Assembly (NCBI GenBank): GCA_026014565.1
Contig: JAOZIB010000043.1
Span: 69,854-129,309, forward strand
DNA length: 59,456 nucleotides
Reading direction: 5' to 3'
DNA from: Candidatus Bathyarchaeum sp.
GTDB taxonomy: Archaea > Thermoproteota > Bathyarchaeia > Bathyarchaeales > Bathyarchaeaceae
Part shown: piece after piece, positions 1 through 59,456 of the stretch
Position numbering within the stretch: position 1 is the first letter of the stretch
How the letters are laid out: every line of letters starts with the position of its first letter
Notes under the pieces: model-generated
The model's database searches: none
Told to the model about the DNA's origin: nothing
Seen by the model: only the letters and a program-made list of their open reading frames with translations
Made by a program: the position numbers and the translations under genes

Positions 1-2
1 CA

Positions 3-461
3 GTCATACTTGGGAAAACTATAGCTCAAATAGGCAGAGGGTTATTACAAGGAGCAATAATTATCGCAATTGCAACAACATTGTTTGGTGTTACTATTCA
101 TGGAAACATCCTGTTAGTCTTTGCACTTCTACTCTTGTGTGTATTCAGCTTCGTTGGTCTAGGAATTCTATTAACATCATTTACAAAAGACCAAGAAACA
201 GCATCAATGATGATGACTACAATAATGTTCCCAATGATGTTCCTTAGTGGAGTATTCTTCCCCATCGAGCAAATGCCATGGTTCATGCAGACAATCTCAA
301 AGTTTTTGCCCCTCACATACGTCGCAGATGCCCTACGAAAAGTCATGGTCCTCGGAGCAGACATACCCGCTATAACCACAGAACTCTCGATCTTGATAGT
401 ATTCGGAGTCACCATGATAGCAATCGCAGTTCCAGTGTTCAAACGAGCAATGACCCGCTAA
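3..461 (+). CDS. ABC-2 type exporter permease, C-terminal part (5' end outside window)
   Basis: The reading frame is already open at the left edge, so this is the C-terminal ~152 residues of a membrane permease. At least four hydrophobic segments are visible, with the ABC-2 family signature: a segment rich in FPMMFLSGVFFP, then IEQMP, then PLTYVADALRKVM before the last helix. In this family (DrrB/NodJ-like) the permease pairs with a separate ATPase to export drugs, lipids or polysaccharide. The ATPase and any operon partners lie upstream, outside the window. The stop codon sits inside a GC-rich hairpin that probably terminates the transcript. Confidence 0.85.
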   Translation, partial: VILGKTIAQIGRGLLQGAIIIAIATTLFGVTIHGNILLVFALLLLCVFSFVGLGILLTSFTKDQETASMMMTTIMFPMMFLSGVFFPIEQMPWFMQTISKFLPLTYVADALRKVMVLGADIPAITTELSILIVFGVTMIAIAVPVFKRAMTR

Positions 462-471
462 AAGACGGGTC
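452..471 (+). terminator. Hairpin terminator after the ABC-2 permease
   Basis: GACCCG and CGGGTC form a perfect 6-bp stem around an 8-nt loop that contains the permease stop codon. A pyrimidine-rich stretch with a run of seven T follows within 30 nt. The next gene (EF-2) is convergent, which fits a terminator here. Confidence 0.55.
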
Positions 472-604
472 AAACTCTCCCCAATTCTATTTTTTTATTT
501 CCATTTTTTTAACAGAAACAGCAAACGTTTTGCAACAAACCTAGAAAGATCTTATGAAAACAAGTAATAGTTAAAAAATCTAAAAAAAGAAGAACTGTTG
601 AGCC

Positions 605-622
605 CTTAGCGTTTTTGCTAAG
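605..622 (-). terminator. Hairpin terminator after EF-2
   Basis: On the minus strand CTTAGC, a 6-nt loop and GCTAAG form a stem about 20 nt past the EF-2 stop codon. It faces the terminator of the convergent permease gene. Confidence 0.45.
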
Positions 623-641
623 TTGCTCTTTGTTGTTGTGT

Positions 642-2852
642 TTATGCTTTGTCAATGAATTTGTTGGCGCTTGGGACGTCCTCAGGGAGACCGCGTCGTT
701 TTCGTATTCCTGCGATGACTTCGGTGGATATGCTTGCGGGGACTTTTTCCCAGTGGTCGAATTGTGTTTGCCAGAAAGCATGACCAGAAGTTGAGCCACG
801 CATATCTGCAGAAAGCCCAAAAGTTTCAGAGACAGGCAAAAATCCAGTTACATTGGTTATGGGGCCTTTTTGTTCAGATGAAACAATTCGTCCTCGTTTG
901 CGGGTAATCAATCCAGTTACATCACCGACGAATTGGTGGGGAACTGAAACACCGATTTTGTAGATTGGTTCGGAAAGAACAGGATCAGCAGTAAGGAATG
1001 ACCCCCACAGGGCGCGTTTCATTGCAGGCATGATTTGGGCAGGTCCACGGTGTACGGGGTCTTCGTGTAGTTTTGCGTCTAGTAAGCTTACTTTGCAACC
1101 TCGTATGGGTTCATCACATAATGGACCGTTTCGTGCTGCCCATCGGAAGCCTGAGTTGACTGTTTCTTTGACTTCTCGCAGATACTGAACACCTTTGGTT
1201 AAGTCGACCAATATGTTTCGGTGTTCTTCTAGGGCCCATACGTTTCGGGATTCTTGGGAAGTCCATCCAGCTTCTTCCCTTAGGGTGTCACCGATTCGTT
1301 TGTTTCCCATGGCTTCAAACAGGGCACCTTTCTCCATCAAGTCAACAACATTTTGTTCCAAGGGTTCAACCTTGAGCCAGAATCTGCTGTGCTTGTTGGG
1401 ACTCTTTGCCATTGCAACCACACCTTCTTTGGATGCAGTTTCCCTGTAAACAACCAATGGTTGAGAGGTTATGAGTTCGATTCCTCCACCTTGTTGTCGG
1501 AGGGTCTTAACAGCGATTTCAAGGTGAAGCTCACCCATTCCGCTAAGAAGGTATTCTCCAGTTTCTTTGTTAATGTTAGTTACCAAGTTCGGGTCGTCAA
1601 CAGTTAACCGGTCCATCAATTCGATGAGTCGAGGCAAATCGCGTGGATGTTTGGGTTCAATTGCAATGGTGATAACTGGTTCAGAAACGTACTGAATATT
1701 TTCGAAAGGCACCATATCCTTTTCAGAACCCACGCTGACAAGGGTTTCTCCTGCACGGGCAAGATCCATTCCTAGAACTGCTGCAATATTTCCAGCACCC
1801 ATTTTACCAACTACTTCTCGGAAAGCACCCATATACATGGATACTTGCTGAACACGGTAGTCCTTTTTTGCGCCTACTAGATAAACTCGCTCTCCTTCGT
1901 TTAGGCATCCTGAAAAGATACGGCCAGTTGCAACCAATCCTGCGTGGGGGTCCATGGCTGCTGAAGTCAAACACATTACAACAGGACCCTTTTCGTCACA
2001 TTCAATCATGGCTTTTCCAATTTTAGAATCTGCTTCACCTTTCCAAACTTTAGGAACACGATATTTCTGGGCAGTTAATGGATTTGGAAGGTTTTTAACA
2101 GCCATGTCCAGTATAGCATTATGTAATGGAACAATTTCTGCAAGTTTTTCGTGTGTTCCATTATGGTAAGCATCAACAACGTCACTGAACTTGATTCCTG
2201 CTTTTTCTGCCTGCTCTAGAGTGAATCCCCATTTGTGCAGGGCAGAACCAAAAGCTACGGTGCCTTTGGTGGGGTCGACTTTCCAGACGTTTTTGACTTC
2301 TTTTTCTCCGTATATGGAAATCAAGTTGTTAAAGTCCCGTATGATTCGCAAAAGTTTAGTTTGCATCTGTTCTGCGTTGAGTTTGAGTTCTTTAATCAAG
2401 CGGTCAACTTTGTTGATGAATAGAACAGGTTGAACGCGTTCGTTCAATGCTTGGCGGGTAACGGTTTCAGTCTGAACCATTACTTCTTCGACGGCGTCTA
2501 CAACTACGACGGCTCCGTCGATCGCTCGTAGGGCACGGGTTACTTTTCCTGTGAAGTCTACGTGTCCTGGGGTGTCGATTAGGTTGATTACGTGGGATTT
2601 GCCGTCAACTTCGTGTAGAAGGGAAATGTTTGCGGATTTGATTGTGATTCCACGTTTTTGTTCTTCTTCTAGGTAGTCAAGGGCTCTTGCTGCTCCAGCA
2701 ATTTTAGGGGATAGGAGCCCAGCTTCAGCTAACAAGGAATCGGACATTGTGGTTTTGCCGTGGTCGATGTGGGCAATAATTCCGATGTTCCTGATGTCTT
2801 CTTTTTTGTTCATGAGCTTTACGAGGTCGCTCGTTTGCCTAAATTTTGGCAC
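642..2852 (-). CDS. fusA: Translation elongation factor 2 (aEF-2)
   Basis: GTPase that drives ribosomal translocation; 736 residues, normal for archaeal EF-2. The G1 motif AHIDHGKTT, G3 DTPGH and G4 NKVD are intact near the N-terminus. The C-terminal domain carries VHRGPAQ, whose histidine is the diphthamide site. An ATG 81 nt further upstream would add an N-terminus unlike the family. The GTG at 2852 gives the usual PKFRQTSDLVKLM start and has AGGAG placed 10 nt before it, so I chose that start. The diphthamide ligase Dph6 is also in this window. No operon partner is evident; a convergent exporter gene lies downstream. Confidence 0.97.
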   Translation of the reverse strand: MPKFRQTSDLVKLMNKKEDIRNIGIIAHIDHGKTTMSDSLLAEAGLLSPKIAGAARALDYLEEEQKRGITIKSANISLLHEVDGKSHVINLIDTPGHVDFTGKVTRALRAIDGAVVVVDAVEEVMVQTETVTRQALNERVQPVLFINKVDRLIKELKLNAEQMQTKLLRIIRDFNNLISIYGEKEVKNVWKVDPTKGTVAFGSALHKWGFTLEQAEKAGIKFSDVVDAYHNGTHEKLAEIVPLHNAILDMAVKNLPNPLTAQKYRVPKVWKGEADSKIGKAMIECDEKGPVVMCLTSAAMDPHAGLVATGRIFSGCLNEGERVYLVGAKKDYRVQQVSMYMGAFREVVGKMGAGNIAAVLGMDLARAGETLVSVGSEKDMVPFENIQYVSEPVITIAIEPKHPRDLPRLIELMDRLTVDDPNLVTNINKETGEYLLSGMGELHLEIAVKTLRQQGGGIELITSQPLVVYRETASKEGVVAMAKSPNKHSRFWLKVEPLEQNVVDLMEKGALFEAMGNKRIGDTLREEAGWTSQESRNVWALEEHRNILVDLTKGVQYLREVKETVNSGFRWAARNGPLCDEPIRGCKVSLLDAKLHEDPVHRGPAQIMPAMKRALWGSFLTADPVLSEPIYKIGVSVPHQFVGDVTGLITRKRGRIVSSEQKGPITNVTGFLPVSETFGLSADMRGSTSGHAFWQTQFDHWEKVPASISTEVIAGIRKRRGLPEDVPSANKFIDKA

Positions 2853-2862
2853 CTTATAGTTT

Positions 2863-2867
2863 CTCCT
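2863..2867 (-). promoter_or_regulatory. Shine-Dalgarno site deciding the EF-2 start
   Basis: AGGAG on the minus strand, 10 nt before the GTG at 2852. It favours that GTG over the in-frame ATG at 2933, and the GTG also gives the family-typical N-terminus. Confidence 0.7.
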
Positions 2868-2995
2868 GATTGTTAATGGACAGAATGCTAGATTAAAAGC
2901 ATACCTATAAGCATTATTGTAAAGTAAAGGCATGCCCCATTAGAACTATTGTGAAGATTTCTCCAGTTTCCAGAACAGAAAGAACTGAAACGGGG

Positions 2996-3442
2996 TCAAT
3001 CGTCCCAAAGGTAAAGTTTCTTTTTTGCTTTTAGTTTTTCCAAACCGCAATCAAAACAGATACCATTATGACAACAAATTATGCCACCACAATCGGGGCA
3101 TTCCCATTTTTTCTGTTGCAGTTCCAAAAGTTTTTCCAAACCCTTTTTCTCAATTATCTGAAGGTTTTCAATCAAACTCATGTGATAACGACTTTTGTAG
3201 CGGTTGTCGATGTGCTGTAAGTTTTTGCAGGGAAAATCTGGACATTGATAACAGAACTCAATTTCTTGATTCAGAAGCTTTTCACATCGTTTCTTGAGAA
3301 AAGCACATTGCTTGTCGCGGGGTCTGCAACCTTTACAGTAGGCCATTTTTACGCCTTGAGACCTAAGGTCGTGATCAAAAGCAAGGTAACCGCTACAAAC
3401 ATTGCAGTCCATGCCGCAGGGTGCTATTAGTTCCGCTCTCAT
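2996..3442 (-). CDS. DUF3795-type cysteine-rich protein
   Basis: Small soluble protein of 148 residues with many paired cysteines. The start APCGMDCNVCSGY, then YCKGCR and FCYQCPDFPC, is the usual DUF3795 arrangement, a putative metal-binding family of unknown function. A C-terminal zinc ribbon (CPDCGG...CCHNGICFDCG) is added. The ATG at 3442 is preferred over an in-frame GTG at 3454, because an A/T box at 3468-3475 would place transcription start almost on this ATG, suggesting a leaderless transcript. It stands alone between EF-2 and a tiny plus-strand gene. Function unknown. Confidence 0.8.
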   Translation of the reverse strand: MRAELIAPCGMDCNVCSGYLAFDHDLRSQGVKMAYCKGCRPRDKQCAFLKKRCEKLLNQEIEFCYQCPDFPCKNLQHIDNRYKSRYHMSLIENLQIIEKKGLEKLLELQQKKWECPDCGGIICCHNGICFDCGLEKLKAKKKLYLWDD

Positions 3443-3646
3443 TGGGTTGAGCACTTAACTTTAGGGTAATAAAAAGGGCAATATTAATTTTCTTAAGAGG
3501 TGTAATTCGCAAATATTTCATGCAATATCATTCGTAAAAAACATAGAAAGATATGGCTAAATTTCAAAGTCCACAGTAATGTAACCATTTTGGGTCTATA
3601 AACAAAATTCATAAATGGTTTATTGTGGAGACATAATTCCTAGGTT

Positions 3647-3781
3647 ATGGAGCCAACTTATTTCCTGTTTTTAATTCTTCCACTAGGTATTCTGGTGTTT
3701 GTCTTAGTTGGAGTAACGTATTACTACGCAAGAAAACAAGATGAGAGCTATGAAGGTCAAATTAAGAAACTTATCAGTTAA
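3647..3781 (+). CDS. Small single-pass membrane protein (44 aa)
   Basis: A 44-residue reading frame with a hydrophobic helix at about residues 5-28 (FLFLILPLGILVFVLVGV), then YYYARK and a charged tail. The composition is that of a one-pass membrane micro-protein with a cytoplasmic C-terminus. The Shine-Dalgarno is weak (TAGG just before the ATG). No homologue is recognised. It precedes the CYTH gene by 160 nt on the same strand but is not clearly in an operon with it. Confidence 0.5.
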   Translation: MEPTYFLFLILPLGILVFVLVGVTYYYARKQDESYEGQIKKLIS

Positions 3782-3942
3782 ATCAAGTGTTAGAAAAGTC
3801 TTTCAAAGAAAAAGTTGACAAATTTGAAGAGGTTACAAGAGCTGGATAAAAATCCCTTCAATGTAGCTAAGTTTTGATTTTATCGAAAAACAAAATAACA
3901 AAGTCTTACTGTTCTTTTTGAAGAGATGACATTAAAGTGAGG

Positions 3943-4479
3943 ATGGAAAGTCAAAGCACTGCTAGCCACAAAATGGTTGAGCTAAAAGCAAGAGTAAACG
4001 AGCTTGATGAATTAAGAAAGAAGTTGTCTGATTTTGGGAGCAAGTTTGTTGGGATTTTTCATCAAAAGGACACGTATTTTGAGGTTCCAGAAGGGCGACT
4101 TAAGCTTCGAGAAGTTGAAGGAACTTCGGATGCCGAATTGATTTTTTATGAGCGGGAAAACATTGCAGGGCCTAAACAGGATGATGCGTTTTTGTTGCGA
4201 GTTCAAGACGCAAACGATTTCAAAACGGTTCTCAAAAGGATTCTAAAACAAAGCATCATAATAGAAAAAGAGCGAGAAATATACATGTATCAAGGAACCC
4301 AGATTCATCTGGACACTGTGAAGGGACTTGGCAAATTTGTTGAGTTTGAACGACTGACCAGCAACGAGCATGAAATAGTAAAAAAAGACCAACAGGTCCT
4401 AGAAGAGCTAAGACAACAACTAAAAATCAGCTCAAACAGCCTAGAAACCCTCTCTTACAGCGACCTCTCACAAAAATGA
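3943..4479 (+). CDS. CYTH-domain protein (class IV adenylate cyclase / triphosphatase-like)
   Basis: A 178-residue protein matching the CYTH fold, an eight-stranded tunnel that binds triphosphates with metal. The N-terminal VELKAR corresponds to the ExExK-type signature strand, followed by KDTYFEVPEGRLKLRE, a standard second strand. Later HLDTVKGLGKFVEFE supplies the family's acidic C-terminal strand. Archaeal members of the CyaB class have been linked to cAMP synthesis or to tripolyphosphate/thiamine-triphosphate hydrolysis; the sequence alone does not decide which. A GTG at 3937 is an alternative start. It appears monocistronic. Confidence 0.85.
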   Translation: MESQSTASHKMVELKARVNELDELRKKLSDFGSKFVGIFHQKDTYFEVPEGRLKLREVEGTSDAELIFYERENIAGPKQDDAFLLRVQDANDFKTVLKRILKQSIIIEKEREIYMYQGTQIHLDTVKGLGKFVEFERLTSNEHEIVKKDQQVLEELRQQLKISSNSLETLSYSDLSQK

Positions 4480-4583
4480 GAAAGTCTAAGGAACAAAACT
4501 TGTATCGCCTTGGATTTTTAGAAAAGACCATTTTCAACACAGAACTTCTATAGTACACTAAAATGTTCATGTTACTAACAAGC

Positions 4584-4664
4584 TGTACAAGAGAGAAAAT
4601 GTGACAAAGGAGTGATAAACTAGCTAGATCGATTGAAAGTTAGTTTGTTTTTCTCTCTTGCACA
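4584..4664. repeat. Long imperfect inverted repeat (81 bp)
   Basis: A 16-bp arm at 4584-4599 (TGTACAAGAGAGAAAA) is repeated inverted at 4649-4664 with one mismatch. Inside it AAACTA and TAGTTT pair again, so most of the 81 bp could fold into one long hairpin. It lies between the ends of the CYTH gene and the convergent HD gene. It could be a bidirectional terminator or a small non-autonomous (MITE-like) element; no flanking target duplication was found. Confidence 0.55.
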
Positions 4665-4728
4665 GTTGCGGTGTTAGCAAGATATTTTCCGCGATAGAAT
4701 ATTTAGTTCTACTTTTTAGAACAGCAAA

Positions 4729-5511
4729 TTAGTCTGTTTTGTTTCTTCGTATTTGTATTCCTTTATCTAAGGCAATTATGTCAACCAAGTGTTCGATGCT
4801 GGAAGTTTGCACTTTTTTTTCTAGGACTTCTTCGATTTGAAAAACTCCAGCAGGGTTGTTCATGCTTACAAAGATTTGTACGGGTTTTCGGGGTCCTTTT
4901 TCGATTTCTACTTTGGTTATAGACAAAGCAGAAACAGAGTGAATGTCTACCCGCCCGGTTCGGTAAGGGATTCGGGTTCGTCCTTTTGCCATGTCAGTTC
5001 CGTCGGCGACTTTTGCGGCTCCGGCTTCTATGCTTAGGCATTCTATGCCTTCTTCGTGGGCAAATATTGTGTGAAGTATCTCTGATTTAAGGCGCACAAC
5101 CTTTGCTATATCGTCAGGATAAACTGTTTTGAGTAGCCTGTCCAAAATCGGGTTAGCCAAAATGCAACCATGAAAAGGGTGGTCCACCCGGTGAATGCTG
5201 TTACCCAAATCATGAAGATACGAGCCACATAAAACAATAACTTTGGCATCTTCAAGGCAACAAACACGGTTTTGAACGGTTGTTGGAGTTACTTCTTGAG
5301 AAAGCAAATCAAAGATTTCAAGGGCGCTTCCCGCCGCAATTTTGGCGTGGACGGGTCCGTGGTCGTTGTATCTGAGGCGTTCTACTGCCATGGTGTTTGA
5401 CATGTGTAGGGTGTTTTGGATTTCGGGGTCGTTTTCCATTAGTTGGAACATTTGTTTGACTTTTGGTTCATCCAAATGATAATTTATCAGGTTTGCAGAA
5501 ACAACAACCAT
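4729..5511 (-). CDS. HD-superfamily metal-dependent phosphohydrolase
   Basis: A 260-residue soluble protein with an HD domain: NDHGPVHAK supplies the first histidine and YLHDLGN the HD pair, with IFAHEEG as a further metal ligand region. HD proteins hydrolyse nucleotides or cyclic nucleotides using two metals; the substrate here is unknown. The C-terminal third (from about residue 190) is a separate beta-rich domain. The protein begins MVVVSANL with no clear ribosome site. A decayed ABC exporter locus lies immediately upstream on the opposite strand. Confidence 0.85.
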   Translation of the reverse strand: MVVVSANLINYHLDEPKVKQMFQLMENDPEIQNTLHMSNTMAVERLRYNDHGPVHAKIAAGSALEIFDLLSQEVTPTTVQNRVCCLEDAKVIVLCGSYLHDLGNSIHRVDHPFHGCILANPILDRLLKTVYPDDIAKVVRLKSEILHTIFAHEEGIECLSIEAGAAKVADGTDMAKGRTRIPYRTGRVDIHSVSALSITKVEIEKGPRKPVQIFVSMNNPAGVFQIEEVLEKKVQTSSIEHLVDIIALDKGIQIRRNKTD

Positions 5512-5562
5512 CCTTTGTTACCTTCATTAAACTGGTCTAATAGTAAATATGAGCTTTAAACA

Positions 5563-6002
5563 AAAAAACCTAACGTAGCTTTCTTTGATGAGCCAATCCT
5601 TGGTTTAGACCCCAAATCCACCAAAAAGTTGTGCGATATTCTAATCAGGCTAAACAAAGAACAAGAACTTACAATACTATTATCATCCCACTTACTGTAC
5701 GAAATTCAGCAAACCTGCTAAAAAGTCCTCATAATATGTAAAGGAAAACTTGTAGTTCCAGACATTATAGATATCGGTCCAGCCGATTAACAAACGATGA
5801 ACAAACAACAATTGAATTCAAGTTAACAAACTTCAACTCGGACTTGATTAAAAGCATCAAAGACATCCAAGGCGTAACTTCTGTTGATAAGGAAAACAAA
5901 AAACTAGTTGTTCGAACAGAAGATAACAATGCTCAAGCGATTTCGCAAACCATCACAAAGCAGGGTTCAAATTGGTTCACTTTTAACGTTACAATGGTCT
6001 AG
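5563..6002 (+). pseudogene. Remnant of an ABC transporter ATPase (C-terminal half, broken)
   Basis: Translation from 5575 reads FFDEPILGLDP (Walker B and D-loop), then LLSSHLLYEIQQTC with the H-loop histidine, then an in-frame TAA at 5719 followed by VLIICKGKLVV, exactly as an ABC ATPase continues. After a further frameshift near 5775 the reading resumes in another frame as TIEFKLTNF...ITKQG up to TAG at 6002, matching the accessory C-terminal domain of exporter ATPases. Walker A and the signature motif are absent. The gene is therefore truncated at the front, has an internal stop and is frameshifted. Confidence 0.85.
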
Positions 6003-6022
6003 TTTTTAACATTACATGAACC

Positions 6023-6041
6023 AAAGCCCAAATAGGGCTTT
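6023..6041 (+). terminator. Hairpin terminator after the dead ATPase gene
   Basis: AAAGCCC and GGGCTTT form a 7-bp stem with a 5-nt loop, followed by TT, 20 nt after the remnant's stop codon. Confidence 0.5.
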
Positions 6042-6093
6042 TTCGGTTAAAAGAAGCTCTGTTTAAAGCTCGAATAGTTATGATATTATGCTA

Positions 6094-6156
6094 GTAACAG
6101 AATATCATACAATTGTAACACCATTCGTAACGTTATTTGTTACAAAAGTATATAAA
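6094..6156 (+). promoter_or_regulatory. GTAAC repeats and TATA box before the dead permease
   Basis: GTAAC occurs at 6094, 6115 and 6127 and is mirrored by GTTAC at 6139-6143, directly before a strong TATA box at 6149-6156. The arrangement resembles an archaeal operator overlapping the promoter. It serves only the broken permease fragment that follows. Confidence 0.4.
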
Positions 6157-6169
6157 TAAACCATCAAAA

Positions 6170-6501
6170 ATTACTTTCCAGAAGTTAATCAAGAAACAAT
6201 GCAAGAACACATAGAAAAAATGGAGTAAATATACGAAAACAGAATCACAATTTCAAGAATTTCACCGGCCACCCTATACAAAGAAGCCATCGACGTTATC
6301 CTTGCATATTCAAACCCACCAATGTATGATTCAATATCCTCAGGGAATGCCCCAAACTCAATAATATCCAGTGATGGATACGGAAGAAATACAGATATGA
6401 CATCTGTCTGGAAATAAATAACCGTTTTAGCAGTTGTTTTAGTTGTGTGCTTTGCTGCAGCTTACATGCTGTTTCTACACAAGGAAACAGAGCCGAAGTA
6501 G
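6170..6501 (+). pseudogene. Remnant of an ABC-2 permease (C-terminal part, broken)
   Basis: The frame reads ENRITISRISPATLYKEAIDVIL, the membrane-proximal motif of NosY-like ABC-2 permeases, and ends with one transmembrane helix (VLAVVLVVCFAAAYMLFL) and TAG at 6501. Two in-frame TAA codons interrupt it, one after HIEKME and one after MTSVWK, and most of the normal ~300 residues are missing. With the ATPase remnant just upstream this is a dead exporter operon. Confidence 0.75.
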
Positions 6502-6664
6502 ATTAAAACAAGTAACAAACGTAACTTCATGGCAATACCGTTGATAGAATATAAACTCACCATTTTGGGCACTTCTTTTTTGGTAGCCCAAAATGTTCCA
6601 TCAACAACTCATGGCGAAAATAATCTTGACAAAATAATGGAACAAAAGAATTTGGGTTTTAGAG

Positions 6665-6838
6665 TTAATGGCACATTGTTATTAGGTCTAGTTGTACACT
6701 CATTGGGTTGTTTGATAGTTTTCTTCCACAAGAGGGACATCTACAGTCATTTTTTGCTCTGATGTAGTATGGTGAGATTACTTCTCGGCCGGTAAACAGT
6801 TTTTTGCCGCACCCGGGGCACGATATGGAGACTGCCAT
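6665..6838 (-). CDS. Small zinc-ribbon protein (57 aa)
   Basis: A 57-residue protein with two CxxC knuckles, CPGCGKK and CPSCGRK, about 23 residues apart, forming a typical zinc ribbon. Function is unknown; such proteins bind metal and often nucleic acid or partner proteins. I start it at ATG 6838, one nucleotide after the stop codon of the 41-residue gene upstream, so the two are co-transcribed and probably translationally coupled. The plus-strand frame covering this DNA lacks any motif and is a shadow. Confidence 0.7.
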   Translation of the reverse strand: MAVSISCPGCGKKLFTGREVISPYYIRAKNDCRCPSCGRKLSNNPMSVQLDLITMCH

Positions 6839-6839
6839 G

Positions 6840-6965
6840 TTAAGCCACCAGCACAAAGTTTGTTTCTAGTAGGTTTTGGATTTCGTCGTATCTTTCTTCT
6901 TGAGCCAGTATTTGGATGTAGTTTAGCCGTTTCATCACGGTTTCTTTGTAGTTAATTTTATTCAT
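6840..6965 (-). CDS. Conserved-looking 41-aa protein upstream of zinc ribbon
   Basis: A 41-residue frame starting MNKINYKETVMKRLNYIQ and rich in charged helix-forming residues. A clear ribosome site (AGAGGTAG) lies 8 nt before the ATG at 6965. The stop is followed after one nucleotide by the start of the zinc-ribbon gene. No known family is recognised. The spacing and ribosome site argue that it is real despite its size. Confidence 0.55.
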   Translation of the reverse strand: MNKINYKETVMKRLNYIQILAQEERYDEIQNLLETNFVLVA

Positions 6966-7118
6966 GATTTTCTACCTCTATTGATACCGCTTTTCGCTGA
7001 TTTGCATATTAAAACTGGCGACCCAACGACTAACTGCAGTGTGGAGAGAGAGTGAAGTGAAACTAAACTGAAAAGTGATAATTTTTGTGTCGAAACTATA
7101 CGAATTCATTTTTTGGTG

Positions 7119-8264
7119 TTAAGAAAGAATGTCGTTGCTTAGTTGCTTTTTTTGTTGGTCTTTTTTGTTGTCAAAACCGGCAGTGGAGGAACCAACAATG
7201 GTTCGTATTATTGGAATTTTTGTGAGGGGATAAACTACTGCAAGGCAAATCAGTAATGTCACTGCGGTGATAAGGGGAACTTCAATGAATGGATTCATTG
7301 TAGCTAAGCTTATCTGAAAGCCAAAAAAGCCCATTTGCAATGATTGTAAAACCATTGCATGAAACAGGAAAATGAAAAGACTGTTCTGTCCAATTAGGCG
7401 CACTAATTTTTTGATGAAAGGCAACTTTGTTTCCAGGGTTTTAGTGGAAAGGTTTGATAATAGTAAAAAAAATGTGAGGGAGATTCCAATCATGCTGAAA
7501 CTGTAGCATGAAACAAAGAAATGAACATATTCTGGTCCCCATGTTATGTCTGCAAAGTAACTTCCAACGCTTGTGTATACGAAACCTGAAATTAGCAAGA
7601 TGAAAAGAGCCTTTGATCGTATGTGGACTTTTTGTGTGTACGCTCCTAATAGAAAGTAGCCTACCCATCCAGTTATTATGAAAACGTTGCCGCTGAGTTG
7701 GTATGAACCAAACAGCCCAAGGAGAGGTACAACAGCTGTGCCTAGATACCAGATGATTGCCAAGAAACGGAAGGTTTTCCAATCTATGTATGCTACCATT
7801 ATGCGCAAAACAGGTGTGAGCAAGTATATGCCCATCAGTGCATAAAAATACCAAAAATGAAAGTAAGGACCGTTTAGCACTCCTTGTAAAACAGATTCCG
7901 TTGTAATTACTTCACCGTTAACGAAGATGCGCCACAAAAAATATGTGATTCCCCAAAACAGGAAGGGCGGGGCTATTCTTTTTGCTCGTTTTTTGAAGAA
8001 AACACCAAGGGGTTCTCCTATTTTGGCTGGCTGTAACAATAAAGCTCCGCTTAACATAAGAAACAATGGGACTCCAGGTTGAGAAATTGAGTGGAAGACA
8101 TCTTTTGCCAGTTCTAACTCTAATGTTTCAGATGTTGACAGATTAGTTACTGAGATTGTTTCTGTTGTAGCATGAAATGTAATAACCAATATTATTGCAA
8201 AAGTTCGAATAAGATTCACGGGAATCGAAAGACACTCTGCTTTCTCGTTAGTGTTGTTTCCCAT
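7119..8264 (-). CDS. Acyltransferase-3 family membrane protein
   Basis: A 381-residue protein with about ten membrane helices and the acyltransferase-3 start NLIRTFAIILVITFHA, whose histidine in ITFHA is the catalytic one in the family, followed by PLFLMLSGALLL. These enzymes transfer acetyl or other acyl groups to sugars of surface glycans or lipids. A secreted SGNH esterase gene lies directly upstream on the same strand; the two activities commonly occur together in O-acylation systems. GGGAG lies just before the ATG. The C-terminal ~30 residues are charged and cytoplasmic. Confidence 0.9.
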   Translation of the reverse strand: MGNNTNEKAECLSIPVNLIRTFAIILVITFHATTETISVTNLSTSETLELELAKDVFHSISQPGVPLFLMLSGALLLQPAKIGEPLGVFFKKRAKRIAPPFLFWGITYFLWRIFVNGEVITTESVLQGVLNGPYFHFWYFYALMGIYLLTPVLRIMVAYIDWKTFRFLAIIWYLGTAVVPLLGLFGSYQLSGNVFIITGWVGYFLLGAYTQKVHIRSKALFILLISGFVYTSVGSYFADITWGPEYVHFFVSCYSFSMIGISLTFFLLLSNLSTKTLETKLPFIKKLVRLIGQNSLFIFLFHAMVLQSLQMGFFGFQISLATMNPFIEVPLITAVTLLICLAVVYPLTKIPIIRTIVGSSTAGFDNKKDQQKKQLSNDILS

Positions 8265-8399
8265 ATCTCCCTTTTAATAATTATATCAAATGGTACATTA
8301 AAAACTTTTGTCATCTAGTAGTAAATGGACAATAATTATAAAAAAACTTTACTTCAGTTATAATATTTTTAAAAACACATCAAAAGTTTTTAATTTTTT

Positions 8400-9062
8400 C
8401 TAGATTGAAAGTATTAATGCTTGGTAAATTGTTTCTGTAATAAGTGATGTACCTTCAGTGTTGGGATGAACCCCATCAGCGAAATAGCGTGGATAATCAG
8501 TTAAAGCCGAGTTAACATCGATTACTGGTAAATCCAGTTCATTAGCTACTTGTTTAATTTTTGGGATTAAATGTTCCTCAAGAATCACGTTGTCCCATTC
8601 GTAATCGTTTTCATAAATCGGTGGCGGAGTAACCAACCAGATTTCTGGATCGGTTGGAAGCCTTTGATATTCATTGATTAGTTCTTTATAATCTTCTGCA
8701 AAATTATCAAGTCCACCCAAACTGGTTGGCTGGGCGTCATTGGTTCCAAGCATAATAATCACAATCGAGGGTTGGAACACTTTGGACCTTTGAAACATAT
8801 ATTGGTCTACATACGGTTTAGTAGATGTTGTTAATACAGTAGAGGCAGATGCCCCAAAATTATTGACTACAAAATTTTCTCCAAGTTTAGTCTGTAATGT
8901 TTCCGGATATCCAAAACCCCAAGTGATACTGTCACCTACACATGCTATACGAATAATGTTGGTTGAACTTGTTTGCGTTCCCACAGACAACGCCATGAAG
9001 CCAGAAGATCCGATCAAGACGATGATTGCAATTGCAAACAGTGTTTTTATTGGCAGGTGCAT
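8400..9062 (-). CDS. Secreted SGNH/GDSL-family hydrolase
   Basis: 220 residues. An N-terminal hydrophobic helix (about residues 8-26) acts as signal peptide or anchor. It is followed by block I ACVGDSITWGFG with the catalytic serine, the block III-type IIMLGTNDAQP and the C-terminal DGVHPNTEG with the catalytic Asp-His. All elements of an active SGNH esterase are present. It would act outside the cell. The acyltransferase-3 gene lies about 135 nt downstream on the same strand, suggesting acylation and de-acylation of a surface glycan. Confidence 0.88.
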   Translation of the reverse strand: MHLPIKTLFAIAIIVLIGSSGFMALSVGTQTSSTNIIRIACVGDSITWGFGYPETLQTKLGENFVVNNFGASASTVLTTSTKPYVDQYMFQRSKVFQPSIVIIMLGTNDAQPTSLGGLDNFAEDYKELINEYQRLPTDPEIWLVTPPPIYENDYEWDNVILEEHLIPKIKQVANELDLPVIDVNSALTDYPRYFADGVHPNTEGTSLITETIYQALILSI

Positions 9063-9278
9063 CTTGAACCAGTCATGTTGATAGTTAGGGTTTATCCCTT
9101 AGCTGTGCTAGTTGTATTTTAAGGTTACTTAAAAATTGAAGAGTTCAATCATCTTGACGCCATATTATTTGAAAATACTACAATATTTTTCTAAAAAACA
9201 TGTATTTCATTTATTCAAAAGTTATATTTATAAAACATAATTAAAAAACACTTTTTGAAAATAGAAAATAATCTTGGT

Positions 9279-9851
9279 TTAACATTTCAATTGGCGGTTA
9301 TAGATTTTATATCCAACATATGCCCCCGCCATTGCTTCTGCAATTATTACGGGCAGCAGAAGTGAAACTACGGAAATGAAGCTTTCTACCATTCCAGGGG
9401 CATAAAAAATACTGAACACAACCATTTTGAAAAATGGAGTCATAATCCAATAAATTATGCTCGATAAAATGGACCACCAGATTAATTTATCATTTTTTTT
9501 GAAAAATCCATACAACTGGTTCGCCACCAAATCCAACAAAAATGCAGTGGTTAAACTGCTCAGCCTGGGAGTGGGGTCAAAAGGTGCACCACCTAGTGTT
9601 GTTGGCATGGCCAGTAAAGTAAACAAGGCCAATTGAATAAATAGTCTCCATCGTCTTCCTTCATATGTCAATAAGGAAAAACTGATTGGAATTGCCAAAA
9701 AAATGGTGAACAAAAAATTTGTTCCAACAATCCCAGTTATTAGTGTCCCCATTTGCACAATCAGTACTGTAATTACTAACTGCAAAACAGCCATCATAAT
9801 AACTGTAGTAATGTCCTTTGTTTGGATCATACTTTTGTCGCTTCTTTCCAT
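9279..9851 (-). CDS. Multi-pass membrane protein resembling an ECF S-component
   Basis: 190 residues with five or six hydrophobic helices. The loop PTTLGGAPFDPTPRLSSL and the segment that follows it resemble substrate-binding S-components of energy-coupling-factor transporters, but no specific family (biotin, riboflavin, cobalt) is recognised. No ATPase or T-component is nearby; S-components often share these from elsewhere in the genome. The internal ATG at 9830 (MIQTK) is an alternative start. The protein at 35739 has a similar size and topology. Confidence 0.55.
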   Translation of the reverse strand: MERSDKSMIQTKDITTVIMMAVLQLVITVLIVQMGTLITGIVGTNFLFTIFLAIPISFSLLTYEGRRWRLFIQLALFTLLAMPTTLGGAPFDPTPRLSSLTTAFLLDLVANQLYGFFKKNDKLIWWSILSSIIYWIMTPFFKMVVFSIFYAPGMVESFISVVSLLLPVIIAEAMAGAYVGYKIYNRQLKC

Positions 9852-10171
9852 CTCTATCTGGATGCCTTTTTCCAGATTTCACCATTCTATTCTGTTTTTT
9901 ATATAAAATTAACTTCAAGGCAAATATTGATAACACATTTTCCAATCAGAGATTTTTCAAACATCATCTTTGATTTAATTTTTTTATAAAATTTTTTATG
10001 AATTTCAAATATATAAAAACATATTTTGTTATATATAGAACAAGGAAAATGTAATGTGAATTTAAAAACACCGAAACGATTGGATTAGAAAACAATAACA
10101 ATTTAAAAGTTGTTTATAACCATAAATTAAGAAGACCATGGGCGAGGAGCGTTAAAGTAATTCAAAACAAA

Positions 10172-10624
10172 TTGGATGACCTTGACAAAAAAATTCTGTT
10201 GGCTTTATTGAAAGATGGACGAAAAAAGTTCACGGACATTGCGAAAGAATGTAATGTGACACCTTCAAACATCAAGAAACATTATTACAAGCTGAAAAAA
10301 ACTGGCATAATTAAAAAATCAAGCACGTTTGTTAACCAAAAAAAGATTGGTTTTCAAGGTCATTTGAGTGTTTGTGTTGATGTTAAGCTCAATCAACGAG
10401 ATAGGTTTATGGAGTATGCACGGAAGCTTAAAGGGGCAACAACTTATCCAGTGAAACTTAACGGAGCTTACAATGTACATGTTTTAATACCAATTAAAAA
10501 CATGGATGAAATTGAAGAAAAAACACAAAAAATAAGGGATCATCCAACAGTGATTAGCTACAAGGCGAATATTTGGACACAAGTTGAAATGTTTCCTGAA
10601 AATTTGTCAGTTCTACTTTCGTAG
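10172..10624 (+). CDS. Lrp/AsnC-type regulator with divergent ligand domain
   Basis: A 150-residue protein that starts LDDLDKKILLALLKDGRKKFTDIAKECNV, the usual Lrp winged-helix start, with recognition helix PSNIKKHYYKLKKTGII. The C-terminal part (about residues 60-140) is RAM-like but lacks the typical glycine motif. TTG at 10172 is the only standard start in frame after the upstream sequence; a GAGGAG lies 22 nt before it, which is far. It overlaps nothing and is followed after 13 nt by a second Lrp gene, so the two are likely made together. Confidence 0.75.
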   Translation: MDDLDKKILLALLKDGRKKFTDIAKECNVTPSNIKKHYYKLKKTGIIKKSSTFVNQKKIGFQGHLSVCVDVKLNQRDRFMEYARKLKGATTYPVKLNGAYNVHVLIPIKNMDEIEEKTQKIRDHPTVISYKANIWTQVEMFPENLSVLLS

Positions 10625-10637
10625 TATTGGGATCTAA

Positions 10638-11123
10638 ATGGATAGCTTAGATTTTAAAATAATTAAAAAAATAATTGATAATTGTAGGATCCCATTTAGT
10701 AGCATTTCAAATGAACTCGGGGTTTCAACTGAAACAATAATTCGTAGATATAATAAGCTCAAGAAAATGGGCGTATTAAAACCAACAGTACATGTTGACA
10801 TTTTTAAAATTGGTTATGGCGCAGTTGTTTGGTATATGATTTCATTAATGAGCAACACTGACAAGTCATCTATTGTTGAAGAAATGGTGAAAATTCAAGA
10901 CATTACACGAATAATAAAAGCCGTTGGAGATTATGACGTATTAGTGACTGCTTTTGTAAAAGACTTCAAGCACATGTTTGAAATTGGTGAAAAACTTGAG
11001 AACATAAACGGAGTACTACGGATTGAGGCACGACAGTATTTGCCTTTAAGCGACCCAAAAATACCTCAATCTTCTCCTTATGGATTTTTTAATCCAAATC
11101 TTCTGGACGAAAACAGAAAATAG
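10638..11123 (+). CDS. Lrp/AsnC-family transcriptional regulator
   Basis: 161 residues: winged helix at the N-terminus (MDSLDFKIIKKIIDNCR, then the recognition helix ETIIRRYNKLKKMGVL) and a RAM ligand domain with AVGDYDVLVTAFV, the Gly-Asp-Tyr-Asp motif of the family. GGGAT before ATG 10638 is a modest ribosome site. Co-transcribed with the divergent Lrp protein before it; Lrp proteins act as dimers or octamers, so a hetero-oligomer is possible. The large secreted propeller gene starts 248 nt downstream and may be a target. Confidence 0.85.
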   Translation: MDSLDFKIIKKIIDNCRIPFSSISNELGVSTETIIRRYNKLKKMGVLKPTVHVDIFKIGYGAVVWYMISLMSNTDKSSIVEEMVKIQDITRIIKAVGDYDVLVTAFVKDFKHMFEIGEKLENINGVLRIEARQYLPLSDPKIPQSSPYGFFNPNLLDENRK

Positions 11124-11371
11124 TTATCAGATCAATGAACTTTTTGTTGAATTTACAAATATAACCATAACTGAAATTTTTGGTGTTAATTTTGTCCCAA
11201 AATGAGTGTAACTATTCTTTTTAGATTTCGAAATTTATTTTTAATTATTTTTAAATTTTTATGAAATTTAACAAAATAATTGATGTTTCTGTAACGTATT
11301 TCATTTTTTTTGTGATTTTACCCAAAATATTATAAAGGTTTTGAAGGAAAAACGTTCTGACAGGTGAAAAA

Positions 11372-13873
11372 ATGTTAAAAAACGGAACAAAATCAAAAAT
11401 TAATTGTCTAACTTTGGTACTGTTACTGGCAGTTCAAGTTGTAGTTTTCACAGCAGGCACTGTCAGCGCACAAGAGAAATCCAGAGTTACGTATGCATTC
11501 ATTGGCGCAACACCAAACCCTGTCGGCGTAAATCAAGAAGTTCTTTTACACGTTGGAATAACTGATTATCTGTTAGCAGCTGAAGATGGCTTTGAAGGAT
11601 TGACCGTCACGGTTGAAAAACCCGATGGTTCGTCTGAAACTTTAGGGCCAATCAGAACTGATTCTACGGGAGGAACAGGTTGGGTATATGTTCCCACTAT
11701 GACTGGAACTTATTATATGCAAACAAACTTCCCCGAACAGATTTATATCTGGGAGAGCCCTGCGGCATTTGATCCCAGTTTGTCAGGTGAAATATTGTAT
11801 CAAGCTAGTCAAAGTGACAAACTAGAACTTGTTGTGCAAGAAAATGCAATAGAATACTATCCGGGACACACACTTCCATCTGAATACTGGACCCGACCAA
11901 TTGATTCTCAACTTCGCGAATGGTCAACCATTACGGGGAGTTGGTTGGAAGGTGCAGGCAGAGGCGGCGTCATCGCTACATATAATGATGGCCCAGAAAC
12001 AGCTCATGTCCTTTGGACGACTGAACTAACAATGGGTGGACTTGCAGGAGGCGATATGGGTGAACACGGTATGGTTACTGGAGATGCATATGAAGGCAAA
12101 TATATTGATGCACTAATTATCGAGGGAATCCTGTATTACAACAAATTTGAAGCACAAGGTGGCAGTGATGTTGATCAAGTTGTTGTTGCTGTAGATTTAC
12201 ATACGGGAGAACAAATATGGGAAAAAACTCTCTTAGACAATGAACAAATCGAATTTGGTCAAACTATGTATTGGGACACCATGAATGCTCATGGAGTATA
12301 CACTTACTTGTGGGCAACTTCGGGAAGCACATGGATGGCCTTTGATGCATTAACTGGTCGTTGGGTATACAACATTACTGATGTGCCTTCAGGAACCAGA
12401 ACTTTTGGTCCAAAGGGCGAGATTTTGATATATAGCGTCAATGATGGGGTATTAACGAAATGGAACTCAACAGCAGTTTACTACAATACTTTACTTGACG
12501 AAACTGACAACTACTACTATTTTGCTGGACGATGGAGACCTCAAGGAAGAACTTTTGATGGATCTTATGGAATCGATCTAACTGTAGATCTGCCAGATGG
12601 TCTCGCTGGAAGCGCTGTGGCGTATTATGTTGACGATAGAGTGCTCGGTCTTAGCATAAGTAAAACTGAAGTAGAATCATGGGCTGTGAGTTTGGAACCT
12701 GGACATGAAGGTGACCTGATTTTTCAAAACACCTGGTCCGCACCAGCAGCTTGGGCATCGAGTAACTTAGACATCGGATTTGCAACAGGTTCAATTGAGG
12801 ACGAGACTTATGTAATATGGGTAAAAGAAACCCGACGATACTACGGTTTTGACATCAACACTGGAGAATATTTGTGGGTGACCAATTCTGAACATTACAT
12901 GGATAGCTATGCAGGAACCAACAGGGTTATTGCATATGGCAAACTTTTCTCGGTAGGTTATGCAGGAATAGTCTATTGCTACGACATAACAACTGGTGAC
13001 ATCGAGTGGACTTATCTAATTGATGATGAATATAACGAAATCTTGTGGAGCAACGGCTGGCCAGCACGAATTCAGTTTGTCACTGACGGAAAACTCTACA
13101 TTGGAATGGAAGAACACTCTACTGTCGACCCTAAACCACGTGGTGCACCATACGTTTGTCTTAGTGCAGATGGTGAAGAAATCTGGAGAATTAATGGTGG
13201 GTTCCGTCAAACCCATTGGGGCGGAAACTCAATAATTGGTGACAGCATAATCGCAACCATGAACACTTATGACCAAAAAATTTACGCCATCGGAAAAGGT
13301 GCAACATCAATAACAGTGAATGCACCCGACAGCGCAGTTTCGGTAGGTTCATCAGCAACCATCAAAGGCTCAGTCATTGATGTTTCTCCAGGAACTAAGG
13401 ATTCTGCGTTAGCAATACGGTTCCCAAACGGTGTTCCTGCAATCTCTGACAATGACATGAGTGCATGGATGAAATATGTTTACATGCAATTTGAAAAACC
13501 ATCAGATGCAACAGGTGTAACCGTAACATTGGAAGCAATCGACCCTAACGGTAACTACCAATACATAGGCACAACAACAAGTGACATTTCAGGAAACTAT
13601 GGATTTTCGTTCAAACCAGAAATTGAAGGTAAATACACAATCATGGCAACCTTTAGCGGCTCTGGTGGATACTATGGTTCAACTACAACAACATACATGA
13701 GCGTTGACCCTACAACATCTGCCTCAATACCAATTGACACTGAAGGACATGCAGACACCTCGGAACCTGCAACAGAAACAGCCTTTATTTCAACAGAAAT
13801 CGCTATTTTAGCCACAATTGTAGTAGCAGCAGTCGTTGGCATAGCAGCATATTGGTTCCTGAGACGAAAATAA
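11372..13873 (+). CDS. Secreted PQQ-like beta-propeller surface protein
   Basis: 833 residues. A signal peptide (residues ~9-34, ending SAQ) is followed by an Ig-like domain (to about 155), a propeller with repeats such as VDLHTGEQIWEK, FDINTGEYLWV and YDITTGDIEWTY (to about 640), a second Ig-like domain (about 650-790) and a C-terminal membrane helix followed by RRK. The propeller is of the PQQ-dehydrogenase type, but the catalytic residues for PQQ are not evident, so binding or structural roles are as likely. It would be displayed outside the cell on its C-terminal anchor. AGGTG lies 8 nt before the ATG. A hairpin terminator follows. Confidence 0.85.
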   Translation: MLKNGTKSKINCLTLVLLLAVQVVVFTAGTVSAQEKSRVTYAFIGATPNPVGVNQEVLLHVGITDYLLAAEDGFEGLTVTVEKPDGSSETLGPIRTDSTGGTGWVYVPTMTGTYYMQTNFPEQIYIWESPAAFDPSLSGEILYQASQSDKLELVVQENAIEYYPGHTLPSEYWTRPIDSQLREWSTITGSWLEGAGRGGVIATYNDGPETAHVLWTTELTMGGLAGGDMGEHGMVTGDAYEGKYIDALIIEGILYYNKFEAQGGSDVDQVVVAVDLHTGEQIWEKTLLDNEQIEFGQTMYWDTMNAHGVYTYLWATSGSTWMAFDALTGRWVYNITDVPSGTRTFGPKGEILIYSVNDGVLTKWNSTAVYYNTLLDETDNYYYFAGRWRPQGRTFDGSYGIDLTVDLPDGLAGSAVAYYVDDRVLGLSISKTEVESWAVSLEPGHEGDLIFQNTWSAPAAWASSNLDIGFATGSIEDETYVIWVKETRRYYGFDINTGEYLWVTNSEHYMDSYAGTNRVIAYGKLFSVGYAGIVYCYDITTGDIEWTYLIDDEYNEILWSNGWPARIQFVTDGKLYIGMEEHSTVDPKPRGAPYVCLSADGEEIWRINGGFRQTHWGGNSIIGDSIIATMNTYDQKIYAIGKGATSITVNAPDSAVSVGSSATIKGSVIDVSPGTKDSALAIRFPNGVPAISDNDMSAWMKYVYMQFEKPSDATGVTVTLEAIDPNGNYQYIGTTTSDISGNYGFSFKPEIEGKYTIMATFSGSGGYYGSTTTTYMSVDPTTSASIPIDTEGHADTSEPATETAFISTEIAILATIVVAAVVGIAAYWFLRRK

Positions 13874-13884
13874 ATCTAAACATC

Positions 13885-13910
13885 TTTCTCCCTCCTTTTT
13901 CTGGGAGAAA
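13885..13910 (+). terminator. Hairpin terminator after the propeller gene
   Basis: TTTCTCCC and GGGAGAAA form a perfect 8-bp stem with a 10-nt pyrimidine-rich loop, 12 nt past the stop codon. Confidence 0.55.
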
Positions 13911-14571
13911 CAATTGAAAGAAATGGGACTGAAAAGACCTAAGTACAAAATGAAAATATCCAAAAAAAGTAGCAAGGATTTTCATTTTTTCATCCCTTCA
14001 ATGACGTACTATGATCTCAGCAAACCCATTTCTTCAAAAAATAAAAGTGTCATTTTTCAAAAACACAAATAGTCACCAAGATTTAACCACACAGGCATAT
14101 TTCTGAAAACTCTAATCTTAGAATATTTTACAAAGGTGATAATTGTAATTGTCTGCTTTCAACTTCCGATCTATTTATCCGTTTAAACAGTCTTTTGCTG
14201 AAAAAATAGGGCATCTTTCAAGTGGAGAGGTTTGAAATCGATTCATAAATATTTTGATTGGAAAGACAAAGTATCATCACACCAATTGGGTGGTCAAACA
14301 AAAATTCTGAGAAATATTACTCCATACACTAAAAAAGAAAAAATTTAAAATAAAAATTCAATCCCCCAAAAAATCAAATGCAAAGTAAATGAAAGAGACA
14401 ATTGAGTTTACTTATAACGTGAAAAACAGGATTTACTCTGATTTTTCTTTATGAAAGGGAGTGAAAACAACTCCCCTACATGTTTAAAATCTGAAAAAAT
14501 CAAAAATTGGGCATGGTGGGTGTTTTTATTAATACTATAATCTCTATACACTATACATCAGAGGGGTCATA
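13911..14571. other. Gene-free AT-rich stretch at the island boundary
   Basis: About 660 bp with no credible reading frame, RNA gene or long repeat that I can see. It ends in the probable promoter of the HEPN gene (AATACTATAATCT near 14531-14543). It separates the propeller gene from the accessory island. Confidence 0.6.
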
Positions 14572-14991
14572 GTGGTTGGTATAGATGAAAGAGTGAAAAC
14601 AACAAGAAATGTTACTACAAAAATTAATGCATTTTTGAATGGACCCGAACCTGATTATATTTCAGCGTTACTTATTGCTGAACTTTATCTGAACATTAGG
14701 CTTAGAACATTATTGACTAATTGGATTTCACCAACAGAAAATAGAAATTGGAAAAAAATTTCGAACCAAGTTATCAATCACATTCCGTTTCCGACTTTAT
14801 TGCGACTTTGTAAAGATAATGATTTGTTGCCTTCAGAGGATGATGTGGAAAAAATAAGGAAAATTCACATTAAACGAAATGATATTGCCCATTATCCTCG
14901 CTTATGGAATGGTGTTAAAGACAAGTCAGAACAAAAAGAATTTAGAGAATTCTGTAAATTTACTCAAGATTTTCTTGAAAGAACAAACTGA
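14572..14991 (+). CDS. HEPN-like protein (R-x4-H motif)
   Basis: A 139-residue all-alpha protein. Near its C-terminus is KRNDIAHYPR, with R102 and H107 forming the R-x4-H motif that HEPN ribonucleases use for catalysis. The preceding helix EKIRKIHIKRND is typical of the fold. HEPN proteins act as toxins or RNases in antiviral and stress systems. The start is GTG 14572 with GAGGGG 8 nt before it. It is the first gene of an AT-rich island that also contains a second R-x4-H protein and a TIR-like protein. No nucleotidyltransferase partner (MNT) is seen next to it. Confidence 0.6.
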   Translation: MVGIDERVKTTRNVTTKINAFLNGPEPDYISALLIAELYLNIRLRTLLTNWISPTENRNWKKISNQVINHIPFPTLLRLCKDNDLLPSEDDVEKIRKIHIKRNDIAHYPRLWNGVKDKSEQKEFREFCKFTQDFLERTN

Positions 14992-15003
14992 TGATTTCTT
15001 TTT

Positions 15004-15175
15004 TTACTTTTCTGGGATATATTGTTTGACATAGCCACATTCTACACAAATATAGTCTCGATATTCTCTAACATGTGGACCAAGAAAAGCCTTTTTTCGT
15101 GATTTCTATTTTGCTTTTGGTTTTATGATTACATCCATAACACAATAATAGTTCATCACTTGTTGGTCTGGGCAA
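15004..15175 (-). pseudogene. Zinc-ribbon protein gene split by a one-base frameshift
   Basis: Starting at TTG 15175, with GAGGGG 8 nt before it, the frame reads LPRPTSDELLLCYGCNHKTK and ITKK. A +1 shift at the A6 tract then continues AFLGPHVREYRDYICVECGYV to TAA at 15004. The two CxxC pairs (CYGC and CVEC) belong in one zinc ribbon of about 56 residues. Removing one A restores the gene. It follows the RHH gene by 16 nt on the same strand. Either a real mutation or an assembly error in a homopolymer. Confidence 0.6.
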
Positions 15176-15191
15176 TTTATTTTCCCCTCAA

Positions 15192-15340
15192 TTACTTTGT
15201 TTCTGCTCTTTCTTTCATTTCGTAAATTGCTTTGTTTACTGCATGGGTTACACTGGCAAATTGGTGATTTTTTATTTGTCTGTCTATCCATGCAACAAGT
15301 TCTGAATCCATGTTAACGGTTTTTTTACGTAGCTAGACAT
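15192..15340 (-). pseudogene. Ribbon-helix-helix (antitoxin-like) gene with a one-base frameshift near its start
   Basis: From ATG 15311 the frame reads MDSELVAWIDRQIKNHQFAS and VTHAVNKAIYEMKER, a ribbon-helix-helix DNA-binding domain of the ParD/CopG type. The beta strand that should precede it is encoded just upstream in another frame: ATG 15340 reads MSSYVKK, and one extra A in the A7 tract at 15320-15326 would join them as VKKTVNMDSELV. The gene is therefore either mutated, misassembled at the tract, or expressed from the internal ATG without its DNA-binding strand. Putative operator repeats lie directly upstream. Confidence 0.6.
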
Positions 15341-15343
15341 ACT

Positions 15344-15374
15344 AAACCCTACATTATATTACAAAACCGTACAT
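15344..15374 (-). promoter_or_regulatory. Two 11-bp direct repeats upstream of the RHH gene
   Basis: AAACCCTACAT (15344-15354) and AAACCGTACAT (15364-15374) are repeated in the same orientation exactly 20 bp apart, two helical turns, just before the RHH reading frame. RHH proteins commonly repress their own genes through repeated short operators. Confidence 0.45.
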
Positions 15375-15443
15375 AATAGTGTTGTTAATGTCTTGGACCA
15401 AAAATCTTGAATTATAGATGCACATAATTAAGTTGATAAAAGC

Positions 15444-15740
15444 ATGAGCAAAAAAGAAATTCAGAAAATTGAAAATATTTTTTACATAATCATAGCCCTA
15501 GCCATTGTTTTTGCATTGCTTCATGTTCCAGATGACATAACTAATTGGGTTCTGAATGCTTTGGTTGGTTTAGTCGTTAGTTCAGTTTGTTCCGTGGTTG
15601 CAGGGTCTTTAGTAAAGGCATTTACGGGCGATTGGCTTAAAAAAATCGCAATTAACAAAAAAATTTTTGGCATAAATTTTTCAATAACGATATTTGCAAT
15701 AGTTACTTTCATTGTAGAAAAATGGATATTTGGTTTTTGA
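15444..15740 (+). CDS. Small membrane protein (98 aa) in the HEPN/TIR island
   Basis: 98 residues with three hydrophobic segments at about 12-29, 33-58 and 73-93 separated by short charged loops (GDWLKK, NKK). No family recognised. It lies between the RHH module and the second R-x4-H protein on the plus strand. Small membrane proteins are frequent effectors in defence systems, but that role is only inference from context. Confidence 0.6.
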   Translation: MSKKEIQKIENIFYIIIALAIVFALLHVPDDITNWVLNALVGLVVSSVCSVVAGSLVKAFTGDWLKKIAINKKIFGINFSITIFAIVTFIVEKWIFGF

Positions 15741-15882
15741 CTTCTAACCACCCAGGTAAAAAAAATTATAACCAAATTTTGTATTCATAATTATAGGGAT
15801 TAATATTAAAAAACAAACAGATTTAACTTTTGATGAAGCGAAAAAAATAGCATGTAATCAACTTTCTGAAGCAATCCAATTT

Positions 15883-16671
15883 ATGGAAAATCTTCATGAT
15901 TCATTCCCCAATAGTGTGCCCATAAATTGGGCAGTATTATTGAAAACGTTCAAGATGAGGTTGAATAAAGCGTCAAGTCCTTGTTTATTCAACAAAGACG
16001 TTCAAACAATATTTGAGTTGGCTCAACAATTAATTAATGTAAACCCCGACATTGCTCACCAACTTACACTATTTTGGAATTTATATGATACAGCCTTTGC
16101 TATTTTGAAGTCCAACCCAAAAATTACTGAATACTCTCCAAGTGGAATAATAAATGACAATTTGACACGAATTAAAAATGCAGATTTACTTGCTGAAAAG
16201 TTAGTATCTGAAGTTAAAAGCACTCCTTCAACGGTGGCTTTTCCATTGGCTTTTCTACTTGCTCATGTTGTAAGAGCCGAAACTATAAGCTATGCCATTT
16301 GGAAACAACTTAATGATGTTGTTGAAAAATTTGAAAAATTAGGTTTAAAAAAATATGATGTAGAATTGATTTGCTCCGTTCAAAACACAGTTACAAAATA
16401 TAATAAAAGAACTAAACGAAACGAGTTGAGGTCAGACGTGAAAGCAATCCGAGATTCGATTGCACATGGACATTTTTCATTTCGGAAAAATACAGGTGGA
16501 TATGAAATAGAGTTTGATAATGGTGAATATCCTTTTCATAGGCTTTTTTCTAAAAAAGACTTTGAAAAATTTTTTGATTCATATACTCTTCTTTACAAAT
16601 TCCAACTTACTTTGTTAAATTTAATTGAATTACTCCCTATTCTTTCAACACATCTTTGCATGGACTCATAA
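15883..16671 (+). CDS. HEPN-like protein 2 (R-x4-H motif, 262+ aa)
   Basis: A helical protein with KAIRDSIAHGHFSF near the C-terminus; R190 and H195 make the R-x4-H pair of HEPN nucleases, followed by a beta hairpin (GGYEIEFDNGEYPF) common after this motif. The same frame stays open upstream to 15772 and reads convincingly as coding (INIKKQTDLTFDEAKKIA, then CNQLSEAIQ), yet contains no ATG, GTG or TTG. The true start may be an ATT near 15799 after AGGG, or the upstream part may have lost its start. Part of the island with the first HEPN-like gene and the TIR-like gene. Confidence 0.6.
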   Translation: MENLHDSFPNSVPINWAVLLKTFKMRLNKASSPCLFNKDVQTIFELAQQLINVNPDIAHQLTLFWNLYDTAFAILKSNPKITEYSPSGIINDNLTRIKNADLLAEKLVSEVKSTPSTVAFPLAFLLAHVVRAETISYAIWKQLNDVVEKFEKLGLKKYDVELICSVQNTVTKYNKRTKRNELRSDVKAIRDSIAHGHFSFRKNTGGYEIEFDNGEYPFHRLFSKKDFEKFFDSYTLLYKFQLTLLNLIELLPILSTHLCMDS

Positions 16672-16884
16672 ATTAATTGACACCTACAAAAAAAGTAACC
16701 TATATGTTTAGCCCTCAACATGAAATGAATTTACCAAATTAACGTTTTATGCAAAGAAAATGAATTAAGCGGGAAAACCATAGAAATAGATTACTTTTAC
16801 TGACCTCTCCCCGCTCTGTAATCATACGTTGCAACACACAACTTAAAAGAATATAGAGAAAACTCAATTATTGAGGCTTAAAGA

Positions 16885-17139
16885 GTGCAAATTACCAAAG
16901 AACAAGCTTTAGAACTTGCTGAAAAATATCTTCTTTATACTGCAAAAATCGCTTTAAGGGATAATATTTCCGTCAGTGAGAATGTTACAGAATGGCAAAT
17001 ACATGCTAAAACAACTCCCATAATAACAGGTATGCGAACAGAAATAATGAAATTTTCAATAGACAAGAAAACTGGTGAAGTTGGAGCAGTAATTACTAAT
17101 ATATTTTCAACACCAGATGTTCCGAAAGAAAGCGGATAA
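16885..17139 (+). CDS. Hypothetical 84-aa protein
   Basis: 84 residues beginning VQITKEQALELAEKYL, then a predicted beta-rich part with TEIMKFSIDKKTGEVGAVIT. The layout (helix, then strands with a KTGEV turn) is faintly like PepSY-type domains, without a secretion signal. Start GTG 16885 with GAGG 9 nt upstream. Function unknown; it lies inside the HEPN/TIR island. Confidence 0.55.
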   Translation: MQITKEQALELAEKYLLYTAKIALRDNISVSENVTEWQIHAKTTPIITGMRTEIMKFSIDKKTGEVGAVITNIFSTPDVPKESG

Positions 17140-17183
17140 AGGTCATATAATAACAATAGAAGAAAAGCAAAGAAGAGAAAGAA

Positions 17184-17300
17184 ATGGTAACATTTGCAAA
17201 AGATACCCGAACTGATAGGCAGTGTCCTAACTGTAAAGAGTGGGAATTAAACGAAATGGGTATTTGTAACGTTTGTGGATACAAAGAACCTTCTAAATAA
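17184..17300 (+). CDS. Tiny zinc-ribbon protein (38 aa)
   Basis: 38 residues with CPNCKEW and CNVCGYK, two CxxC knuckles 15 residues apart: a minimal zinc ribbon. ATG 17184 has a purine-rich AAGAGAAAG before it. It follows the 84-residue gene after 44 nt on the same strand. Role unknown. Confidence 0.6.
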   Translation: MVTFAKDTRTDRQCPNCKEWELNEMGICNVCGYKEPSK

Positions 17301-17402
17301 TTAATCAGTTGTTTAAATTTTAGTCCATAATATTGAAACTCAACTTCTGTTTTTTTCAGAGTAAAAGGTTGTTTTCAATATTCTATTACTACGTAGTATA
17401 AT

Positions 17403-18275
17403 ATGCCGCATAAACGTGTTAACCGTGATATTCTTGCAGCCAAGGAATGTAATTATATTTTAGCAAGCATTAGAATCAGAAGTGATTTGAGAATGGGCGT
17501 TGATTTTGGTTCCTTAATTATTGATCTGGAGACACTTGTATCTAGTTCGAAAGAAGATTTTTCTAACGAGTTTTGGTGTGAATACGAAAATTATTTGAAA
17601 ACATATAATAAGCTACTGAAAGATCTGCAGTCTTTAGGTTTTTACAAAAGCATGAAGCTCCTTGAACCCGTTCCTTTTAGTGAGCAATCGTATGATTCTA
17701 AAGTCAGTAAACAAGAAAAAGCAAAACTAAGGGAAATAGCCAACACTTCAGAGAATTTGTTAAAAAAAGTAAAGTCGCTGCTTGTGCCCCAGGTCAATTA
17801 TTCTGTGAACAATAAAGTGAGGTCAAATCAGATTTTTGTGGTTCAAGGAAACAACAAGGAAATGAATACAGATGTGCTTGAGACACTAGAAAAGTTGGAA
17901 CTCGAAACAATCGTTTTGAATGAAGAGCTAAACAATGAAAAAAAGCTAGTTGAGAAAGTTAACGGCTGTCCTAACATTTCTTTTGGGGTAGTTCTTTTAT
18001 TTCCTGATGATTCAGTTTGTTTTCAAGAGAAAACTTCAGATGAAACAAAATATCGAGTATCCCAAAACGTGATTTTTGAACTGGGTTTTTTGTTAGGGAA
18101 ACTTGGAAAGCAAAACATTGTTGCAGTTTATTTACCAAAAAAAGGTTTTGAAATTCCAAACCAATACGAAGGAATTCGTTGGGTGGAATACAAAGGTGGT
18201 TGGTATTTCAAGCTAATCAATGAACTAAAGGAGGCAAATTATGACGTTGATGCAAACAAATTGAGTTGGATATAA
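17403..18275 (+). CDS. TIR-like domain protein (predicted nucleotide-binding / NADase effector)
   Basis: 290 residues. The C-terminal part (about 143-288) matches the TIR-like nucleotide-binding family (PF10137 type): IFVVQGNN as first strand, VVLLFPDD, then RVSQNVIFELGFLLGKLG, whose glutamate (E226) aligns with the catalytic position of TIR NADases, and a closing DVDANKL. The N-terminal ~130 residues are helical and unrecognised, perhaps a sensor or oligomerisation domain. Such proteins act as NAD-depleting effectors in bacterial and archaeal antiviral systems. No cyclase or STING gene is adjacent; the neighbours are HEPN-like genes. It ends 30 nt before the amt1 gene, which is convergent. 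Confidence 0.8.
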   Translation: MPHKRVNRDILAAKECNYILASIRIRSDLRMGVDFGSLIIDLETLVSSSKEDFSNEFWCEYENYLKTYNKLLKDLQSLGFYKSMKLLEPVPFSEQSYDSKVSKQEKAKLREIANTSENLLKKVKSLLVPQVNYSVNNKVRSNQIFVVQGNNKEMNTDVLETLEKLELETIVLNEELNNEKKLVEKVNGCPNISFGVVLLFPDDSVCFQEKTSDETKYRVSQNVIFELGFLLGKLGKQNIVAVYLPKKGFEIPNQYEGIRWVEYKGGWYFKLINELKEANYDVDANKLSWI

Positions 18276-18305
18276 CAAAAAAAGGAAAATAGGGTGTCGG
18301 ATTTT

Positions 18306-19547
18306 TCAGAATCCTAAGTCGTATGCTTCTTCGCCGTGTTGACTAAGGTCCAGACCTTGATTTTCTTCTTCTTCGCTGACTCTCAGGTGACAGAATATGT
18401 TGATTGTTTTCAACAACACAAAGGAGCCAATAAAGGAGAACACTGCAACAATAACAACAGATACAACCTGAGCAATCAGCAAATCAAGATTGCCGTAGAA
18501 TAATCCATCTACGCCATTGACCGTTGCAGTTGCAAACAGTCCAGTTGCTATTGAGCCCCAAACTCCACTTATCCCGTGGCATGCAAAAACATCCAATGAA
18601 TCATCGATTCTTGTCTTTGCCGCGCGCCAGTTGGAAACAAAGTTTGATAGAACTCCGGCAACTAAACCAATTATTATTGCGGATGTCATTGTTATGAATC
18701 CCGACGCAGGGGTTACTGCAACTAGTCCACAAACTGCACCAACAGAAATTCCTACTGCGGAGGGTTTTCCTTTGGTAAACCAATCGGTAAGCATCCAGCT
18801 TGTTGCGGCAGCTGCGGCAGCAAGGTTGGTTGCCACAAGGGCAGAAACAGACAATGCATTAGCTTCCAGTGCACTTCCAGCGTTGAATCCAAACCATCCA
18901 AACCAGAGTAATGACGCGCCCAGTATTACGTAGGGAATGTTGCATGCTTTGTGTTCCACATCGTTACAGCATTTTGAGTTAGCAAGAATTTTTCGTTTAC
19001 CAATAACTAATGCTGCAGCCAAGGCAGAAAATCCTGCAGTTATGTGGATTACAATTCCACCAGCAAAATCTACTGCGCCAAAAAGGTCAAGCCATCCATT
19101 GGCATTCCACACCCAGTGGGCCACTGGCGAATATATGAAAGTTGACCATAAAACAGTGAAGATAAGAAGTGATTTGAATTTTATTCGCTCAGCAAAAGCA
19201 CCTATGATCAGCGCAGGTGTTATTGCTGCAAACTTTAATTGAAAGGCAAAAAACAGCAGTTCTGGAACTTGGGTTGCATATGGACTAATTGTATTTACTC
19301 CAATACCATTCAATCCAACTAATGAAAAGTCACCAATAAAGCCTCCAATGCTGTTTCCAAATGTGAGGCTGTATCCCCAAAATGTCCAAACCAAACTTGA
19401 GACTGCAAAAATAATCAGGCATTGAACGAGTGTTGAAACAAGGTTTTTTTTCCGCACAAGACCAGCGTAAAAGAATCCCAAGGCAGGAGTCATCAACATG
19501 ACTAATGCGGTAGCAGTTGATATCCAGGCGATATCACCTACTGCCAT
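18306..19547 (-). CDS. amt: Ammonium transporter 1 (Amt/Mep/Rh family)
   Basis: 413 residues with eleven membrane helices; conducts ammonium into the cell. The start MAVGDIAWISTATALVMLMTP is typical, and the two pore histidines are visible in GIVIHITAGFSAL and VFACHGISGVWGS. I start it at ATG 19547, which has GGGGAT in front, rather than 90 nt further upstream. No glnK (PII) gene is adjacent, although archaeal amt genes are usually linked to one. Its promoter carries a pair of TGAAYA-N2-TRTTCA palindromes also found before the kaiC-like/amt2 genes, which indicates control by nitrogen status. Confidence 0.95.
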   Translation of the reverse strand: MAVGDIAWISTATALVMLMTPALGFFYAGLVRKKNLVSTLVQCLIIFAVSSLVWTFWGYSLTFGNSIGGFIGDFSLVGLNGIGVNTISPYATQVPELLFFAFQLKFAAITPALIIGAFAERIKFKSLLIFTVLWSTFIYSPVAHWVWNANGWLDLFGAVDFAGGIVIHITAGFSALAAALVIGKRKILANSKCCNDVEHKACNIPYVILGASLLWFGWFGFNAGSALEANALSVSALVATNLAAAAAATSWMLTDWFTKGKPSAVGISVGAVCGLVAVTPASGFITMTSAIIIGLVAGVLSNFVSNWRAAKTRIDDSLDVFACHGISGVWGSIATGLFATATVNGVDGLFYGNLDLLIAQVVSVVIVAVFSFIGSFVLLKTINIFCHLRVSEEEENQGLDLSQHGEEAYDLGF

Positions 19548-19645
19548 GAATTTATCCCCGTGAAGATTATGCACTTGTTTGTGTTGATTTGTCCAATGCT
19601 TTTGGTTTTCATGATTTTTTCCCCAATTTCTGTTCAATATTTCTC

Positions 19646-19659
19646 TGAATGATTATTCA
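19646..19659 (-). promoter_or_regulatory. Third, imperfect palindrome in the amt1 promoter
   Basis: TGAATGATTATTCA: the outer five bases of each half are complementary, the inner ones are not. It lies on the gene side of the TATA box, near the expected transcription start, 40 bp from the next palindrome, where a bound repressor would block initiation. Confidence 0.5.
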
Positions 19660-19663
19660 TTTA

Positions 19664-19729
19664 AATATAAATGTTTCTTATTACTTGAACATTTGTTCAG
19701 TAACTATTTCATTATTGAATATTTATTCA
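19664..19729 (-). promoter_or_regulatory. amt1 promoter: TATA box and two 14-bp palindromic operators
   Basis: On the minus strand the TATA box ATTTATATT lies at 19664-19672. Upstream of it are TGAACA-TT-TGTTCA (19686-19699) and TGAATA-TT-TATTCA (19716-19729), with perfect half-sites, starting 30 bp apart; the nearer site begins 14 nt from the TATA box. The same geometry recurs upstream of both kaiC-like genes. Confidence 0.75.
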
Positions 19730-19969
19730 GTAATTTTGTGGAAAAAAAGGGTGATTGAATAAAAAATCATCGAGTGAGAAAAACCATTGACTAAAAATAT
19801 AAGCAAAGAGAGCTCAGAAACATTTAACATTGGATATTCATTCATTATTATTTGACTGAATTAGCATATTGTTCAGCAATAAAATAGTAAACCATATAAA
19901 TAACTAAATTAATCTTAATATTATGAATGCATAGTCACTAAAAATCAAATTTGGTGAGAGAAAAACAAA

Positions 19970-20206
19970 ATGCCCGAGCATACAATCCATTTTGATAAGG
20001 ACTCCGAAAAAAATCGGTTCCTCCAGCAACATTTACGAAACGAACTACAATGTGAAGTCTGCGAAGGCAAGGACTTTAGAGCTGAAAGAAATTCCCCAAA
20101 ACAAATCATGCTAACCTGTATAAAATGTGGTTGGGTGTACATGATAAGCCCGGAAACTTTTGGCGAAAAAAACTTACATTTGAAATTCTGTTGCCAAGAA
20201 AAATGA
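19970..20206 (+). CDS. Zinc-ribbon protein (78 aa) divergent from amt1
   Basis: 78 residues with CEVCEGKDF, then CIKCGWVYMI, two CxxC knuckles about 27 residues apart, plus a CC near the C-terminus. A TATA-like ATATAAATA lies at 19894-19902. Half-matches to the amt1 operator (TATTCA and TGTTCA halves) occur upstream at about 19835-19875, so shared nitrogen control is possible but weakly supported. Function unknown. Confidence 0.65.
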   Translation: MPEHTIHFDKDSEKNRFLQQHLRNELQCEVCEGKDFRAERNSPKQIMLTCIKCGWVYMISPETFGEKNLHLKFCCQEK

Positions 20207-20306
20207 TTAAAAACAAGTTGTATCGCCCAGATTCTTATCCTCAATCACCCATATGATTATTAATATTTATATTCAAAAATGATAAAGTATTGTAAGGGTA
20301 ATTTTT

Positions 20307-20477
20307 GTGTTTAAAAAATTGAAGAAAAAAACAGAGGATGTTGCCAAAAAAACTGTTGATGCAGGAAAGAAAATGGGAGAAAAAGGAGTGGACGTCGGTA
20401 AAGAAGTGGGCAAAGAAGGCATCAAATTAGGAAAAAAAACCGTCAAAAAAACCAAAAAAGCTATTGAAGATGCATAG
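20307..20477 (+). CDS. Lysine-rich 11-residue-repeat protein (LEA/histone-H1-like, 56 aa)
   Basis: 56 residues from GTG 20307, with AAGGGT 9 nt upstream. After a basic start it contains three consecutive 11-residue repeats, KKTVDAGKKMG, EKGVDVGKEVG and KEGIKLGKKTV, then KKTKKAIEDA. The 11-mer period with small hydrophobics at positions 4, 6 and 10 is that of LEA-type amphipathic helices; the lysine content also recalls linker-histone tails. It could protect proteins or membranes, or bind DNA. The opposite-strand frame here is a mirror of this repeat and is not a gene. Confidence 0.6.
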   Translation: MFKKLKKKTEDVAKKTVDAGKKMGEKGVDVGKEVGKEGIKLGKKTVKKTKKAIEDA

Positions 20478-20523
20478 ACCAGGGGACAAGAACCACTCAC
20501 ATTTTTCTTTTTTTAGATGAACA

Positions 20524-21741
20524 CTATTCTTTTTGTGCAAGCCAGTTTTTGGATTTGTAAACTGTTTTTGGTCCTAATTTCACGCTTAATGCACCTTTTT
20601 CGGGGCACATTTCAACGCATCTCAAACAAAGGGTACATCCAGGTGTTGTTACGTCACCGCCTTTTTTGTTATATACTTCGGTAACTTGTGTGGGACAAAC
20701 TCGCTTACAGATTCCACATTTTGTGCATTTGGCTTCGTTTTTGTTCAAACGAGTTAAGGCAATTTTATTGAATGGCGCATGGGTGCTAAAAAGGTCAAGT
20801 AGCCCGCCCAAGGCACATATTCTGCACCAAAATCTCCGGTAAGTAAAAGAGAGAACTGTGATTAAAATAAACAATGAAACATTTATTGAAGTCAGATAAT
20901 GCCCTGCAATAAATAATGGACCGTATGTTATTTGGGAAATGTACTGGAAATTTAAGAAACCTAATGCGGACTGAGTCAAAATTGAAAGTGGTCGCATTGG
21001 GCAAATTAAACAATAGGGTTCATTAATAAAGCCCACTATTCCTGATTCAGTTCCAAAGGGTCCACCCGGAATTGTTCCAGGAATAAGCTCGGTGCCAAGA
21101 ATTTGATAAGACCCAAAGATGAAACTAAGAATCAACAAAGCTGCAATTAAAACAAACCGGAACTGACGCAAAATTTTGTTTGTTTTCTCAGAGAGACTCT
21201 TATGACCAATCTTGAAGGCGTTACGTATCTTAGTGATTAAATCCATGTATAATCCAAATGGACATAACCAGCCACAAAAAAATCTGCCCAAAAGGATTGA
21301 CGATCCGATGAGCATCCCAAAAACTATTGCTAGTTTTTCTAAACCTGAAGTAGAATAAAAAACGTCATAACCAATTTGCCCTGCATCCCAAAATGGGAAA
21401 ATGTATGCTTGAATTTCCCAAAGGGGACAAGTAACTGTTCGGCCATTAGGAATGTAACACGCTAAAACGGGCACTGGAAGGCCATCTGGAAGTTGGTTTC
21501 CCAGCAAATCTTTCCCAATTAATCGTTCTCGGGGAGAAACCCCCAGGGCTTGATAAAAGGGGTCATTAAAAGGACCTACTAGTAAACCCATAAAAATCGC
21601 TACAACTGCTGCAATCTGAATTATAAACCTAAGATTGCTAACCTTTTTTGTTTTAGTGAACTTAAGCACAAAAAATGCACATAAGGCAACAATTAGTGCA
21701 TACCATAATAAAATTAAATTTGTAGAATTTTCCCAGACCAT
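20524..21741 (-). CDS. NapH/NosR-type membrane polyferredoxin (4Fe-4S)
   Basis: 405 residues. About six membrane helices carry the family's conserved cysteine pairs in FCGWLCPFG, CLICPMRP and FWCRICALGG. The C-terminus holds two 4Fe-4S clusters: CTKCGICKRVCP and CTLCLRCVEMCP. Such proteins pass electrons across or along the membrane to periplasmic or cytoplasmic partners. The ATG at 21741 follows GGTGA by 8 nt and lies one nucleotide after the stop of the upstream gene, so the two are translationally coupled. The electron partner is not in the window; the upstream gene encodes an exported domain that may be it. Confidence 0.9.
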   Translation of the reverse strand: MVWENSTNLILLWYALIVALCAFFVLKFTKTKKVSNLRFIIQIAAVVAIFMGLLVGPFNDPFYQALGVSPRERLIGKDLLGNQLPDGLPVPVLACYIPNGRTVTCPLWEIQAYIFPFWDAGQIGYDVFYSTSGLEKLAIVFGMLIGSSILLGRFFCGWLCPFGLYMDLITKIRNAFKIGHKSLSEKTNKILRQFRFVLIAALLILSFIFGSYQILGTELIPGTIPGGPFGTESGIVGFINEPYCLICPMRPLSILTQSALGFLNFQYISQITYGPLFIAGHYLTSINVSLFILITVLSFTYRRFWCRICALGGLLDLFSTHAPFNKIALTRLNKNEAKCTKCGICKRVCPTQVTEVYNKKGGDVTTPGCTLCLRCVEMCPEKGALSVKLGPKTVYKSKNWLAQKE

Positions 21742-21742
21742 T

Positions 21743-22435
21743 CTAGGTTTCACCTGTTCCTTTTTTGCGCATAATTATTATTGCCAAACCCAAGATAACC
21801 ACTAGTAAGAAACTAGAAGCAAGCACAACATAATGATCCTCAAACAAGTTGGGTTCGTCCAAGTATGATTCAGGATGACCATAAAACGAAAGAGTAACGT
21901 TGCTAACTGGAGCAGTCACAGTTATGGTTCCATCATCAGAACGAGTCCAACCGTGATTCAATCCAATCCATTCTCCATCTAAAATTGCTTCAATTTGACC
22001 TTGCTGCAAATCAAACCCCAAATTCACAGTCTGGGTTCCTTGCCCCTCAACCACGTAGGGGAAAAATACGCTAGTCACGCCGTCCTCTTCTGAACTTCTA
22101 TTAAACTTAAAAAACTGGTAAATTGTAACGTTGCAGTCCTTTGCTGAAAGACTAAGGTTTAGTTTTTCTGAGCCGTAAGCATCAACAGAAAACTGTAATC
22201 CATCAAAAAACCAAGTATCGTGTTCCAAAAAAGCATTTTCACATGTTCCAGCAGTAGCAAACTGAATAGAACCATTATGTGAAGGGATTTCAAAAACATC
22301 AACCGCAGTAAACGAAACTTGAGATTGACACGTAACCGAAACAACAAATATCAAAACCGACTGACAAACCAGAAAAAATACAAATCCTTTTTTGAAAACA
22401 GAAAAAAAGGCATACACAGATTTTTGTTTACCCAT
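21743..22435 (-). CDS. Secreted/anchored protein coupled to the polyferredoxin
   Basis: 230 residues with an N-terminal signal helix (about 17-35), a beta-rich extracellular part containing several N-x-S/T sites and two cysteines (GTCENAF, AKDCNV), and a C-terminal membrane helix (about 202-222) followed by MRKKG. No known family. The stop codon is within one nucleotide of the polyferredoxin start, so the products probably work together, perhaps as an extracytoplasmic subunit of a redox complex. Confidence 0.7.
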   Translation of the reverse strand: MGKQKSVYAFFSVFKKGFVFFLVCQSVLIFVVSVTCQSQVSFTAVDVFEIPSHNGSIQFATAGTCENAFLEHDTWFFDGLQFSVDAYGSEKLNLSLSAKDCNVTIYQFFKFNRSSEEDGVTSVFFPYVVEGQGTQTVNLGFDLQQGQIEAILDGEWIGLNHGWTRSDDGTITVTAPVSNVTLSFYGHPESYLDEPNLFEDHYVVLASSFLLVVILGLAIIIMRKKGTGET

Positions 22436-22583
22436 AATCCTTTGTTAATAAACGAGAAGCTAAAACGTTTTCCTTGACCTGAAAGCAACTAAACCAAAAA
22501 TTAGTGTAGGTCAGGTCCAGTTTGTTTTTTTAACAAATAGTTTATACTCTTGAAAGCTTTAATTATTTTGATAGGGGTTGTCT

Positions 22584-22721
22584 ATGGATTGTCCAATCTG
22601 TAAAAAAGAAATGGAAGTAAGGGATACCTTTATTGATCCTCTCGATTTTGATTTAGATTGCGATGCAACAGTTTTCGACTGCAAAAACTGTCATAAGCTA
22701 ATTCTAATAATCAACAAATAA
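22584..22721 (+). CDS. Small zinc-binding protein (45 aa)
   Basis: 45 residues, MDCPICKKEMEV near the start and DCKNCHKLIL near the end: two CxxC knuckles of a zinc ribbon separated by an acidic stretch (DPLDFDLDCD). GGGG lies 8 nt before ATG 22584. It is divergent from the polyferredoxin operon. Function unknown. Confidence 0.6.
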   Translation: MDCPICKKEMEVRDTFIDPLDFDLDCDATVFDCKNCHKLILIINK

Positions 22722-22916
22722 AATCCCGCCCCCTATTTTTCAAAGATTTAATACCAAATTTTTTCCTTTTTTGACTACATGAAGGTGTATATTTGGTAAT
22801 TTCATGTTTGTAGTATTAACAGGTTTTTCGCGTTGTTTTAATTTTGATTATTTTTTACAACATATTAAATAACATAATGCTTAAAATAGGTAAAAAATCA
22901 CATAAAAATACTATAT

Positions 22917-22982
22917 TGAATGTTTATTCACTTACTACATCATTCATAAACAAATGTTCAGTAAAAAAGAAATACTTATATA
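22917..22982 (+). promoter_or_regulatory. kaiC-like 1 promoter: two palindromic operators and TATA box
   Basis: TGAATG-TT-TATTCA (22917-22930) and TAAACA-AA-TGTTCA (22947-22960) are spaced 30 bp apart. The TATA box ACTTATATA (22974-22982) begins 14 nt after the second site. The spacing is identical to the promoter of the second kaiC-like gene and, mirrored, to that of amt1. Confidence 0.75.
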
Positions 22983-23028
22983 CAAACAGTCAATATCTAG
23001 TCAATTAATTGAATAAGATGTGATCAGC

Positions 23029-23769
23029 ATGAGTCGAAAATCATCAAACATAGAATGGATCGACTTTGGCGTATCTGGATTAGAGGAGTTCATTCCAGGA
23101 TTACCAAAGGGCGATGCAATACTAGTGCGAGGTGACCCTGGCACAGGTAAAACTATAGTTTGCTTACAATTCCTGTATCAAGGCGCAAAAAGTGGCGAAA
23201 AATGCCTCTACATCACTACAGAAGAAACCCCGGAATCGATACTGCGAACTGGAGCCGAGCTTTGGCCAGATTTTCCCAAACTAGTTGAAAATGGAATGAT
23301 CAAATTTGTAAACATGTCCATCACCGGCGAATGTGCCAACGATTATGGCTTACTTGGAAAAGCAGAGGCAATGAAAATTGCAGAAACTGGCTTTGCTACC
23401 CAACCCGGAGCATCCAGAATTGTAATTGATTCTTTGTCTTCGTTGGATCAGCGCTTGTCTGACTATGAAGAATTCCGAGAAGTCTTCATGAAGCTGCTAC
23501 TGGAAACCAAACAAAAAGGCGCCACAGTAGTCTTAACTGCTGAAGGCATCCCCCTGACGCCCGACATCACTGAATACCTTGTAGATCACTTGGTGTATCT
23601 TGACTACCGAAAACAAGACACAGAATGGACCCGTGTTTTCATTCTCCGAAAATCACGAAGCGTACCCCTTAAACCCCAGATACTTAAGCTATACATTGAA
23701 AAAGGCGGCCTCTCAGTCGAAGAAACTCCGTTCGCCCTGAACCCCGTGTGGTTCCAAAGCAAAATCTAA
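23029..23769 (+). CDS. KaiC-like single-domain ATPase 1
   Basis: 246 residues of the RecA/KaiC superfamily. Walker A GDPGTGKT (residues 35-42), the paired glutamates in ITTEETPE, and Walker B RIVIDSLSSL are intact, so it should bind and hydrolyse ATP. Archaeal single-domain KaiC proteins act as signalling switches or chemotaxis/archaellum regulators; none is known to my knowledge to control ammonium uptake. I use ATG 23029, since GTGATC just before it pairs with the 16S tail; GTG 23020 is the alternative. It is a close paralogue of the ATPase encoded at 24402 and has the same promoter. A terminator follows, so it is transcribed alone. Confidence 0.85.
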   Translation: MSRKSSNIEWIDFGVSGLEEFIPGLPKGDAILVRGDPGTGKTIVCLQFLYQGAKSGEKCLYITTEETPESILRTGAELWPDFPKLVENGMIKFVNMSITGECANDYGLLGKAEAMKIAETGFATQPGASRIVIDSLSSLDQRLSDYEEFREVFMKLLLETKQKGATVVLTAEGIPLTPDITEYLVDHLVYLDYRKQDTEWTRVFILRKSRSVPLKPQILKLYIEKGGLSVEETPFALNPVWFQSKI

Positions 23770-23783
23770 ATCACTCCCAATAG

Positions 23784-23807
23784 GAACCTTACTTAACAGT
23801 GAGGTTC
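23784..23807 (+). terminator. Terminator after kaiC-like 1
   Basis: GAACCTTACT and AGTGAGGTTC form a 10-bp stem (one G-U pair) with a 4-nt loop, followed within 10 nt by ATTTTCTTTTTTTT. Confidence 0.7.
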
Positions 23808-23814
23808 ACTATTT

Positions 23815-24289
23815 TCTTTTTTTTAAAAAAAAAAGCAAAATCATTTTTGAACAAAACTGTTTTGTCAGGATTAACTAAGAGCCATCCAGACACCCAGAAA
23901 AAACAAACAATAGGTTAACCACCAAAAATAGTAATACTTTTATTTAATTTCGTAATACTATCATTTGGGTTAAGATTTGGAACTGGACTACATCTAACGT
24001 GACTCGTCGCATCTAGTTTCAGTTTGTTACGTTTATTTGGACCAGCTCCACAATCCTTGACCTCACTAATTGATGCAATAATTGCTTGCCGCACCCCTAT
24101 GAAAAAACGTAAAAAATCTCCAGCCACATTTTCCATAATTTTTCATCAGCACAAAAATGTATATTTTGTTTATTGATCCGGTTTTTGTTTAACACGATTT
24201 TTATTGATTTAATTCATTATAAAAAAAAGTCAATCATACATTAAAATAGAAAGCTATTTATCAACAAAATATTATATTTAATACGTTAT
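23815..24289. other. Gene-free stretch between the two kaiC-like genes
   Basis: About 475 bp. A 73-codon minus-strand frame at 23915-24136 has no ribosome site, promoter or recognisable motif, and I do not accept it. The rest is AT-rich. The sequence downstream of 24290 repeats the promoter of the first kaiC-like gene, so the region is the seam of a gene duplication. Confidence 0.5.
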
Positions 24290-24355
24290 TGAACAATTGT
24301 TCATTGTTTAACTTAACACTAAATAAATATTCAATAAAAAAGAAATACTTATATA
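24290..24355 (+). promoter_or_regulatory. kaiC-like 2/amt2 promoter: two palindromic operators and TATA box
   Basis: TGAACAATTGTTCA (24290-24303) is a perfect 14-bp palindrome. TAAATA-AA-TATTCA lies 30 bp further (24320-24333), and the TATA box ACTTATATA (24347-24355) begins 14 nt after it. The segment from the TATA box to the start codon closely matches the first kaiC-like promoter. Confidence 0.8.
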
Positions 24356-24401
24356 CAAATAGTCAATAACTAGCATTTTAATTGAATAAGAAGTGATCAG
24401 C

Positions 24402-25142
24402 ATGACAATGCAACAAACCTCAAATATAGAATGGGTTGACATCGGAATGGATGGACTGGACAAATTTATTCCAGGAATTCCAAAAGGCGATGCAATACTA
24501 GTGCGAGGCGAACCAGGTACTGGTAAAACCATTAGTTGTTTGCAATTCCTTTACAAAGGCGCCAAAAGCGGCGAAAAATGCCTGTACATCACAACCGAAG
24601 AAACCCCAGAAACAGTAATGCGAACCGGAGGAGAACTCTGGTCAGACTTTCCAAAACTAATCCAAAACGGAACAATAAAAGTCGTTAACCTTTCCATTAC
24701 TGCAAGCTATGCTAGCGAATACTGTCTGGTCGACAAAACAGAAGCAATGGACATAGTTCAAAAAGGGTTGAAAGCACAACCAGGAGCCGTAAGGATCGTA
24801 ATCGACTCGCTATCATCTCTTGCTAGGCGTTTGTCTGATTCACAAGAATTCCGACAAGTCTTCATGAAGATACTAATGGAAACCAAAGCCCAAGGAGCAA
24901 CCACACTATTTAGCGCAGAAGGTATTCCTGCAGCTCCAGGCATTACTGAATATCTTGTAGACCATTTGATTTACCTTGACTACCGAAAACACGACGTAGT
25001 CTGGACTCGCGTTTTCCTACTCAAAAAGGCACGAAGTGTCCCCATGAAACCTCAAGTATTAAAACTGAACATTGCAGCAGGTGGACTGTCCGTAGAAGAA
25101 ATACCCTTCTCACTGAAGCCTGTTTGGTTTGGAAAAGAATAA
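24402..25142 (+). CDS. KaiC-like single-domain ATPase 2, co-transcribed with amt2
   Basis: 246 residues, closely similar to the ATPase at 23029 over its whole length. Walker A GEPGTGKT, ITTEETPE and Walker B RIVIDSLSSL are all present. ATG 24402 follows GTGATC; GTG 24393 is an alternative. The stop is 11 nt before the amt2 start, and a single promoter with paired palindromes serves both genes. This places an ATP-binding KaiC-type protein where archaea normally have glnK, suggesting it may sense energy or ATP/ADP state to control the transporter. That role is inference. Confidence 0.87.
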   Translation: MTMQQTSNIEWVDIGMDGLDKFIPGIPKGDAILVRGEPGTGKTISCLQFLYKGAKSGEKCLYITTEETPETVMRTGGELWSDFPKLIQNGTIKVVNLSITASYASEYCLVDKTEAMDIVQKGLKAQPGAVRIVIDSLSSLARRLSDSQEFRQVFMKILMETKAQGATTLFSAEGIPAAPGITEYLVDHLIYLDYRKHDVVWTRVFLLKKARSVPMKPQVLKLNIAAGGLSVEEIPFSLKPVWFGKE

Positions 25143-25153
25143 ACTGGTGATAA

Positions 25154-26476
25154 ATGATGAGTTTAGATCAAGCAACTGAAGCATGGGCGGCGTTCCAGCA
25201 GAACTTCTTCGTAGGATGGGCACCTGTCGCCATTTTCATCATGGCAACTGCAGGATTTGCCTTGTTCTATGCAGGAATGGTTCGCAAAAAGAACGTCACT
25301 CACACTATACTACAAATCAACGTAGGATGGACACTGGCATTCGTCGTGTACTTCCTTATCGGATTCCCCCTAGCATATTACGTGGCTGAGCCTGTGTTTG
25401 GAATTCCACAGTTTGCACCAACAATTGCTAACCCATTGCCACCATTACTATCTGAAACTGGTGCATACGGTTTAGCCGCAAGCCCCTCCGGACTTGGAGA
25501 TCTTGCAACATGGTTCAAAATGGCGATGTTCGCTATCACAGTAATCGGTATAGTTCCCGGAGGCTTAGCAGAACGTGACAAATTCTGGGGCTGGATAATT
25601 GCAGCTGCTGGAATATCTGGTTTCATCTACCCCATAGTTGAACACTGGGTCTGGGGCGGAGGCTGGTTAGCAGAAATTGGGTTCATCGATTACGCCGGTT
25701 CAGGTGTAGTTCACCTCGTCGGAGGAACACTCGCACTGATGGGCGCATATGTAATCGGTCCAAGGATTGGAAAATTCGTAGGTGACAACAAGATACCGCG
25801 AACGTTCTTTGGGCACAGTATCCCATTGTCGGTTCTCGGTGCATGGCTACTGGCTTTCGGTTGGTTCGGCTTCAACGTCGGCTCAAGCGTAGCAGCAGAT
25901 CCAATGACCATCAACGTAGAACTCGCATGGGTCTCACTGACCACAGCAATGTGCATGGCCGGCGGAATGTTCGGTGCAGCAATCACCTCAAGGGGCCACG
26001 TGCTAACCAGCATGGTTGGGTTACTTGCAGGAGCTGTAGCAATCTGTTCCGGAGCAGCAATAGTTCACCCCCTTGCAGCATTCGTAATCGGCATAATCGC
26101 GGGAGTAATCACAACCTTCACAATGGGATTACTGGACCACAAGTTACACATTGACGACGCCTTGGGATGCTTCCCAGTTCACGCAGCATGTGGAGTCTGG
26201 GGACTGTTGGCAACTGGAATCTTTGGCGGAACCGCACTTGGGGCACATCCAATCTACGGATTTGCTGACATGACAACATGGATTAACCAAATCGGAATAC
26301 AAGCAATCGGTGCCGGTGCAATATTCCTATGGTCCGCAGTAACGGGACTGATAATGTTTGGCATCCTCAAGAAAGCAAACCTACTCCGTGTCGGACGAGA
26401 CGCAGAACTATACGGTCTGGACATCGCACTGCACAAAACCCTAGCATACCCCGAAGACATGATGGAAGAAAAATAA
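25154..26476 (+). CDS. amt: Ammonium transporter 2 (Amt/Mep/Rh family)
   Basis: 440 residues, eleven membrane helices. Pore histidines appear in GSGVVHLVGGTLAL and FPVHAACGVWGL, and the early FALFYAGMVRKKNV is a family hallmark. It is clearly distinct from amt1 in sequence and longer at the C-terminus. GGTGAT lies just before ATG 25154; the second ATG codon is also possible. Second gene of the kaiC-like 2-amt2 operon, which ends at a hairpin with a T-run. Codon use is noticeably more GC-rich and even than in the surrounding genes, consistent with high expression. Confidence 0.95.
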   Translation: MMSLDQATEAWAAFQQNFFVGWAPVAIFIMATAGFALFYAGMVRKKNVTHTILQINVGWTLAFVVYFLIGFPLAYYVAEPVFGIPQFAPTIANPLPPLLSETGAYGLAASPSGLGDLATWFKMAMFAITVIGIVPGGLAERDKFWGWIIAAAGISGFIYPIVEHWVWGGGWLAEIGFIDYAGSGVVHLVGGTLALMGAYVIGPRIGKFVGDNKIPRTFFGHSIPLSVLGAWLLAFGWFGFNVGSSVAADPMTINVELAWVSLTTAMCMAGGMFGAAITSRGHVLTSMVGLLAGAVAICSGAAIVHPLAAFVIGIIAGVITTFTMGLLDHKLHIDDALGCFPVHAACGVWGLLATGIFGGTALGAHPIYGFADMTTWINQIGIQAIGAGAIFLWSAVTGLIMFGILKKANLLRVGRDAELYGLDIALHKTLAYPEDMMEEK

Positions 26477-26483
26477 TCTCCAA

Positions 26484-26497
26484 GCGCCTAAGGGCGC
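26484..26497 (+). terminator. Terminator after amt2
   Basis: GCGCC and GGCGC form a short GC stem with a 4-nt loop, followed by AACCC and a long T-rich run. Confidence 0.65.
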
Positions 26498-26665
26498 AAC
26501 CCTTTTTCTTTTTTTTATTTTTAGTTTGGATGTAATTTTTTTCGAAAAAACATAATTTTTTGCCAAGTCCACAATACCTTGACGTTTTTGGGTCAAATCA
26601 AGCATGTTGCGAAGGTCTTATATTGAATTTAGAAGCACCCTTTTTCATTCTTGTGAGTTGGTGCT

Positions 26666-29416
26666 GTGTCTCCGCGTACAACCCGAAATAAATTGAAACT
26701 CGTTTTTGTTGCAACCGTGATAGTTTTGGCAGTTGCAATTCCTAGTTATCTTTACGTTGATTCTTTGATTCCAAAACCGGCCAAGTTCCAAGTGTCGAAT
26801 CTTGATTTTGATTATAATTGGGTTCAAGTAGGAACCCCAGTAGAAATTTCAGTGGACGTAACTAATGTTGGAGATAAAACGGGAAATCACACCGTAAGTA
26901 TAGTAGTTGATGAAGCTGTTCTTACAACAGAAACGGTTACTTTATCGGCTTCAGAGACTGAAACGATATTTTTCTTGGTTACAGAGTTAGAAGTTGGAAA
27001 TCACACAGTTACAGTTGATGATTTGTCAGATTCAATCAAAGTCACAGTCGAAAAACCAGTAAGACCTGCTGAACTGGAACTGTCAGGTTTAAAGGTAAGC
27101 CGTGCTGAAGCTGCCCTTGGAGAAACAATTACAGTTTCTGTTGCTGCAGAAAATGTTGGTGATTTGTCAGGGGAGTTTTCTGTTGAATTGTATGTAAATG
27201 ATGAAAAACAGGATACAAAAAACATAGAATTAGATGGAGCAGAAACTGCAACACTATCTTTTGAAGTCACCCGTAACACAGAAGGGGAATGCATTGTGAA
27301 GATAGGAGATTTAATTACATCTTACACTGTTTCTGCTGATGCTCAACCTCCTGCACCTGCAGAATTTGAAGTATCAGATTTAGTGATTAATCCATCATCT
27401 GTGTTAGATGATGAAACAGTTACAGTTTCAGTTACAGTAACCAATGTGGGAGAAAACAGTGGCAGTCATGATGTAATTCTTATTGTTGATGGAACAGCAA
27501 AAGAAACAAAAACTGTTGATTTGTCCGGAGCAGCAAGCACTGTTGTTGAATTTGAAATTACCCAAACGACAGGTGGAACTCACACAGTTGCGATAGCTAA
27601 TTTGTCGGGAACGTTTGTTGTAGAAAGCTCTGTGGCTGCGTCTGAAAATGTTGAAATTCATGGTTTAATAGTCAGTCCTTACGAGCTTTGGGATGGAGAA
27701 ACAGTATACATCAAAGCCAAAGCAGATAACCTAGCTAATGAACAAGCAACTCTTCAGGTAAGGGTTCTGATTAAAGAAAATGTTGAAACCACTAAAACGT
27801 TTACTTTAGATTCAGGCGAAACAAATTTCGAGTTTGAGATTCCAGTCTCCGTATCCTACGCCCGTGACGATGAAAAACAAGACGGGTATAGGGTACAGGT
27901 AATAAACATGGGAAATCAATCAAACGTTTTATCGGGATACTATGTAGTTGTTCCAGACGGATACCATAGCCTTTCTGTTTCGGTAAATGCTATTGGTATG
28001 GAATTCATGATAGATGGCGAAACTTATCTTGCACCGTATAATAAACTACTCCCAGAAGGAACTTACACAATTGAATTGCCCGATGGTTTTGAAGGGGGAG
28101 GCACATGGTGGAATTGGACCAGTTGGAATGATGGCCCAACAAGCCTTGTTCGAACAGTTGATTTGAACAGGCGCACCTCTCTTACTGCAACTTATCTGAA
28201 CTGTAAGTCGTGTCCTTCATTGTATGTTTGGAACGGCGAAGAATACTGGTATACCGCAGAAATATCAGACGGCACGGGATACCTTGGAATCTTTGATTAC
28301 TTCCGAGAAGACGGAAGTTTATCCTTCTTGTATAGTGTTCCATGGGATTACACCAAACTAAACTCCAGCAGAATAGCACCCAGAAATGGATACTATGATA
28401 TGACTATCACCCAAAAATGGGATGAAATAGGATACATAGACTCAGCAACATTGGTTTATGTTGATCACCCAGAAGACACAGACGTATTTTCAACCAAAGC
28501 CACATACCTGTATGACCTAGATGAACAAGGAACAATCTATACAGTAAACGACAACCCAAGTGCACCGATTTCTTGCGTTAACTCTACAGGACATGACATG
28601 TTAGAATTAGTTTCAAAACGGGACGGAATAACAACAAAAGGTAACGAATTCACGTGGGACACTTTGGAACTAGATTTAGGAGACTTGTCCGATGCACAAC
28701 AAATCAAGCTACTAGTTGCAGGAACCATCATTTACTCCACAGGAGAACAACAAGGAGAATGGGCAGAACAGTTCTATAACCAACCAGGTGAACAACCGTT
28801 TCCTCCACCTTACATGGAAGTAAAGGATGCCCAAGGCAACTGGATTGCTGTTCCCGATAACCGACAACTCCCCTTGCTAGACGTTACTCCAGACTGTTTT
28901 GCGGTAAATCTCACGGGATTGTTCCAGCACGGAGACTATAAACTGAGAATCCACACGTTCTTCAACACAGAATTTGATTACATAGCAGTAGACACAACAA
29001 CCCAAAAAGACATAACCATACAAGAAATCCCAGTTTCTTTTGCCAATTTAACCCAAGCCTTCACAACAAACTCCAATTCAACAGGAAACTTCACCCGATA
29101 CGGAGAAGTAACCGAATTACTCCAAAACTCCGACAACAAATACGCAATAATTCGCCAAGGCGACCAAATCGCGCTTCAGTATTTGGCAGATGATTTGCCC
29201 CCAGTTCCTGAAGGCATGGAACGGGATTATTTCCTGTTTGCAAGTGTATGGTTCAAAGTAGACGGGTTATTCTACGTTGATTTCACAGTTGACCCCTTAC
29301 CCTTCCATGAAATGAGCTGCTTCCCATACGACATGGAACTAGAAAGTTACCCCTATGACCTTGAACACCAAAACTACCTAAAAGAATACAACACACGAGT
29401 AATCGAAAACCCATAA
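26666..29416 (+). CDS. Surface protein with CARDB repeats
   Basis: 916 residues from GTG 26666. An N-terminal membrane helix (about 7-30) exports or anchors it. Three or four CARDB-type Ig repeats follow (about 35-130, 135-220, 230-325, 330-430), each with the VSVxVTNVGxxSG signature, then a region from about 430 with WWNWTSWNDGP and CPSLYVWNGEEYWYTAEI, and a large C-terminal domain of unknown fold. No C-terminal anchor is seen, so the N-terminal helix probably holds it. TATA-like CTTATATT lies near 26615. It is probably an adhesin or a cell-envelope protein. Confidence 0.85.
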   Translation: MSPRTTRNKLKLVFVATVIVLAVAIPSYLYVDSLIPKPAKFQVSNLDFDYNWVQVGTPVEISVDVTNVGDKTGNHTVSIVVDEAVLTTETVTLSASETETIFFLVTELEVGNHTVTVDDLSDSIKVTVEKPVRPAELELSGLKVSRAEAALGETITVSVAAENVGDLSGEFSVELYVNDEKQDTKNIELDGAETATLSFEVTRNTEGECIVKIGDLITSYTVSADAQPPAPAEFEVSDLVINPSSVLDDETVTVSVTVTNVGENSGSHDVILIVDGTAKETKTVDLSGAASTVVEFEITQTTGGTHTVAIANLSGTFVVESSVAASENVEIHGLIVSPYELWDGETVYIKAKADNLANEQATLQVRVLIKENVETTKTFTLDSGETNFEFEIPVSVSYARDDEKQDGYRVQVINMGNQSNVLSGYYVVVPDGYHSLSVSVNAIGMEFMIDGETYLAPYNKLLPEGTYTIELPDGFEGGGTWWNWTSWNDGPTSLVRTVDLNRRTSLTATYLNCKSCPSLYVWNGEEYWYTAEISDGTGYLGIFDYFREDGSLSFLYSVPWDYTKLNSSRIAPRNGYYDMTITQKWDEIGYIDSATLVYVDHPEDTDVFSTKATYLYDLDEQGTIYTVNDNPSAPISCVNSTGHDMLELVSKRDGITTKGNEFTWDTLELDLGDLSDAQQIKLLVAGTIIYSTGEQQGEWAEQFYNQPGEQPFPPPYMEVKDAQGNWIAVPDNRQLPLLDVTPDCFAVNLTGLFQHGDYKLRIHTFFNTEFDYIAVDTTTQKDITIQEIPVSFANLTQAFTTNSNSTGNFTRYGEVTELLQNSDNKYAIIRQGDQIALQYLADDLPPVPEGMERDYFLFASVWFKVDGLFYVDFTVDPLPFHEMSCFPYDMELESYPYDLEHQNYLKEYNTRVIENP

Positions 29417-29441
29417 AATTGGAAAACTTGTTTCCAATTTT
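29415..29441. terminator. Bidirectional terminator between CARDB gene and RNase P operon
   Basis: AAAATTGGAAA, a 5-nt loop and TTTCCAATTTT make a perfect 11-bp stem that overlaps the CARDB stop codon. A/T runs on both sides let it serve both convergent transcripts. Confidence 0.7.
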
Positions 29442-29443
29442 TT

Positions 29444-29758
29444 CTAAACCTTTTTTGAAAGAGACTTCAAAGTCCCAGAAACAGCCAACACACGAACAGC
29501 TGCAGGAATTTTGTTTATCTCAACAATTGTGGCTACTGCTGCTCGAACTTGCTCAAGCATAAGGTGAGAGCATCGGACAATTACCTGATTTTTTTCTGGA
29601 AAAAAATTTACCTGCTTTAGGCTAGCTTTGCTGGCACCATATTCCCCAAACAACCTAATAACTGCAGATTTAACAGCATCAAAAACTGTAAAGTCTTCAA
29701 GAGTTTGCTCACTTACCACATGTAAGGCTAGGTAGCGTCGTTTTTCTCGCTTAATCAC
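29444..29758 (-). CDS. rnp2: RNase P protein Pop5 (Rnp2)
   Basis: 104 residues matching the Pop5/Rpp14 family: REKRRYLALHV at the start and IVRCSHLMLEQVRAAVATI in the second half. A protein subunit of archaeal RNase P that binds with Rpp30 to the catalytic domain of the RNA and helps 5' tRNA maturation. It is the last gene of the operon and overlaps the Rpp30 gene by 8 nt, in keeping with the two proteins forming a complex. Confidence 0.93.
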   Translation of the reverse strand: MIKREKRRYLALHVVSEQTLEDFTVFDAVKSAVIRLFGEYGASKASLKQVNFFPEKNQVIVRCSHLMLEQVRAAVATIVEINKIPAAVRVLAVSGTLKSLSKKV

Positions 29759-30482
29759 AGTTTTTTCTCTCCACTACATGTATTCCGGGTGCCACGTAAG
29801 TCGGACTTAATTTGTTTCTGTTTCGTTCAACAACGGTTAGGGGGTCTGAGGATAAAGCTTTCAATGCAGACTCCACCGGCATGTCAAAAAGGGTTGTAAT
29901 TGCCGCGTTGTCATAAGGTCTCCGCATTAAGAGATCAGTTGTGGCGCCACTGGATAATATGATTGGCACTTTGGCATGTTTGGCAGCTATAATTTCTTTT
30001 CGTAAACGAGATAACAAGTAGATTCTAGACGAAGACATCAACTGAAGCATCGGCGCTAACTCAATTTCAAGACATGAAAGAGCACTAGCCGCAAGTTCTG
30101 CTTCTTGGTTGTCAAAAAATCTTTTCCGCAGGTTAGTTACTGAAAACAGGAGAAGGTCTACGCGTCGATCTTTGGCGGCTTGCCGGGCGACTTCTTTTGT
30201 GTTGCATCTTACAGATATGAGTTCAAATTTTCGTCGATATTTTCGTAAGTCTTTGAGAAGAGAGTTGGAATTACGGGGACAAAGATTAATTCTAGAAACA
30301 AAATCAACATTTGCATCGAGGCATATGTTTTTTAGTTTACTGATTTTTTGAGATGTAACATTTACTGGAACAGGAACGCCTAATATTTGGTAGCCCAAAT
30401 TGGCAGCATTTTGTACCATTTTTTGTGTTTGTGCATCATCTTGAAGCGGAACTCGCAACTGCAAATCAGCAAAACATTTCAT
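29751..30482 (-). CDS. rnp3: RNase P protein Rpp30 (Rnp3)
   Basis: 243 residues of the Rpp30/PHP-like TIM-barrel family: starts MKCFADLQLRVP, contains VDLLLFSV, LEIELAPML and VPIILSSGATTDLLMRRPYD, as in archaeal homologues. It pairs with Pop5 in RNase P. It overlaps both neighbours by a few nucleotides, so the four-gene block L15e-COG1325-Rpp30-Pop5 behaves as one operon. Confidence 0.93.
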   Translation of the reverse strand: MKCFADLQLRVPLQDDAQTQKMVQNAANLGYQILGVPVPVNVTSQKISKLKNICLDANVDFVSRINLCPRNSNSLLKDLRKYRRKFELISVRCNTKEVARQAAKDRRVDLLLFSVTNLRKRFFDNQEAELAASALSCLEIELAPMLQLMSSSRIYLLSRLRKEIIAAKHAKVPIILSSGATTDLLMRRPYDNAAITTLFDMPVESALKALSSDPLTVVERNRNKLSPTYVAPGIHVVERKNCD

Positions 30483-30925
30483 CTTAGCAACCCGATTTCT
30501 TCACAAACTTGAGTTACAGCATCCAACTTGGATTTTCTGAAACGTATACGTAAACGAATAGGGTCAGAAGATACAAGCCTGATTTTATCTTGAACCGCTG
30601 CTTGTTTGTCAACTCGTAGGTAAAGGCTTCCTTTTTCAAAAAAACGGATCAAACTGTCCCTCAAAGCAGTTTTATCTAAAGAACTGAGCTTGGCAGACAA
30701 GTTGTCAAGTAGTATCTTGATGGCGTTTTTGTTTTTGATTCTTGATTCAAAAAAAATGATAGGATTACCGTAATGTCCCTCAGTAGCAGTTTCAGTGAAT
30801 TCTATCGCGTCTTCCTCATTTTCAATGGGCAACACATTATGAAACGCCTCAAGAACGCTATCTTCATCTTCAGTAGCATGAACACAAAAACGAACATCAA
30901 CATAAGCTATGGGAAACTGAGGCAA
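30479..30925 (-). CDS. COG1325-type RNA-binding protein
   Basis: 148 residues of a family conserved in archaea next to RNase P and ribosomal genes (COG1325, annotated as RNA-binding or exosome-associated). It begins LPQFPIAYVDVRFCVHATED from TTG 30925; the segment EGHYGNPIIFFES is characteristic. The exact biochemical role is not established. It overlaps the Rpp30 gene by 4 nt. The ribosome site before the TTG is weak. Confidence 0.8.
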   Translation of the reverse strand: MPQFPIAYVDVRFCVHATEDEDSVLEAFHNVLPIENEEDAIEFTETATEGHYGNPIIFFESRIKNKNAIKILLDNLSAKLSSLDKTALRDSLIRFFEKGSLYLRVDKQAAVQDKIRLVSSDPIRLRIRFRKSKLDAVTQVCEEIGLLR

Positions 30926-31044
30926 ATAGGTTCACTCTCACATACAAAATCTATAACATTACTTGATATAAATGTGTCAAGCAAAACTCAAAAAATGAAA
31001 AAGCAAGATGTGGGACTTCAAAAAAGAAAGCCCCAATTTTGTGC

Positions 31045-31617
31045 TTATTTACGTTGATGTTTATTTCTGATTCGCAGAATCGCTTTTTGGCTTGGGCGGA
31101 ATTTTTCTGCCCCTTTTCCACGGTTATGAAGTCCACGAGCTTTTTTACCTGCACTAGTTAATCCACGGAACACACGTCGTGTTTGACCTGAAATTGGATG
31201 ATCGGGCAAAACAACGGGATCAACCATGATAACTTCAAACCATTTGAAGCGCCCATCTTCCCAGACCCAGTATGAGTTCAAGACTTCTAGGTTGGGGAAT
31301 TTTCTTCCAGCGCGTTCTTCTGCGATTTGGCGCATGTTTTTACCCACTTTGAATTTATTAACACCCAATCGTTTTTGTCGGCGACCACCAGTTGGTCGAG
31401 TTTTTCTGAAGCCAGAACGTCTAACTCGAACTCGCGCCATAACGATTCCTTGTTTGGCTTTGTAGCCAAGGTTTCTTGCACGGTCTAATCGGGTTGGTCG
31501 TTCAATTCTTACAATTGCGTGTTCTTTGCGCCACGTGATGGCTCGTTGCCACATTAGCTCTTTTAGATAGGTTTTATCGGGCTTTTTCCAAGCCTCTGCA
31601 ATATATTTATATGCCAT
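31045..31617 (-). CDS. rpl15e: Ribosomal protein L15e
   Basis: 190 residues, full length, with the conserved start [47 protein letters not shown] and the basic C-terminus ending RNKHQRK. A large-subunit protein shared by archaea and eukaryotes. First gene of the RNase P cluster; 119 nt separate it from the next gene. Confidence 0.98.
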
Positions 31618-31732
31618 TTTTTATTCCTCACATTCTTTCGGTTCAACCCAAATTGGGTCACATCCCATAGGAACAGTAGCAAACAATCAAAACATCGATT
31701 AATAAACCTTTTCAGAACTTTAGAACAGGTAA

Positions 31733-32115
31733 ATGAAAGTTCCGTAAAAAGTTATTTTTGAATCCTCAACATTTCCATTACTTCTCACCGGAACAGGGGG
31801 TTTGTTGGGTCTCAGCTTGTATTTGATAGCCAAGTCTCATAAGGCAGTATTAGGCAATTTACTGACCCGCCACAGTTTGTTGACTCGGGAGTATACGCTT
31901 GGGTACGGCATCCAATGTATCTTGGAGGACTCCTCTTTTGTTTCTCGTTTTTGTTCGTTAGCTTTTCATTAGCCGCCCTTGGAATATGGGTTGCTTTCTT
32001 TATTGCCTACGACCGAATGATAGTGTATGAAGAAAACAACTTAATCAAAATATTAGGAAAACAGTATCTAACTTACAAGAAAAAGGTAGGTAAATGGGTT
32101 CCACGGTTACAATGA
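31733..32115 (+). pseudogene. Isoprenylcysteine methyltransferase (ICMT/PEMT-like) gene, broken
   Basis: From ATG 31733 (AGGT just upstream) the frame gives four codons, then TAA, then continues VIFESSTFPLLLTGTGGLLG and LSLYLIAKSHKAVLGN. A one-base shift at a TTT near 31861 then leads to TDPPQFVDSGVYAWVRHPMY, the ICMT signature, with the last helices and LIKILGKQYLTYKKKVGKWV. Restoring one T would join both parts. The C-terminal 66 codons alone begin inside the signature and cannot be a full enzyme. Confidence 0.75.
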
Positions 32116-32171
32116 GTGCAACGTTTAACAAATTCGCGTGTCGATTTTTCAAAAAGAAACGTCACGCGCTT

Positions 32172-32921
32172 TCATTTTTCTCCTATTATAATAGCCATTG
32201 TTCCTAAGATAAAAGGAAGTTTCAGTGGCCATGGAACAAATTTTGCATCACGTGTTTTGATTAATTCAACCTTGTTTACACCCCAGCTTTGGATGGTGTC
32301 AATTAAATCTGTGGGGTTTCCGTAGAGATGATTGACCAAAAACTCGTCATGAAAAGCAAATTTTCCACCTTTTTTAACCACACGTAACGCTTCGCGGATA
32401 ACTTCCCGCTTATCCTTGGCATCACGGACTTCATGGAACACAAAATTGCTCACTGCTGCATCAAAATATTCATCCTCAAAAGGCAACGAGACAGCACTGG
32501 CTTTTTGGAATACTGTCTGATCGCTTACGCCCTCACGCTGTGCATTTTTTTCACAAGTGTTCTTGGAGTATTCCCAGCTTTTGCCCCAATAATCAATTCC
32601 AGTAACCTGCGCCTTTGGATGTTTTTGAGCAAGTTTAATGGTGAGTGCGCCATTTCCGCAACCGATGTCCAAAGCGTTTCCATTTCCGTCCCAATTTAAA
32701 TGCGACAAAACTAGTTGCCAAACAGAGTTTTGGACATTTCCGCCCCCCGAAGAGAACTCGTAACGAAAGTATACAAAAAGCGCTGCAACAAAAAAAAATA
32801 ACACTACAGGAATTAGCAATAAAACAAACCAAAAAGATGCCAGCAAAAACAGTAAACCGCCTGCAAATAATCCATAAATTATTCTCTTCGGAACCCAATT
32901 ACCGTAATCAACATTTGACAC
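32172..32921 (-). CDS. Membrane-anchored class I SAM methyltransferase
   Basis: 249 residues. Two hydrophobic helices at about 15-50 anchor it. The catalytic domain follows with motif I ALDIGCGNGALT, the acidic VTGIDYW and post-I motifs FDAAVSNFVFHEV and LRVVKKGGKFAFHDEF. A class I methyltransferase of the Methyltransf_11 type; the substrate is unknown, though the anchor suggests a lipid or quinone. A second methyltransferase-like gene, now broken, lies just downstream on the opposite strand. Confidence 0.85.
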   Translation of the reverse strand: MSNVDYGNWVPKRIIYGLFAGGLLFLLASFWFVLLLIPVVLFFFVAALFVYFRYEFSSGGGNVQNSVWQLVLSHLNWDGNGNALDIGCGNGALTIKLAQKHPKAQVTGIDYWGKSWEYSKNTCEKNAQREGVSDQTVFQKASAVSLPFEDEYFDAAVSNFVFHEVRDAKDKREVIREALRVVKKGGKFAFHDEFLVNHLYGNPTDLIDTIQSWGVNKVELIKTRDAKFVPWPLKLPFILGTMAIIIGEK

Positions 32922-33035
32922 AGGTTACACCCCTTTTTTTATGTGGCAATATATTGGTTAATATTTTATGTTTTACCTCAAAAACTAGTTTAATTGTTAT
33001 TCTATGAAAAACTTCGAATTCAGCTTAATCGCCGT

Positions 33036-33710
33036 TCAGGTTTTTTCTACAAATTTTGCTTGTTTAATTGTGTACACACCGCTGTTGTTGGCATAGTTTT
33101 TTTCTGCGTCTAGTATTTCAATACGTTTTTTGAAGTTTGGTGCATCCAAGACCAGTGACTCGTATTCTCCGCCTTCGCCTACCAAAGAGATTTGATATTT
33201 TTTGTTAAGTTTCACAAGCTTTTGTAGTGTTTCTTTGGTAAGTTCTTGTCCCAGCCATGTTTGGTCTAAACCTTGAGCCGATACGCCAACAAATATAGCC
33301 TTGAATCTGAGGTCAATTAGTTCATTCATCAAGTCTAAGGGTTCTTGGTGCCAAAGGGGAGCAAGGGATTTGATTCCTAGCTCATCACATATGTTGTCGA
33401 TTCTTTTTTTCTGATAAACTGAAGCAATTGCCCCCGTTACGACTCCTTCCACGTCAAGGGATACAATTAGGTTTTTAAGGTCTTTTAGTTCTTTTTCTTT
33501 TATTCCACAAGTTTGCGCCTTAACCAACGGAATTTCTAGTGCTTCAGCAAGATAATCAGTCATGTGGATATTGGGAAAATGGAACATGTAACTGTCAGAT
33601 CGTTTGGGAACCATGGTGCCCAAAACCTTGATTTCATGCCCCAGTTGCTGGGCTTTGTAAAGGGCAAAAACTGAATCCTTTCCGCCACTAACCAAAGCCG
33701 CTAGCTGCAT
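33036..33710 (-). CDS. dph6: Diphthine-ammonia ligase
   Basis: 224 residues with the ATP-pyrophosphatase P-loop SGGKDSVFALYKA and EGVVTGAIASVYQK, matching the archaeal Dph6 family. It performs the last, ATP-dependent amidation step that turns diphthine into diphthamide on EF-2, whose gene with an intact target histidine is at 642-2852. LWHQEPLDLMNELIDLRFK and VGEGGEYESLVLDAP are family motifs. It is followed on the minus strand after a gap by the methyltransferase gene. Confidence 0.92.
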   Translation of the reverse strand: MQLAALVSGGKDSVFALYKAQQLGHEIKVLGTMVPKRSDSYMFHFPNIHMTDYLAEALEIPLVKAQTCGIKEKELKDLKNLIVSLDVEGVVTGAIASVYQKKRIDNICDELGIKSLAPLWHQEPLDLMNELIDLRFKAIFVGVSAQGLDQTWLGQELTKETLQKLVKLNKKYQISLVGEGGEYESLVLDAPNFKKRIEILDAEKNYANNSGVYTIKQAKFVEKT

Positions 33711-33740
33711 TTTTAGTCATCCAAAAAGAAAAAGGAGGTT

Positions 33741-35093
33741 TTACAGGTTTTTAGCTTTCTCAAGCACCTGATCAACTTTTGATTGCCAATCAGCCAATCC
33801 ATCGGGGGAAGTAGGATAGTTTCTGTAGAGCTGTTTTACTTCTTTCATGAGTTTAGCTGTAGAATTCAGTTTTATCAGAAGAGATAAACATCCAAGACCC
33901 TTAAACAGCCTGCTTGTTTTGTCACTTATGTTAAGTTTTAGATCTTCACCCATGCTGGCTTTGAGCAAATCATCATCAGTGACAATGTGATGACTCATAC
34001 CATAGTTCATTTCTTCGTTGGTTAAACTTTGAAGAAGCAAACGGAAAAGGTCCAATCCTGCTTGTTTGGCTCCATATGCTTTCATGAACATTCCCGTGTA
34101 CGGCCACAGTTGTTCTTTGCTTACATCACCTTTTTCTAGGGCTTCAATTATGACTTGTGCTGCTTTGACGCCCCCCATCATTGAGGAACCAATTCCACCA
34201 CCATGGATGGGATTGACTTGGCAGGCTGCGTCTCCGATAATTATGATTCCGTTTCCAACCATTGGGCTGATTGGGCTTCGGGTTGGGACTAATCCTCCAC
34301 CACCTGTTAATACCTTAGAGTCTTTGAACAAGGGCATAGAAGAAATGACTTCGTCATAGATGTCCTTTGGGTTCGGGAAGCCTTCTTTCATGGCAAGCCC
34401 TAAACCTACGTTGATTGTTGTTGGGCTTTTGGGGAACACCCAGTAATATCCTCCTGGAACCTTTTGCAGGTCAAGATAAATCTTACAGAACTCAGGCTTG
34501 TCAATTGGTTCTTTTATTTCCCGAATTTCACGGTAACAGATTTCGACGTCTTCACCTTTAACTTCGTTTTCTATGCCAAATTCTGCGGGAAGTTTCTTTC
34601 GCAAAACAGCAGTGTGTCCGCTTGCATCTACCACAACTTTGGCTGAGATGCTAATTTTTTCGTTTGTTTTAAGGTTTTTAGCGGTTACACCAACCACGTA
34701 ATTGTTTTCGATAATTGGGTCAATGACAAGGGTCTGGTCCATGAGTGTTACGCCAGCGTCTTTTGCTTCCTTTAATAGTCTTTGACCGAAAAGTAGGCGA
34801 TTAACTAGGTATCCGTGGACGCCTTCACCTTGAACGTTTACTTCTGTTTCTAGGTCTGGCGAGTAAACTTTGATTCCTTCTATCAACTGATCAAGTTCTG
34901 CTCCAGAAGGATGAGCAATTCCAATGTTATCAAAATGGTGTCTTCCGATGGCATCTCCACAGACCTTGTCACCTATATTTTTTTCTTCTTTGCAGTCTAT
35001 CATACAAGCTTTTAGGCCTGCTTGTGCGAGAGTCTTGGCGGTTAAACTGCCCCCTGTTCCCGCCCCAACAACTATAACGTCAAATTTGTTCAA
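33741..35093 (-). CDS. Geranylgeranyl reductase family flavoprotein
   Basis: 450 residues. The N-terminal FAD fold VIVVGAGTGGSLTAKTLAQ, the ligand region KNIGDKVCGDAIG, GDAACQVNPIHGGGIG and WVFPKSPTTINVGLG mark the archaeal digeranylgeranylglycerophospholipid reductase family, which saturates membrane lipid chains. TTG 35093 has GGAGAG 7 nt upstream and is preferred over TTG 35108. The Dph6 gene starts about 30 nt downstream. Confidence 0.9.
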   Translation of the reverse strand: MNKFDVIVVGAGTGGSLTAKTLAQAGLKACMIDCKEEKNIGDKVCGDAIGRHHFDNIGIAHPSGAELDQLIEGIKVYSPDLETEVNVQGEGVHGYLVNRLLFGQRLLKEAKDAGVTLMDQTLVIDPIIENNYVVGVTAKNLKTNEKISISAKVVVDASGHTAVLRKKLPAEFGIENEVKGEDVEICYREIREIKEPIDKPEFCKIYLDLQKVPGGYYWVFPKSPTTINVGLGLAMKEGFPNPKDIYDEVISSMPLFKDSKVLTGGGGLVPTRSPISPMVGNGIIIIGDAACQVNPIHGGGIGSSMMGGVKAAQVIIEALEKGDVSKEQLWPYTGMFMKAYGAKQAGLDLFRLLLQSLTNEEMNYGMSHHIVTDDDLLKASMGEDLKLNISDKTSRLFKGLGCLSLLIKLNSTAKLMKEVKQLYRNYPTSPDGLADWQSKVDQVLEKAKNL

Positions 35094-35109
35094 TCGATTT
35101 CTCTCCAAT

Positions 35110-35509
35110 TCCTTTTATGATGCCTAAAAAGGGCTTCATAACCTTTACGATAATCCGAGAAAATACAAAGGACTTAATTAAAGTTTTTCAGGTTATGGAG
35201 ACACCTCCACAAATAAATCATTAAAACTTCCATTGTTGGGTTCTAGAAAGATACCTTCTGTTCTATGTATATAGCATATTAGAGAAAAGAGGCTCAAATC
35301 CCGCTTATTTTCCCAAAAACCCCACTTAAGTAACATAATACCATTATGTCGCTCCAATAAGTAGTAAAACATTTTATCCTAATTTTAGTGTGACTCTCTC
35401 TGTTGCGAATTTCGTAAATTTTATCCATATTTATTTACGTAATTAGCAAAGTTTTTTATTCAACTTCAAAGATGATTTGTTGAATATAAATTGCTAAAAA
35501 AATGAATAG
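35110..35509. other. Gene-free 400-bp stretch
   Basis: No credible reading frame or RNA gene. The only structure I see is an inverted CGTAAAT (35413-35419) / ATTTACG (35433-35439), starting 20 bp apart, about 80 bp before the next gene, which could be an operator. Confidence 0.5.
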
Positions 35510-35518
35510 GTGGACAGG

Positions 35519-35713
35519 ATGGAATTATCCGAGAAGATAGTTGATGCTTATGTTCAAAGAATGTCAAAGGATTTGCAGGAAAAGTTTCTTTTACTTTCTA
35601 CAGAAAATCAAACACAAATAATGAAGTCTCTAATTAGATTTCACCACGTAATTGAGGAAGAAACTTTTGAATTATTACAGGGCATTTTAAACGCTTATAC
35701 AAACGAGGAATAA
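35519..35713 (+). CDS. Hypothetical 64-aa helical protein
   Basis: 64 residues, predicted all-helical: MELSEKIVDAYVQRMSKDL, then LLLSTENQTQIMKSLIRFHH. ATG 35519 has AGGTGG in front; GTG 35510 would be the longer alternative. No family recognised. 25 nt separate it from the next gene, an S-component-like membrane protein, so the two may be co-transcribed. Confidence 0.6.
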   Translation: MELSEKIVDAYVQRMSKDLQEKFLLLSTENQTQIMKSLIRFHHVIEEETFELLQGILNAYTNEE

Positions 35714-35738
35714 TTTTTCGACGAGGGCGTGATTTTTT

Positions 35739-36239
35739 ATGTTTGATAGCAAGAAAATTGGATTGATTGCATTACTAGGCACTCTTGCATTTGTTTCAAC
35801 TGGTTTTTTGCCTTCACCTATCGATAAGATGGTTATTGGATTTCAAGCCCTTTGTTTTTCGTTAGCTGCCCTCTTTGTTTCCAGGGGTGGAGCTACATTG
35901 ACCTGCTTTGTAACAGGTCTTTTGTTAAGTGTTTTAAGACCAGGATTTTTTCCTTTTAGTTTGCTTTTCTCTTTGTTTTATGGCATATTAATTGATGGCT
36001 TTTATGTTTTGTTTAATGTTAAAGAAGATGGCCGCATCAATTCAAAAAGACTGATTCTGCTATTGACAGTTGCTACAGGGATAACGGGTGTGGTGTCGAT
36101 GTATTTGACAACATTGTTAAGTGTAATCCCAATGATGCCAACCATGTATCTAATGATTTTGATTGGTGCTGTAATTAATGGAATTATTGCAGGCTATTTG
36201 ACAATAGTAATATGGAATAGATATTTTAATAAAAAATAG
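35739..36239 (+). CDS. ECF S-component-like membrane protein
   Basis: 166 residues with five or six membrane helices and short loops, of the size and layout of S-components (IGLIALLGTLAFVSTGFLPS at the start, VINGIIAGYLTIVIWNRYF at the end). The substrate is not predictable. It resembles in layout the protein at 9279. GAGGGCGTGAT lies before the ATG. Its 3' end overlaps a minus-strand protein fragment. Confidence 0.6.
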   Translation: MFDSKKIGLIALLGTLAFVSTGFLPSPIDKMVIGFQALCFSLAALFVSRGGATLTCFVTGLLLSVLRPGFFPFSLLFSLFYGILIDGFYVLFNVKEDGRINSKRLILLLTVATGITGVVSMYLTTLLSVIPMMPTMYLMILIGAVINGIIAGYLTIVIWNRYFNKK

Positions 36240-36411
36240 ATTTTTTGAAAATGAGATCTTTTTTTATGCAAATAGTAACGGTGTTACTGTAGATTGTTTC
36301 GCGTTTTTCTGTATACACCAAAGCATACATCACACTAGCAAAACTGGAAACCAGCAGATGCAAAGAAAAAACTCCGATCTTTAGTAAGTCTTTATTTGGA
36401 TTATTTATCAA
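36226..36411 (-). pseudogene. Truncated paralogue of the broken membrane protein at 53.7 kb
   Basis: 61 codons from TTG 36411. The centre SFASVMYALVYTEKRETIYS clearly matches LTSVRYALAYSVKRETIYI encoded by the broken gene at 53704-54318, on a hydrophobic helix. Only the N-terminal membrane part is left; the extracellular domain seen in the other copy is missing. The match of the two pieces shows that both derive from real genes. Confidence 0.55.
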
Positions 36412-36522
36412 TTGGCGCAGTCATGCCAGCAAATAGATAGGGCGCCTTATGAGTTGAAAACCATTACAGACAATAAAAACTAATTGTGTATAAACAAGAA
36501 TGAAAAATGGATGCAAGTAAAC

Positions 36523-37335
36523 CTAACATCCTTTGTTGCATTTGTCTGCTTTGAATTTATCCCAACAGTGAATAATGTCCCGCATCAGTTCAGGTTGAAG
36601 ATCATAAAACTCCTTTATTTTACCTTCAGGGAAGAACATCCTAATGTTAACTTCGCGCCCCAGTCTATCCATTGTAAGCATGCTGGCTTCTGGTTTTTTT
36701 GGAAGAACATCTTTGTATTTTTCATAGAATTTTTCGATGGTTATTTTGATACAATCTTCCATCATCTGCTTGTTAGTTTTATGATCCAGATGTGGAAAAC
36801 CCATCTTGAAGGAATAATCGATTATGTTTTTTCTTCCAGAATAGTTCACAATTATGCTGTCTAATACCTGTTTGTTAGCTATCTCAGTGATTGTATATGT
36901 TGGCGTGTAAATTTTGGTGTAGTTAATTGTTATTTCTTTTACTTCGCCTTCAATATTTCCAATTTTCACGTAGTCCATTACCATGAAAGGTCGGGAAATC
37001 ATTATGTAAAAACCCGCCAAGAAGTTACCTATCGTTTGCGTAGATGCAAAACCGATTGCAGTTCCAGTCAATGTTGAAAAGCCAAGAATCCAGTCTGTTC
37101 CTAACCCAAAAACGCCCAGAATAGCAAAAGTTCCTGCCACTGCAAGAAGCAGTCTTACAAGAAGATTTACTACATTTATCGAGTGGGGCTCCATTCTTGC
37201 TCTTTTTCCGTACTTTGATACTGTTCTGCGGATTACTTTGTCAAGAGCAAAAGCGACGCCAACAATAATTAGTGAAATAACTGCTTTGAGAAGGTTTGAA
37301 TCTAGATTTGCTAAGTCGAATGTCACATTGCTCAC
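36523..37335 (-). CDS. Small-conductance mechanosensitive channel (MscS family)
   Basis: 270 residues: three membrane helices, with pore helix FSTLTGTAIGFASTQTIGNFLAGFYIM, then the MscS beta domain with RPFMVMDYVKIG and EGEVKEITINYTKI. Opens under membrane tension to release solutes. The start is GTG 37335, or GTG 37326 with GGTGA 6 nt before it. It has a longer C-terminal domain (about 190-270) than the minimal family. Confidence 0.9.
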   Translation of the reverse strand: MSNVTFDLANLDSNLLKAVISLIIVGVAFALDKVIRRTVSKYGKRARMEPHSINVVNLLVRLLLAVAGTFAILGVFGLGTDWILGFSTLTGTAIGFASTQTIGNFLAGFYIMISRPFMVMDYVKIGNIEGEVKEITINYTKIYTPTYTITEIANKQVLDSIIVNYSGRKNIIDYSFKMGFPHLDHKTNKQMMEDCIKITIEKFYEKYKDVLPKKPEASMLTMDRLGREVNIRMFFPEGKIKEFYDLQPELMRDIIHCWDKFKADKCNKGC

Positions 37336-37582
37336 CAGTTAATGAACACTGAAAAAAACAGGTGCTGAACAAATACTTTTCGATATTAATGAGCTGTAAC
37401 GGTTGCGTTGGTTGTTGCGATTAGTTTTATACAATTTTTACCTTTGTTTGAATACTCTGTCTTATACCTAAGAATCCATTAAGTTTTATTTCTGAAACTA
37501 GAAAAAGGTATCTTCAATGTCTGGGAGGGGTCCTTATTTAAAAGCTGCTGTTCTGGTTTTACCTCAAAACTAAGTATGGGCC

Positions 37583-37813
37583 ATGAGAAATCCTAAAGAA
37601 AAAATCTGGAGTCTATTTGACCCTGATGAGAAATCTATGCAGATATGGAACCAGTTGCAGGTTTTACTTGAACATTATGACATAAAACTAGACATAGTCT
37701 ATGAAGACCCTAACTTTCCCATTGAAAGCACATATTCAAGGTTTTTTACGGGAATCAAACTAAAGGGTAACTTCAAAAAAATAGGTATCACGTTTAAACT
37801 AAAAAGAAAATAA
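37583..37813 (+). CDS. Hypothetical 76-aa protein
   Basis: 76 residues: MRNPKEKIWSLFDPDEKSMQ at the start, FKKIGITFKLKRK at the end; soluble and mixed alpha/beta. No family recognised and no clear ribosome site. Its stop is followed by the convergent glnA operon's end. Confidence 0.5.
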   Translation: MRNPKEKIWSLFDPDEKSMQIWNQLQVLLEHYDIKLDIVYEDPNFPIESTYSRFFTGIKLKGNFKKIGITFKLKRK

Positions 37814-37887
37814 AAAAGGAAGTTGGGGGTCGTTTTGACCCGACTTGTTACTTGGGTGTTGAACGTTTTGTCAAGGAACTTTTATAG

Positions 37888-38148
37888 TTAAGGTATGAAC
37901 ATTGACAGCAATGTTTCAGTGTGAACGACGTTGGGGTTGCTTTCTATCATTTCGTAGATGATTTTTGCGAGTTGTTCGGAAGTGTCTGCTTCAATTATTG
38001 TTACTGCATCGAATCGTCCTGTAACTGAATTAGCTATTTTTATGCCTTTGATCTTCCTTGACTGCACGATCTCCTCCGAAGTACCAGGTCGCATCGTAAC
38101 AAGTACGAATGCCCTGATTTTTTTGCTGCGGAGATCTTTTTGAGTCAT
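37888..38148 (-). CDS. Stand-alone RAM (Lrp ligand-binding) protein 1
   Basis: 86 residues consisting only of the AsnC/Lrp ligand-binding RAM domain, with no DNA-binding helix: RAFVLVTMRPGTSEEIV, TGRFDAVTIIEA and VVHTETLLSMF. Stand-alone RAM proteins bind amino acids and can assemble with Lrp regulators or enzymes. GGAGAG lies 6 nt before ATG 38148. Third gene of the glnA-RAM-RAM operon, so a role in sensing glutamine or nitrogen is likely but not shown. Confidence 0.85.
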   Translation of the reverse strand: MTQKDLRSKKIRAFVLVTMRPGTSEEIVQSRKIKGIKIANSVTGRFDAVTIIEADTSEQLAKIIYEMIESNPNVVHTETLLSMFIP

Positions 38149-38163
38149 CGTGTTCTCTCCTGT

Positions 38164-38394
38164 TTAGAAGAGTGTTATTGCTGTTTCTGTGTGGACGATG
38201 TTGGGGTCTTTTTCGATTACTTTGTAAACGAATTCGTTAAGGGACTCTAGGTCTGGAGCTTCTAAGACTGCAACGACGTCGTGGCGTCCATAGACTGAGT
38301 CAACATGTAGGACGTTTTCGAATCGCATTTTGATTCCTTTGACTACATCTTCAGATGTTCCAGGTCGAGTGTCAATTAATAGATACGCTTTCAT
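38164..38394 (-). CDS. Stand-alone RAM (Lrp ligand-binding) protein 2
   Basis: 76 residues, a bare RAM domain: MKAYLLIDTRPGTSEDVV, DSVYGRHDVVAVLEA (the Gly-Asp-type turn) and IVHTETAITLF. ATG 38394 has GAGGTGA in front and begins 29 nt after glnA; a longer frame reaching into glnA is not supported. It is similar to its neighbour at 37888, indicating a tandem duplication. Confidence 0.87.
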   Translation of the reverse strand: MKAYLLIDTRPGTSEDVVKGIKMRFENVLHVDSVYGRHDVVAVLEAPDLESLNEFVYKVIEKDPNIVHTETAITLF

Positions 38395-38423
38395 GTTATT
38401 CACCTCTCTCCTTATCATATATT

Positions 38424-39884
38424 CTAGTAGTCTAGATATTTCATTATTTCCCATGGAGTTACATACAAACAGAACTGGTTCCAGTCGTTTGTCTTGTAGT
38501 CGATGAATGCATCGAATATGTGACTTCCAAGAGCCTTCTGAACTACTTCATCACTTTGCATTGCTTCCAATGCGTCTTTCAAGGATGTAGGTAGTTCTTT
38601 GATTCCCATGGCTTTTCGGCGTTCAGTGGGTAGTTCGTAAACGTCTTCGTCTACAGGGTCACCAGGTTCAGTTTTATTCTTAATACCGTCAAGTCCAGCC
38701 ATCAAGATAACTGACAAAGCCAAGTAAGAGTTACATGAGGGATCAGCTGATCGCAATTCTGCACGTTTTGCTGCTGCATGCTCAGGACCTTTGAAGTATA
38801 CTGGAACACGAATCATTGCGGACCTGTTTCGGCGAGACCACATGATAAAGATCGGGGCTTCAAATCCGGGAACAAGTCGTTTGTATGAGTTTACTGTAGG
38901 ACAAGTTATTGCAGTGATTGCTCGAGCGTGGTCAAGCAAACCTCCAATGAAGTATCTGCCAGTTTGGCTCATTTCTGCATATTCATCTGTTTCGTCATAC
39001 ATTGCGTTTGTTTTTCCTTTCCACAAGGAAGCGTGAACATGCATTCCGCTTGCGTTGTCAAGGTAAACTGGTTTAGGCATGAAAGTTGCAACTAAACCGT
39101 GTTTTTTCGCCACGTTTTTTGCAACAAACTTGTATAGTAGGGTTCGGTCAGCGGTTTTAACCAAGTCACCATATTTGAAGTCAATTTCAATTTGTCCATT
39201 GGTTGCGACTTCGTGGTGGTGCATTTCGATTTCTGTGTCAAAGTTTGTTTCTAGTATGTGAGCGACTTCGTTACGGTATTCAACGGTAGTGTCATCTGGG
39301 GGAGGTCTGAAATAGGCTTCTTTAGGCCTTAAGAATTGGCTTCCTGGGGTGGTTTCTGGAGATTGAGGTACTACTCGTGGTGCTCCCCAAGAGTCACCTG
39401 AACCACCTTTTGGACTTACCCACATGTCCCAGACAAGTTTTGTTGGATCAATTGAGTTGAAAACGAAATATTCCAGTTCTGGACCAAAAAAGCCAGTGTA
39501 TCCCATAGCTGCTGCAGCTTTCACGGCATTTTTTGCTACGTATCCTCGGGGGTCTACAACTGAGGGTTCGTTGCCTCCGAAGGCTTCATAGACATCGCCT
39601 AGGATTATTGCACTTCTTTGTATGTCGTTATCCATGGTCCATGGAATAAGGGAAAGGGTATCTGCTGCAGGCATGAGAATCATGTCTGATTCGTTTATGG
39701 CTTTGAATCCTCGCACTGATGAACCGTCGAAGCCGATGCCAGCGGTTAGAGCTTGTCCTTCAGTGAAATGGCGTGCAGGTAGGACTACGTCTTGCATTAG
39801 ACCTCGGATATCAACAAAAGCGGTGTGCACCCATCGGATTTTATTTTTTTTCAGGGTTTCTTGTGCTTTGGTAATTGCATCCAT
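38424..39884 (-). CDS. glnA: Glutamine synthetase (type I)
   Basis: 486 residues; makes glutamine from glutamate, ammonia and ATP. The family's DGSSVRGF substrate loop, FFGPELEYFVF metal site, ASGMHVHASLW and RRNRSAMIRVP are all present. I use ATG 39884 because GGTGAATAAT stands directly before it. It leads an operon with two stand-alone RAM proteins. Its promoter region holds a TGAACA-N2-TGTTCA palindrome shared with the amt and kaiC-like genes, and the divergent gene encodes an Lrp regulator. Confidence 0.96.
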   Translation of the reverse strand: MDAITKAQETLKKNKIRWVHTAFVDIRGLMQDVVLPARHFTEGQALTAGIGFDGSSVRGFKAINESDMILMPAADTLSLIPWTMDNDIQRSAIILGDVYEAFGGNEPSVVDPRGYVAKNAVKAAAAMGYTGFFGPELEYFVFNSIDPTKLVWDMWVSPKGGSGDSWGAPRVVPQSPETTPGSQFLRPKEAYFRPPPDDTTVEYRNEVAHILETNFDTEIEMHHHEVATNGQIEIDFKYGDLVKTADRTLLYKFVAKNVAKKHGLVATFMPKPVYLDNASGMHVHASLWKGKTNAMYDETDEYAEMSQTGRYFIGGLLDHARAITAITCPTVNSYKRLVPGFEAPIFIMWSRRNRSAMIRVPVYFKGPEHAAAKRAELRSADPSCNSYLALSVILMAGLDGIKNKTEPGDPVDEDVYELPTERRKAMGIKELPTSLKDALEAMQSDEVVQKALGSHIFDAFIDYKTNDWNQFCLYVTPWEIMKYLDY

Positions 39885-39930
39885 ATTATTCACCATTCAT
39901 TCAATTGAAATTGAAATTATTACATGTTTG

Positions 39931-39997
39931 TATATAAACTTTTCTAGAGATTTGAAGGAAAGCTTATATACATCCACATCCAATGAACAAGTGTTCA
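39931..39997. promoter_or_regulatory. glnA/lrp divergent promoters with palindromic operator
   Basis: TGAACA-AG-TGTTCA (39984-39997) has perfect half-sites. For glnA (minus) the TATA box TTTATATA lies at 39931-39938, 45 bp from the palindrome, equal to the distal site position in the amt1 promoter. For the Lrp gene (plus) the TATA box CTTATATA lies at 39963-39970, so the palindrome covers the expected transcription start and would repress it when occupied. Confidence 0.7.
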
Positions 39998-40000
39998 TGA

Positions 40001-40522
40001 ATGCAAAAAATGAAATTTTGTTTCATAAACAATCATTCAATTGAGGAGGAACATAAACTGGTTTACGATTCTCATCACAAAGTGGATGAAATTGACAGAA
40101 AGATAATACGTTTACTACAAGAAGATGCAAGAAAAAGCTTCAACAAAATAGCAGATAGTCTTGGAATAGCTGTTGGAACAGCATACAATCGCGTGAAGAA
40201 CCTCGAAGACAGCGGAATTCTGAAAGGATACACCATACTATTAGATTCTGCCAGACTTGGCTATGGACTAACTTCGCTTATTCTGATTCAGGCTGATGGC
40301 AGTTATCTTGCCGATGTTGAAAAACAACTTGCCTCACTAGATGAAGTCATCTGCATCTATGATATTACTGGAGATTATGACATGGCCGTTGTTGCCAGAT
40401 TCAAAGACCGCGGCGCATTAAACAACTTCATTAAATCTGCACTGAAGATGCCACATGTTAGCAAAACTGTAACAAATGTTGTTCTTAACGTGGTAAAAGA
40501 AGACTTCAGAGTTAAAGTCTAA
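40001..40522 (+). CDS. Lrp/AsnC regulator divergent from glnA
   Basis: 173 residues: winged helix (VDEIDRKIIRLLQEDARKS, recognition helix TAYNRVKNLEDSGIL) and a RAM domain with DITGDYDMAVVARF. ATG 40001 lies just past the expected start of transcription, so the mRNA may be leaderless; the first ~25 residues precede the usual Lrp start, and GTG 40082 is possible. The operator palindrome overlaps its promoter. Position and operator make it the first candidate for the regulator of the amt/kaiC/glnA set. Confidence 0.85.
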   Translation: MQKMKFCFINNHSIEEEHKLVYDSHHKVDEIDRKIIRLLQEDARKSFNKIADSLGIAVGTAYNRVKNLEDSGILKGYTILLDSARLGYGLTSLILIQADGSYLADVEKQLASLDEVICIYDITGDYDMAVVARFKDRGALNNFIKSALKMPHVSKTVTNVVLNVVKEDFRVKV

Positions 40523-40549
40523 CTCTTGAAGCAATTTTTCTATTTTTGT

Positions 40550-41368
40550 TTATTCTAGTTTTTTGTAGATTGCAGTGAACACAAAGATTCCTGCAGCGGT
40601 GAAAACAATAACTCCACTTGTTGCAACGCTGTAAATTGACGACAAAAGTATTCCAGCAATCATGCTTATTGTCCCAAAAACTATTGCCGCCAAAGTAGTT
40701 GCCTTGAAAGAAAGATTAAGTTGAAGGGCAGAAAGCCCAGGCAAAACTAGAAGGGCGACTACAAGAATTACCCCAATTACTTTGATTGAAAGCACAATTG
40801 TAATCGCCACCAACAAGTTAAATGCCATTGACAGCGAACTTACGGGTATACCCATAAGTCGGGCGCTTTGTTCGTCAAAAGTTAGGGCGAGTAGTTCTTT
40901 ATAGAATATTCCCAAAATAAGAATTGTTGTTATTCCTAAAAGTGAAACAATAATCAGGTCTGTTTGGTCGATGGTTAGTATAGAGCCAAACAGGAAACTG
41001 AAAAGTTCAACATTAAACCCGCCAGCCAAGCTAATGATTATCAATCCAGTAGAAAACCCAACAGCCAACATTACGGCTATGGCAGAATCAGACTGGGCTA
41101 AACCTTTGCGCCTCATGTAAGATATGCCAAAAACTGCTAATACCGAAACAAGCAAAGCAGACAACATGGGATTAATTCCTAAAAACAAGCCCAAGGCGAT
41201 GCCTCCAAAGGCGGTGTGAGCGATGCCGTCGCCTATCATGGATTCTTTGCGCAAAATGAGAAACAATCCAACCCATGCGCAAGCTAAGGCGGTTATTGTT
41301 CCGCCAAGTAATGCGTTTTGGAAGAACTGGAACTCAAAAAGTTTGAAGATTCCAATTAGTTCATTCAT
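40550..41368 (-). CDS. Metal ABC transporter permease (ZnuB-type)
   Basis: 272 residues, eight or so membrane helices of the ABC-3 family: CAWVGLFLILRKESMIGDGI, AHTAFGGIALGLFLG and ALLVLPGLSALQL. Imports zinc, manganese or nickel with the ATPase and binding protein encoded upstream. ATG 41368 overlaps the ATPase stop codon (TAATG), indicating translational coupling. Confidence 0.92.
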   Translation of the reverse strand: MNELIGIFKLFEFQFFQNALLGGTITALACAWVGLFLILRKESMIGDGIAHTAFGGIALGLFLGINPMLSALLVSVLAVFGISYMRRKGLAQSDSAIAVMLAVGFSTGLIIISLAGGFNVELFSFLFGSILTIDQTDLIIVSLLGITTILILGIFYKELLALTFDEQSARLMGIPVSSLSMAFNLLVAITIVLSIKVIGVILVVALLVLPGLSALQLNLSFKATTLAAIVFGTISMIAGILLSSIYSVATSGVIVFTAAGIFVFTAIYKKLE

Positions 41369-42189
41369 TAAGAATCCATCTCGCATTTGTGCTGGTGGAA
41401 AACAAAGTGAAAGTGTTCTCCATAGGTTTCCCTTAGAATCTCTTCAGGCTTCAAATCTTTAGTTATTTCAGCAACATTGACCAAACGATTTACGCACATG
41501 ACTTTGGACATTCGGCAAAAAACTGCAGTTAAATCGTGAGTTACTAAAAGAATGGTTATGCTCTTTTTGACGTTAAGTTCACTAAGTTTTTTGTAAAACT
41601 TTTCTTGAGTTTTAGTGTCAACCCCTACAATGGGCTCATCCAACAAAATAATTTCAGGGTTGCGCACCAAGGCCTTGGCAACAAAAACTCTTTGTTTTTG
41701 CCCCCCAGAAAGCTGCCCAATTCGCCTATCTTTTATTTCTGACAAGCCCATAAAATCAAGAACTTCTTGCACTTTTTGCCAATCAGCGCTTTTGAGGGGT
41801 CTACCCAAATTTTTCCGGTTTACCCGTCCAAGGGACACCAATTCTTTTATTGTTAACGGAAACTGGGAATCAAAATTCACCGCATGCTGCGGAACATAGG
41901 CAACTTTTTCCCAATTAGAAAAGGATTCTATGTTTTGACCAAACAACCGGATAGCCCCCTTTGTTTTTGGCATGCTGTTTAGCAGCGCCAAAAGCAAGGT
42001 GGTTTTACCGCCACCATTTGGACCTACGATTCCCACATAGTCTCCTTTTTGAATTGTAAACTGGGCATCTTCGATAACTAAGGAGTTGTCTCTGGATACA
42101 TTAAGCCCTGAAACTTCTAGAACCGGAATTTTGTTGGTCATGATACCCGATTGAGTATCAGCGTCATTTCTTTTCAAGTTTATTGTCAC
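41368..42189 (-). CDS. Metal ABC transporter ATPase (ZnuC-type)
   Basis: 273 residues. Walker A GPNGGGKTTL, Q-loop YVPQHAVN, signature LSGGQKQRV and Walker B IILLDEPIVGVD are intact. The C-terminus ends in a histidine-containing tail (EHFHFVFHQHKCEMDS) that could bind metal. GTG 42189 overlaps the stop of the binding-protein gene (GTGA), so all three genes are coupled. Confidence 0.94.
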   Translation of the reverse strand: MTINLKRNDADTQSGIMTNKIPVLEVSGLNVSRDNSLVIEDAQFTIQKGDYVGIVGPNGGGKTTLLLALLNSMPKTKGAIRLFGQNIESFSNWEKVAYVPQHAVNFDSQFPLTIKELVSLGRVNRKNLGRPLKSADWQKVQEVLDFMGLSEIKDRRIGQLSGGQKQRVFVAKALVRNPEIILLDEPIVGVDTKTQEKFYKKLSELNVKKSITILLVTHDLTAVFCRMSKVMCVNRLVNVAEITKDLKPEEILRETYGEHFHFVFHQHKCEMDS

Positions 42190-43154
42190 GCATCAAGACC
42201 AATCTTTAAGTTTTCCAAATTTTTTGCTTGTTGCTCAAAATAATCCAAGCCATCAATTTCTCCAAGCATGAAATACAACCTTAGTATTTGAACATCTTCA
42301 CCGGACAAGCGTTCAAGCTCATTTTTTAGGGTTTGACCGTAATCTTCAGAGTAAACAGGGTCTACATAAATCACGTAGATTTCATGTTCCATCATCAGAT
42401 CCATCAAGTTCGTGTAAGTTGAAGCACTTGGTTGTTCATCTGCAGAAATGCCAATGACGCCATGTTGCTCAAAACCATAACTATGGGCAAGGTAACCAAA
42501 CGCAGCATGCGAAACAAAAATTTCGTCTTTCTGTTTATCCTCAAGTTCAGTGCGATAATTGCTGTCCAGTTCTTCAAATTTGGCTTCCAAAATTTGCCAG
42601 TTTTCAGTATAGTAATCAGTGTTGCCGGGGTCTTTTTCAACTAAGGCGTCAAAGATGTTTTCAGCTTGTTGCTCAGCTATTGTCAAGCCCACCCAAGTGT
42701 GGGGATCATAATTTCCTTCATGGTGATGATCTGATTCTTCAGTTTCATGTTCGTGATTGTGCTCCAGTTCAAGTAGTTCTATTCCGTCAGTTGTTTCTAC
42801 AACCATTTTATTTGTTGAATCTATGGATGGCAGTATGTCCTCTTCAAACCAGTGGTCCAAAGACGCCCCATTATACAACAACACGTCAGCTTTTTCTACG
42901 TCCAATATGTCTTGCGTTGAAGGCTGCCAATTATGCACTTCAGTGTTGTCAGGTATGAGCTGTTTGACGATTACTTGGTCTCCACCGATTTCTTCTGCAA
43001 AATATGCAAGAGGATAAAATGTGGCTACAACGTTTAGTTTGTCTGTTTCTGTGTTGGTTGGTTGAGTAAACAATACCGTAGCAGTTGCCACAATTATGAT
43101 GATTGCAAGTATTCCAGTTACAAAGATTTTTTGTCGTTTGTTCAGTTTCGACAC
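42186..43154 (-). CDS. Metal ABC transporter substrate-binding protein (ZnuA-type)
   Basis: 322 residues. Signal or anchor helix at about 8-30, then the cluster A-I fold: VATFYPLAYFAEEIGG, a histidine-rich loop (ELEHNHEHETEESDHHHEG) and DPHTWVG. The His-rich acidic loop is typical of zinc rather than manganese binding proteins. GTG 43154 is the start. The gene is divergent from nikR and shares an inverted-repeat operator region with it. Confidence 0.92.
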   Translation of the reverse strand: MSKLNKRQKIFVTGILAIIIIVATATVLFTQPTNTETDKLNVVATFYPLAYFAEEIGGDQVIVKQLIPDNTEVHNWQPSTQDILDVEKADVLLYNGASLDHWFEEDILPSIDSTNKMVVETTDGIELLELEHNHEHETEESDHHHEGNYDPHTWVGLTIAEQQAENIFDALVEKDPGNTDYYTENWQILEAKFEELDSNYRTELEDKQKDEIFVSHAAFGYLAHSYGFEQHGVIGISADEQPSASTYTNLMDLMMEHEIYVIYVDPVYSEDYGQTLKNELERLSGEDVQILRLYFMLGEIDGLDYFEQQAKNLENLKIGLDA

Positions 43155-43181
43155 CTGTTATCTTTATTTTACAACAACGTA

Positions 43182-43244
43182 GTTATTAAATTTTTCATAA
43201 ATTTTAATAAAAAGTATTTAAAGATGTGTATAATATTTAATAAC
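43182..43244. promoter_or_regulatory. Inverted-repeat operator region between znuA-type gene and nikR
   Basis: GTTATTAAAT (43182-43191) and its exact reverse complement ATTTAATAAC (43235-43244) flank a TTTAATA-rich core (ATTTTAATAA at 43201-43210). Located between divergent starts, this is a likely binding site for the NikR protein itself. It differs from the E. coli NikR site. Confidence 0.5.
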
Positions 43245-43256
43245 TTGGTGATTGTC

Positions 43257-43661
43257 ATGCCCATAATCAGCGTATCAATTCCCGAGAACCTTTTACAACT
43301 AGTTGAATCCTCAATCAAAAACCAAGGATTTGCTAACCGTTCTGAAATCATAAGGCAGGCATTGCGTGCATTCATTATGGAAAGCAAAAGCCTCAACGAA
43401 CTAGAAGGCAACATCACCGCATCCATAACAATATTCTATAAACGAGATGCATCAAAAGTGCAAATCTCTGAAATTCAACACAGCTTTGGACACATCATCT
43501 CAACTTTTCTTCATGCCCACATTGATGAGGAACACTGCCTGGAAGTAATCGTTGTAAACGGTAATGCAAAAAAAATTAGAAAACTAGTTGAAGCATTTCG
43601 CACCAACGAACAAATCAATCAACTCAAAATATCAATACTAAACACGTCAAAACGCATGTAA
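43257..43661 (+). CDS. nikR: NikR-family metal-responsive regulator
   Basis: 134 residues: ribbon-helix-helix (PIISVSIPENLLQLVE, NRSEIIRQALRAF) and the ACT-like metal domain. All four nickel ligands of E. coli NikR line up with the same spacing: H75, H86, H88 and C94 in IQHSF and FLHAHIDEEHCLEV. ATG 43257 has GGTGATT before it; upstream in-frame codons are not part of the gene. It is divergent from a ZnuABC-type transporter and probably represses it and itself when metal is plentiful. Confidence 0.9.
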   Translation: MPIISVSIPENLLQLVESSIKNQGFANRSEIIRQALRAFIMESKSLNELEGNITASITIFYKRDASKVQISEIQHSFGHIISTFLHAHIDEEHCLEVIVVNGNAKKIRKLVEAFRTNEQINQLKISILNTSKRM

Positions 43662-43881
43662 AATCCAAGCCCTTTACGCCACAAAAACCGTAATCAAAGC
43701 CAGTCTAAACAATCTTAGAAAACCCTTTTAAACCATACAAGAGGGCATCCACCTTTCGTCATCCTTTTTGTTTTATCAGTTATACTTTGTTTTGAGTGAA
43801 ATTTTGGTTCTGGAAAAGTTTTTAAGCAGAATCTCTCTTTCAGAGAAATTGATCAACACATAATAAAAGGCAAGATACTCT

Positions 43882-44760
43882 GTGGTTTTCTTTAAACATT
43901 TAACAAAAAGTGCCCTAGTTTATTATCAGAATTTTGGACGATTTGACGAACACCTTGCAAGCTTGTATTCCCTTGCTTATGGTAAACCTTACATCTACAA
44001 GGACACGTATCTGGCGTACTTTGACAGCTATGGCAAAATTTTACACTTGAGTCTTTTTGAACTGAATGAGCCTGAAAACGCGATTTCATGCATCGAAGAA
44101 GCAATTAAAATGTTCAAACCAGAAAAGCTGGTCATAACTGCTCCGTACGCAATGCCCGCGGCCATTGGAAAGTTTCAGTGTTTTGATGTCAACCAAGACA
44201 CTGATTATCAAATTTTTGTTCCAAATTTTGATCTGTCACTTAAGGGAAGTCACCTTAGTGACGCCCGATACCGTGTTCGAAACGCCGAAAAAAGAGGTTA
44301 CACCCTAAAAATTGGCAAAAAAATGACCCCTGCCCATTTTCATATTATTGCCCAGCATGAACATTCAAAACGGTTAGACCTTTATGATCGTCAACTCTAT
44401 TTTGCTATTTGTGATTATCTGCGTAACTTCAAAAGCCCAGTTCTGTTTGATGTTGTTTGTGATGGCACCCTTTTAGGTTTTGATTTAATTGACTTTTTAA
44501 AGGATACAATGACGGTGCCTTTGGGATTTTATACTGATGCGCCTTCAATTTCTGATTTTATCATGTTTAATGAAATAAAATTCGCCAAAGAGAAAAATTA
44601 TACTTGGCTTGATTTAGGTTGGGCGTGCAACTTGGGAATCGAAGATTTTAAGAAAAAATGGACTGCAATTCCTCGGTTCAAAATTTGGGGCCATGAATAT
44701 CTTATCAATAAAAAATGCGTAAATTTACCTGAAACAGTTGTGGAGCCTCAATTAACTTGA
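43882..44760 (+). CDS. DUF2156/GNAT-fold protein
   Basis: 292 residues. The C-terminal half has GNAT-like features, DARYRVRNAEKRGYTLKIGK, LLGFDLIDFL and YTWLDLGWACNLGIEDFKKKW, like DUF2156 (LysX/MprF acyltransferase) proteins, suggesting an aminoacyl or acyl transferase. No membrane helices. GTG 43882 is the start. The stop codon overlaps the TTG start of the next GNAT gene, so the two are coupled. Confidence 0.6.
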   Translation: MVFFKHLTKSALVYYQNFGRFDEHLASLYSLAYGKPYIYKDTYLAYFDSYGKILHLSLFELNEPENAISCIEEAIKMFKPEKLVITAPYAMPAAIGKFQCFDVNQDTDYQIFVPNFDLSLKGSHLSDARYRVRNAEKRGYTLKIGKKMTPAHFHIIAQHEHSKRLDLYDRQLYFAICDYLRNFKSPVLFDVVCDGTLLGFDLIDFLKDTMTVPLGFYTDAPSISDFIMFNEIKFAKEKNYTWLDLGWACNLGIEDFKKKWTAIPRFKIWGHEYLINKKCVNLPETVVEPQLT

Positions 44761-45206
44761 TAATCAGGAGTGCAACAAAAGAAGATATCTCTGCAATAAT
44801 GGAGATAGAGCTTGAGTCTTTCGAGTTTGGTGAAGTCTTTCCTGTTCGCCAGTTTCTTTATTATTTAAATATGTTTAAAGATGGCTTTTTTGTTGTGGAT
44901 GCTTCTGGTTTTATAGTGGGATACGCGATTTTAGCGTGCACTCAAAACTTGGGTTACATTTTGTCGATTGCGGTTCATCCAAAAAACCGAAAACAAGGTT
45001 ACGCTAGCGCTTTGTTGGAGGTTTTGGATGCTAAATGTCGTGAGAAAGGAGTTTCAAATCTTAGATTAGATGTCCGAGTGACCAATACTACGGCAATTGG
45101 ACTTTACAAAAAAATGGGACTGGCAGAATTACGAGTAAAAAAGGATTTTTATGGTAAAGGGTTTGATGCGTTATCCATGGGAAAAACGGTTAGTTCCAGG
45201 TTGTAA
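44757..45206 (+). CDS. GNAT acetyltransferase (RimI-like)
   Basis: 149 residues with the complete GNAT core: IIRSATKEDISAIMEIE, the acetyl-CoA site LSIAVHPKNRKQGYASALLE and LDVRVTNTTAIGLYKKMGL. The closest named type is RimI, which acetylates protein N-termini; archaeal RimI proteins are N-terminal acetyltransferases of broad range. TTG start overlapping the upstream stop. Confidence 0.8.
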   Translation: MIIRSATKEDISAIMEIELESFEFGEVFPVRQFLYYLNMFKDGFFVVDASGFIVGYAILACTQNLGYILSIAVHPKNRKQGYASALLEVLDAKCREKGVSNLRLDVRVTNTTAIGLYKKMGLAELRVKKDFYGKGFDALSMGKTVSSRL

Positions 45207-45209
45207 GTA

Positions 45210-46175
45210 TTATAGAGGTTTTATGGTCCCCATCACTCTTAGTTTTCCGCCTTCCAGATACATCAAAACTGCAGTGTCATTTGGGCGATGAATAATTTCT
45301 TTGTCTAAACTTAAGGTTATTGTTGGGTTGTGTTTGTCGAGTTGGTCGTTTACTGCTTCCACGGTGCAGTTCAGAACTTGCATCCAGTATCCAATGTGTA
45401 GTACCATCCCAGTTTTGATTGGAGTTTGCCAGTATTTGACTAAACTTGCGGGAGCGTTAATTGTTTTTGTTGTTTTGATTTCAGGGTCATTTGTTAATAC
45501 TGTGCCTCGGTCAATGTCGTCTATTTTGATGTTTTTGAGAGCTAATCCCACGCGGTCAGTTTCGGTAGCAGAGTCAAAATTGTCGTCATGTTTTTGAATG
45601 GAACGAATTTGTGTGGTTTTTGTTCCTGGAAGAACATTTAATATGTCATGTATTTTGATTGACCCGTCTGCAACGACTCCCAAAATTACTGCACCAATGC
45701 CTTTCACGTTAAAGGCGTGGTCGACAGGTACTGTTCCGTATGTTTGTTGGCTTTTTGGATTTTGAATTTTTGTTGCTTGAGCTATTAATTCTTCTCGGAT
45801 CTGGCTGGGTTCGTCTTCTACAAACTTGTAGTTTTCTAGAATTGTTCCTTTTACTAAGGGTTGCATTTTTTCGGGAGCAATGTAGTTTTTTAAGACAAAG
45901 TAGCCGCTGTTCACTTCACAGCATTGAAGCATCACAAGCTGCTCGCCTAAGGTGGCGTTTAGTTCTTCCACTACAACTATTGCAGCTTTGGCTAGCGAAC
46001 AACAATAAAACAATGGTGCCAAACGGTCTGGATACCGCGTGGGCTCTATGAGGGTTACTGTGTTTTCGCCCTTTTTCATGTTATATAATGTAATGTCTGT
46101 TGATGTACCTTTTTTGCCAAAGTTGTTACTGTATCCCAGTTGTCCAAGAACTGCAACCGTTAGGTTTCCCATCAA
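45210..46175 (-). CDS. Archaeal SelB-like (aSelBL) EF-Tu-type protein with degenerate G domain
   Basis: 321 residues, the length of the archaeal SelB-like family. The N-terminal region has an EF-Tu shape, but the P-loop is lost: GQLGYSNNFGKKGT replaces GxxxxGK-T, and the DxxG and NKxD boxes are absent. Domains 2 and 3 (from about 150, VDHAFNVKGIGAVILGVV) keep the EF-Tu/SelB pattern. The family was described by Atkinson and colleagues and its members lack key GTP-binding residues. Its role is unresolved; a link to non-standard decoding has been proposed. A cysteine-rich 59-residue gene lies just upstream. Confidence 0.75.
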   Translation of the reverse strand: MMGNLTVAVLGQLGYSNNFGKKGTSTDITLYNMKKGENTVTLIEPTRYPDRLAPLFYCCSLAKAAIVVVEELNATLGEQLVMLQCCEVNSGYFVLKNYIAPEKMQPLVKGTILENYKFVEDEPSQIREELIAQATKIQNPKSQQTYGTVPVDHAFNVKGIGAVILGVVADGSIKIHDILNVLPGTKTTQIRSIQKHDDNFDSATETDRVGLALKNIKIDDIDRGTVLTNDPEIKTTKTINAPASLVKYWQTPIKTGMVLHIGYWMQVLNCTVEAVNDQLDKHNPTITLSLDKEIIHRPNDTAVLMYLEGGKLRVMGTIKPL

Positions 46176-46246
46176 AAACCATCCTTTCGAATTATTTGCA
46201 CCATAATTTGCGGTGCAGATAAGGATTATGGACTGTGTTTAATGCG

Positions 46247-46426
46247 TTATTCTCCTTTTGCTGCTTTGAAGTACGCCAAAGTTGCCTGTAATCGGGGACA
46301 ATCGCCGAAATTCTCAGTTTTGCAGTATTTGTCTAAAACTCCCTTTTCTGGCTGATACTTGCCCAGAAGGGCAGGAATCTGCGGGTTTGCATAACATACG
46401 TCGTTTCGGAAGAATATACACTGCAT
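46247..46426 (-). CDS. Cysteine-containing 59-aa protein
   Basis: 59 residues from ATG 46426, with four cysteines: MQCIFFRNDVCYANPQIP, then DKYCKTENFGDCPRL. This spacing could hold a metal ion. I have seen similar short archaeal proteins annotated as hypothetical, but cannot name a family. Same strand as the aSelBL gene, about 70 nt upstream of it. Confidence 0.65.
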   Translation of the reverse strand: MQCIFFRNDVCYANPQIPALLGKYQPEKGVLDKYCKTENFGDCPRLQATLAYFKAAKGE

Positions 46427-46583
46427 TTTATTTCCTGTTGTTATTTGGTTGTGTTGTCTTTAAACTTTTTTAGCAAAGGTTGGTTGAAAAAACAATATTG
46501 CGTGATTTTGAAAAATAATTATATCTTAGTTGTTCGTCAGTTGAGTCATTATCAAATTAATCAATGAATTTGTTGGTGTTTGT

Positions 46584-47630
46584 ATGAACCGAAAAATAGT
46601 TTTATCTTTAGCTTTTGTTCTTGCAGTTTCAATGTTTTCAGGCATAACTTCATGTTTGGCTGATGCAAACGTTGGAGTAACCGTTGGACTAAGCTACGAT
46701 TATATCTCTGCAGATAGTGGAACAAAACGCGACACTGACGGAAACTTGACTGATTCTTTGTCATTTACGGGTAGTTATCTTGAAACAATTACGGTTCTGG
46801 ATGTTTCTGGAACCAATGTCACCATCGAATTTGAACGCGAATTAATGAATGGCACCACCACATCTGGAACGTCATGGGTGGACCTAAACACGGGTGATGG
46901 AACTGCATGGTTTGTTCTTGTTCCCGCAGGTCTAGGTACCGGTAGTTTGATATATCCAGACTGGGTCGACGAAAATGGGACTACTAATAACGCTCCAACA
47001 ATAACGAACACTGTTTTCTTTAATGATGGGGATTCATTAGTAAGAGCTGTTCAGCTTGACTTTAGCTACATAGTTGACGACCAAGAATACCAACACAACT
47101 ACTACTGGGAACAATCCACAGGTATGCTTCTCAAATACACAATAACGGGCACAGCAGTTGCTGACAACATCACGACATCTTCAATAACCCATTTAAACCG
47201 CGTGGGTCTGGAACAAGTTTTCTATCCTTTAATTGACAGCGAAGATTATCCAGTATCCATAACAACTGACTCAAACATTTTGGGTTTTGATTACAAACAA
47301 GACGAAAAACAATTACTCATAGAGGTATCGGGCAAAACTGGAACCATGGGCTCATGCCAAATTGCACTTCCAGAAAATCTGCTGTGGGGTTCTTTTACAT
47401 TAACCATGGACGATTATACCTTAGTGAAAGAGGACGACTACACTCAAACAAGCAACGGAACCCACCAAATCTTTGACATCAACTATGTTCACAGCACCCA
47501 CACCATAGAAATCACAGGCACAGAAACAATACCAGAATTTTCAACAGTGTTGCTTGTGTCGTTGTTCTTGATGTCATCCTTAGTTGCAGTTGCAGTTTAC
47601 AGAAAACGTCTAGCTAGGTCAACCGCCTAG
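46584..47630 (+). CDS. Surface protein with PEF-type C-terminal sorting signal
   Basis: 348 residues. N-terminal signal peptide (about 5-27), a beta-rich extracellular part, then at the C-terminus ETIPEFSTVLLVSLFLM, a membrane helix and RKRLARS. PEF followed by helix and basic tail is the archaeal PEF-CTERM-like pattern recognised by archaeosortases, so the protein is probably processed and attached to the envelope. A hairpin with a T-run ends the gene. No enzymatic domain recognised. Confidence 0.7.
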   Translation: MNRKIVLSLAFVLAVSMFSGITSCLADANVGVTVGLSYDYISADSGTKRDTDGNLTDSLSFTGSYLETITVLDVSGTNVTIEFERELMNGTTTSGTSWVDLNTGDGTAWFVLVPAGLGTGSLIYPDWVDENGTTNNAPTITNTVFFNDGDSLVRAVQLDFSYIVDDQEYQHNYYWEQSTGMLLKYTITGTAVADNITTSSITHLNRVGLEQVFYPLIDSEDYPVSITTDSNILGFDYKQDEKQLLIEVSGKTGTMGSCQIALPENLLWGSFTLTMDDYTLVKEDDYTQTSNGTHQIFDINYVHSTHTIEITGTETIPEFSTVLLVSLFLMSSLVAVAVYRKRLARSTA

Positions 47631-47631
47631 C
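47613..47631 (+). terminator. Terminator at the end of the PEF protein gene
   Basis: GCTAGG and CCTAGC form a 6-bp stem overlapping the stop codon, followed by TTC and seven T. Confidence 0.6.
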
Positions 47632-47642
47632 TTCTTTTTTTC

Positions 47643-48164
47643 TTAATTTTTTATTTTTTCGTTCACTAGCTCGTTCATGCCGCTGTTCCATGCTTGATGA
47701 GTTTTCTTAGTAATCGTTCCCTCGTCAAGTTCTGGAAAAATGCCATGAAGAATTTGATGGAATATGGTAAACATTACCTCCAGTATTCCTTCAGGAGGAG
47801 GAGACTGTAAGGTATTTTCGAAAAAATGCTGTGAAATTCTGATTTGCCCTTTCTTGTTAATGTGGGTGGCACAGTCTTTTTGGCAGGCATCGCACTCACA
47901 AAGGTTGTATTGCAGATACAAAGCTCGCGTTTTTTGTTCACTGTCTAAGTCGGGAGTTGACTCTAGAACGGTTAGTGCTGCATTGTATAAAGCGTCCAAA
48001 ATTTGAGGTTGGGTGCGCATAACCGATGAAGAATCATTAAGTAACGGAATCAAATTTTCGGACTCTTTGTTTATGTCGTGGTTTTTGCGGTAATCTAACC
48101 AGTTAGCATGCAAAGCGGCAACAGGTTCAAACTCAAGTTTTTTCGTTCCAATGCACCTCCACAA
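47643..48164 (-). CDS. Protein with HxxxH motif and cysteine cluster, unknown function
   Basis: 173 residues. Near the C-terminus FHQILHGIFPELDEGTITKK looks like the zinc-protease helix HExxH, but the catalytic glutamate is a glutamine (HQILH). A cluster CECDACQKDC lies at about 110-120. Function unknown. TTG 48164 is the start given; GGAGGTG lies just downstream of it, so the real start may be a little later. Confidence 0.6.
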   Translation of the reverse strand: MWRCIGTKKLEFEPVAALHANWLDYRKNHDINKESENLIPLLNDSSSVMRTQPQILDALYNAALTVLESTPDLDSEQKTRALYLQYNLCECDACQKDCATHINKKGQIRISQHFFENTLQSPPPEGILEVMFTIFHQILHGIFPELDEGTITKKTHQAWNSGMNELVNEKIKN

Positions 48165-48237
48165 ACTATGACCAATAAAGTATTTACATGATATTCTGTT
48201 TATTAACAGTTAACAAATATAAAGAAAAAATAGAAGT

Positions 48238-48390
48238 CTAACCCCGAGATTTTTTGCCTAATTCTGCAGCAAAACATTTCGGACACAAGGTAAACGGAAA
48301 AACCTCAGAAGAACCATCTTCCAAAACAATCTTCATAACATCTTCATCACCCAAAGGTGCCCCACAACATTCACATTTACGGTCAACCAA
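48238..48390 (-). CDS. Small zinc-ribbon protein (50 aa)
   Basis: 50 residues: CECCGAPLG and CPKCFAAE, two CxxC knuckles with a beta-hairpin between. TTG 48390 lies 23 nt after the stop of the upstream coiled-coil gene, with GGTGGG 6 nt before it; a longer start at 48432 would overlap that gene. Function unknown, probably co-transcribed with the coiled-coil protein. Confidence 0.6.
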   Translation of the reverse strand: MVDRKCECCGAPLGDEDVMKIVLEDGSSEVFPFTLCPKCFAAELGKKSRG

Positions 48391-48413
48391 ACCAAACCCA
48401 CCAAAACTGTTGA

Positions 48414-48551
48414 TTAAATGTGTTCCACCCAATCACGATTATCCCTTTTAGGCTGCTTTGCCAACTGAAAAACAATCTTTTCCAACATGTCAACACGCAT
48501 CTTAAGCTCAGTTACCTGCTTTTGAAGATCAACAACCATAGGGTCCGACAT
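48414..48551 (-). CDS. Short coiled-coil protein (45 aa)
   Basis: 45 residues: MSDPMVVDLQKQVTELKMRV, then LEKIVFQLAKQ with leucine/valine heptads over about residues 6-32, a short coiled coil, followed by a polar tail. Probably oligomerises or binds a partner. First gene of the two-gene unit with the zinc ribbon. Confidence 0.55.
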   Translation of the reverse strand: MSDPMVVDLQKQVTELKMRVDMLEKIVFQLAKQPKRDNRDWVEHI

Positions 48552-48606
48552 AATCAGTTTCTCCGTCCTATTGTGTTCAACAAATGATATATAAAATCAG
48601 TATATC

Positions 48607-48744
48607 ATGAAAAAAATGACAACAAAGAGACGAACAAAAATAGCAGTTTTTACATTAAAATTGATAGATGAGAGTCTAGTTGATTCATCTGTAGACGTAC
48701 AACCTCATGCATTCATGATTTCAAATACTGAAGACTTAATGTAA
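48607..48744 (+). CDS. Possible 45-aa gene, perhaps degenerate
   Basis: A frame from ATG 48607 encodes MKKMTTKRRTKIAVFTLKLI and on to TAA at 48744. The sequence just after reads as coherent coding in another frame (NVKERNDDEIDALASAKPSS) and ends at a TGA, so this may be a small gene broken by a frameshift. A TATA-like ATATATAAA lies at about 48588-48596. No family recognised; low certainty. Confidence 0.3.
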   Translation: MKKMTTKRRTKIAVFTLKLIDESLVDSSVDVQPHAFMISNTEDLM

Positions 48745-48899
48745 AAGAGCGTAATGATGACGAGATTGATGCTTTAGCTAGTGCTAAACCCAGTTCATTG
48801 TTGAAAAAATTTTGAAACTTGAACGGTCGTGACAAACAACGTAACAGTCTGGGTAAGCAGTGTTTACAGAGGTCAAATTTGGTTGTGACTTGTGGCAGA

Positions 48900-49079
48900 T
48901 CATTTGTTTGTGGGGACTATTTTTAGTTCGTGGTGCACATAGAGTAGTCGCAGTGCAGCCCGTATGGCTTCATTTCGACTGTTGTAGACGCCGTGTTCTA
49001 TTAGGTTGTTTAGTAGTTCCAAATATCTTGTAGTAAGCCGGATTGTTATTCGTTCCCTTTTTTTGTTTTCATTATTCAA
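48900..49079 (-). CDS. Ribbon-helix-helix regulator (59 aa)
   Basis: 59 residues from TTG 49079, with GGTGAG upstream. Beta strand ERITIRLTTRYLELLNNL and helix 2 SRNEAIRAALRLLYVHHEL form a full RHH domain of the CopG/Arc type. Probably a DNA-binding regulator acting as dimer. The target is unknown. No toxin gene is adjacent. Confidence 0.75.
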   Translation of the reverse strand: MNNENKKRERITIRLTTRYLELLNNLIEHGVYNSRNEAIRAALRLLYVHHELKIVPTNK

Positions 49080-49305
49080 CTTTTATCTCACCTTAAACGA
49101 GGGGTCATGGTTAGCAACATTCAATGGGGCCAACTTGCTGAACAGCCTCGAAATTGGAGTTTAGGGGATATTCATGTTCAAGTTTGTCTTGTTTTTAATT
49201 TCCTTGGGATGAGCTTAAATAATGAATGAATTTCAAATGTAGATTTAGGATATTTTTTGGTGTCATTTTACGACAACTAATATGTGCATCATCATTTTGG
49301 AAAGA

Positions 49306-49343
49306 AATATATATCTGTCAGACAAAAAGTACCCATTTGTCTG
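49306..49343 (+). promoter_or_regulatory. TATA box and inverted repeat before the zinc-ribbon gene
   Basis: AAATATATAT (49306-49315) is a TATA box. CAGACAAA (49319-49326) and TTTGTCTG (49336-49343) form an 8-bp inverted repeat across the expected transcription start, a typical repressor-site position. Confidence 0.45.
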
Positions 49344-49422
49344 CCAAAAAAAGTAAATGATTATGCTGAGTTTTTCCACGAATGTAAAAAAATAATATTA
49401 GAGCAGAGAAGAGGTAATTGCG

Positions 49423-49701
49423 TTGTGCGAAACAGAAAACTCAAAAGAGCAGGTATGTCAGAAGGACAATACCAAAGATAGCATGCAGGAGCCTCTTTTG
49501 CTTGGAACTAAAAAGGGAACATGCCCAGTCTGTAAAGAGTTCAAGACTTTGCTTTTGCTTCGCTATGAGCTTGTTATGTGTAAATCTTGCCTCAACAACA
49601 TTGCTCAAATTTTAGAACTTGCAAAAAATAACGTGAGTAAAGAAGAGTTAACGCTTCATTTTGCTGCAGATAAAGAAGATTCAACAGGCAAAAAAGTATG
49701 A
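49423..49701 (+). CDS. Zinc-ribbon protein (92 aa)
   Basis: 92 residues: disordered N-terminus, then CPVCKEFKTLLLLRYELVMC, continuing KSCL, a zinc ribbon with a helical C-terminal tail. TTG 49423 has GAGGT 8 nt upstream. Function unknown. It precedes tRNA-Gln on the opposite strand. Confidence 0.65.
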   Translation: MCETENSKEQVCQKDNTKDSMQEPLLLGTKKGTCPVCKEFKTLLLLRYELVMCKSCLNNIAQILELAKNNVSKEELTLHFAADKEDSTGKKV

Positions 49702-49719
49702 ATTACAGTCTCAGGAATG

Positions 49720-49795
49720 TGGTAGCCCGGAGGAGATTCGAACTCCCGTCAAGGGCTCCAGAGGCCCCCATGATTGGCCACTACACCACCGGGCT
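49720..49795 (-). tRNA. tRNA-Gln (anticodon CTG), CCA encoded
   Basis: On the minus strand the acceptor arms AGCCCGG/CCGGGCT, anticodon loop CTCTGGA (anticodon CTG), T arm GGGAG-TTCGAAT-CTCCT and discriminator A are all in place; CCA is encoded at the 3' end (49720-49722). No intron. It matches archaeal tRNA-Gln in its loop and stem layout. Confidence 0.92.
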
Positions 49796-49915
49796 TTGTG
49801 TTTAGTTGAATGTTTTTTTCTGTAATAAATCTGTTATTGTTTAGTTGAAAAAACTTGTGACATAAAGACTGGTTTGAGTAAAGATTTTACCGTTGCATTT
49901 ACCACCCAACATGGA

Positions 49916-49946
49916 AAATCGTAACGCTTATATATCAAATCGTAAC
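49916..49946 (+). promoter_or_regulatory. TFB promoter: TATA box flanked by 10-bp direct repeats
   Basis: AAATCGTAAC occurs at 49916-49925 and 49937-49946, spaced 21 bp, on either side of the TATA box CTTATATAT (49927-49935). The two copies lie on the same helical face. The upstream copy also overlaps the BRE position. Confidence 0.6.
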
Positions 49947-50073
49947 CTCAGGGTATCTACGGCGAATTCATAAAAACGGTTTCTGAGCCTTAAATGGAAA
50001 ACGAATCACGTTAACACGGAATTCTCGCCAGAAATCTCCTGAGGCGAATCCAATCACACAAAATAATGAAGGC

Positions 50074-50991
50074 ATGTCACGTAGACGAACAGAAAAATGT
50101 CCAGAATGTGGTAGTGTTAACCTTGTTCACGACTACGACACGGGCGAGACCATTTGCGGAGGCTGCGGTCTTGTTGTCCGAGAACAAATGATGGACAAAG
50201 GCCCAGAATGGCGAGCCTTCACCCAAGAAGAAAAAGCCTCCCGAAGCCGCGTAGGAGTTCCTACTTCTTATTCAGTTCACGACAAAGGTTTATCCACAGC
50301 CATCGGGCGTGTAGACAGAGACGCCTTTGGACGGAAACTACCTCTTTCTACCCGTTTGCAAATGTGGAGACTCAGAAAATGGCAAATCCGCTCACGAGTG
50401 CACTCATCAGTGGATCGAAACCTCGCTCAAGCCATGGCTGAGCTAGACAGACTTTCAGATAAATCATACATACCGGGTCCAGTTAAAGAAAAATCTGCAA
50501 TCATTTACCGAAAAGCCCTTGACAAAGGCCTAGTACGTGGACGATCCATTGCCGCCATTGCTGCAGCATCCTTGTATGCAGCATGTAGAACCACAGGAAC
50601 ACCAAGAACTCTTCGAGAAATCGCCGAAGCAAGCTTTGTAGACAAAAAAGATGTCGCACGATGCTACCGACTGCTACTGCGTGAACTAAATGTCCAGATG
50701 CCAATTGCAAACCCCTTAACTTATGTTTCTAAAATTGCAGAAAAAACCGGAATTTCAGGTCCAACTCAGGGTCATGCCATCAAAATCTTGCATGAAGCCC
50801 GACGAAAACGTGCAGCAGCAGGAAAAGACCCCATGGGATTAGCCGCAGCGGCCTTGTATATTGCTTGTTTGATTAAAAACGAGAAAAAAACCCAAAAAGA
50901 TATTGCAGAAGCAGCTGGTGTAACTGAAGTCACTGTTCGTAATCGATACAAAAGCCTACGACGCCAACTTGGCATCGAACTGCCGGATTAA
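50074..50991 (+). CDS. tfb: Transcription initiation factor B (TFB)
   Basis: 305 residues, complete. The N-terminal zinc ribbon CPECGSVNLVHDYDTGETIC, continuing GGCG, is followed by the B-finger/linker (GPEWRAFTQEEK) and two cyclin-like repeats. The second repeat ends with EAAGVTEVTVRNRYKSL, the BRE-recognising helix. It recruits RNA polymerase to TBP-bound promoters. The promoter carries AAATCGTAAC repeats around the TATA box. A convergent zinc-ribbon gene overlaps its end by 4 nt. Confidence 0.97.
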   Translation: MSRRRTEKCPECGSVNLVHDYDTGETICGGCGLVVREQMMDKGPEWRAFTQEEKASRSRVGVPTSYSVHDKGLSTAIGRVDRDAFGRKLPLSTRLQMWRLRKWQIRSRVHSSVDRNLAQAMAELDRLSDKSYIPGPVKEKSAIIYRKALDKGLVRGRSIAAIAAASLYAACRTTGTPRTLREIAEASFVDKKDVARCYRLLLRELNVQMPIANPLTYVSKIAEKTGISGPTQGHAIKILHEARRKRAAAGKDPMGLAAAALYIACLIKNEKKTQKDIAEAAGVTEVTVRNRYKSLRRQLGIELPD

Positions 50992-51227
50992 TCCGTTGTT
51001 TCTTTCTTTTCTATAGGTTTTTCTAAAACTAGTGGTCCCCTGTATCCACAGTTCGAACAAATATATTGTTGAGGCGTTATTCCATACAACCTTGGATAAA
51101 TGTCTGAATCACTACTAAGAGAAATTGTTGGGCTGGCACATCGGGGGCAAACATTGATTGTTTTTTCTTTGCGGTTTGTGTGTTTGAGTTCTTTAATTAC
51201 TTCGCGAAAATTTGCGAGTATGCCCAT
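50988..51227 (-). CDS. Zinc-ribbon protein (79 aa) convergent with TFB
   Basis: 79 residues, CPRCASPTISL and CSNCGYRGPLVLE, a zinc ribbon of the type often encoded near archaeal transcription or translation genes. Its stop overlaps the TFB stop region by 4 nt. The SUI1 gene lies 21 nt upstream on the same strand, so the two are probably one operon. Confidence 0.75.
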   Translation of the reverse strand: MGILANFREVIKELKHTNRKEKTINVCPRCASPTISLSSDSDIYPRLYGITPQQYICSNCGYRGPLVLEKPIEKKETTD

Positions 51228-51248
51228 TGTTTTTCTCTCTAAAACTGG

Positions 51249-51557
51249 TTATTGAACTTCAACATTTGATTCTGGATAGCCCTCACGAATCAGGTATTCT
51301 TTGACTTTGTCGCGGTGATCACCTTGTAAAATGATTTCGTCGTTTTTGGCGGTTCCTCCACAGGCACAAAATGATTTGAGTTTTTGTGCTAAACGGCTCA
51401 GGTTGGCTTCTTTTTCACTGATGCCGTCCACAATTGTTACCGCTTTTCCCCATTTTCGGGTTTCCAAACGAACACGAATTCGTTGTTGTTCTTTTCCTAT
51501 TTCTTCACAGACGCAAATGTCTGTGGGTAATCCACAAGTAGGGCAAATTCCAGCCAT
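51249..51557 (-). CDS. Translation initiation factor SUI1/aIF1
   Basis: 102 residues. The ATG at 51557 gives MAGICPTCGLPTDICVCEE, a zinc-binding N-terminus, then the SUI1 core GKAVTIVDGI and the C-terminal EIILQGDHRDKVKEYLIREG. It monitors start-codon choice on the small subunit. The TATA box CTTATATAT lies at 51585-51593, about 30 bp before this ATG, so the mRNA is probably nearly leaderless. Longer in-frame starts upstream are not supported. Confidence 0.92.
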   Translation of the reverse strand: MAGICPTCGLPTDICVCEEIGKEQQRIRVRLETRKWGKAVTIVDGISEKEANLSRLAQKLKSFCACGGTAKNDEIILQGDHRDKVKEYLIREGYPESNVEVQ

Positions 51558-51755
51558 GTTACTCAACACATAGGACACTTTGGGCATATATAAGATTTTC
51601 AATGTAGCTAGTCAGACAGGGTATTGAATGTATACACAAAAGATGTTCCCAGTTAATGATATTCCACATACAAGAACATGCTACCGCATGTAATAACGAT
51701 CATATTAAATTGCTCAAACAGAAAAACGGATGGAGAATAAAGATAAGTGCCCTAA

Positions 51756-52125
51756 CCAACACAGTTACAACTAATTACTCTGTTTGAAATTTTACTTTCA
51801 GTAATTGGAATGGGCATGTTTGGTTACTCACTTTACATAGTTGGAGAAAGTGAACAAACACTAAATTCTACAGATGAAACTCTTGGCCAGCTATAAAGTT
51901 TTGAAAGTTCAATAAACTGGTGGACAGATGTTTGGGTTACATTGGTTTTTCCATTAACTTCTGTATTCACACTCATAGTCAGGATAACCTCGTCCGCTCA
52001 AGCAATATTATAGGCCATAAAAAACGAAAGAGACACAGGAACCAAATTTGAAGCTATAGAAATTGACTTCAAAAATCAGACAGAAATAAAAATAAAAAAA
52101 GGAAAAACATGGAAAACAGTTGAAT
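51756..52125 (+). pseudogene. Remnant of a two-helix membrane protein, with two internal stops
   Basis: A single frame reads TLFEILLSVIGMGMFGYSLYIV, TAA at 51894, then SSINWWTDVWVTLVFPLTSV, TAG at 52011, then AIKNERDTGTKFEAIEIDFK through to a lysine-rich end. Two hydrophobic helices and a soluble tail are evident. The gene was probably a membrane protein of unknown family. Codon-level coherence across both stops favours recent inactivation. Confidence 0.6.
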
Positions 52126-52127
52126 GT

Positions 52128-52367
52128 TTAAGATTGATCTTCAACTGCTATCATAGTCAATGTCGATCGAACCTGATCTAAACTGCGAAGATTCCATGTG
52201 ACGATTTCTTTTAGTTTCTCCATAGTATCTGCTTTAACAGTAGCTATGATGTCATAAACACCATAGACCATGTATGTCTCTTTGACAGAATCCATTTTTT
52301 TCAATGATGCTAAGACGCTGTCAACAGCGCCCGTTTCTGTAGTTATTAGAACATAAGCCATGGGCAT
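52128..52367 (-). CDS. Stand-alone RAM (Lrp ligand-binding) protein 3
   Basis: 79 residues: a bare RAM domain, MAYVLITTETGAVDSVLASL, VYGVYDIIATVKADTMEKLK and a hydrophobic end. ATG 52367 has GGAGAG upstream; ATG 52361 is the alternative. Third such protein in this window, not close to the glnA operon pair. Ligand unknown. Confidence 0.85.
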   Translation of the reverse strand: MPMAYVLITTETGAVDSVLASLKKMDSVKETYMVYGVYDIIATVKADTMEKLKEIVTWNLRSLDQVRSTLTMIAVEDQS

Positions 52368-52543
52368 AACATTACTCTCCAAATTGTCTTTGCCTGAATA
52401 GCCCTTATTGTCTTAATGAAGATAAATAACTTGCCCAACAAAAAATAAAAGTAACAATCACACCTTGCCAAACATGTTAGTATACTAATATGTTTGTTCT
52501 AATTGTAGCCCACGCCTTTAAGCGTGCTTGAAAGATGCAAGTG

Positions 52544-53500
52544 TTAACTAAAGTTTCCTTGGCTAGTCATAAGTTGAAGCCAATTGACCATGATTTCAAC
52601 TGCCAGGATTCGTTTTTCTGTATCGGTGGAATAAACGTTTCTTGCCCCTTTTTGGAGAATGTTGTTTCTAACAGTTAACGTGCCTTTACAATCTTTTATT
52701 GTCTCGGCGTCTAGTTCTTTTGTTCCATTGGACAGCATTTTTAGTGCAGCGCTTATGTCACCTGTTGACTTGATTATTTTAATCATTCTTTTCAGGTCGT
52801 TGCGTCGAACTCCTGATTTATTTCCTTGCTCCAAAATTGCTTGATACAAAGCAATTTCTAATGCACTGGCTGCATGCATAGTCGCACCGATGTAGTCCTC
52901 TTTTGAGCAGGAGTCTTTTGCATCTAAAAGAAAGCTTTTGCTTAAATCAAATTTATAATCAACCGAAAGGGCGTCTTTGATTTCTTTTTTTACGTTTTCT
53001 TCGTCTAGTTTAGTGTCATCTGAAACCTTTTTTTTGCATTTTAATTTCGGAACTTTTACCGAATATTTTTTTCCGCCGTCTAAGAAATAGGCTTTAAGGT
53101 CTAAAATGTCGTTGTATCTTATTGGCTCAACCCAATACGCAGAGGTTATGTTTTTTGCTGTTTCAATAAACCGGTTAACGATTCTGACAACTGTCTCTTG
53201 GGCTTTTAATCGTTTCATGTCTGGTGCAATTAGAACAGAATTTCGTCCTTCCTCGATCATGTTTAGTTTTTTGGGAACTAACACTTTGATGCTGCTATAA
53301 CTACAAACTCCATGTTTGTCAAAATCGATTTGACTATGTTTTGATTCTTCTTTGGCTTTCGAATTTGTTTTCCGTTTAATGGAGATTTTTCCTAATTCAG
53401 TTCCGATTCTTATTGGGTAAACATCATCAGGAACTGGAATTGCAAATGGTAAATCAAATTTAAACAATGTTTTAGTTTCTTCCGAAAGCTCTACTTTCAT
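52544..53500 (-). CDS. Hypothetical protein with degenerate HEPN-like C-terminus
   Basis: 318 residues. The N-terminal 150 residues are unrecognised, mostly beta. The C-terminal half is helical: YIGATMHAASALEIALYQAI, then a helix leading to LTVRNNILQKGARNVY, the place where HEPN proteins have R-N-x3-H; here the histidine is replaced (RNNILQ), so catalysis is unlikely. It might be an inactive HEPN homologue acting as a binding partner. ATG 53500 is the start. Confidence 0.5.
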   Translation of the reverse strand: MKVELSEETKTLFKFDLPFAIPVPDDVYPIRIGTELGKISIKRKTNSKAKEESKHSQIDFDKHGVCSYSSIKVLVPKKLNMIEEGRNSVLIAPDMKRLKAQETVVRIVNRFIETAKNITSAYWVEPIRYNDILDLKAYFLDGGKKYSVKVPKLKCKKKVSDDTKLDEENVKKEIKDALSVDYKFDLSKSFLLDAKDSCSKEDYIGATMHAASALEIALYQAILEQGNKSGVRRNDLKRMIKIIKSTGDISAALKMLSNGTKELDAETIKDCKGTLTVRNNILQKGARNVYSTDTEKRILAVEIMVNWLQLMTSQGNFS

Positions 53501-53703
53501 AATTCTTCTTTCCCTTTCGTCAGAATGATTAAAGTTCTAAAAAAAGGTTATTCTTGATTAGATTGGTGTCAAGAAAGATAAACCATTAATTATTGTTTTT
53601 TTTAAGTAGTAATGAATAAAAAATTGGCAATCAATACTTAATTTATCTGGTTTTTAGCATTTATGAAAATGCCATTTTCAGGGCTTTTTTTGAGCGTGTT
53701 TTT

Positions 53704-54318
53704 TTGGTTCTCTTTTGCTTGTGTGCTCAAAAGTTCAATACAAGAAAAAATACGTATGTTTATTCGAAATTAAAATTCATGTTACTGGTTTTGTGCAGTT
53801 GTCTGCAGGGATATGTTGTGTTGAATCATATTGGTAGGAACTTGAAAAATTCAAAGGCAGTAAAAAATGGCTTACTTCTTTCTTTGATTATTACAGTGAG
53901 TCTAACTTCAGTCAGGTATGCTTTGGCTTACAGCGTGAAACGCGAAACCATCTACATTAACACGCTCACAATTAGAGCCCCCAATAAACCTTCAGAACAT
54001 TTTACTTGTCTGAGCCTGCGTCCATGTTTGAACTCAAACTAACAGTTCCTGAAGGAACAATAAAATGGAGCCCATACTCAGAGGTGTTGTTTGATGCGAC
54101 TTTTTATTTTTTTCAGTCTCAAGTAAAACAAGCCATCTACGGAACCTTGCAAGGATAGGAATCCGAAACCAGTAAAGGAACAGTCAACTGGAGAATCGAT
54201 TCTGAAAACTTGAACCAAATCGGGTATTTGTGTTTCTTCAATGAAGACTCGTATGAAAAAAATAACCGTTGAAGTTACTAAAGTGTGGTTAGAACAAAAC
54301 TATCGTGACCGGATGTAA
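53704..54318 (+). pseudogene. Broken membrane-anchored protein gene (two frameshifts, one stop)
   Basis: The first frame gives GLLLSLIITVSLTSVRYALA, YSVKRETIYINTLTIRAPN. Reading continues in another frame as YLSEPASMFELKLTVPEGTI and FDATFYFFQSQVKQAIYG up to TAG at ~54160, then GTVNWRIDSENLNQIGYLCF. A further shift leads to ITVEVTKVWLEQNYRD at 54318. A membrane helix with a beta-rich domain outside, unknown family. A truncated paralogue of its first part is at 36226-36411. Confidence 0.7.
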
Positions 54319-54340
54319 ATCAATGCAAAAAAAGTGTATT

Positions 54341-54904
54341 TCATGTACAGTTTTGGTTAAGATACTCTGTTTGAACTTGAACAACTCCTTTACTGTCTTT
54401 TGCTTGCATGTAACCGTCTAGGAGTTCTTTGTTCAAATTGATGAATTGAATTCCCCATTTAAACTTGGATAATAATTGGGTTGCTTGGTCACAATAACCC
54501 GTGATGTACAATGCTGCAGCCAAAGCTTCAACTGTGCTGAGTTTAGTAGGTTTTCCATAATTTACAGGATTTGCCGCCACCAAATAGGGCAAACAGCGGG
54601 GAATTAACGGTAAATGCATGTCAAAAACTGCTTTTGCGTGAACCCAACTGCAATCCAATGCAGTTAATCCCTTTGTGAACAAAATTTGTTGATCTTCAGG
54701 AGAGAAGGCTTTTTCAGAAAAAGGATCAAGAATCACCGCCCCCCGAGGTAATGCTTTTGCGCGGTGAACAAGATGCACAAGATTATGGCGTTTGAGTTTT
54801 AGTGTGCTGCATTTTTTGGGGTCACATTGTTTTGCATGATAAACAATAACTCTAACTGGCCTAGAGCTGATTTGTCCGCACCTCCAGATGGGACATAGGG
54901 TCAT
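54341..54904 (-). CDS. tsr3: rRNA aminocarboxypropyltransferase Tsr3
   Basis: About 187 residues. VRVIVYHAKQCDPKKCSTLK, then ILDPFSEKAFSPED and GLTALDCSWVHAKA are the Tsr3 (DUF367) motifs. The enzyme adds the aminocarboxypropyl group to a small-subunit rRNA nucleotide. The reading frame starts inside the end of the nnr gene; ATG 54904 is used, though GGAGGTG at about 54886 hints at a later start. The overlap of 44 nt with nnr is unusual but suggests coupling. Confidence 0.85.
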   Translation of the reverse strand: MTLCPIWRCGQISSRPVRVIVYHAKQCDPKKCSTLKLKRHNLVHLVHRAKALPRGAVILDPFSEKAFSPEDQQILFTKGLTALDCSWVHAKAVFDMHLPLIPRCLPYLVAANPVNYGKPTKLSTVEALAAALYITGYCDQATQLLSKFKWGIQFINLNKELLDGYMQAKDSKGVVQVQTEYLNQNCT

Positions 54905-56390
54905 CAATTACATGAGGAATCCAATCCAAAAGGTCCGTTGCCAGCATGTGAAATCCTTTTTCTACGGCAACAAAATCTCCAGCAGCCCCATTAACAAAAG
55001 CCCCTGCAACAGCAGCACAAAACGGGTCAGCACCCATTGCAAGTAAACCTCCAACTACTCCTGATAATACATCTCCTGTTCCGCCTACTGTCATTCCTTG
55101 ATTTCCGGTAAAATTCAGTTTAGTATATTTGCCATCAGAAACAATATCAACAGGACCCTTCAACAGAATAGTTGCTTCGAGTTCCTTTGCAGAATTCTTC
55201 ACATGTTTTATCTTTTCGTCTAAATTGTTTGGTAACTTTGTTCCAGTCAAAATTTCATATTCGCGAGCATGAGGGGTCAAAACCAACGGACAACTAAGTT
55301 TTCGTCTAAATTCTCCAAAGGCTTTTAGCCCATCTGCATCCAACAGCAAGGTTTTACCAGTTTTTTCTGCATATTCAATAATTTCGTTTACTGCTTGTTT
55401 TGTTTCAGCATGTAATCCAAGTCCAGGACCCAAAACAACTGTAGTTGCTGAGTCAATTTGTTCTTTGATTGCATCCAAGTTGTTGGTACTAAGGTGTTTT
55501 CCTTTTAATTTAATTGTAATTAATGCAGCAGACATAGCAGAAATTGCAGTTGCAGTCTTCTCGGGAGCAGCTATGGTTGCAATATCAACACCTGTGCGTA
55601 ACGCCGCCAATGTAGCAAGAGCAGGGGCGCCTGAGAATGTTTTACTTCCACCAATAACTAATAAGCGCCCAAGCTCACCTTTGTGTGCTTTAGGTAGACG
55701 CGGTTTAACTGCAAAAGTTACATCTCCTGGACCTGCAAACTGTTCAAGTTCTTGTGGCACCCCGATGTTTTTTACTGCAACTTCTCCAGCAAATTCTTTG
55801 GCGAGTTCGAGTCCTGGTTTTGCCTTGTAAAAAGTAACTGTAAGGTCTGCTTTTACTGCGGTTCCTAGAATTTCTCCAGTATCAGAATCAACACCTGTAG
55901 GAACATCTATTGCGACACAAAATGCATCCATTTCGTTGATTTTTGTTACTAATTGCAAAATTGGGGGGCGCAGCTTGCCTTTCGAACCGATCCCGAGCAT
56001 GGCGTCTACAACGACGTCGGCTTTAATGTCAGGAATGAGTGTAGAGTCCTTAATTTCGGTGATTTTAATGAGATTCTGTAATGGCTGTAAGGCGAGCCAG
56101 TTATGTTTGGCAGATTCGTGAACGATGTTTGAAGCGCGAGTAGCAAGAATGATTTCAACTTTGAAACCAAAACACACCAAATAACGGGCAGCAACAAATC
56201 CATCTCCGCCGTTTCCTCCTGAGCCACAAAAAATTGTAACCTTAGTTTTGTTTGCTTTGAAACGGGAGGCAATCTCATCTGCCACATTTTTTCCTGCTGC
56301 TTCCATTAACTGCAACAATGACATGCCATAATATTCTGCATTGGTTTCTATTGCCCGCATTTCAGAACTGGTTACCGTTTTGATTAACAC
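54861..56390 (-). CDS. nnr: Bifunctional NAD(P)H-hydrate epimerase/dehydratase
   Basis: 509 residues, both domains in one chain. The N-terminal epimerase domain has FCGSGGNGGDGFVAARYL and DAMLGIGSKG. The C-terminal ADP-dependent dehydratase domain has GRLLVIGGSKTFSGAPALA, TTVVLGPGLG, LTPHAREYEIL and GNQGMTVGGTGDVLSGVVGG. It repairs NAD(P)H damaged by hydration. GTG 56390 is the start. Operon with tsr3. Confidence 0.95.
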   Translation of the reverse strand: MLIKTVTSSEMRAIETNAEYYGMSLLQLMEAAGKNVADEIASRFKANKTKVTIFCGSGGNGGDGFVAARYLVCFGFKVEIILATRASNIVHESAKHNWLALQPLQNLIKITEIKDSTLIPDIKADVVVDAMLGIGSKGKLRPPILQLVTKINEMDAFCVAIDVPTGVDSDTGEILGTAVKADLTVTFYKAKPGLELAKEFAGEVAVKNIGVPQELEQFAGPGDVTFAVKPRLPKAHKGELGRLLVIGGSKTFSGAPALATLAALRTGVDIATIAAPEKTATAISAMSAALITIKLKGKHLSTNNLDAIKEQIDSATTVVLGPGLGLHAETKQAVNEIIEYAEKTGKTLLLDADGLKAFGEFRRKLSCPLVLTPHAREYEILTGTKLPNNLDEKIKHVKNSAKELEATILLKGPVDIVSDGKYTKLNFTGNQGMTVGGTGDVLSGVVGGLLAMGADPFCAAVAGAFVNGAAGDFVAVEKGFHMLATDLLDWIPHVIDDPMSHLEVRTNQL

Positions 56391-56470
56391 TATAAACCCT
56401 ACCTACTGGATAGTAATGTCTTGGGTTTTATGGCTATTTCTCTTCTGGAAACAAAAAAGAAGAAAAAAAG

Positions 56471-58258
56471 CTATTTTTGTTCGTCTTGACAGTCCAGCCA
56501 ACTGAATTTTTTGTGCAACGACTTGGCATAATACTGCTTCCAGTCATATCGCACCTTTTGCCCCCACTCATAATAGACCCGAGGATCAATGTAGCTTTTC
56601 AAAGAAGTCGAAACGTTATAGTCCCGAGTTTCCTTCTGAATCTTAATCTTCAAATCCATCTTATCCACAGCGGTAGCATCACGCTCTTTGCGTTTCTGCA
56701 GACTTTCTTTGAGTTTCTCCATACGCTCTGCCTGTTTAGATTTCATGTCCTTAATGCGCTGTTTTTGTTTAGCCACAACTTCACGTTGACGCTTAACCCG
56801 TTTATTTAATGTAGAAACATCGCCGCCCTGACTATTTTTCTCTGCCAATTGCTTTGAATATTCTTCTAATTTTGCTTCTGCAACCATCAAGCGCTCTGTT
56901 TGCTTGACCATGCGTTCTTCATATTTTGTTTCTGCGTCCTTTATTCGCTGTTTAATCTTTTTTTGTGCAATCTTAGCCCGATTCTTCAACACAATAATAC
57001 GGTCTTTCTTCTTTTGCAAGGAAGACTCCCAACTATTAGAAATCGTCCGCTTATGATTACAAACCTTAGCAGCTTCAAGATTCGCTATAGTAGCAACATA
57101 TTTTTTTATGTATTCTGGCTGGTCAGGCTCAACTGGAGTTTTATCCAGCTTAGTTTTCACGGCATCTGTTGCATACAAAGTACGGAAAACCTTCGCAGAA
57201 AGCCCAGTCATAACTTCGTCCAAGAATTCACTGACTTGACTGGAACCAACCCCATCAAACAAGGCTGCATCAGTGTTAGCTGAAAACTCTTCAAGGTTTT
57301 TAATTACTTGTTCAGGAAGAGTTGTAGTGAAAATGTGAGGAACGCTGTCTTTCCCCAAAAAGTTGAAATAAACAGTTCCATCACCGTTGATTTTGATGTG
57401 CTCTTTCCTAAGCGTGGACGCACCAACGGTATCTGCTTCGTCGGGGTCTTTTTCGTCTCCGACCCTAATTTTTAGTTTATCAATCAGAAAACAAACAGTC
57501 GCAGTTTTCCTGCGCTTAATATCTTTTGAAGAAAGATTTGTTTCAATGTGTTTTTTGACTTTTTGAAGATTCTTCTTAAATGCAAGAGCTTTATCAAATT
57601 TTTCTATCTCTTTTTGTTGCTTAAAACTGCAAGAATCAGAAAACCACACATACTTCATTTTGCCGCTCAGCTTATCTTGCCATCGAGCAATCCAGATGGC
57701 TTCTGGCTCCCAAACGATTTCGTTCCAGTTGCCTTCGGGTCGGGGAGCATCAGGGGATAGGTTCAAAATAACGTCTTCTTTTGAGGGCCCTTGTTTCCAT
57801 TTTCCACGCATGGGATGTTTTCCACGGCCCATAAAAATTGAACTAGGTTCCGCAACATAGTTAGCCAATTCCATTTTTTCGCTGTCTACATAGGCGTAAC
57901 CATATTTTTCTTTGTTAGCTTCACGAACAACTTTTCGGTCTGCAGCTAATTGTTTTTTTTCTTCTTTTGGAAGATTCTTTTTGTATTCACGTTCTTCTTC
58001 AACGAGCTTAACGACGGCAGAAAAATCCACATCTCCGGGTTTAACCTTGATTCCTAGTTTTTCTGAAAAATCGTCATGAAAATTCTTGGCAAAGACTTTA
58101 TCCTCAACGTATGGAGTTCCTACTTTTTTTGCCCATGCTACTGCTAGCTCTTCTTGTTCAGTTGTTAACTTGACTTCTTTGCCATTTATTTTGACTGTAA
58201 GGCCCTTTCCTGGGTAAGGCTCGGGGATTAGTACACCATTGTGATGAAGTGCTTCCAT
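56471..58258 (-). CDS. DNA topoisomerase IB (eukaryote-type)
   Basis: 595 residues. Core elements match eukaryotic Top1: MELANYVAEPSSIFMGRGKH, RVGDEKDPDEADTVGASTLR with the catalytic Arg, VFRTLYATDA with the second Arg, CNHKRTIS with the catalytic His, and SYIDPRVYYEWG, whose tyrosine is the one that attacks DNA. A coiled-coil linker (about 420-540) precedes it. Relaxes supercoils by nicking one strand. In archaea it is a marker of Thaumarchaeota, Caldarchaeales and Bathyarchaeia, and supports the lineage call. The gene is on its own. Confidence 0.95.
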   Translation of the reverse strand: MEALHHNGVLIPEPYPGKGLTVKINGKEVKLTTEQEELAVAWAKKVGTPYVEDKVFAKNFHDDFSEKLGIKVKPGDVDFSAVVKLVEEEREYKKNLPKEEKKQLAADRKVVREANKEKYGYAYVDSEKMELANYVAEPSSIFMGRGKHPMRGKWKQGPSKEDVILNLSPDAPRPEGNWNEIVWEPEAIWIARWQDKLSGKMKYVWFSDSCSFKQQKEIEKFDKALAFKKNLQKVKKHIETNLSSKDIKRRKTATVCFLIDKLKIRVGDEKDPDEADTVGASTLRKEHIKINGDGTVYFNFLGKDSVPHIFTTTLPEQVIKNLEEFSANTDAALFDGVGSSQVSEFLDEVMTGLSAKVFRTLYATDAVKTKLDKTPVEPDQPEYIKKYVATIANLEAAKVCNHKRTISNSWESSLQKKKDRIIVLKNRAKIAQKKIKQRIKDAETKYEERMVKQTERLMVAEAKLEEYSKQLAEKNSQGGDVSTLNKRVKRQREVVAKQKQRIKDMKSKQAERMEKLKESLQKRKERDATAVDKMDLKIKIQKETRDYNVSTSLKSYIDPRVYYEWGQKVRYDWKQYYAKSLHKKFSWLDCQDEQK

Positions 58259-58368
58259 CTGATTTTTCCGCCTGAATTGTTTCTTATAGGTTCGAAAAAC
58301 AAACTTTAAGTTTTTCCTTTTAAACTTTAGTTTGCTTATTCAGAGGAAGATTTAATGCTTTATTTATT

Positions 58369-58869
58369 GTGACACTGTTTGCGAGTGGAAAAACGATGGA
58401 TGATAGGGCTCTTCAAAAGATTCGTAGTGTAGCAGATTACCAGTTTGGTAAAGGCATTGGCATGAAGCTGTTTCCAGACGATGTGCAAATTGATTATTCA
58501 AAAAACACAGGAAAAATACGTTATGTTTACTTAGAGTCTAAATTGTTAGCAACCCTTAGACCGACTACCGGAATGTTTGTTTTAACTATTGAGGGAGCAA
58601 AACGCATCGTAACTCAAGTTGATCCGTTACATTTATGGGTTAAACTTGAAGATTTTGCTGAACCCTTTGTTGCTGAAGGGCGAAGTGTTTTTGCTAAACA
58701 TGTAATTGATGTTGACCAAGAAATTCGACCTAACGAAGAAGTTGTAGTTATTAACCAAAAAAATGAAGTTTTGGCTGTTGGGCGAGCTGTTCTTTCTGGC
58801 CCGGAAATGCTTGCCTTTAACAAAGGAGTGGCGGTTAATGTTAGGCATGGTTCAGCGAAAAAAAGTTAA
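58369..58869 (+). CDS. PUA-domain RNA-binding protein
   Basis: 166 residues. N-terminal part DRALQKIRSVADYQFGKGIG, then a C-terminal PUA domain (about 85-160): VTQVDPLHLWVKLEDFAEPF, VAEGRSVFAKHVID and NEVLAVGRAVLSGPEML, similar to the PUA domains of archaeosine transglycosylase and related tRNA-modifying proteins. Probably binds tRNA or rRNA. GTG 58369 is the start; ATG 58396 is also possible. The NAC gene follows after about 40 nt. Confidence 0.8.
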   Translation: MTLFASGKTMDDRALQKIRSVADYQFGKGIGMKLFPDDVQIDYSKNTGKIRYVYLESKLLATLRPTTGMFVLTIEGAKRIVTQVDPLHLWVKLEDFAEPFVAEGRSVFAKHVIDVDQEIRPNEEVVVINQKNEVLAVGRAVLSGPEMLAFNKGVAVNVRHGSAKKS

Positions 58870-58910
58870 GAAGGCAAACTTAGTATAAGATACAAATCGA
58901 GGAAACACAT

Positions 58911-59267
58911 ATGCGTCGAAAAATGAGTCCACGAAATGCTAAACGTATGATGCAAAAAATGGGTATGAACATGGGAGAAATGCCCGAGGTAGAAGAGGTA
59001 ATTTTCAGAAGCAGCACCAAAGAGCTTGTGGTGGAAAATCCTCAAGTTGCTGTAATTGATATGGGTGGACAAAAAATTTTCCAAGTCACTGGAGAAGTAA
59101 CTGAACGGGCCCTAGAAGGCGCAGATGAACCCATACAAATCGCCGAAGAAGACGCTCAACTAGTGGCAGACCAAACAGGAAAAAGCCTAGAAGATGCTAA
59201 ACGGGCTCTTGAACAAAGTGAAGGCGACCTAGCAAAAGCCATACTGCTTTTACAAACAGGTGGCTAA
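58911..59267 (+). CDS. nac: Nascent polypeptide-associated complex protein
   Basis: 118 residues. NAC domain at 30-75 (VIFRSSTKELVVENPQVAVI, then GQKIFQVTGEV) and a C-terminal UBA domain (LVADQTGKSLEDAKRALEQS, then GDLAKAILLLQ). Archaeal NAC is a homodimer that binds nascent chains at the ribosome exit. Terminated by a hairpin. It probably shares a transcript with the PUA gene. Confidence 0.95.
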   Translation: MRRKMSPRNAKRMMQKMGMNMGEMPEVEEVIFRSSTKELVVENPQVAVIDMGGQKIFQVTGEVTERALEGADEPIQIAEEDAQLVADQTGKSLEDAKRALEQSEGDLAKAILLLQTGG

Positions 59268-59290
59268 CCAAAAACTTCGGTTTTTTGGTT
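59266..59290 (+). terminator. Terminator after NAC
   Basis: AACCAAAAAC, a TTCG-type loop and GTTTTTTGGTT form a 10-bp stem overlapping the stop codon, followed by more T. Confidence 0.65.
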
Positions 59291-59326
59291 TTTGAGTGCT
59301 TTGTTTAATTAGTCAGAAAAACTTGT

Positions 59327-59456
59327 TTAATACTCGCCTTTTTTGACATCTATCCAGCGGAGTTTGCTCTGTTTGAAAGTAGCGGATGGTTTGTTGGGTC
59401 GCATCAAAAAATAGTTTCCTTTATTGATTGACAACCTCGCATACAACTTGAGCTTT
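59327..59456 (-). CDS. C-terminal end of a minus-strand gene (5' part outside window)
   Basis: Minus-strand frame that enters from the right edge: KLKLYARLSINKGNYFLMRP, then SKLRWIDVKKGEY and TAA at 59327-59329. About 42 residues are visible. No family can be named from this piece. Confidence 0.5.
   Translation of the reverse strand, partial: KLKLYARLSINKGNYFLMRPNKPSATFKQSKLRWIDVKKGEY

Follow-up and report, generated by a model that had tools for sequence, protein, structure and literature searches.

The window analyzed here, a stretch of 59,456 nucleotides, comes from a Ca. Bathyarchaeum genome that is 95.7% complete and contains both of the Amt matches found in that genome (amt1 and amt2), together with two paralogous KaiC-type ATPases. 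The ATPase genes, kaiC1 (positions 23029 to 23769, forward strand; PF06745, 2.1e-43) and kaiC2 (24402 to 25142, forward strand; PF06745, 7.1e-42), each encode a single-domain protein of 246 amino acids, and the two are 70% identical. kaiC1 has its own promoter; kaiC2 is the first gene of a kaiC2-amt2 operon. amt2 (25154 to 26476, forward strand; 440 amino acids; PF00909, 6.8e-95) encodes an ammonium transporter of a KaiC-linked clade and starts 11 nt after the end of kaiC2 in the window sequence, in agreement with an earlier reading made from the DNA letters (here, the sequence-only reading). A conventional Amt of the same regulon, amt1 (18306 to 19637, reverse strand; PF00909, 3.6e-124), is adjoined by neither KaiC nor GlnK. 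Also present are glnA, the glutamine synthetase gene of the same regulon (38424 to 39896, reverse strand; TIGR00653, 2.5e-172), and a gene for an Lrp/AsnC-type regulator (40001 to 40522, forward strand) homologous to the Lrp that stands ahead of kaiC-amt2 in other families.

The two ATPases score 148.8 and 143.8 bits against PF06745, compared to a gathering score of 26.6. In both, the Walker A [G(D/E)PGTGKT] and Walker B (RIVIDS) motifs and the paired glutamates (within TTEET) are intact, as the sequence-only reading had maintained, and 14/14 members of the clade have G(E/D)PGTGKT, TEET, and a Walker B of the RIV(I/M/L/V)DS type. The C terminus of KaiC, LKPVWF, is conserved as well. Although they share a homologous ATPase domain with the cyanobacterial clock protein KaiC, they are not circadian clock KaiCs: each has one domain, rather than two in tandem, and they reach 55 to 63 bits against TIGR02655 (cutoff, 546). 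The Amt-linked KaiC shares only 20 to 27% identity with ten further KaiC-family members sampled within the class and falls far under the cutoff of each NCBIfam subfamily. The fold of KaiC2 matches 2zts and FlaH, a result that supported the KaiC family and nothing further, and a single-chain AlphaFold model of KaiC2 (7 sequences) is of low confidence (pLDDT, 64.7; <50 at the C terminus). By analogy to its family, KaiC2, a RecA-fold ATPase, would be expected to assemble as a hexameric ring with ATP sites between subunits.

Amt2 (PF00909, 318.5 bits) retains the selectivity filter (W167/S244), the Phe gate (F126/F240), and the His pair (H187/H343); in the alignment, the HGEEAY ending is replaced at its C terminus by LDIALHKTLAYPEDMM (tail pattern, HKTxAYPE). 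Its best PDB match is Ks-Amt5, an Amt-kinase sensor. A Ks-Amt5-like sensor role for Amt2 was considered but dropped, as 0/7 residues of the high-affinity NH4+ site and 1/3 of the pore-blocking residues are present. With its pore motifs kept and the sensor site absent, Amt2 looks like a transporter needing control.

Conservation of the kaiC-amt2 pair and distribution of PII

The KaiC clade is present in 13/257 genomes of the class (Bathyarchaeia). In 12 of these 13, an amt2-type gene lies directly downstream of the clade KaiC, and in the 13th the locus is interrupted by the contig end; every complete kaiC2-type gene has amt2 immediately 3', with a gap of at most about 95 nt. The pairing is exclusive from the other side as well. 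A KaiC lies within 5 kb of 13/13 scored amt2 open reading frames (ORFs). Another 71 Amt ORFs were screened, each with ∼8.8 kb of flank; the KaiC genes near them all belong to the clade under study and are confined to the window and a cluster of genome G143, and no KaiC-family gene directly adjoins any of the other Amt loci screened. The base rate of PF06745 is just 3 to 13 genes per genome. No amt2-type transporter without kaiC occurs in the genomes searched, nor does any kaiC2-type gene without amt2 where the contig permits judgment. A phylum sample of 398 genomes queried with Amt2 returned kaiC carriers only, all Bathyarchaeia. The contig scan for kaiC2 required exact 8-residue patterns and recovered relatives of at least 75% identity, and the extent seen outside Bathyarchaeia is a lower bound.

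The sequence-only reading had made its proposal depend on the linkage recurring among relatives. It does recur, in three families of the order and on one bacterial contig, and the pair is retained between families despite differing flanking genes. In two families (f4 and f5) the order is lrp-rhh-kaiC-amt2; glnA stands immediately ahead of kaiC at one locus (L006) and is divergent from the lrp-rhh-kaiC-amt2 run at another (L042). On the G+C-rich bacterial contig, from Chloroflexi, the order is glnA-kaiC-amt2, and GC3 is 0.675 for kaiC and 0.78 for amt2, compared to 0.74 to 0.80 for host genes. One bacterium seems to have acquired the pair, and because lrp and rhh do not adjoin it there, the minimal transferable unit is kaiC plus amt2. 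All carriers of the ribbon-helix-helix (RHH) protein are Amt-bearing genomes (31/31, versus 71/257 genomes overall that bear Amt). The RHH gene is absent throughout the window's genus, for which reason the protein was dropped as an obligatory partner, and it is not beside the pair on the Chloroflexi contig. kaiC1 is not paired with an amt, amt1 is without a kaiC partner elsewhere, and B. tardum retains kaiC1 although it is without amt1; KaiC1 is a duplicate specific to the lineage, and its gene has a separate promoter.

The absence of glnK beside either amt, pointed out in the sequence-only reading, extends to the whole genome: PII (PF00543) gave 0 matches there, with a control profile matching in 13/14 genomes. 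Nor was a glnK found in three Ca. Bathyarchaeum genomes that are near complete (two consist of a single contig) and have amt2 as their sole Amt; in the single-contig genome of B. tardum, amt2 is the only Amt and PII is absent. The notion that GlnK would be expected at this position was not supported, since PII occurs in 11/257 genomes of the class and is missing from about 61/71 Amt-bearing ones; whether or not KaiC is present, genomes normally do without PII, and its absence here is not special. Many Bathyarchaeia have an Amt adjoined by neither PII nor KaiC, so regulation of Amt by a neighbor is not obligatory. In G143, moreover, one cluster reads lrp-rhh-kaiC-amt2-glnK-amt1, and its GlnK has Ser in the T-loop where three other PII proteins of the class have Arg. 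Because kaiC-amt2 and glnK occur together in this cluster, KaiC is no strict substitute; "replacement of GlnK" is too strong, and we dropped it.

Operators and the nitrogen regulon

The palindrome TGAAYRNNYRTTCA precedes amt1, kaiC1, kaiC2-amt2, glnA/lrp, and two glutamate synthase loci. The operator pattern has 14 sites in 1.81 Mb, versus 3 for a control pattern, and 6 of the 14 lie inside the window, ahead of amt1, kaiC1, kaiC2, and glnA/lrp; the operators are kept in sister genomes, also before glutamate synthase. Matches within coding sequence (L129 at 7887, L131, L134, and L135) were discounted as probably fortuitous. Both kaiC promoters carry a pair of palindromic operators at an equal spacing of 30 bp. 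Upstream of kaiC1, the distal operator, TGAATGTTTATTCA (22917 to 22930), is conserved in G046, G048, and G049, and the proximal operator (22947 to 22960), 30 bp downstream and with one mismatch, abuts the BRE/TATA region, with a TATA-like box, CTTATATA, at 22975 to 22982 (forward strand). Upstream of kaiC2-amt2, the distal operator, TGAACAATTGTTCA (24290 to 24303), is likewise followed 30 bp downstream by a proximal one with one mismatch (24320 to 24333) and by the same TATA-like box (24348 to 24355, forward strand); TTATATA is conserved across six aligned promoters. The two kaiC promoters had been called identical, which is true of the core AAAAAAGAAATACTTATATACAAA; the ∼75 nt around it are strongly similar, and identity does not extend over the full length. 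Three palindromic operators (19646, 19686, and 19716) occupy 19646 to 19729 upstream of amt1, and a single operator (39984 to 39997), conserved in G046 and G049, is common to the divergent glnA and lrp.

The genome encodes two NrpR homologues (PF01995, 2.5e-73 and 6.6e-71), in which an N-terminal helix-turn-helix region was recognized by reading. In Methanococcus (M. maripaludis), NrpR operators (GGAAN6TTCC) precede the glnK-amtB operon and glnA (PMC2723118). The candidate operator found here, TGAAN6TTCA, has the same architecture in different letters, and one or other NrpR homologue is the most likely binder of TGAAYRNNYRTTCA. The shared, NrpR-operator-like palindrome and the presence of these homologues indicate that both kaiC genes belong to the nitrogen regulon, where kaiC-amt2 would fill the slot corresponding to that of glnK-amtB in Methanococcus.

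A possible role for KaiC in ammonium uptake

Since KaiC always lies directly before amt2 and shares its nitrogen-control DNA signals, the Amt-linked KaiC probably regulates ammonium uptake in these sediment archaea (Bathyarchaeia) and in the bacterium that carries the pair, instead of or beside GlnK, the regulator usually found. The reading that we prefer, which we consider nearly an even proposition, is that kaiC2-amt2 is a conserved nitrogen-acquisition module in which a nitrogen-induced, ATP-driven KaiC ring sets the conductance of Amt2. Under nitrogen limitation, a repressor at TGAAYRNNYRTTCA would release amt1, kaiC1, kaiC2-amt2, glnA/lrp, and glutamate synthase jointly; the KaiC2 ring would dock on the Amt2 trimer from the cytoplasmic side, and its ATP/ADP state would decide whether Amt2 conducts, a role that GlnK has elsewhere. 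KaiC1 would probably be a co-subunit or tuner. More tentatively, a KaiC-family ATPase ring may directly gate the ammonium channel in a PII-independent, energy-state-driven manner, having evolved in Bathyarchaeia and moved into bacteria as a two-gene module.

Alternatively, the signal could run in reverse, with transport through or occupancy of Amt2 informing KaiC2 as a hub that acts on the Lrp/RHH regulators, i.e., an ammonium sensor-transducer and not a gate. We consider this unlikely: the lrp-rhh-kaiC-amt2 order in f4 and f5, the restriction of RHH to Amt-bearing genomes, the Ks-Amt5 match, and the proposal that KaiC-like ATPases are archaeal signal transduction hubs (Makarova 2017, as cited in PMC5847659) are consistent with it, but the window's genus and the Chloroflexi contig keep kaiC-amt2 without RHH alongside, and Amt2 has neither the ammonium site of Ks-Amt5 nor two of its three pore-blocking residues. 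Similarly unlikely is that KaiC1 and KaiC2 are nitrogen stress ATPases acting on glutamine synthetase, glutamate synthase, or a regulator, with amt2 merely cotranscribed since nitrogen limitation calls for both. Such a target would suit kaiC1, which has operators but no amt partner and persists in B. tardum without amt1, and the placement of glnA just ahead of kaiC at L006 and divergent from the kaiC-containing run at L042; however, the linkage to glnA varies whereas that to amt2 is constant, and, contig ends aside, kaiC2-type and amt2-type genes are never apart in the genomes searched. Plain synteny of functionally unrelated neighbors is very improbable: the pair is mostly vertically inherited within one order, so that the 12 cases are not independent, but its persistence amid changing flanks and on a bacterial contig, and the nitrogen operators at both kaiC genes, already make this explanation unlikely.

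GlnK is the textbook brake on Amt uptake. When uptake through Amt is unrestrained, futile cycling and wasted energy follow (Boogerd 2011, as cited in PMC10433425). Most Amt-bearing Bathyarchaeia are without GlnK, and a dedicated KaiC-type partner under the operator of the nitrogen assimilation genes would solve this problem in a second way; the pairing would also give one of many uncharacterized archaeal KaiC-like ATPases a concrete target. No description of the kaiC-amt pairing was found in the literature searched (Makarova 2017, on KaiC hubs, lay outside this search), and the description of B. tardum mentions amt but not KaiC.

Among known systems, the archaeal single-domain KaiC-like proteins (PH0186, structure 2zts; ArlH/FlaH, 4yds; TIGR03880/03881) share the one-domain RecA-type layout, the Walker motifs, and the paired glutamates; unlike them, the Amt-linked KaiC is a clade of its own, genomically tied to Amt. 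That an ATPase of this kind can serve a membrane machine has a precedent in ArlH. The ammonium sensor kinase Ks-Amt5 (6eu6), like KaiC-Amt2, couples an Amt domain to an ATP-using signaling protein, but KaiC and Amt2 are separate polypeptides and KaiC replaces the histidine kinase. In M. mazei, a small protein described in PMC10714827 influences archaeal AmtB and is non-PII, like KaiC, but is not an ATPase. In GlnK-AmtB, as in the present pair, the amt operon encodes a small partner that binds ATP/ADP and is expressed together with glnA as part of the nitrogen regulon; in contrast to GlnK, the partner here is a RecA/KaiC-fold ATPase with no T-loop, rather than a PII trimer, and its gene lies upstream of amt.

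Linkage of kaiC and amt2

The linkage of kaiC to amt is real and specific. The window encodes two single-domain KaiC-family ATPases, kaiC1 (23029-23769) and kaiC2 (24402-25142), whose products share 70% identity. As the sequence-only reading had stated, both retain their Walker A and Walker B motifs and the paired glutamates intact; its claim that kaiC2 ends 11 nt before the start of amt2 is likewise borne out by the coordinates. amt1 (18306-19637), on the strand opposite to kaiC2-amt2, is the only other Amt gene in this genome (95.7% complete). The amt1-kaiC1 interval holds genes for a NapH-like polyferredoxin and an unknown protein (20524-21753 and 21743-22435, both minus strand), which also adjoin kaiC1 in "Candidatus Bathyarchaeum tardum." At loci of Ca. 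Bathyarchaeum/Bathyarchaeota, kaiC2 is 91 to 96% identical to that of the window.

At a cutoff of E ≤ 1e-40, the KaiC clade was detected in 13 of 257 Bathyarchaeia genomes, from three families of one order. The co-occurrence with amt that had been proposed as a check was found: in 12 of the 13, kaiC lies immediately upstream of an amt2-type gene, including one genome (G159) in which both adjacent genes are frameshift-broken. In the thirteenth, linkage cannot be judged, because the contig ends 368 nt after a lone kaiC1-type gene. As a control, we screened the flanks of the majority of the class's remaining Amt genes: among 71 such open reading frames, only amt1 of the window and amt1 of G143 have a KaiC gene within 5 kb, in both cases of the same clade. 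The base rate of PF06745 genes is only 3 to 13 per genome. In a 398-genome sample of the phylum, amt2-type transporters (E ≤ 1e-90) were restricted to Bathyarchaeia with kaiC. The remaining neighbors differ between the window's genus and the other families, two of which (f4 and f5) recurrently place lrp, rhh (ribbon-helix-helix), and NAD synthase genes beside kaiC-amt2.

All 14 KaiC sequences form one clade and share a C-terminal L(K/N)PVWF tail that is conserved throughout; their identity to ten further members of the KaiC family, sampled within the class, is only 20 to 27%. Amt2 is monophyletic (support, 1.0), and its C terminus, HKTxAYPE, is specific to this clade; the usual ending of Amt in the class is HGEEAY or similar. 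Long Amt proteins (about 520 to 540 amino acids; L045 5403-7022, L047 4088-5671, and L069 5402-6967) make up a second group; they have an N-terminal extension, and their genes follow an Lrp gene and, in some cases, an RHH gene.

A duplication in the lineage ancestral to the window's genus gave rise to kaiC1 and kaiC2 (support, 0.99), and a kaiC from a 23-kb contig filed as Chloroflexi is sister to the two (support, 0.92). That contig has the order glnA-kaiC-amt2. Since its neighboring genes are bacterial in type (a PucR-type regulator and a glnA unlike archaeal copies) and the pair largely shares its base composition (GC3 of 0.675 for kaiC, 0.78 for amt2, and 0.74 to 0.80 for neighbors), the pair appears to reflect an old transfer between domains rather than contamination.

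GlnK and the nitrogen regulon

The lack of GlnK is confirmed, but the view that GlnK would be expected here is not supported. A genome-wide search found no PII gene in the window's genome. Among the 257 class genomes, Amt occurs in 71 and a PII match in 11, and GlnK is missing from about 61 of the 71 Amt-bearing genomes; its absence is thus normal and by itself no pointer to KaiC. Moreover, both regulators can coexist, as G143 carries lrp-rhh-kaiC-amt2-glnK-amt1 as one run. In Escherichia coli GlnK, a T-loop Arg plugs the channel. The G143 GlnK (L038 8074-8412, beside kaiC-amt2) has Ser there, versus Arg in three further class members of the PII family; Ser at this position would be unusual if Arg is the plug. 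Natural Amt-GlnK fusions, in which one open reading frame (575 amino acids in one case, about 600 in the other) encodes both an Amt and a PII domain, also occur (L080 5645-7369 in G104 and L091 977-2716 in G079).

The 1.81-Mb genome contains 14 copies of the palindrome TGAAYRNNYRTTCA, versus 3 matches to a reversed control pattern. Six sites lie in the window: three upstream of amt1 (19646-19729), one each upstream of kaiC1 (22917-22930) and kaiC2-amt2 (24290-24303), and one between glnA and lrp (39984-39997); a stricter pattern gave 10 strand matches in the window against 0.21 expected. Two sites exactly 30 bp apart precede each of amt1, kaiC1, and kaiC2, the second being imperfect at both kaiC genes (pairs at 22917-22960 and 24290-24333), whose promoters are closely similar and not, as had been claimed, identical. 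Elsewhere, sites precede a ferredoxin/oxidoreductase/glutamine-amidotransferase operon (L132 3133) and a glutamate-synthase-like gene (L133 3093), both loci being named from sequence reading and weak NCBIfam matches. Further intergenic sites lie upstream of a DsrE/ferredoxin pair and of a small gene for an HTH protein; in three genomes, a DsrE-like gene and the ferredoxin gene divergent from it have the same palindrome between them (L130 3101, L143 1933, and L149 1990). B. tardum keeps the sites of kaiC1, kaiC2, glnA/lrp, and glutamate synthase. By its placement, TGAAYRNNYRTTCA appears to mark one nitrogen regulon of amt1, kaiC1, kaiC2-amt2, glnA/lrp, and two glutamate-synthase loci.

In form, the palindrome resembles the Methanococcus NrpR operator GGAAN6TTCC, found upstream of glnK-amtB and glnA (PMC2723118). 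The window's genome encodes two NrpR homologues, one adjoining a glutamate dehydrogenase-like gene. We infer that NrpR binds the palindrome, with Lrp as the alternative binder. An RHH protein with an unknown C-terminal domain of ~130 amino acids is a candidate ammonium regulator; of the 257 class genomes, 31 encode it, and every one of these also has Amt. Its gene (e.g., L039 3649-4188, L038 10836-11375, L063 2215-2604 in G197, and L047 3443-3997) lies upstream of kaiC-amt2 in six loci, of amt-glnK in G197, and of a long Amt in G139.

Possible action of KaiC2 and comparison with known systems

Only amt2 accompanies kaiC2 constantly, whereas lrp, rhh, glnA, and glnK vary; the most economical interpretation has KaiC2 acting on Amt2. 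KaiC2 would most likely form an ATP-dependent ring at the cytoplasmic face of Amt2, and the symmetries of a KaiC hexamer and an Amt trimer would match. Conversely, Amt2 may inform KaiC2 within a signalling chain to Lrp/RHH, whose genes recur nearby in some families. Amt2 keeps the transporter selectivity filter, Phe gate, and His pair, and it has none of the seven residues that make up an additional ammonium site in the sensor Ks-Amt5; on these grounds, we take Amt2 to be a transporter. As a further alternative, KaiC may act on another nitrogen enzyme, glnA being a neighbor at some loci but a variable one.

The literature searched contains no description of KaiC and Amt as a conserved two-gene nitrogen module; a 2017 survey of archaeal KaiC neighborhoods lies outside that literature, so priority is not certain. 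Each element alone is of a known kind: archaeal signalling hubs that are KaiC-like ATPases, and proteins that partner Amt.
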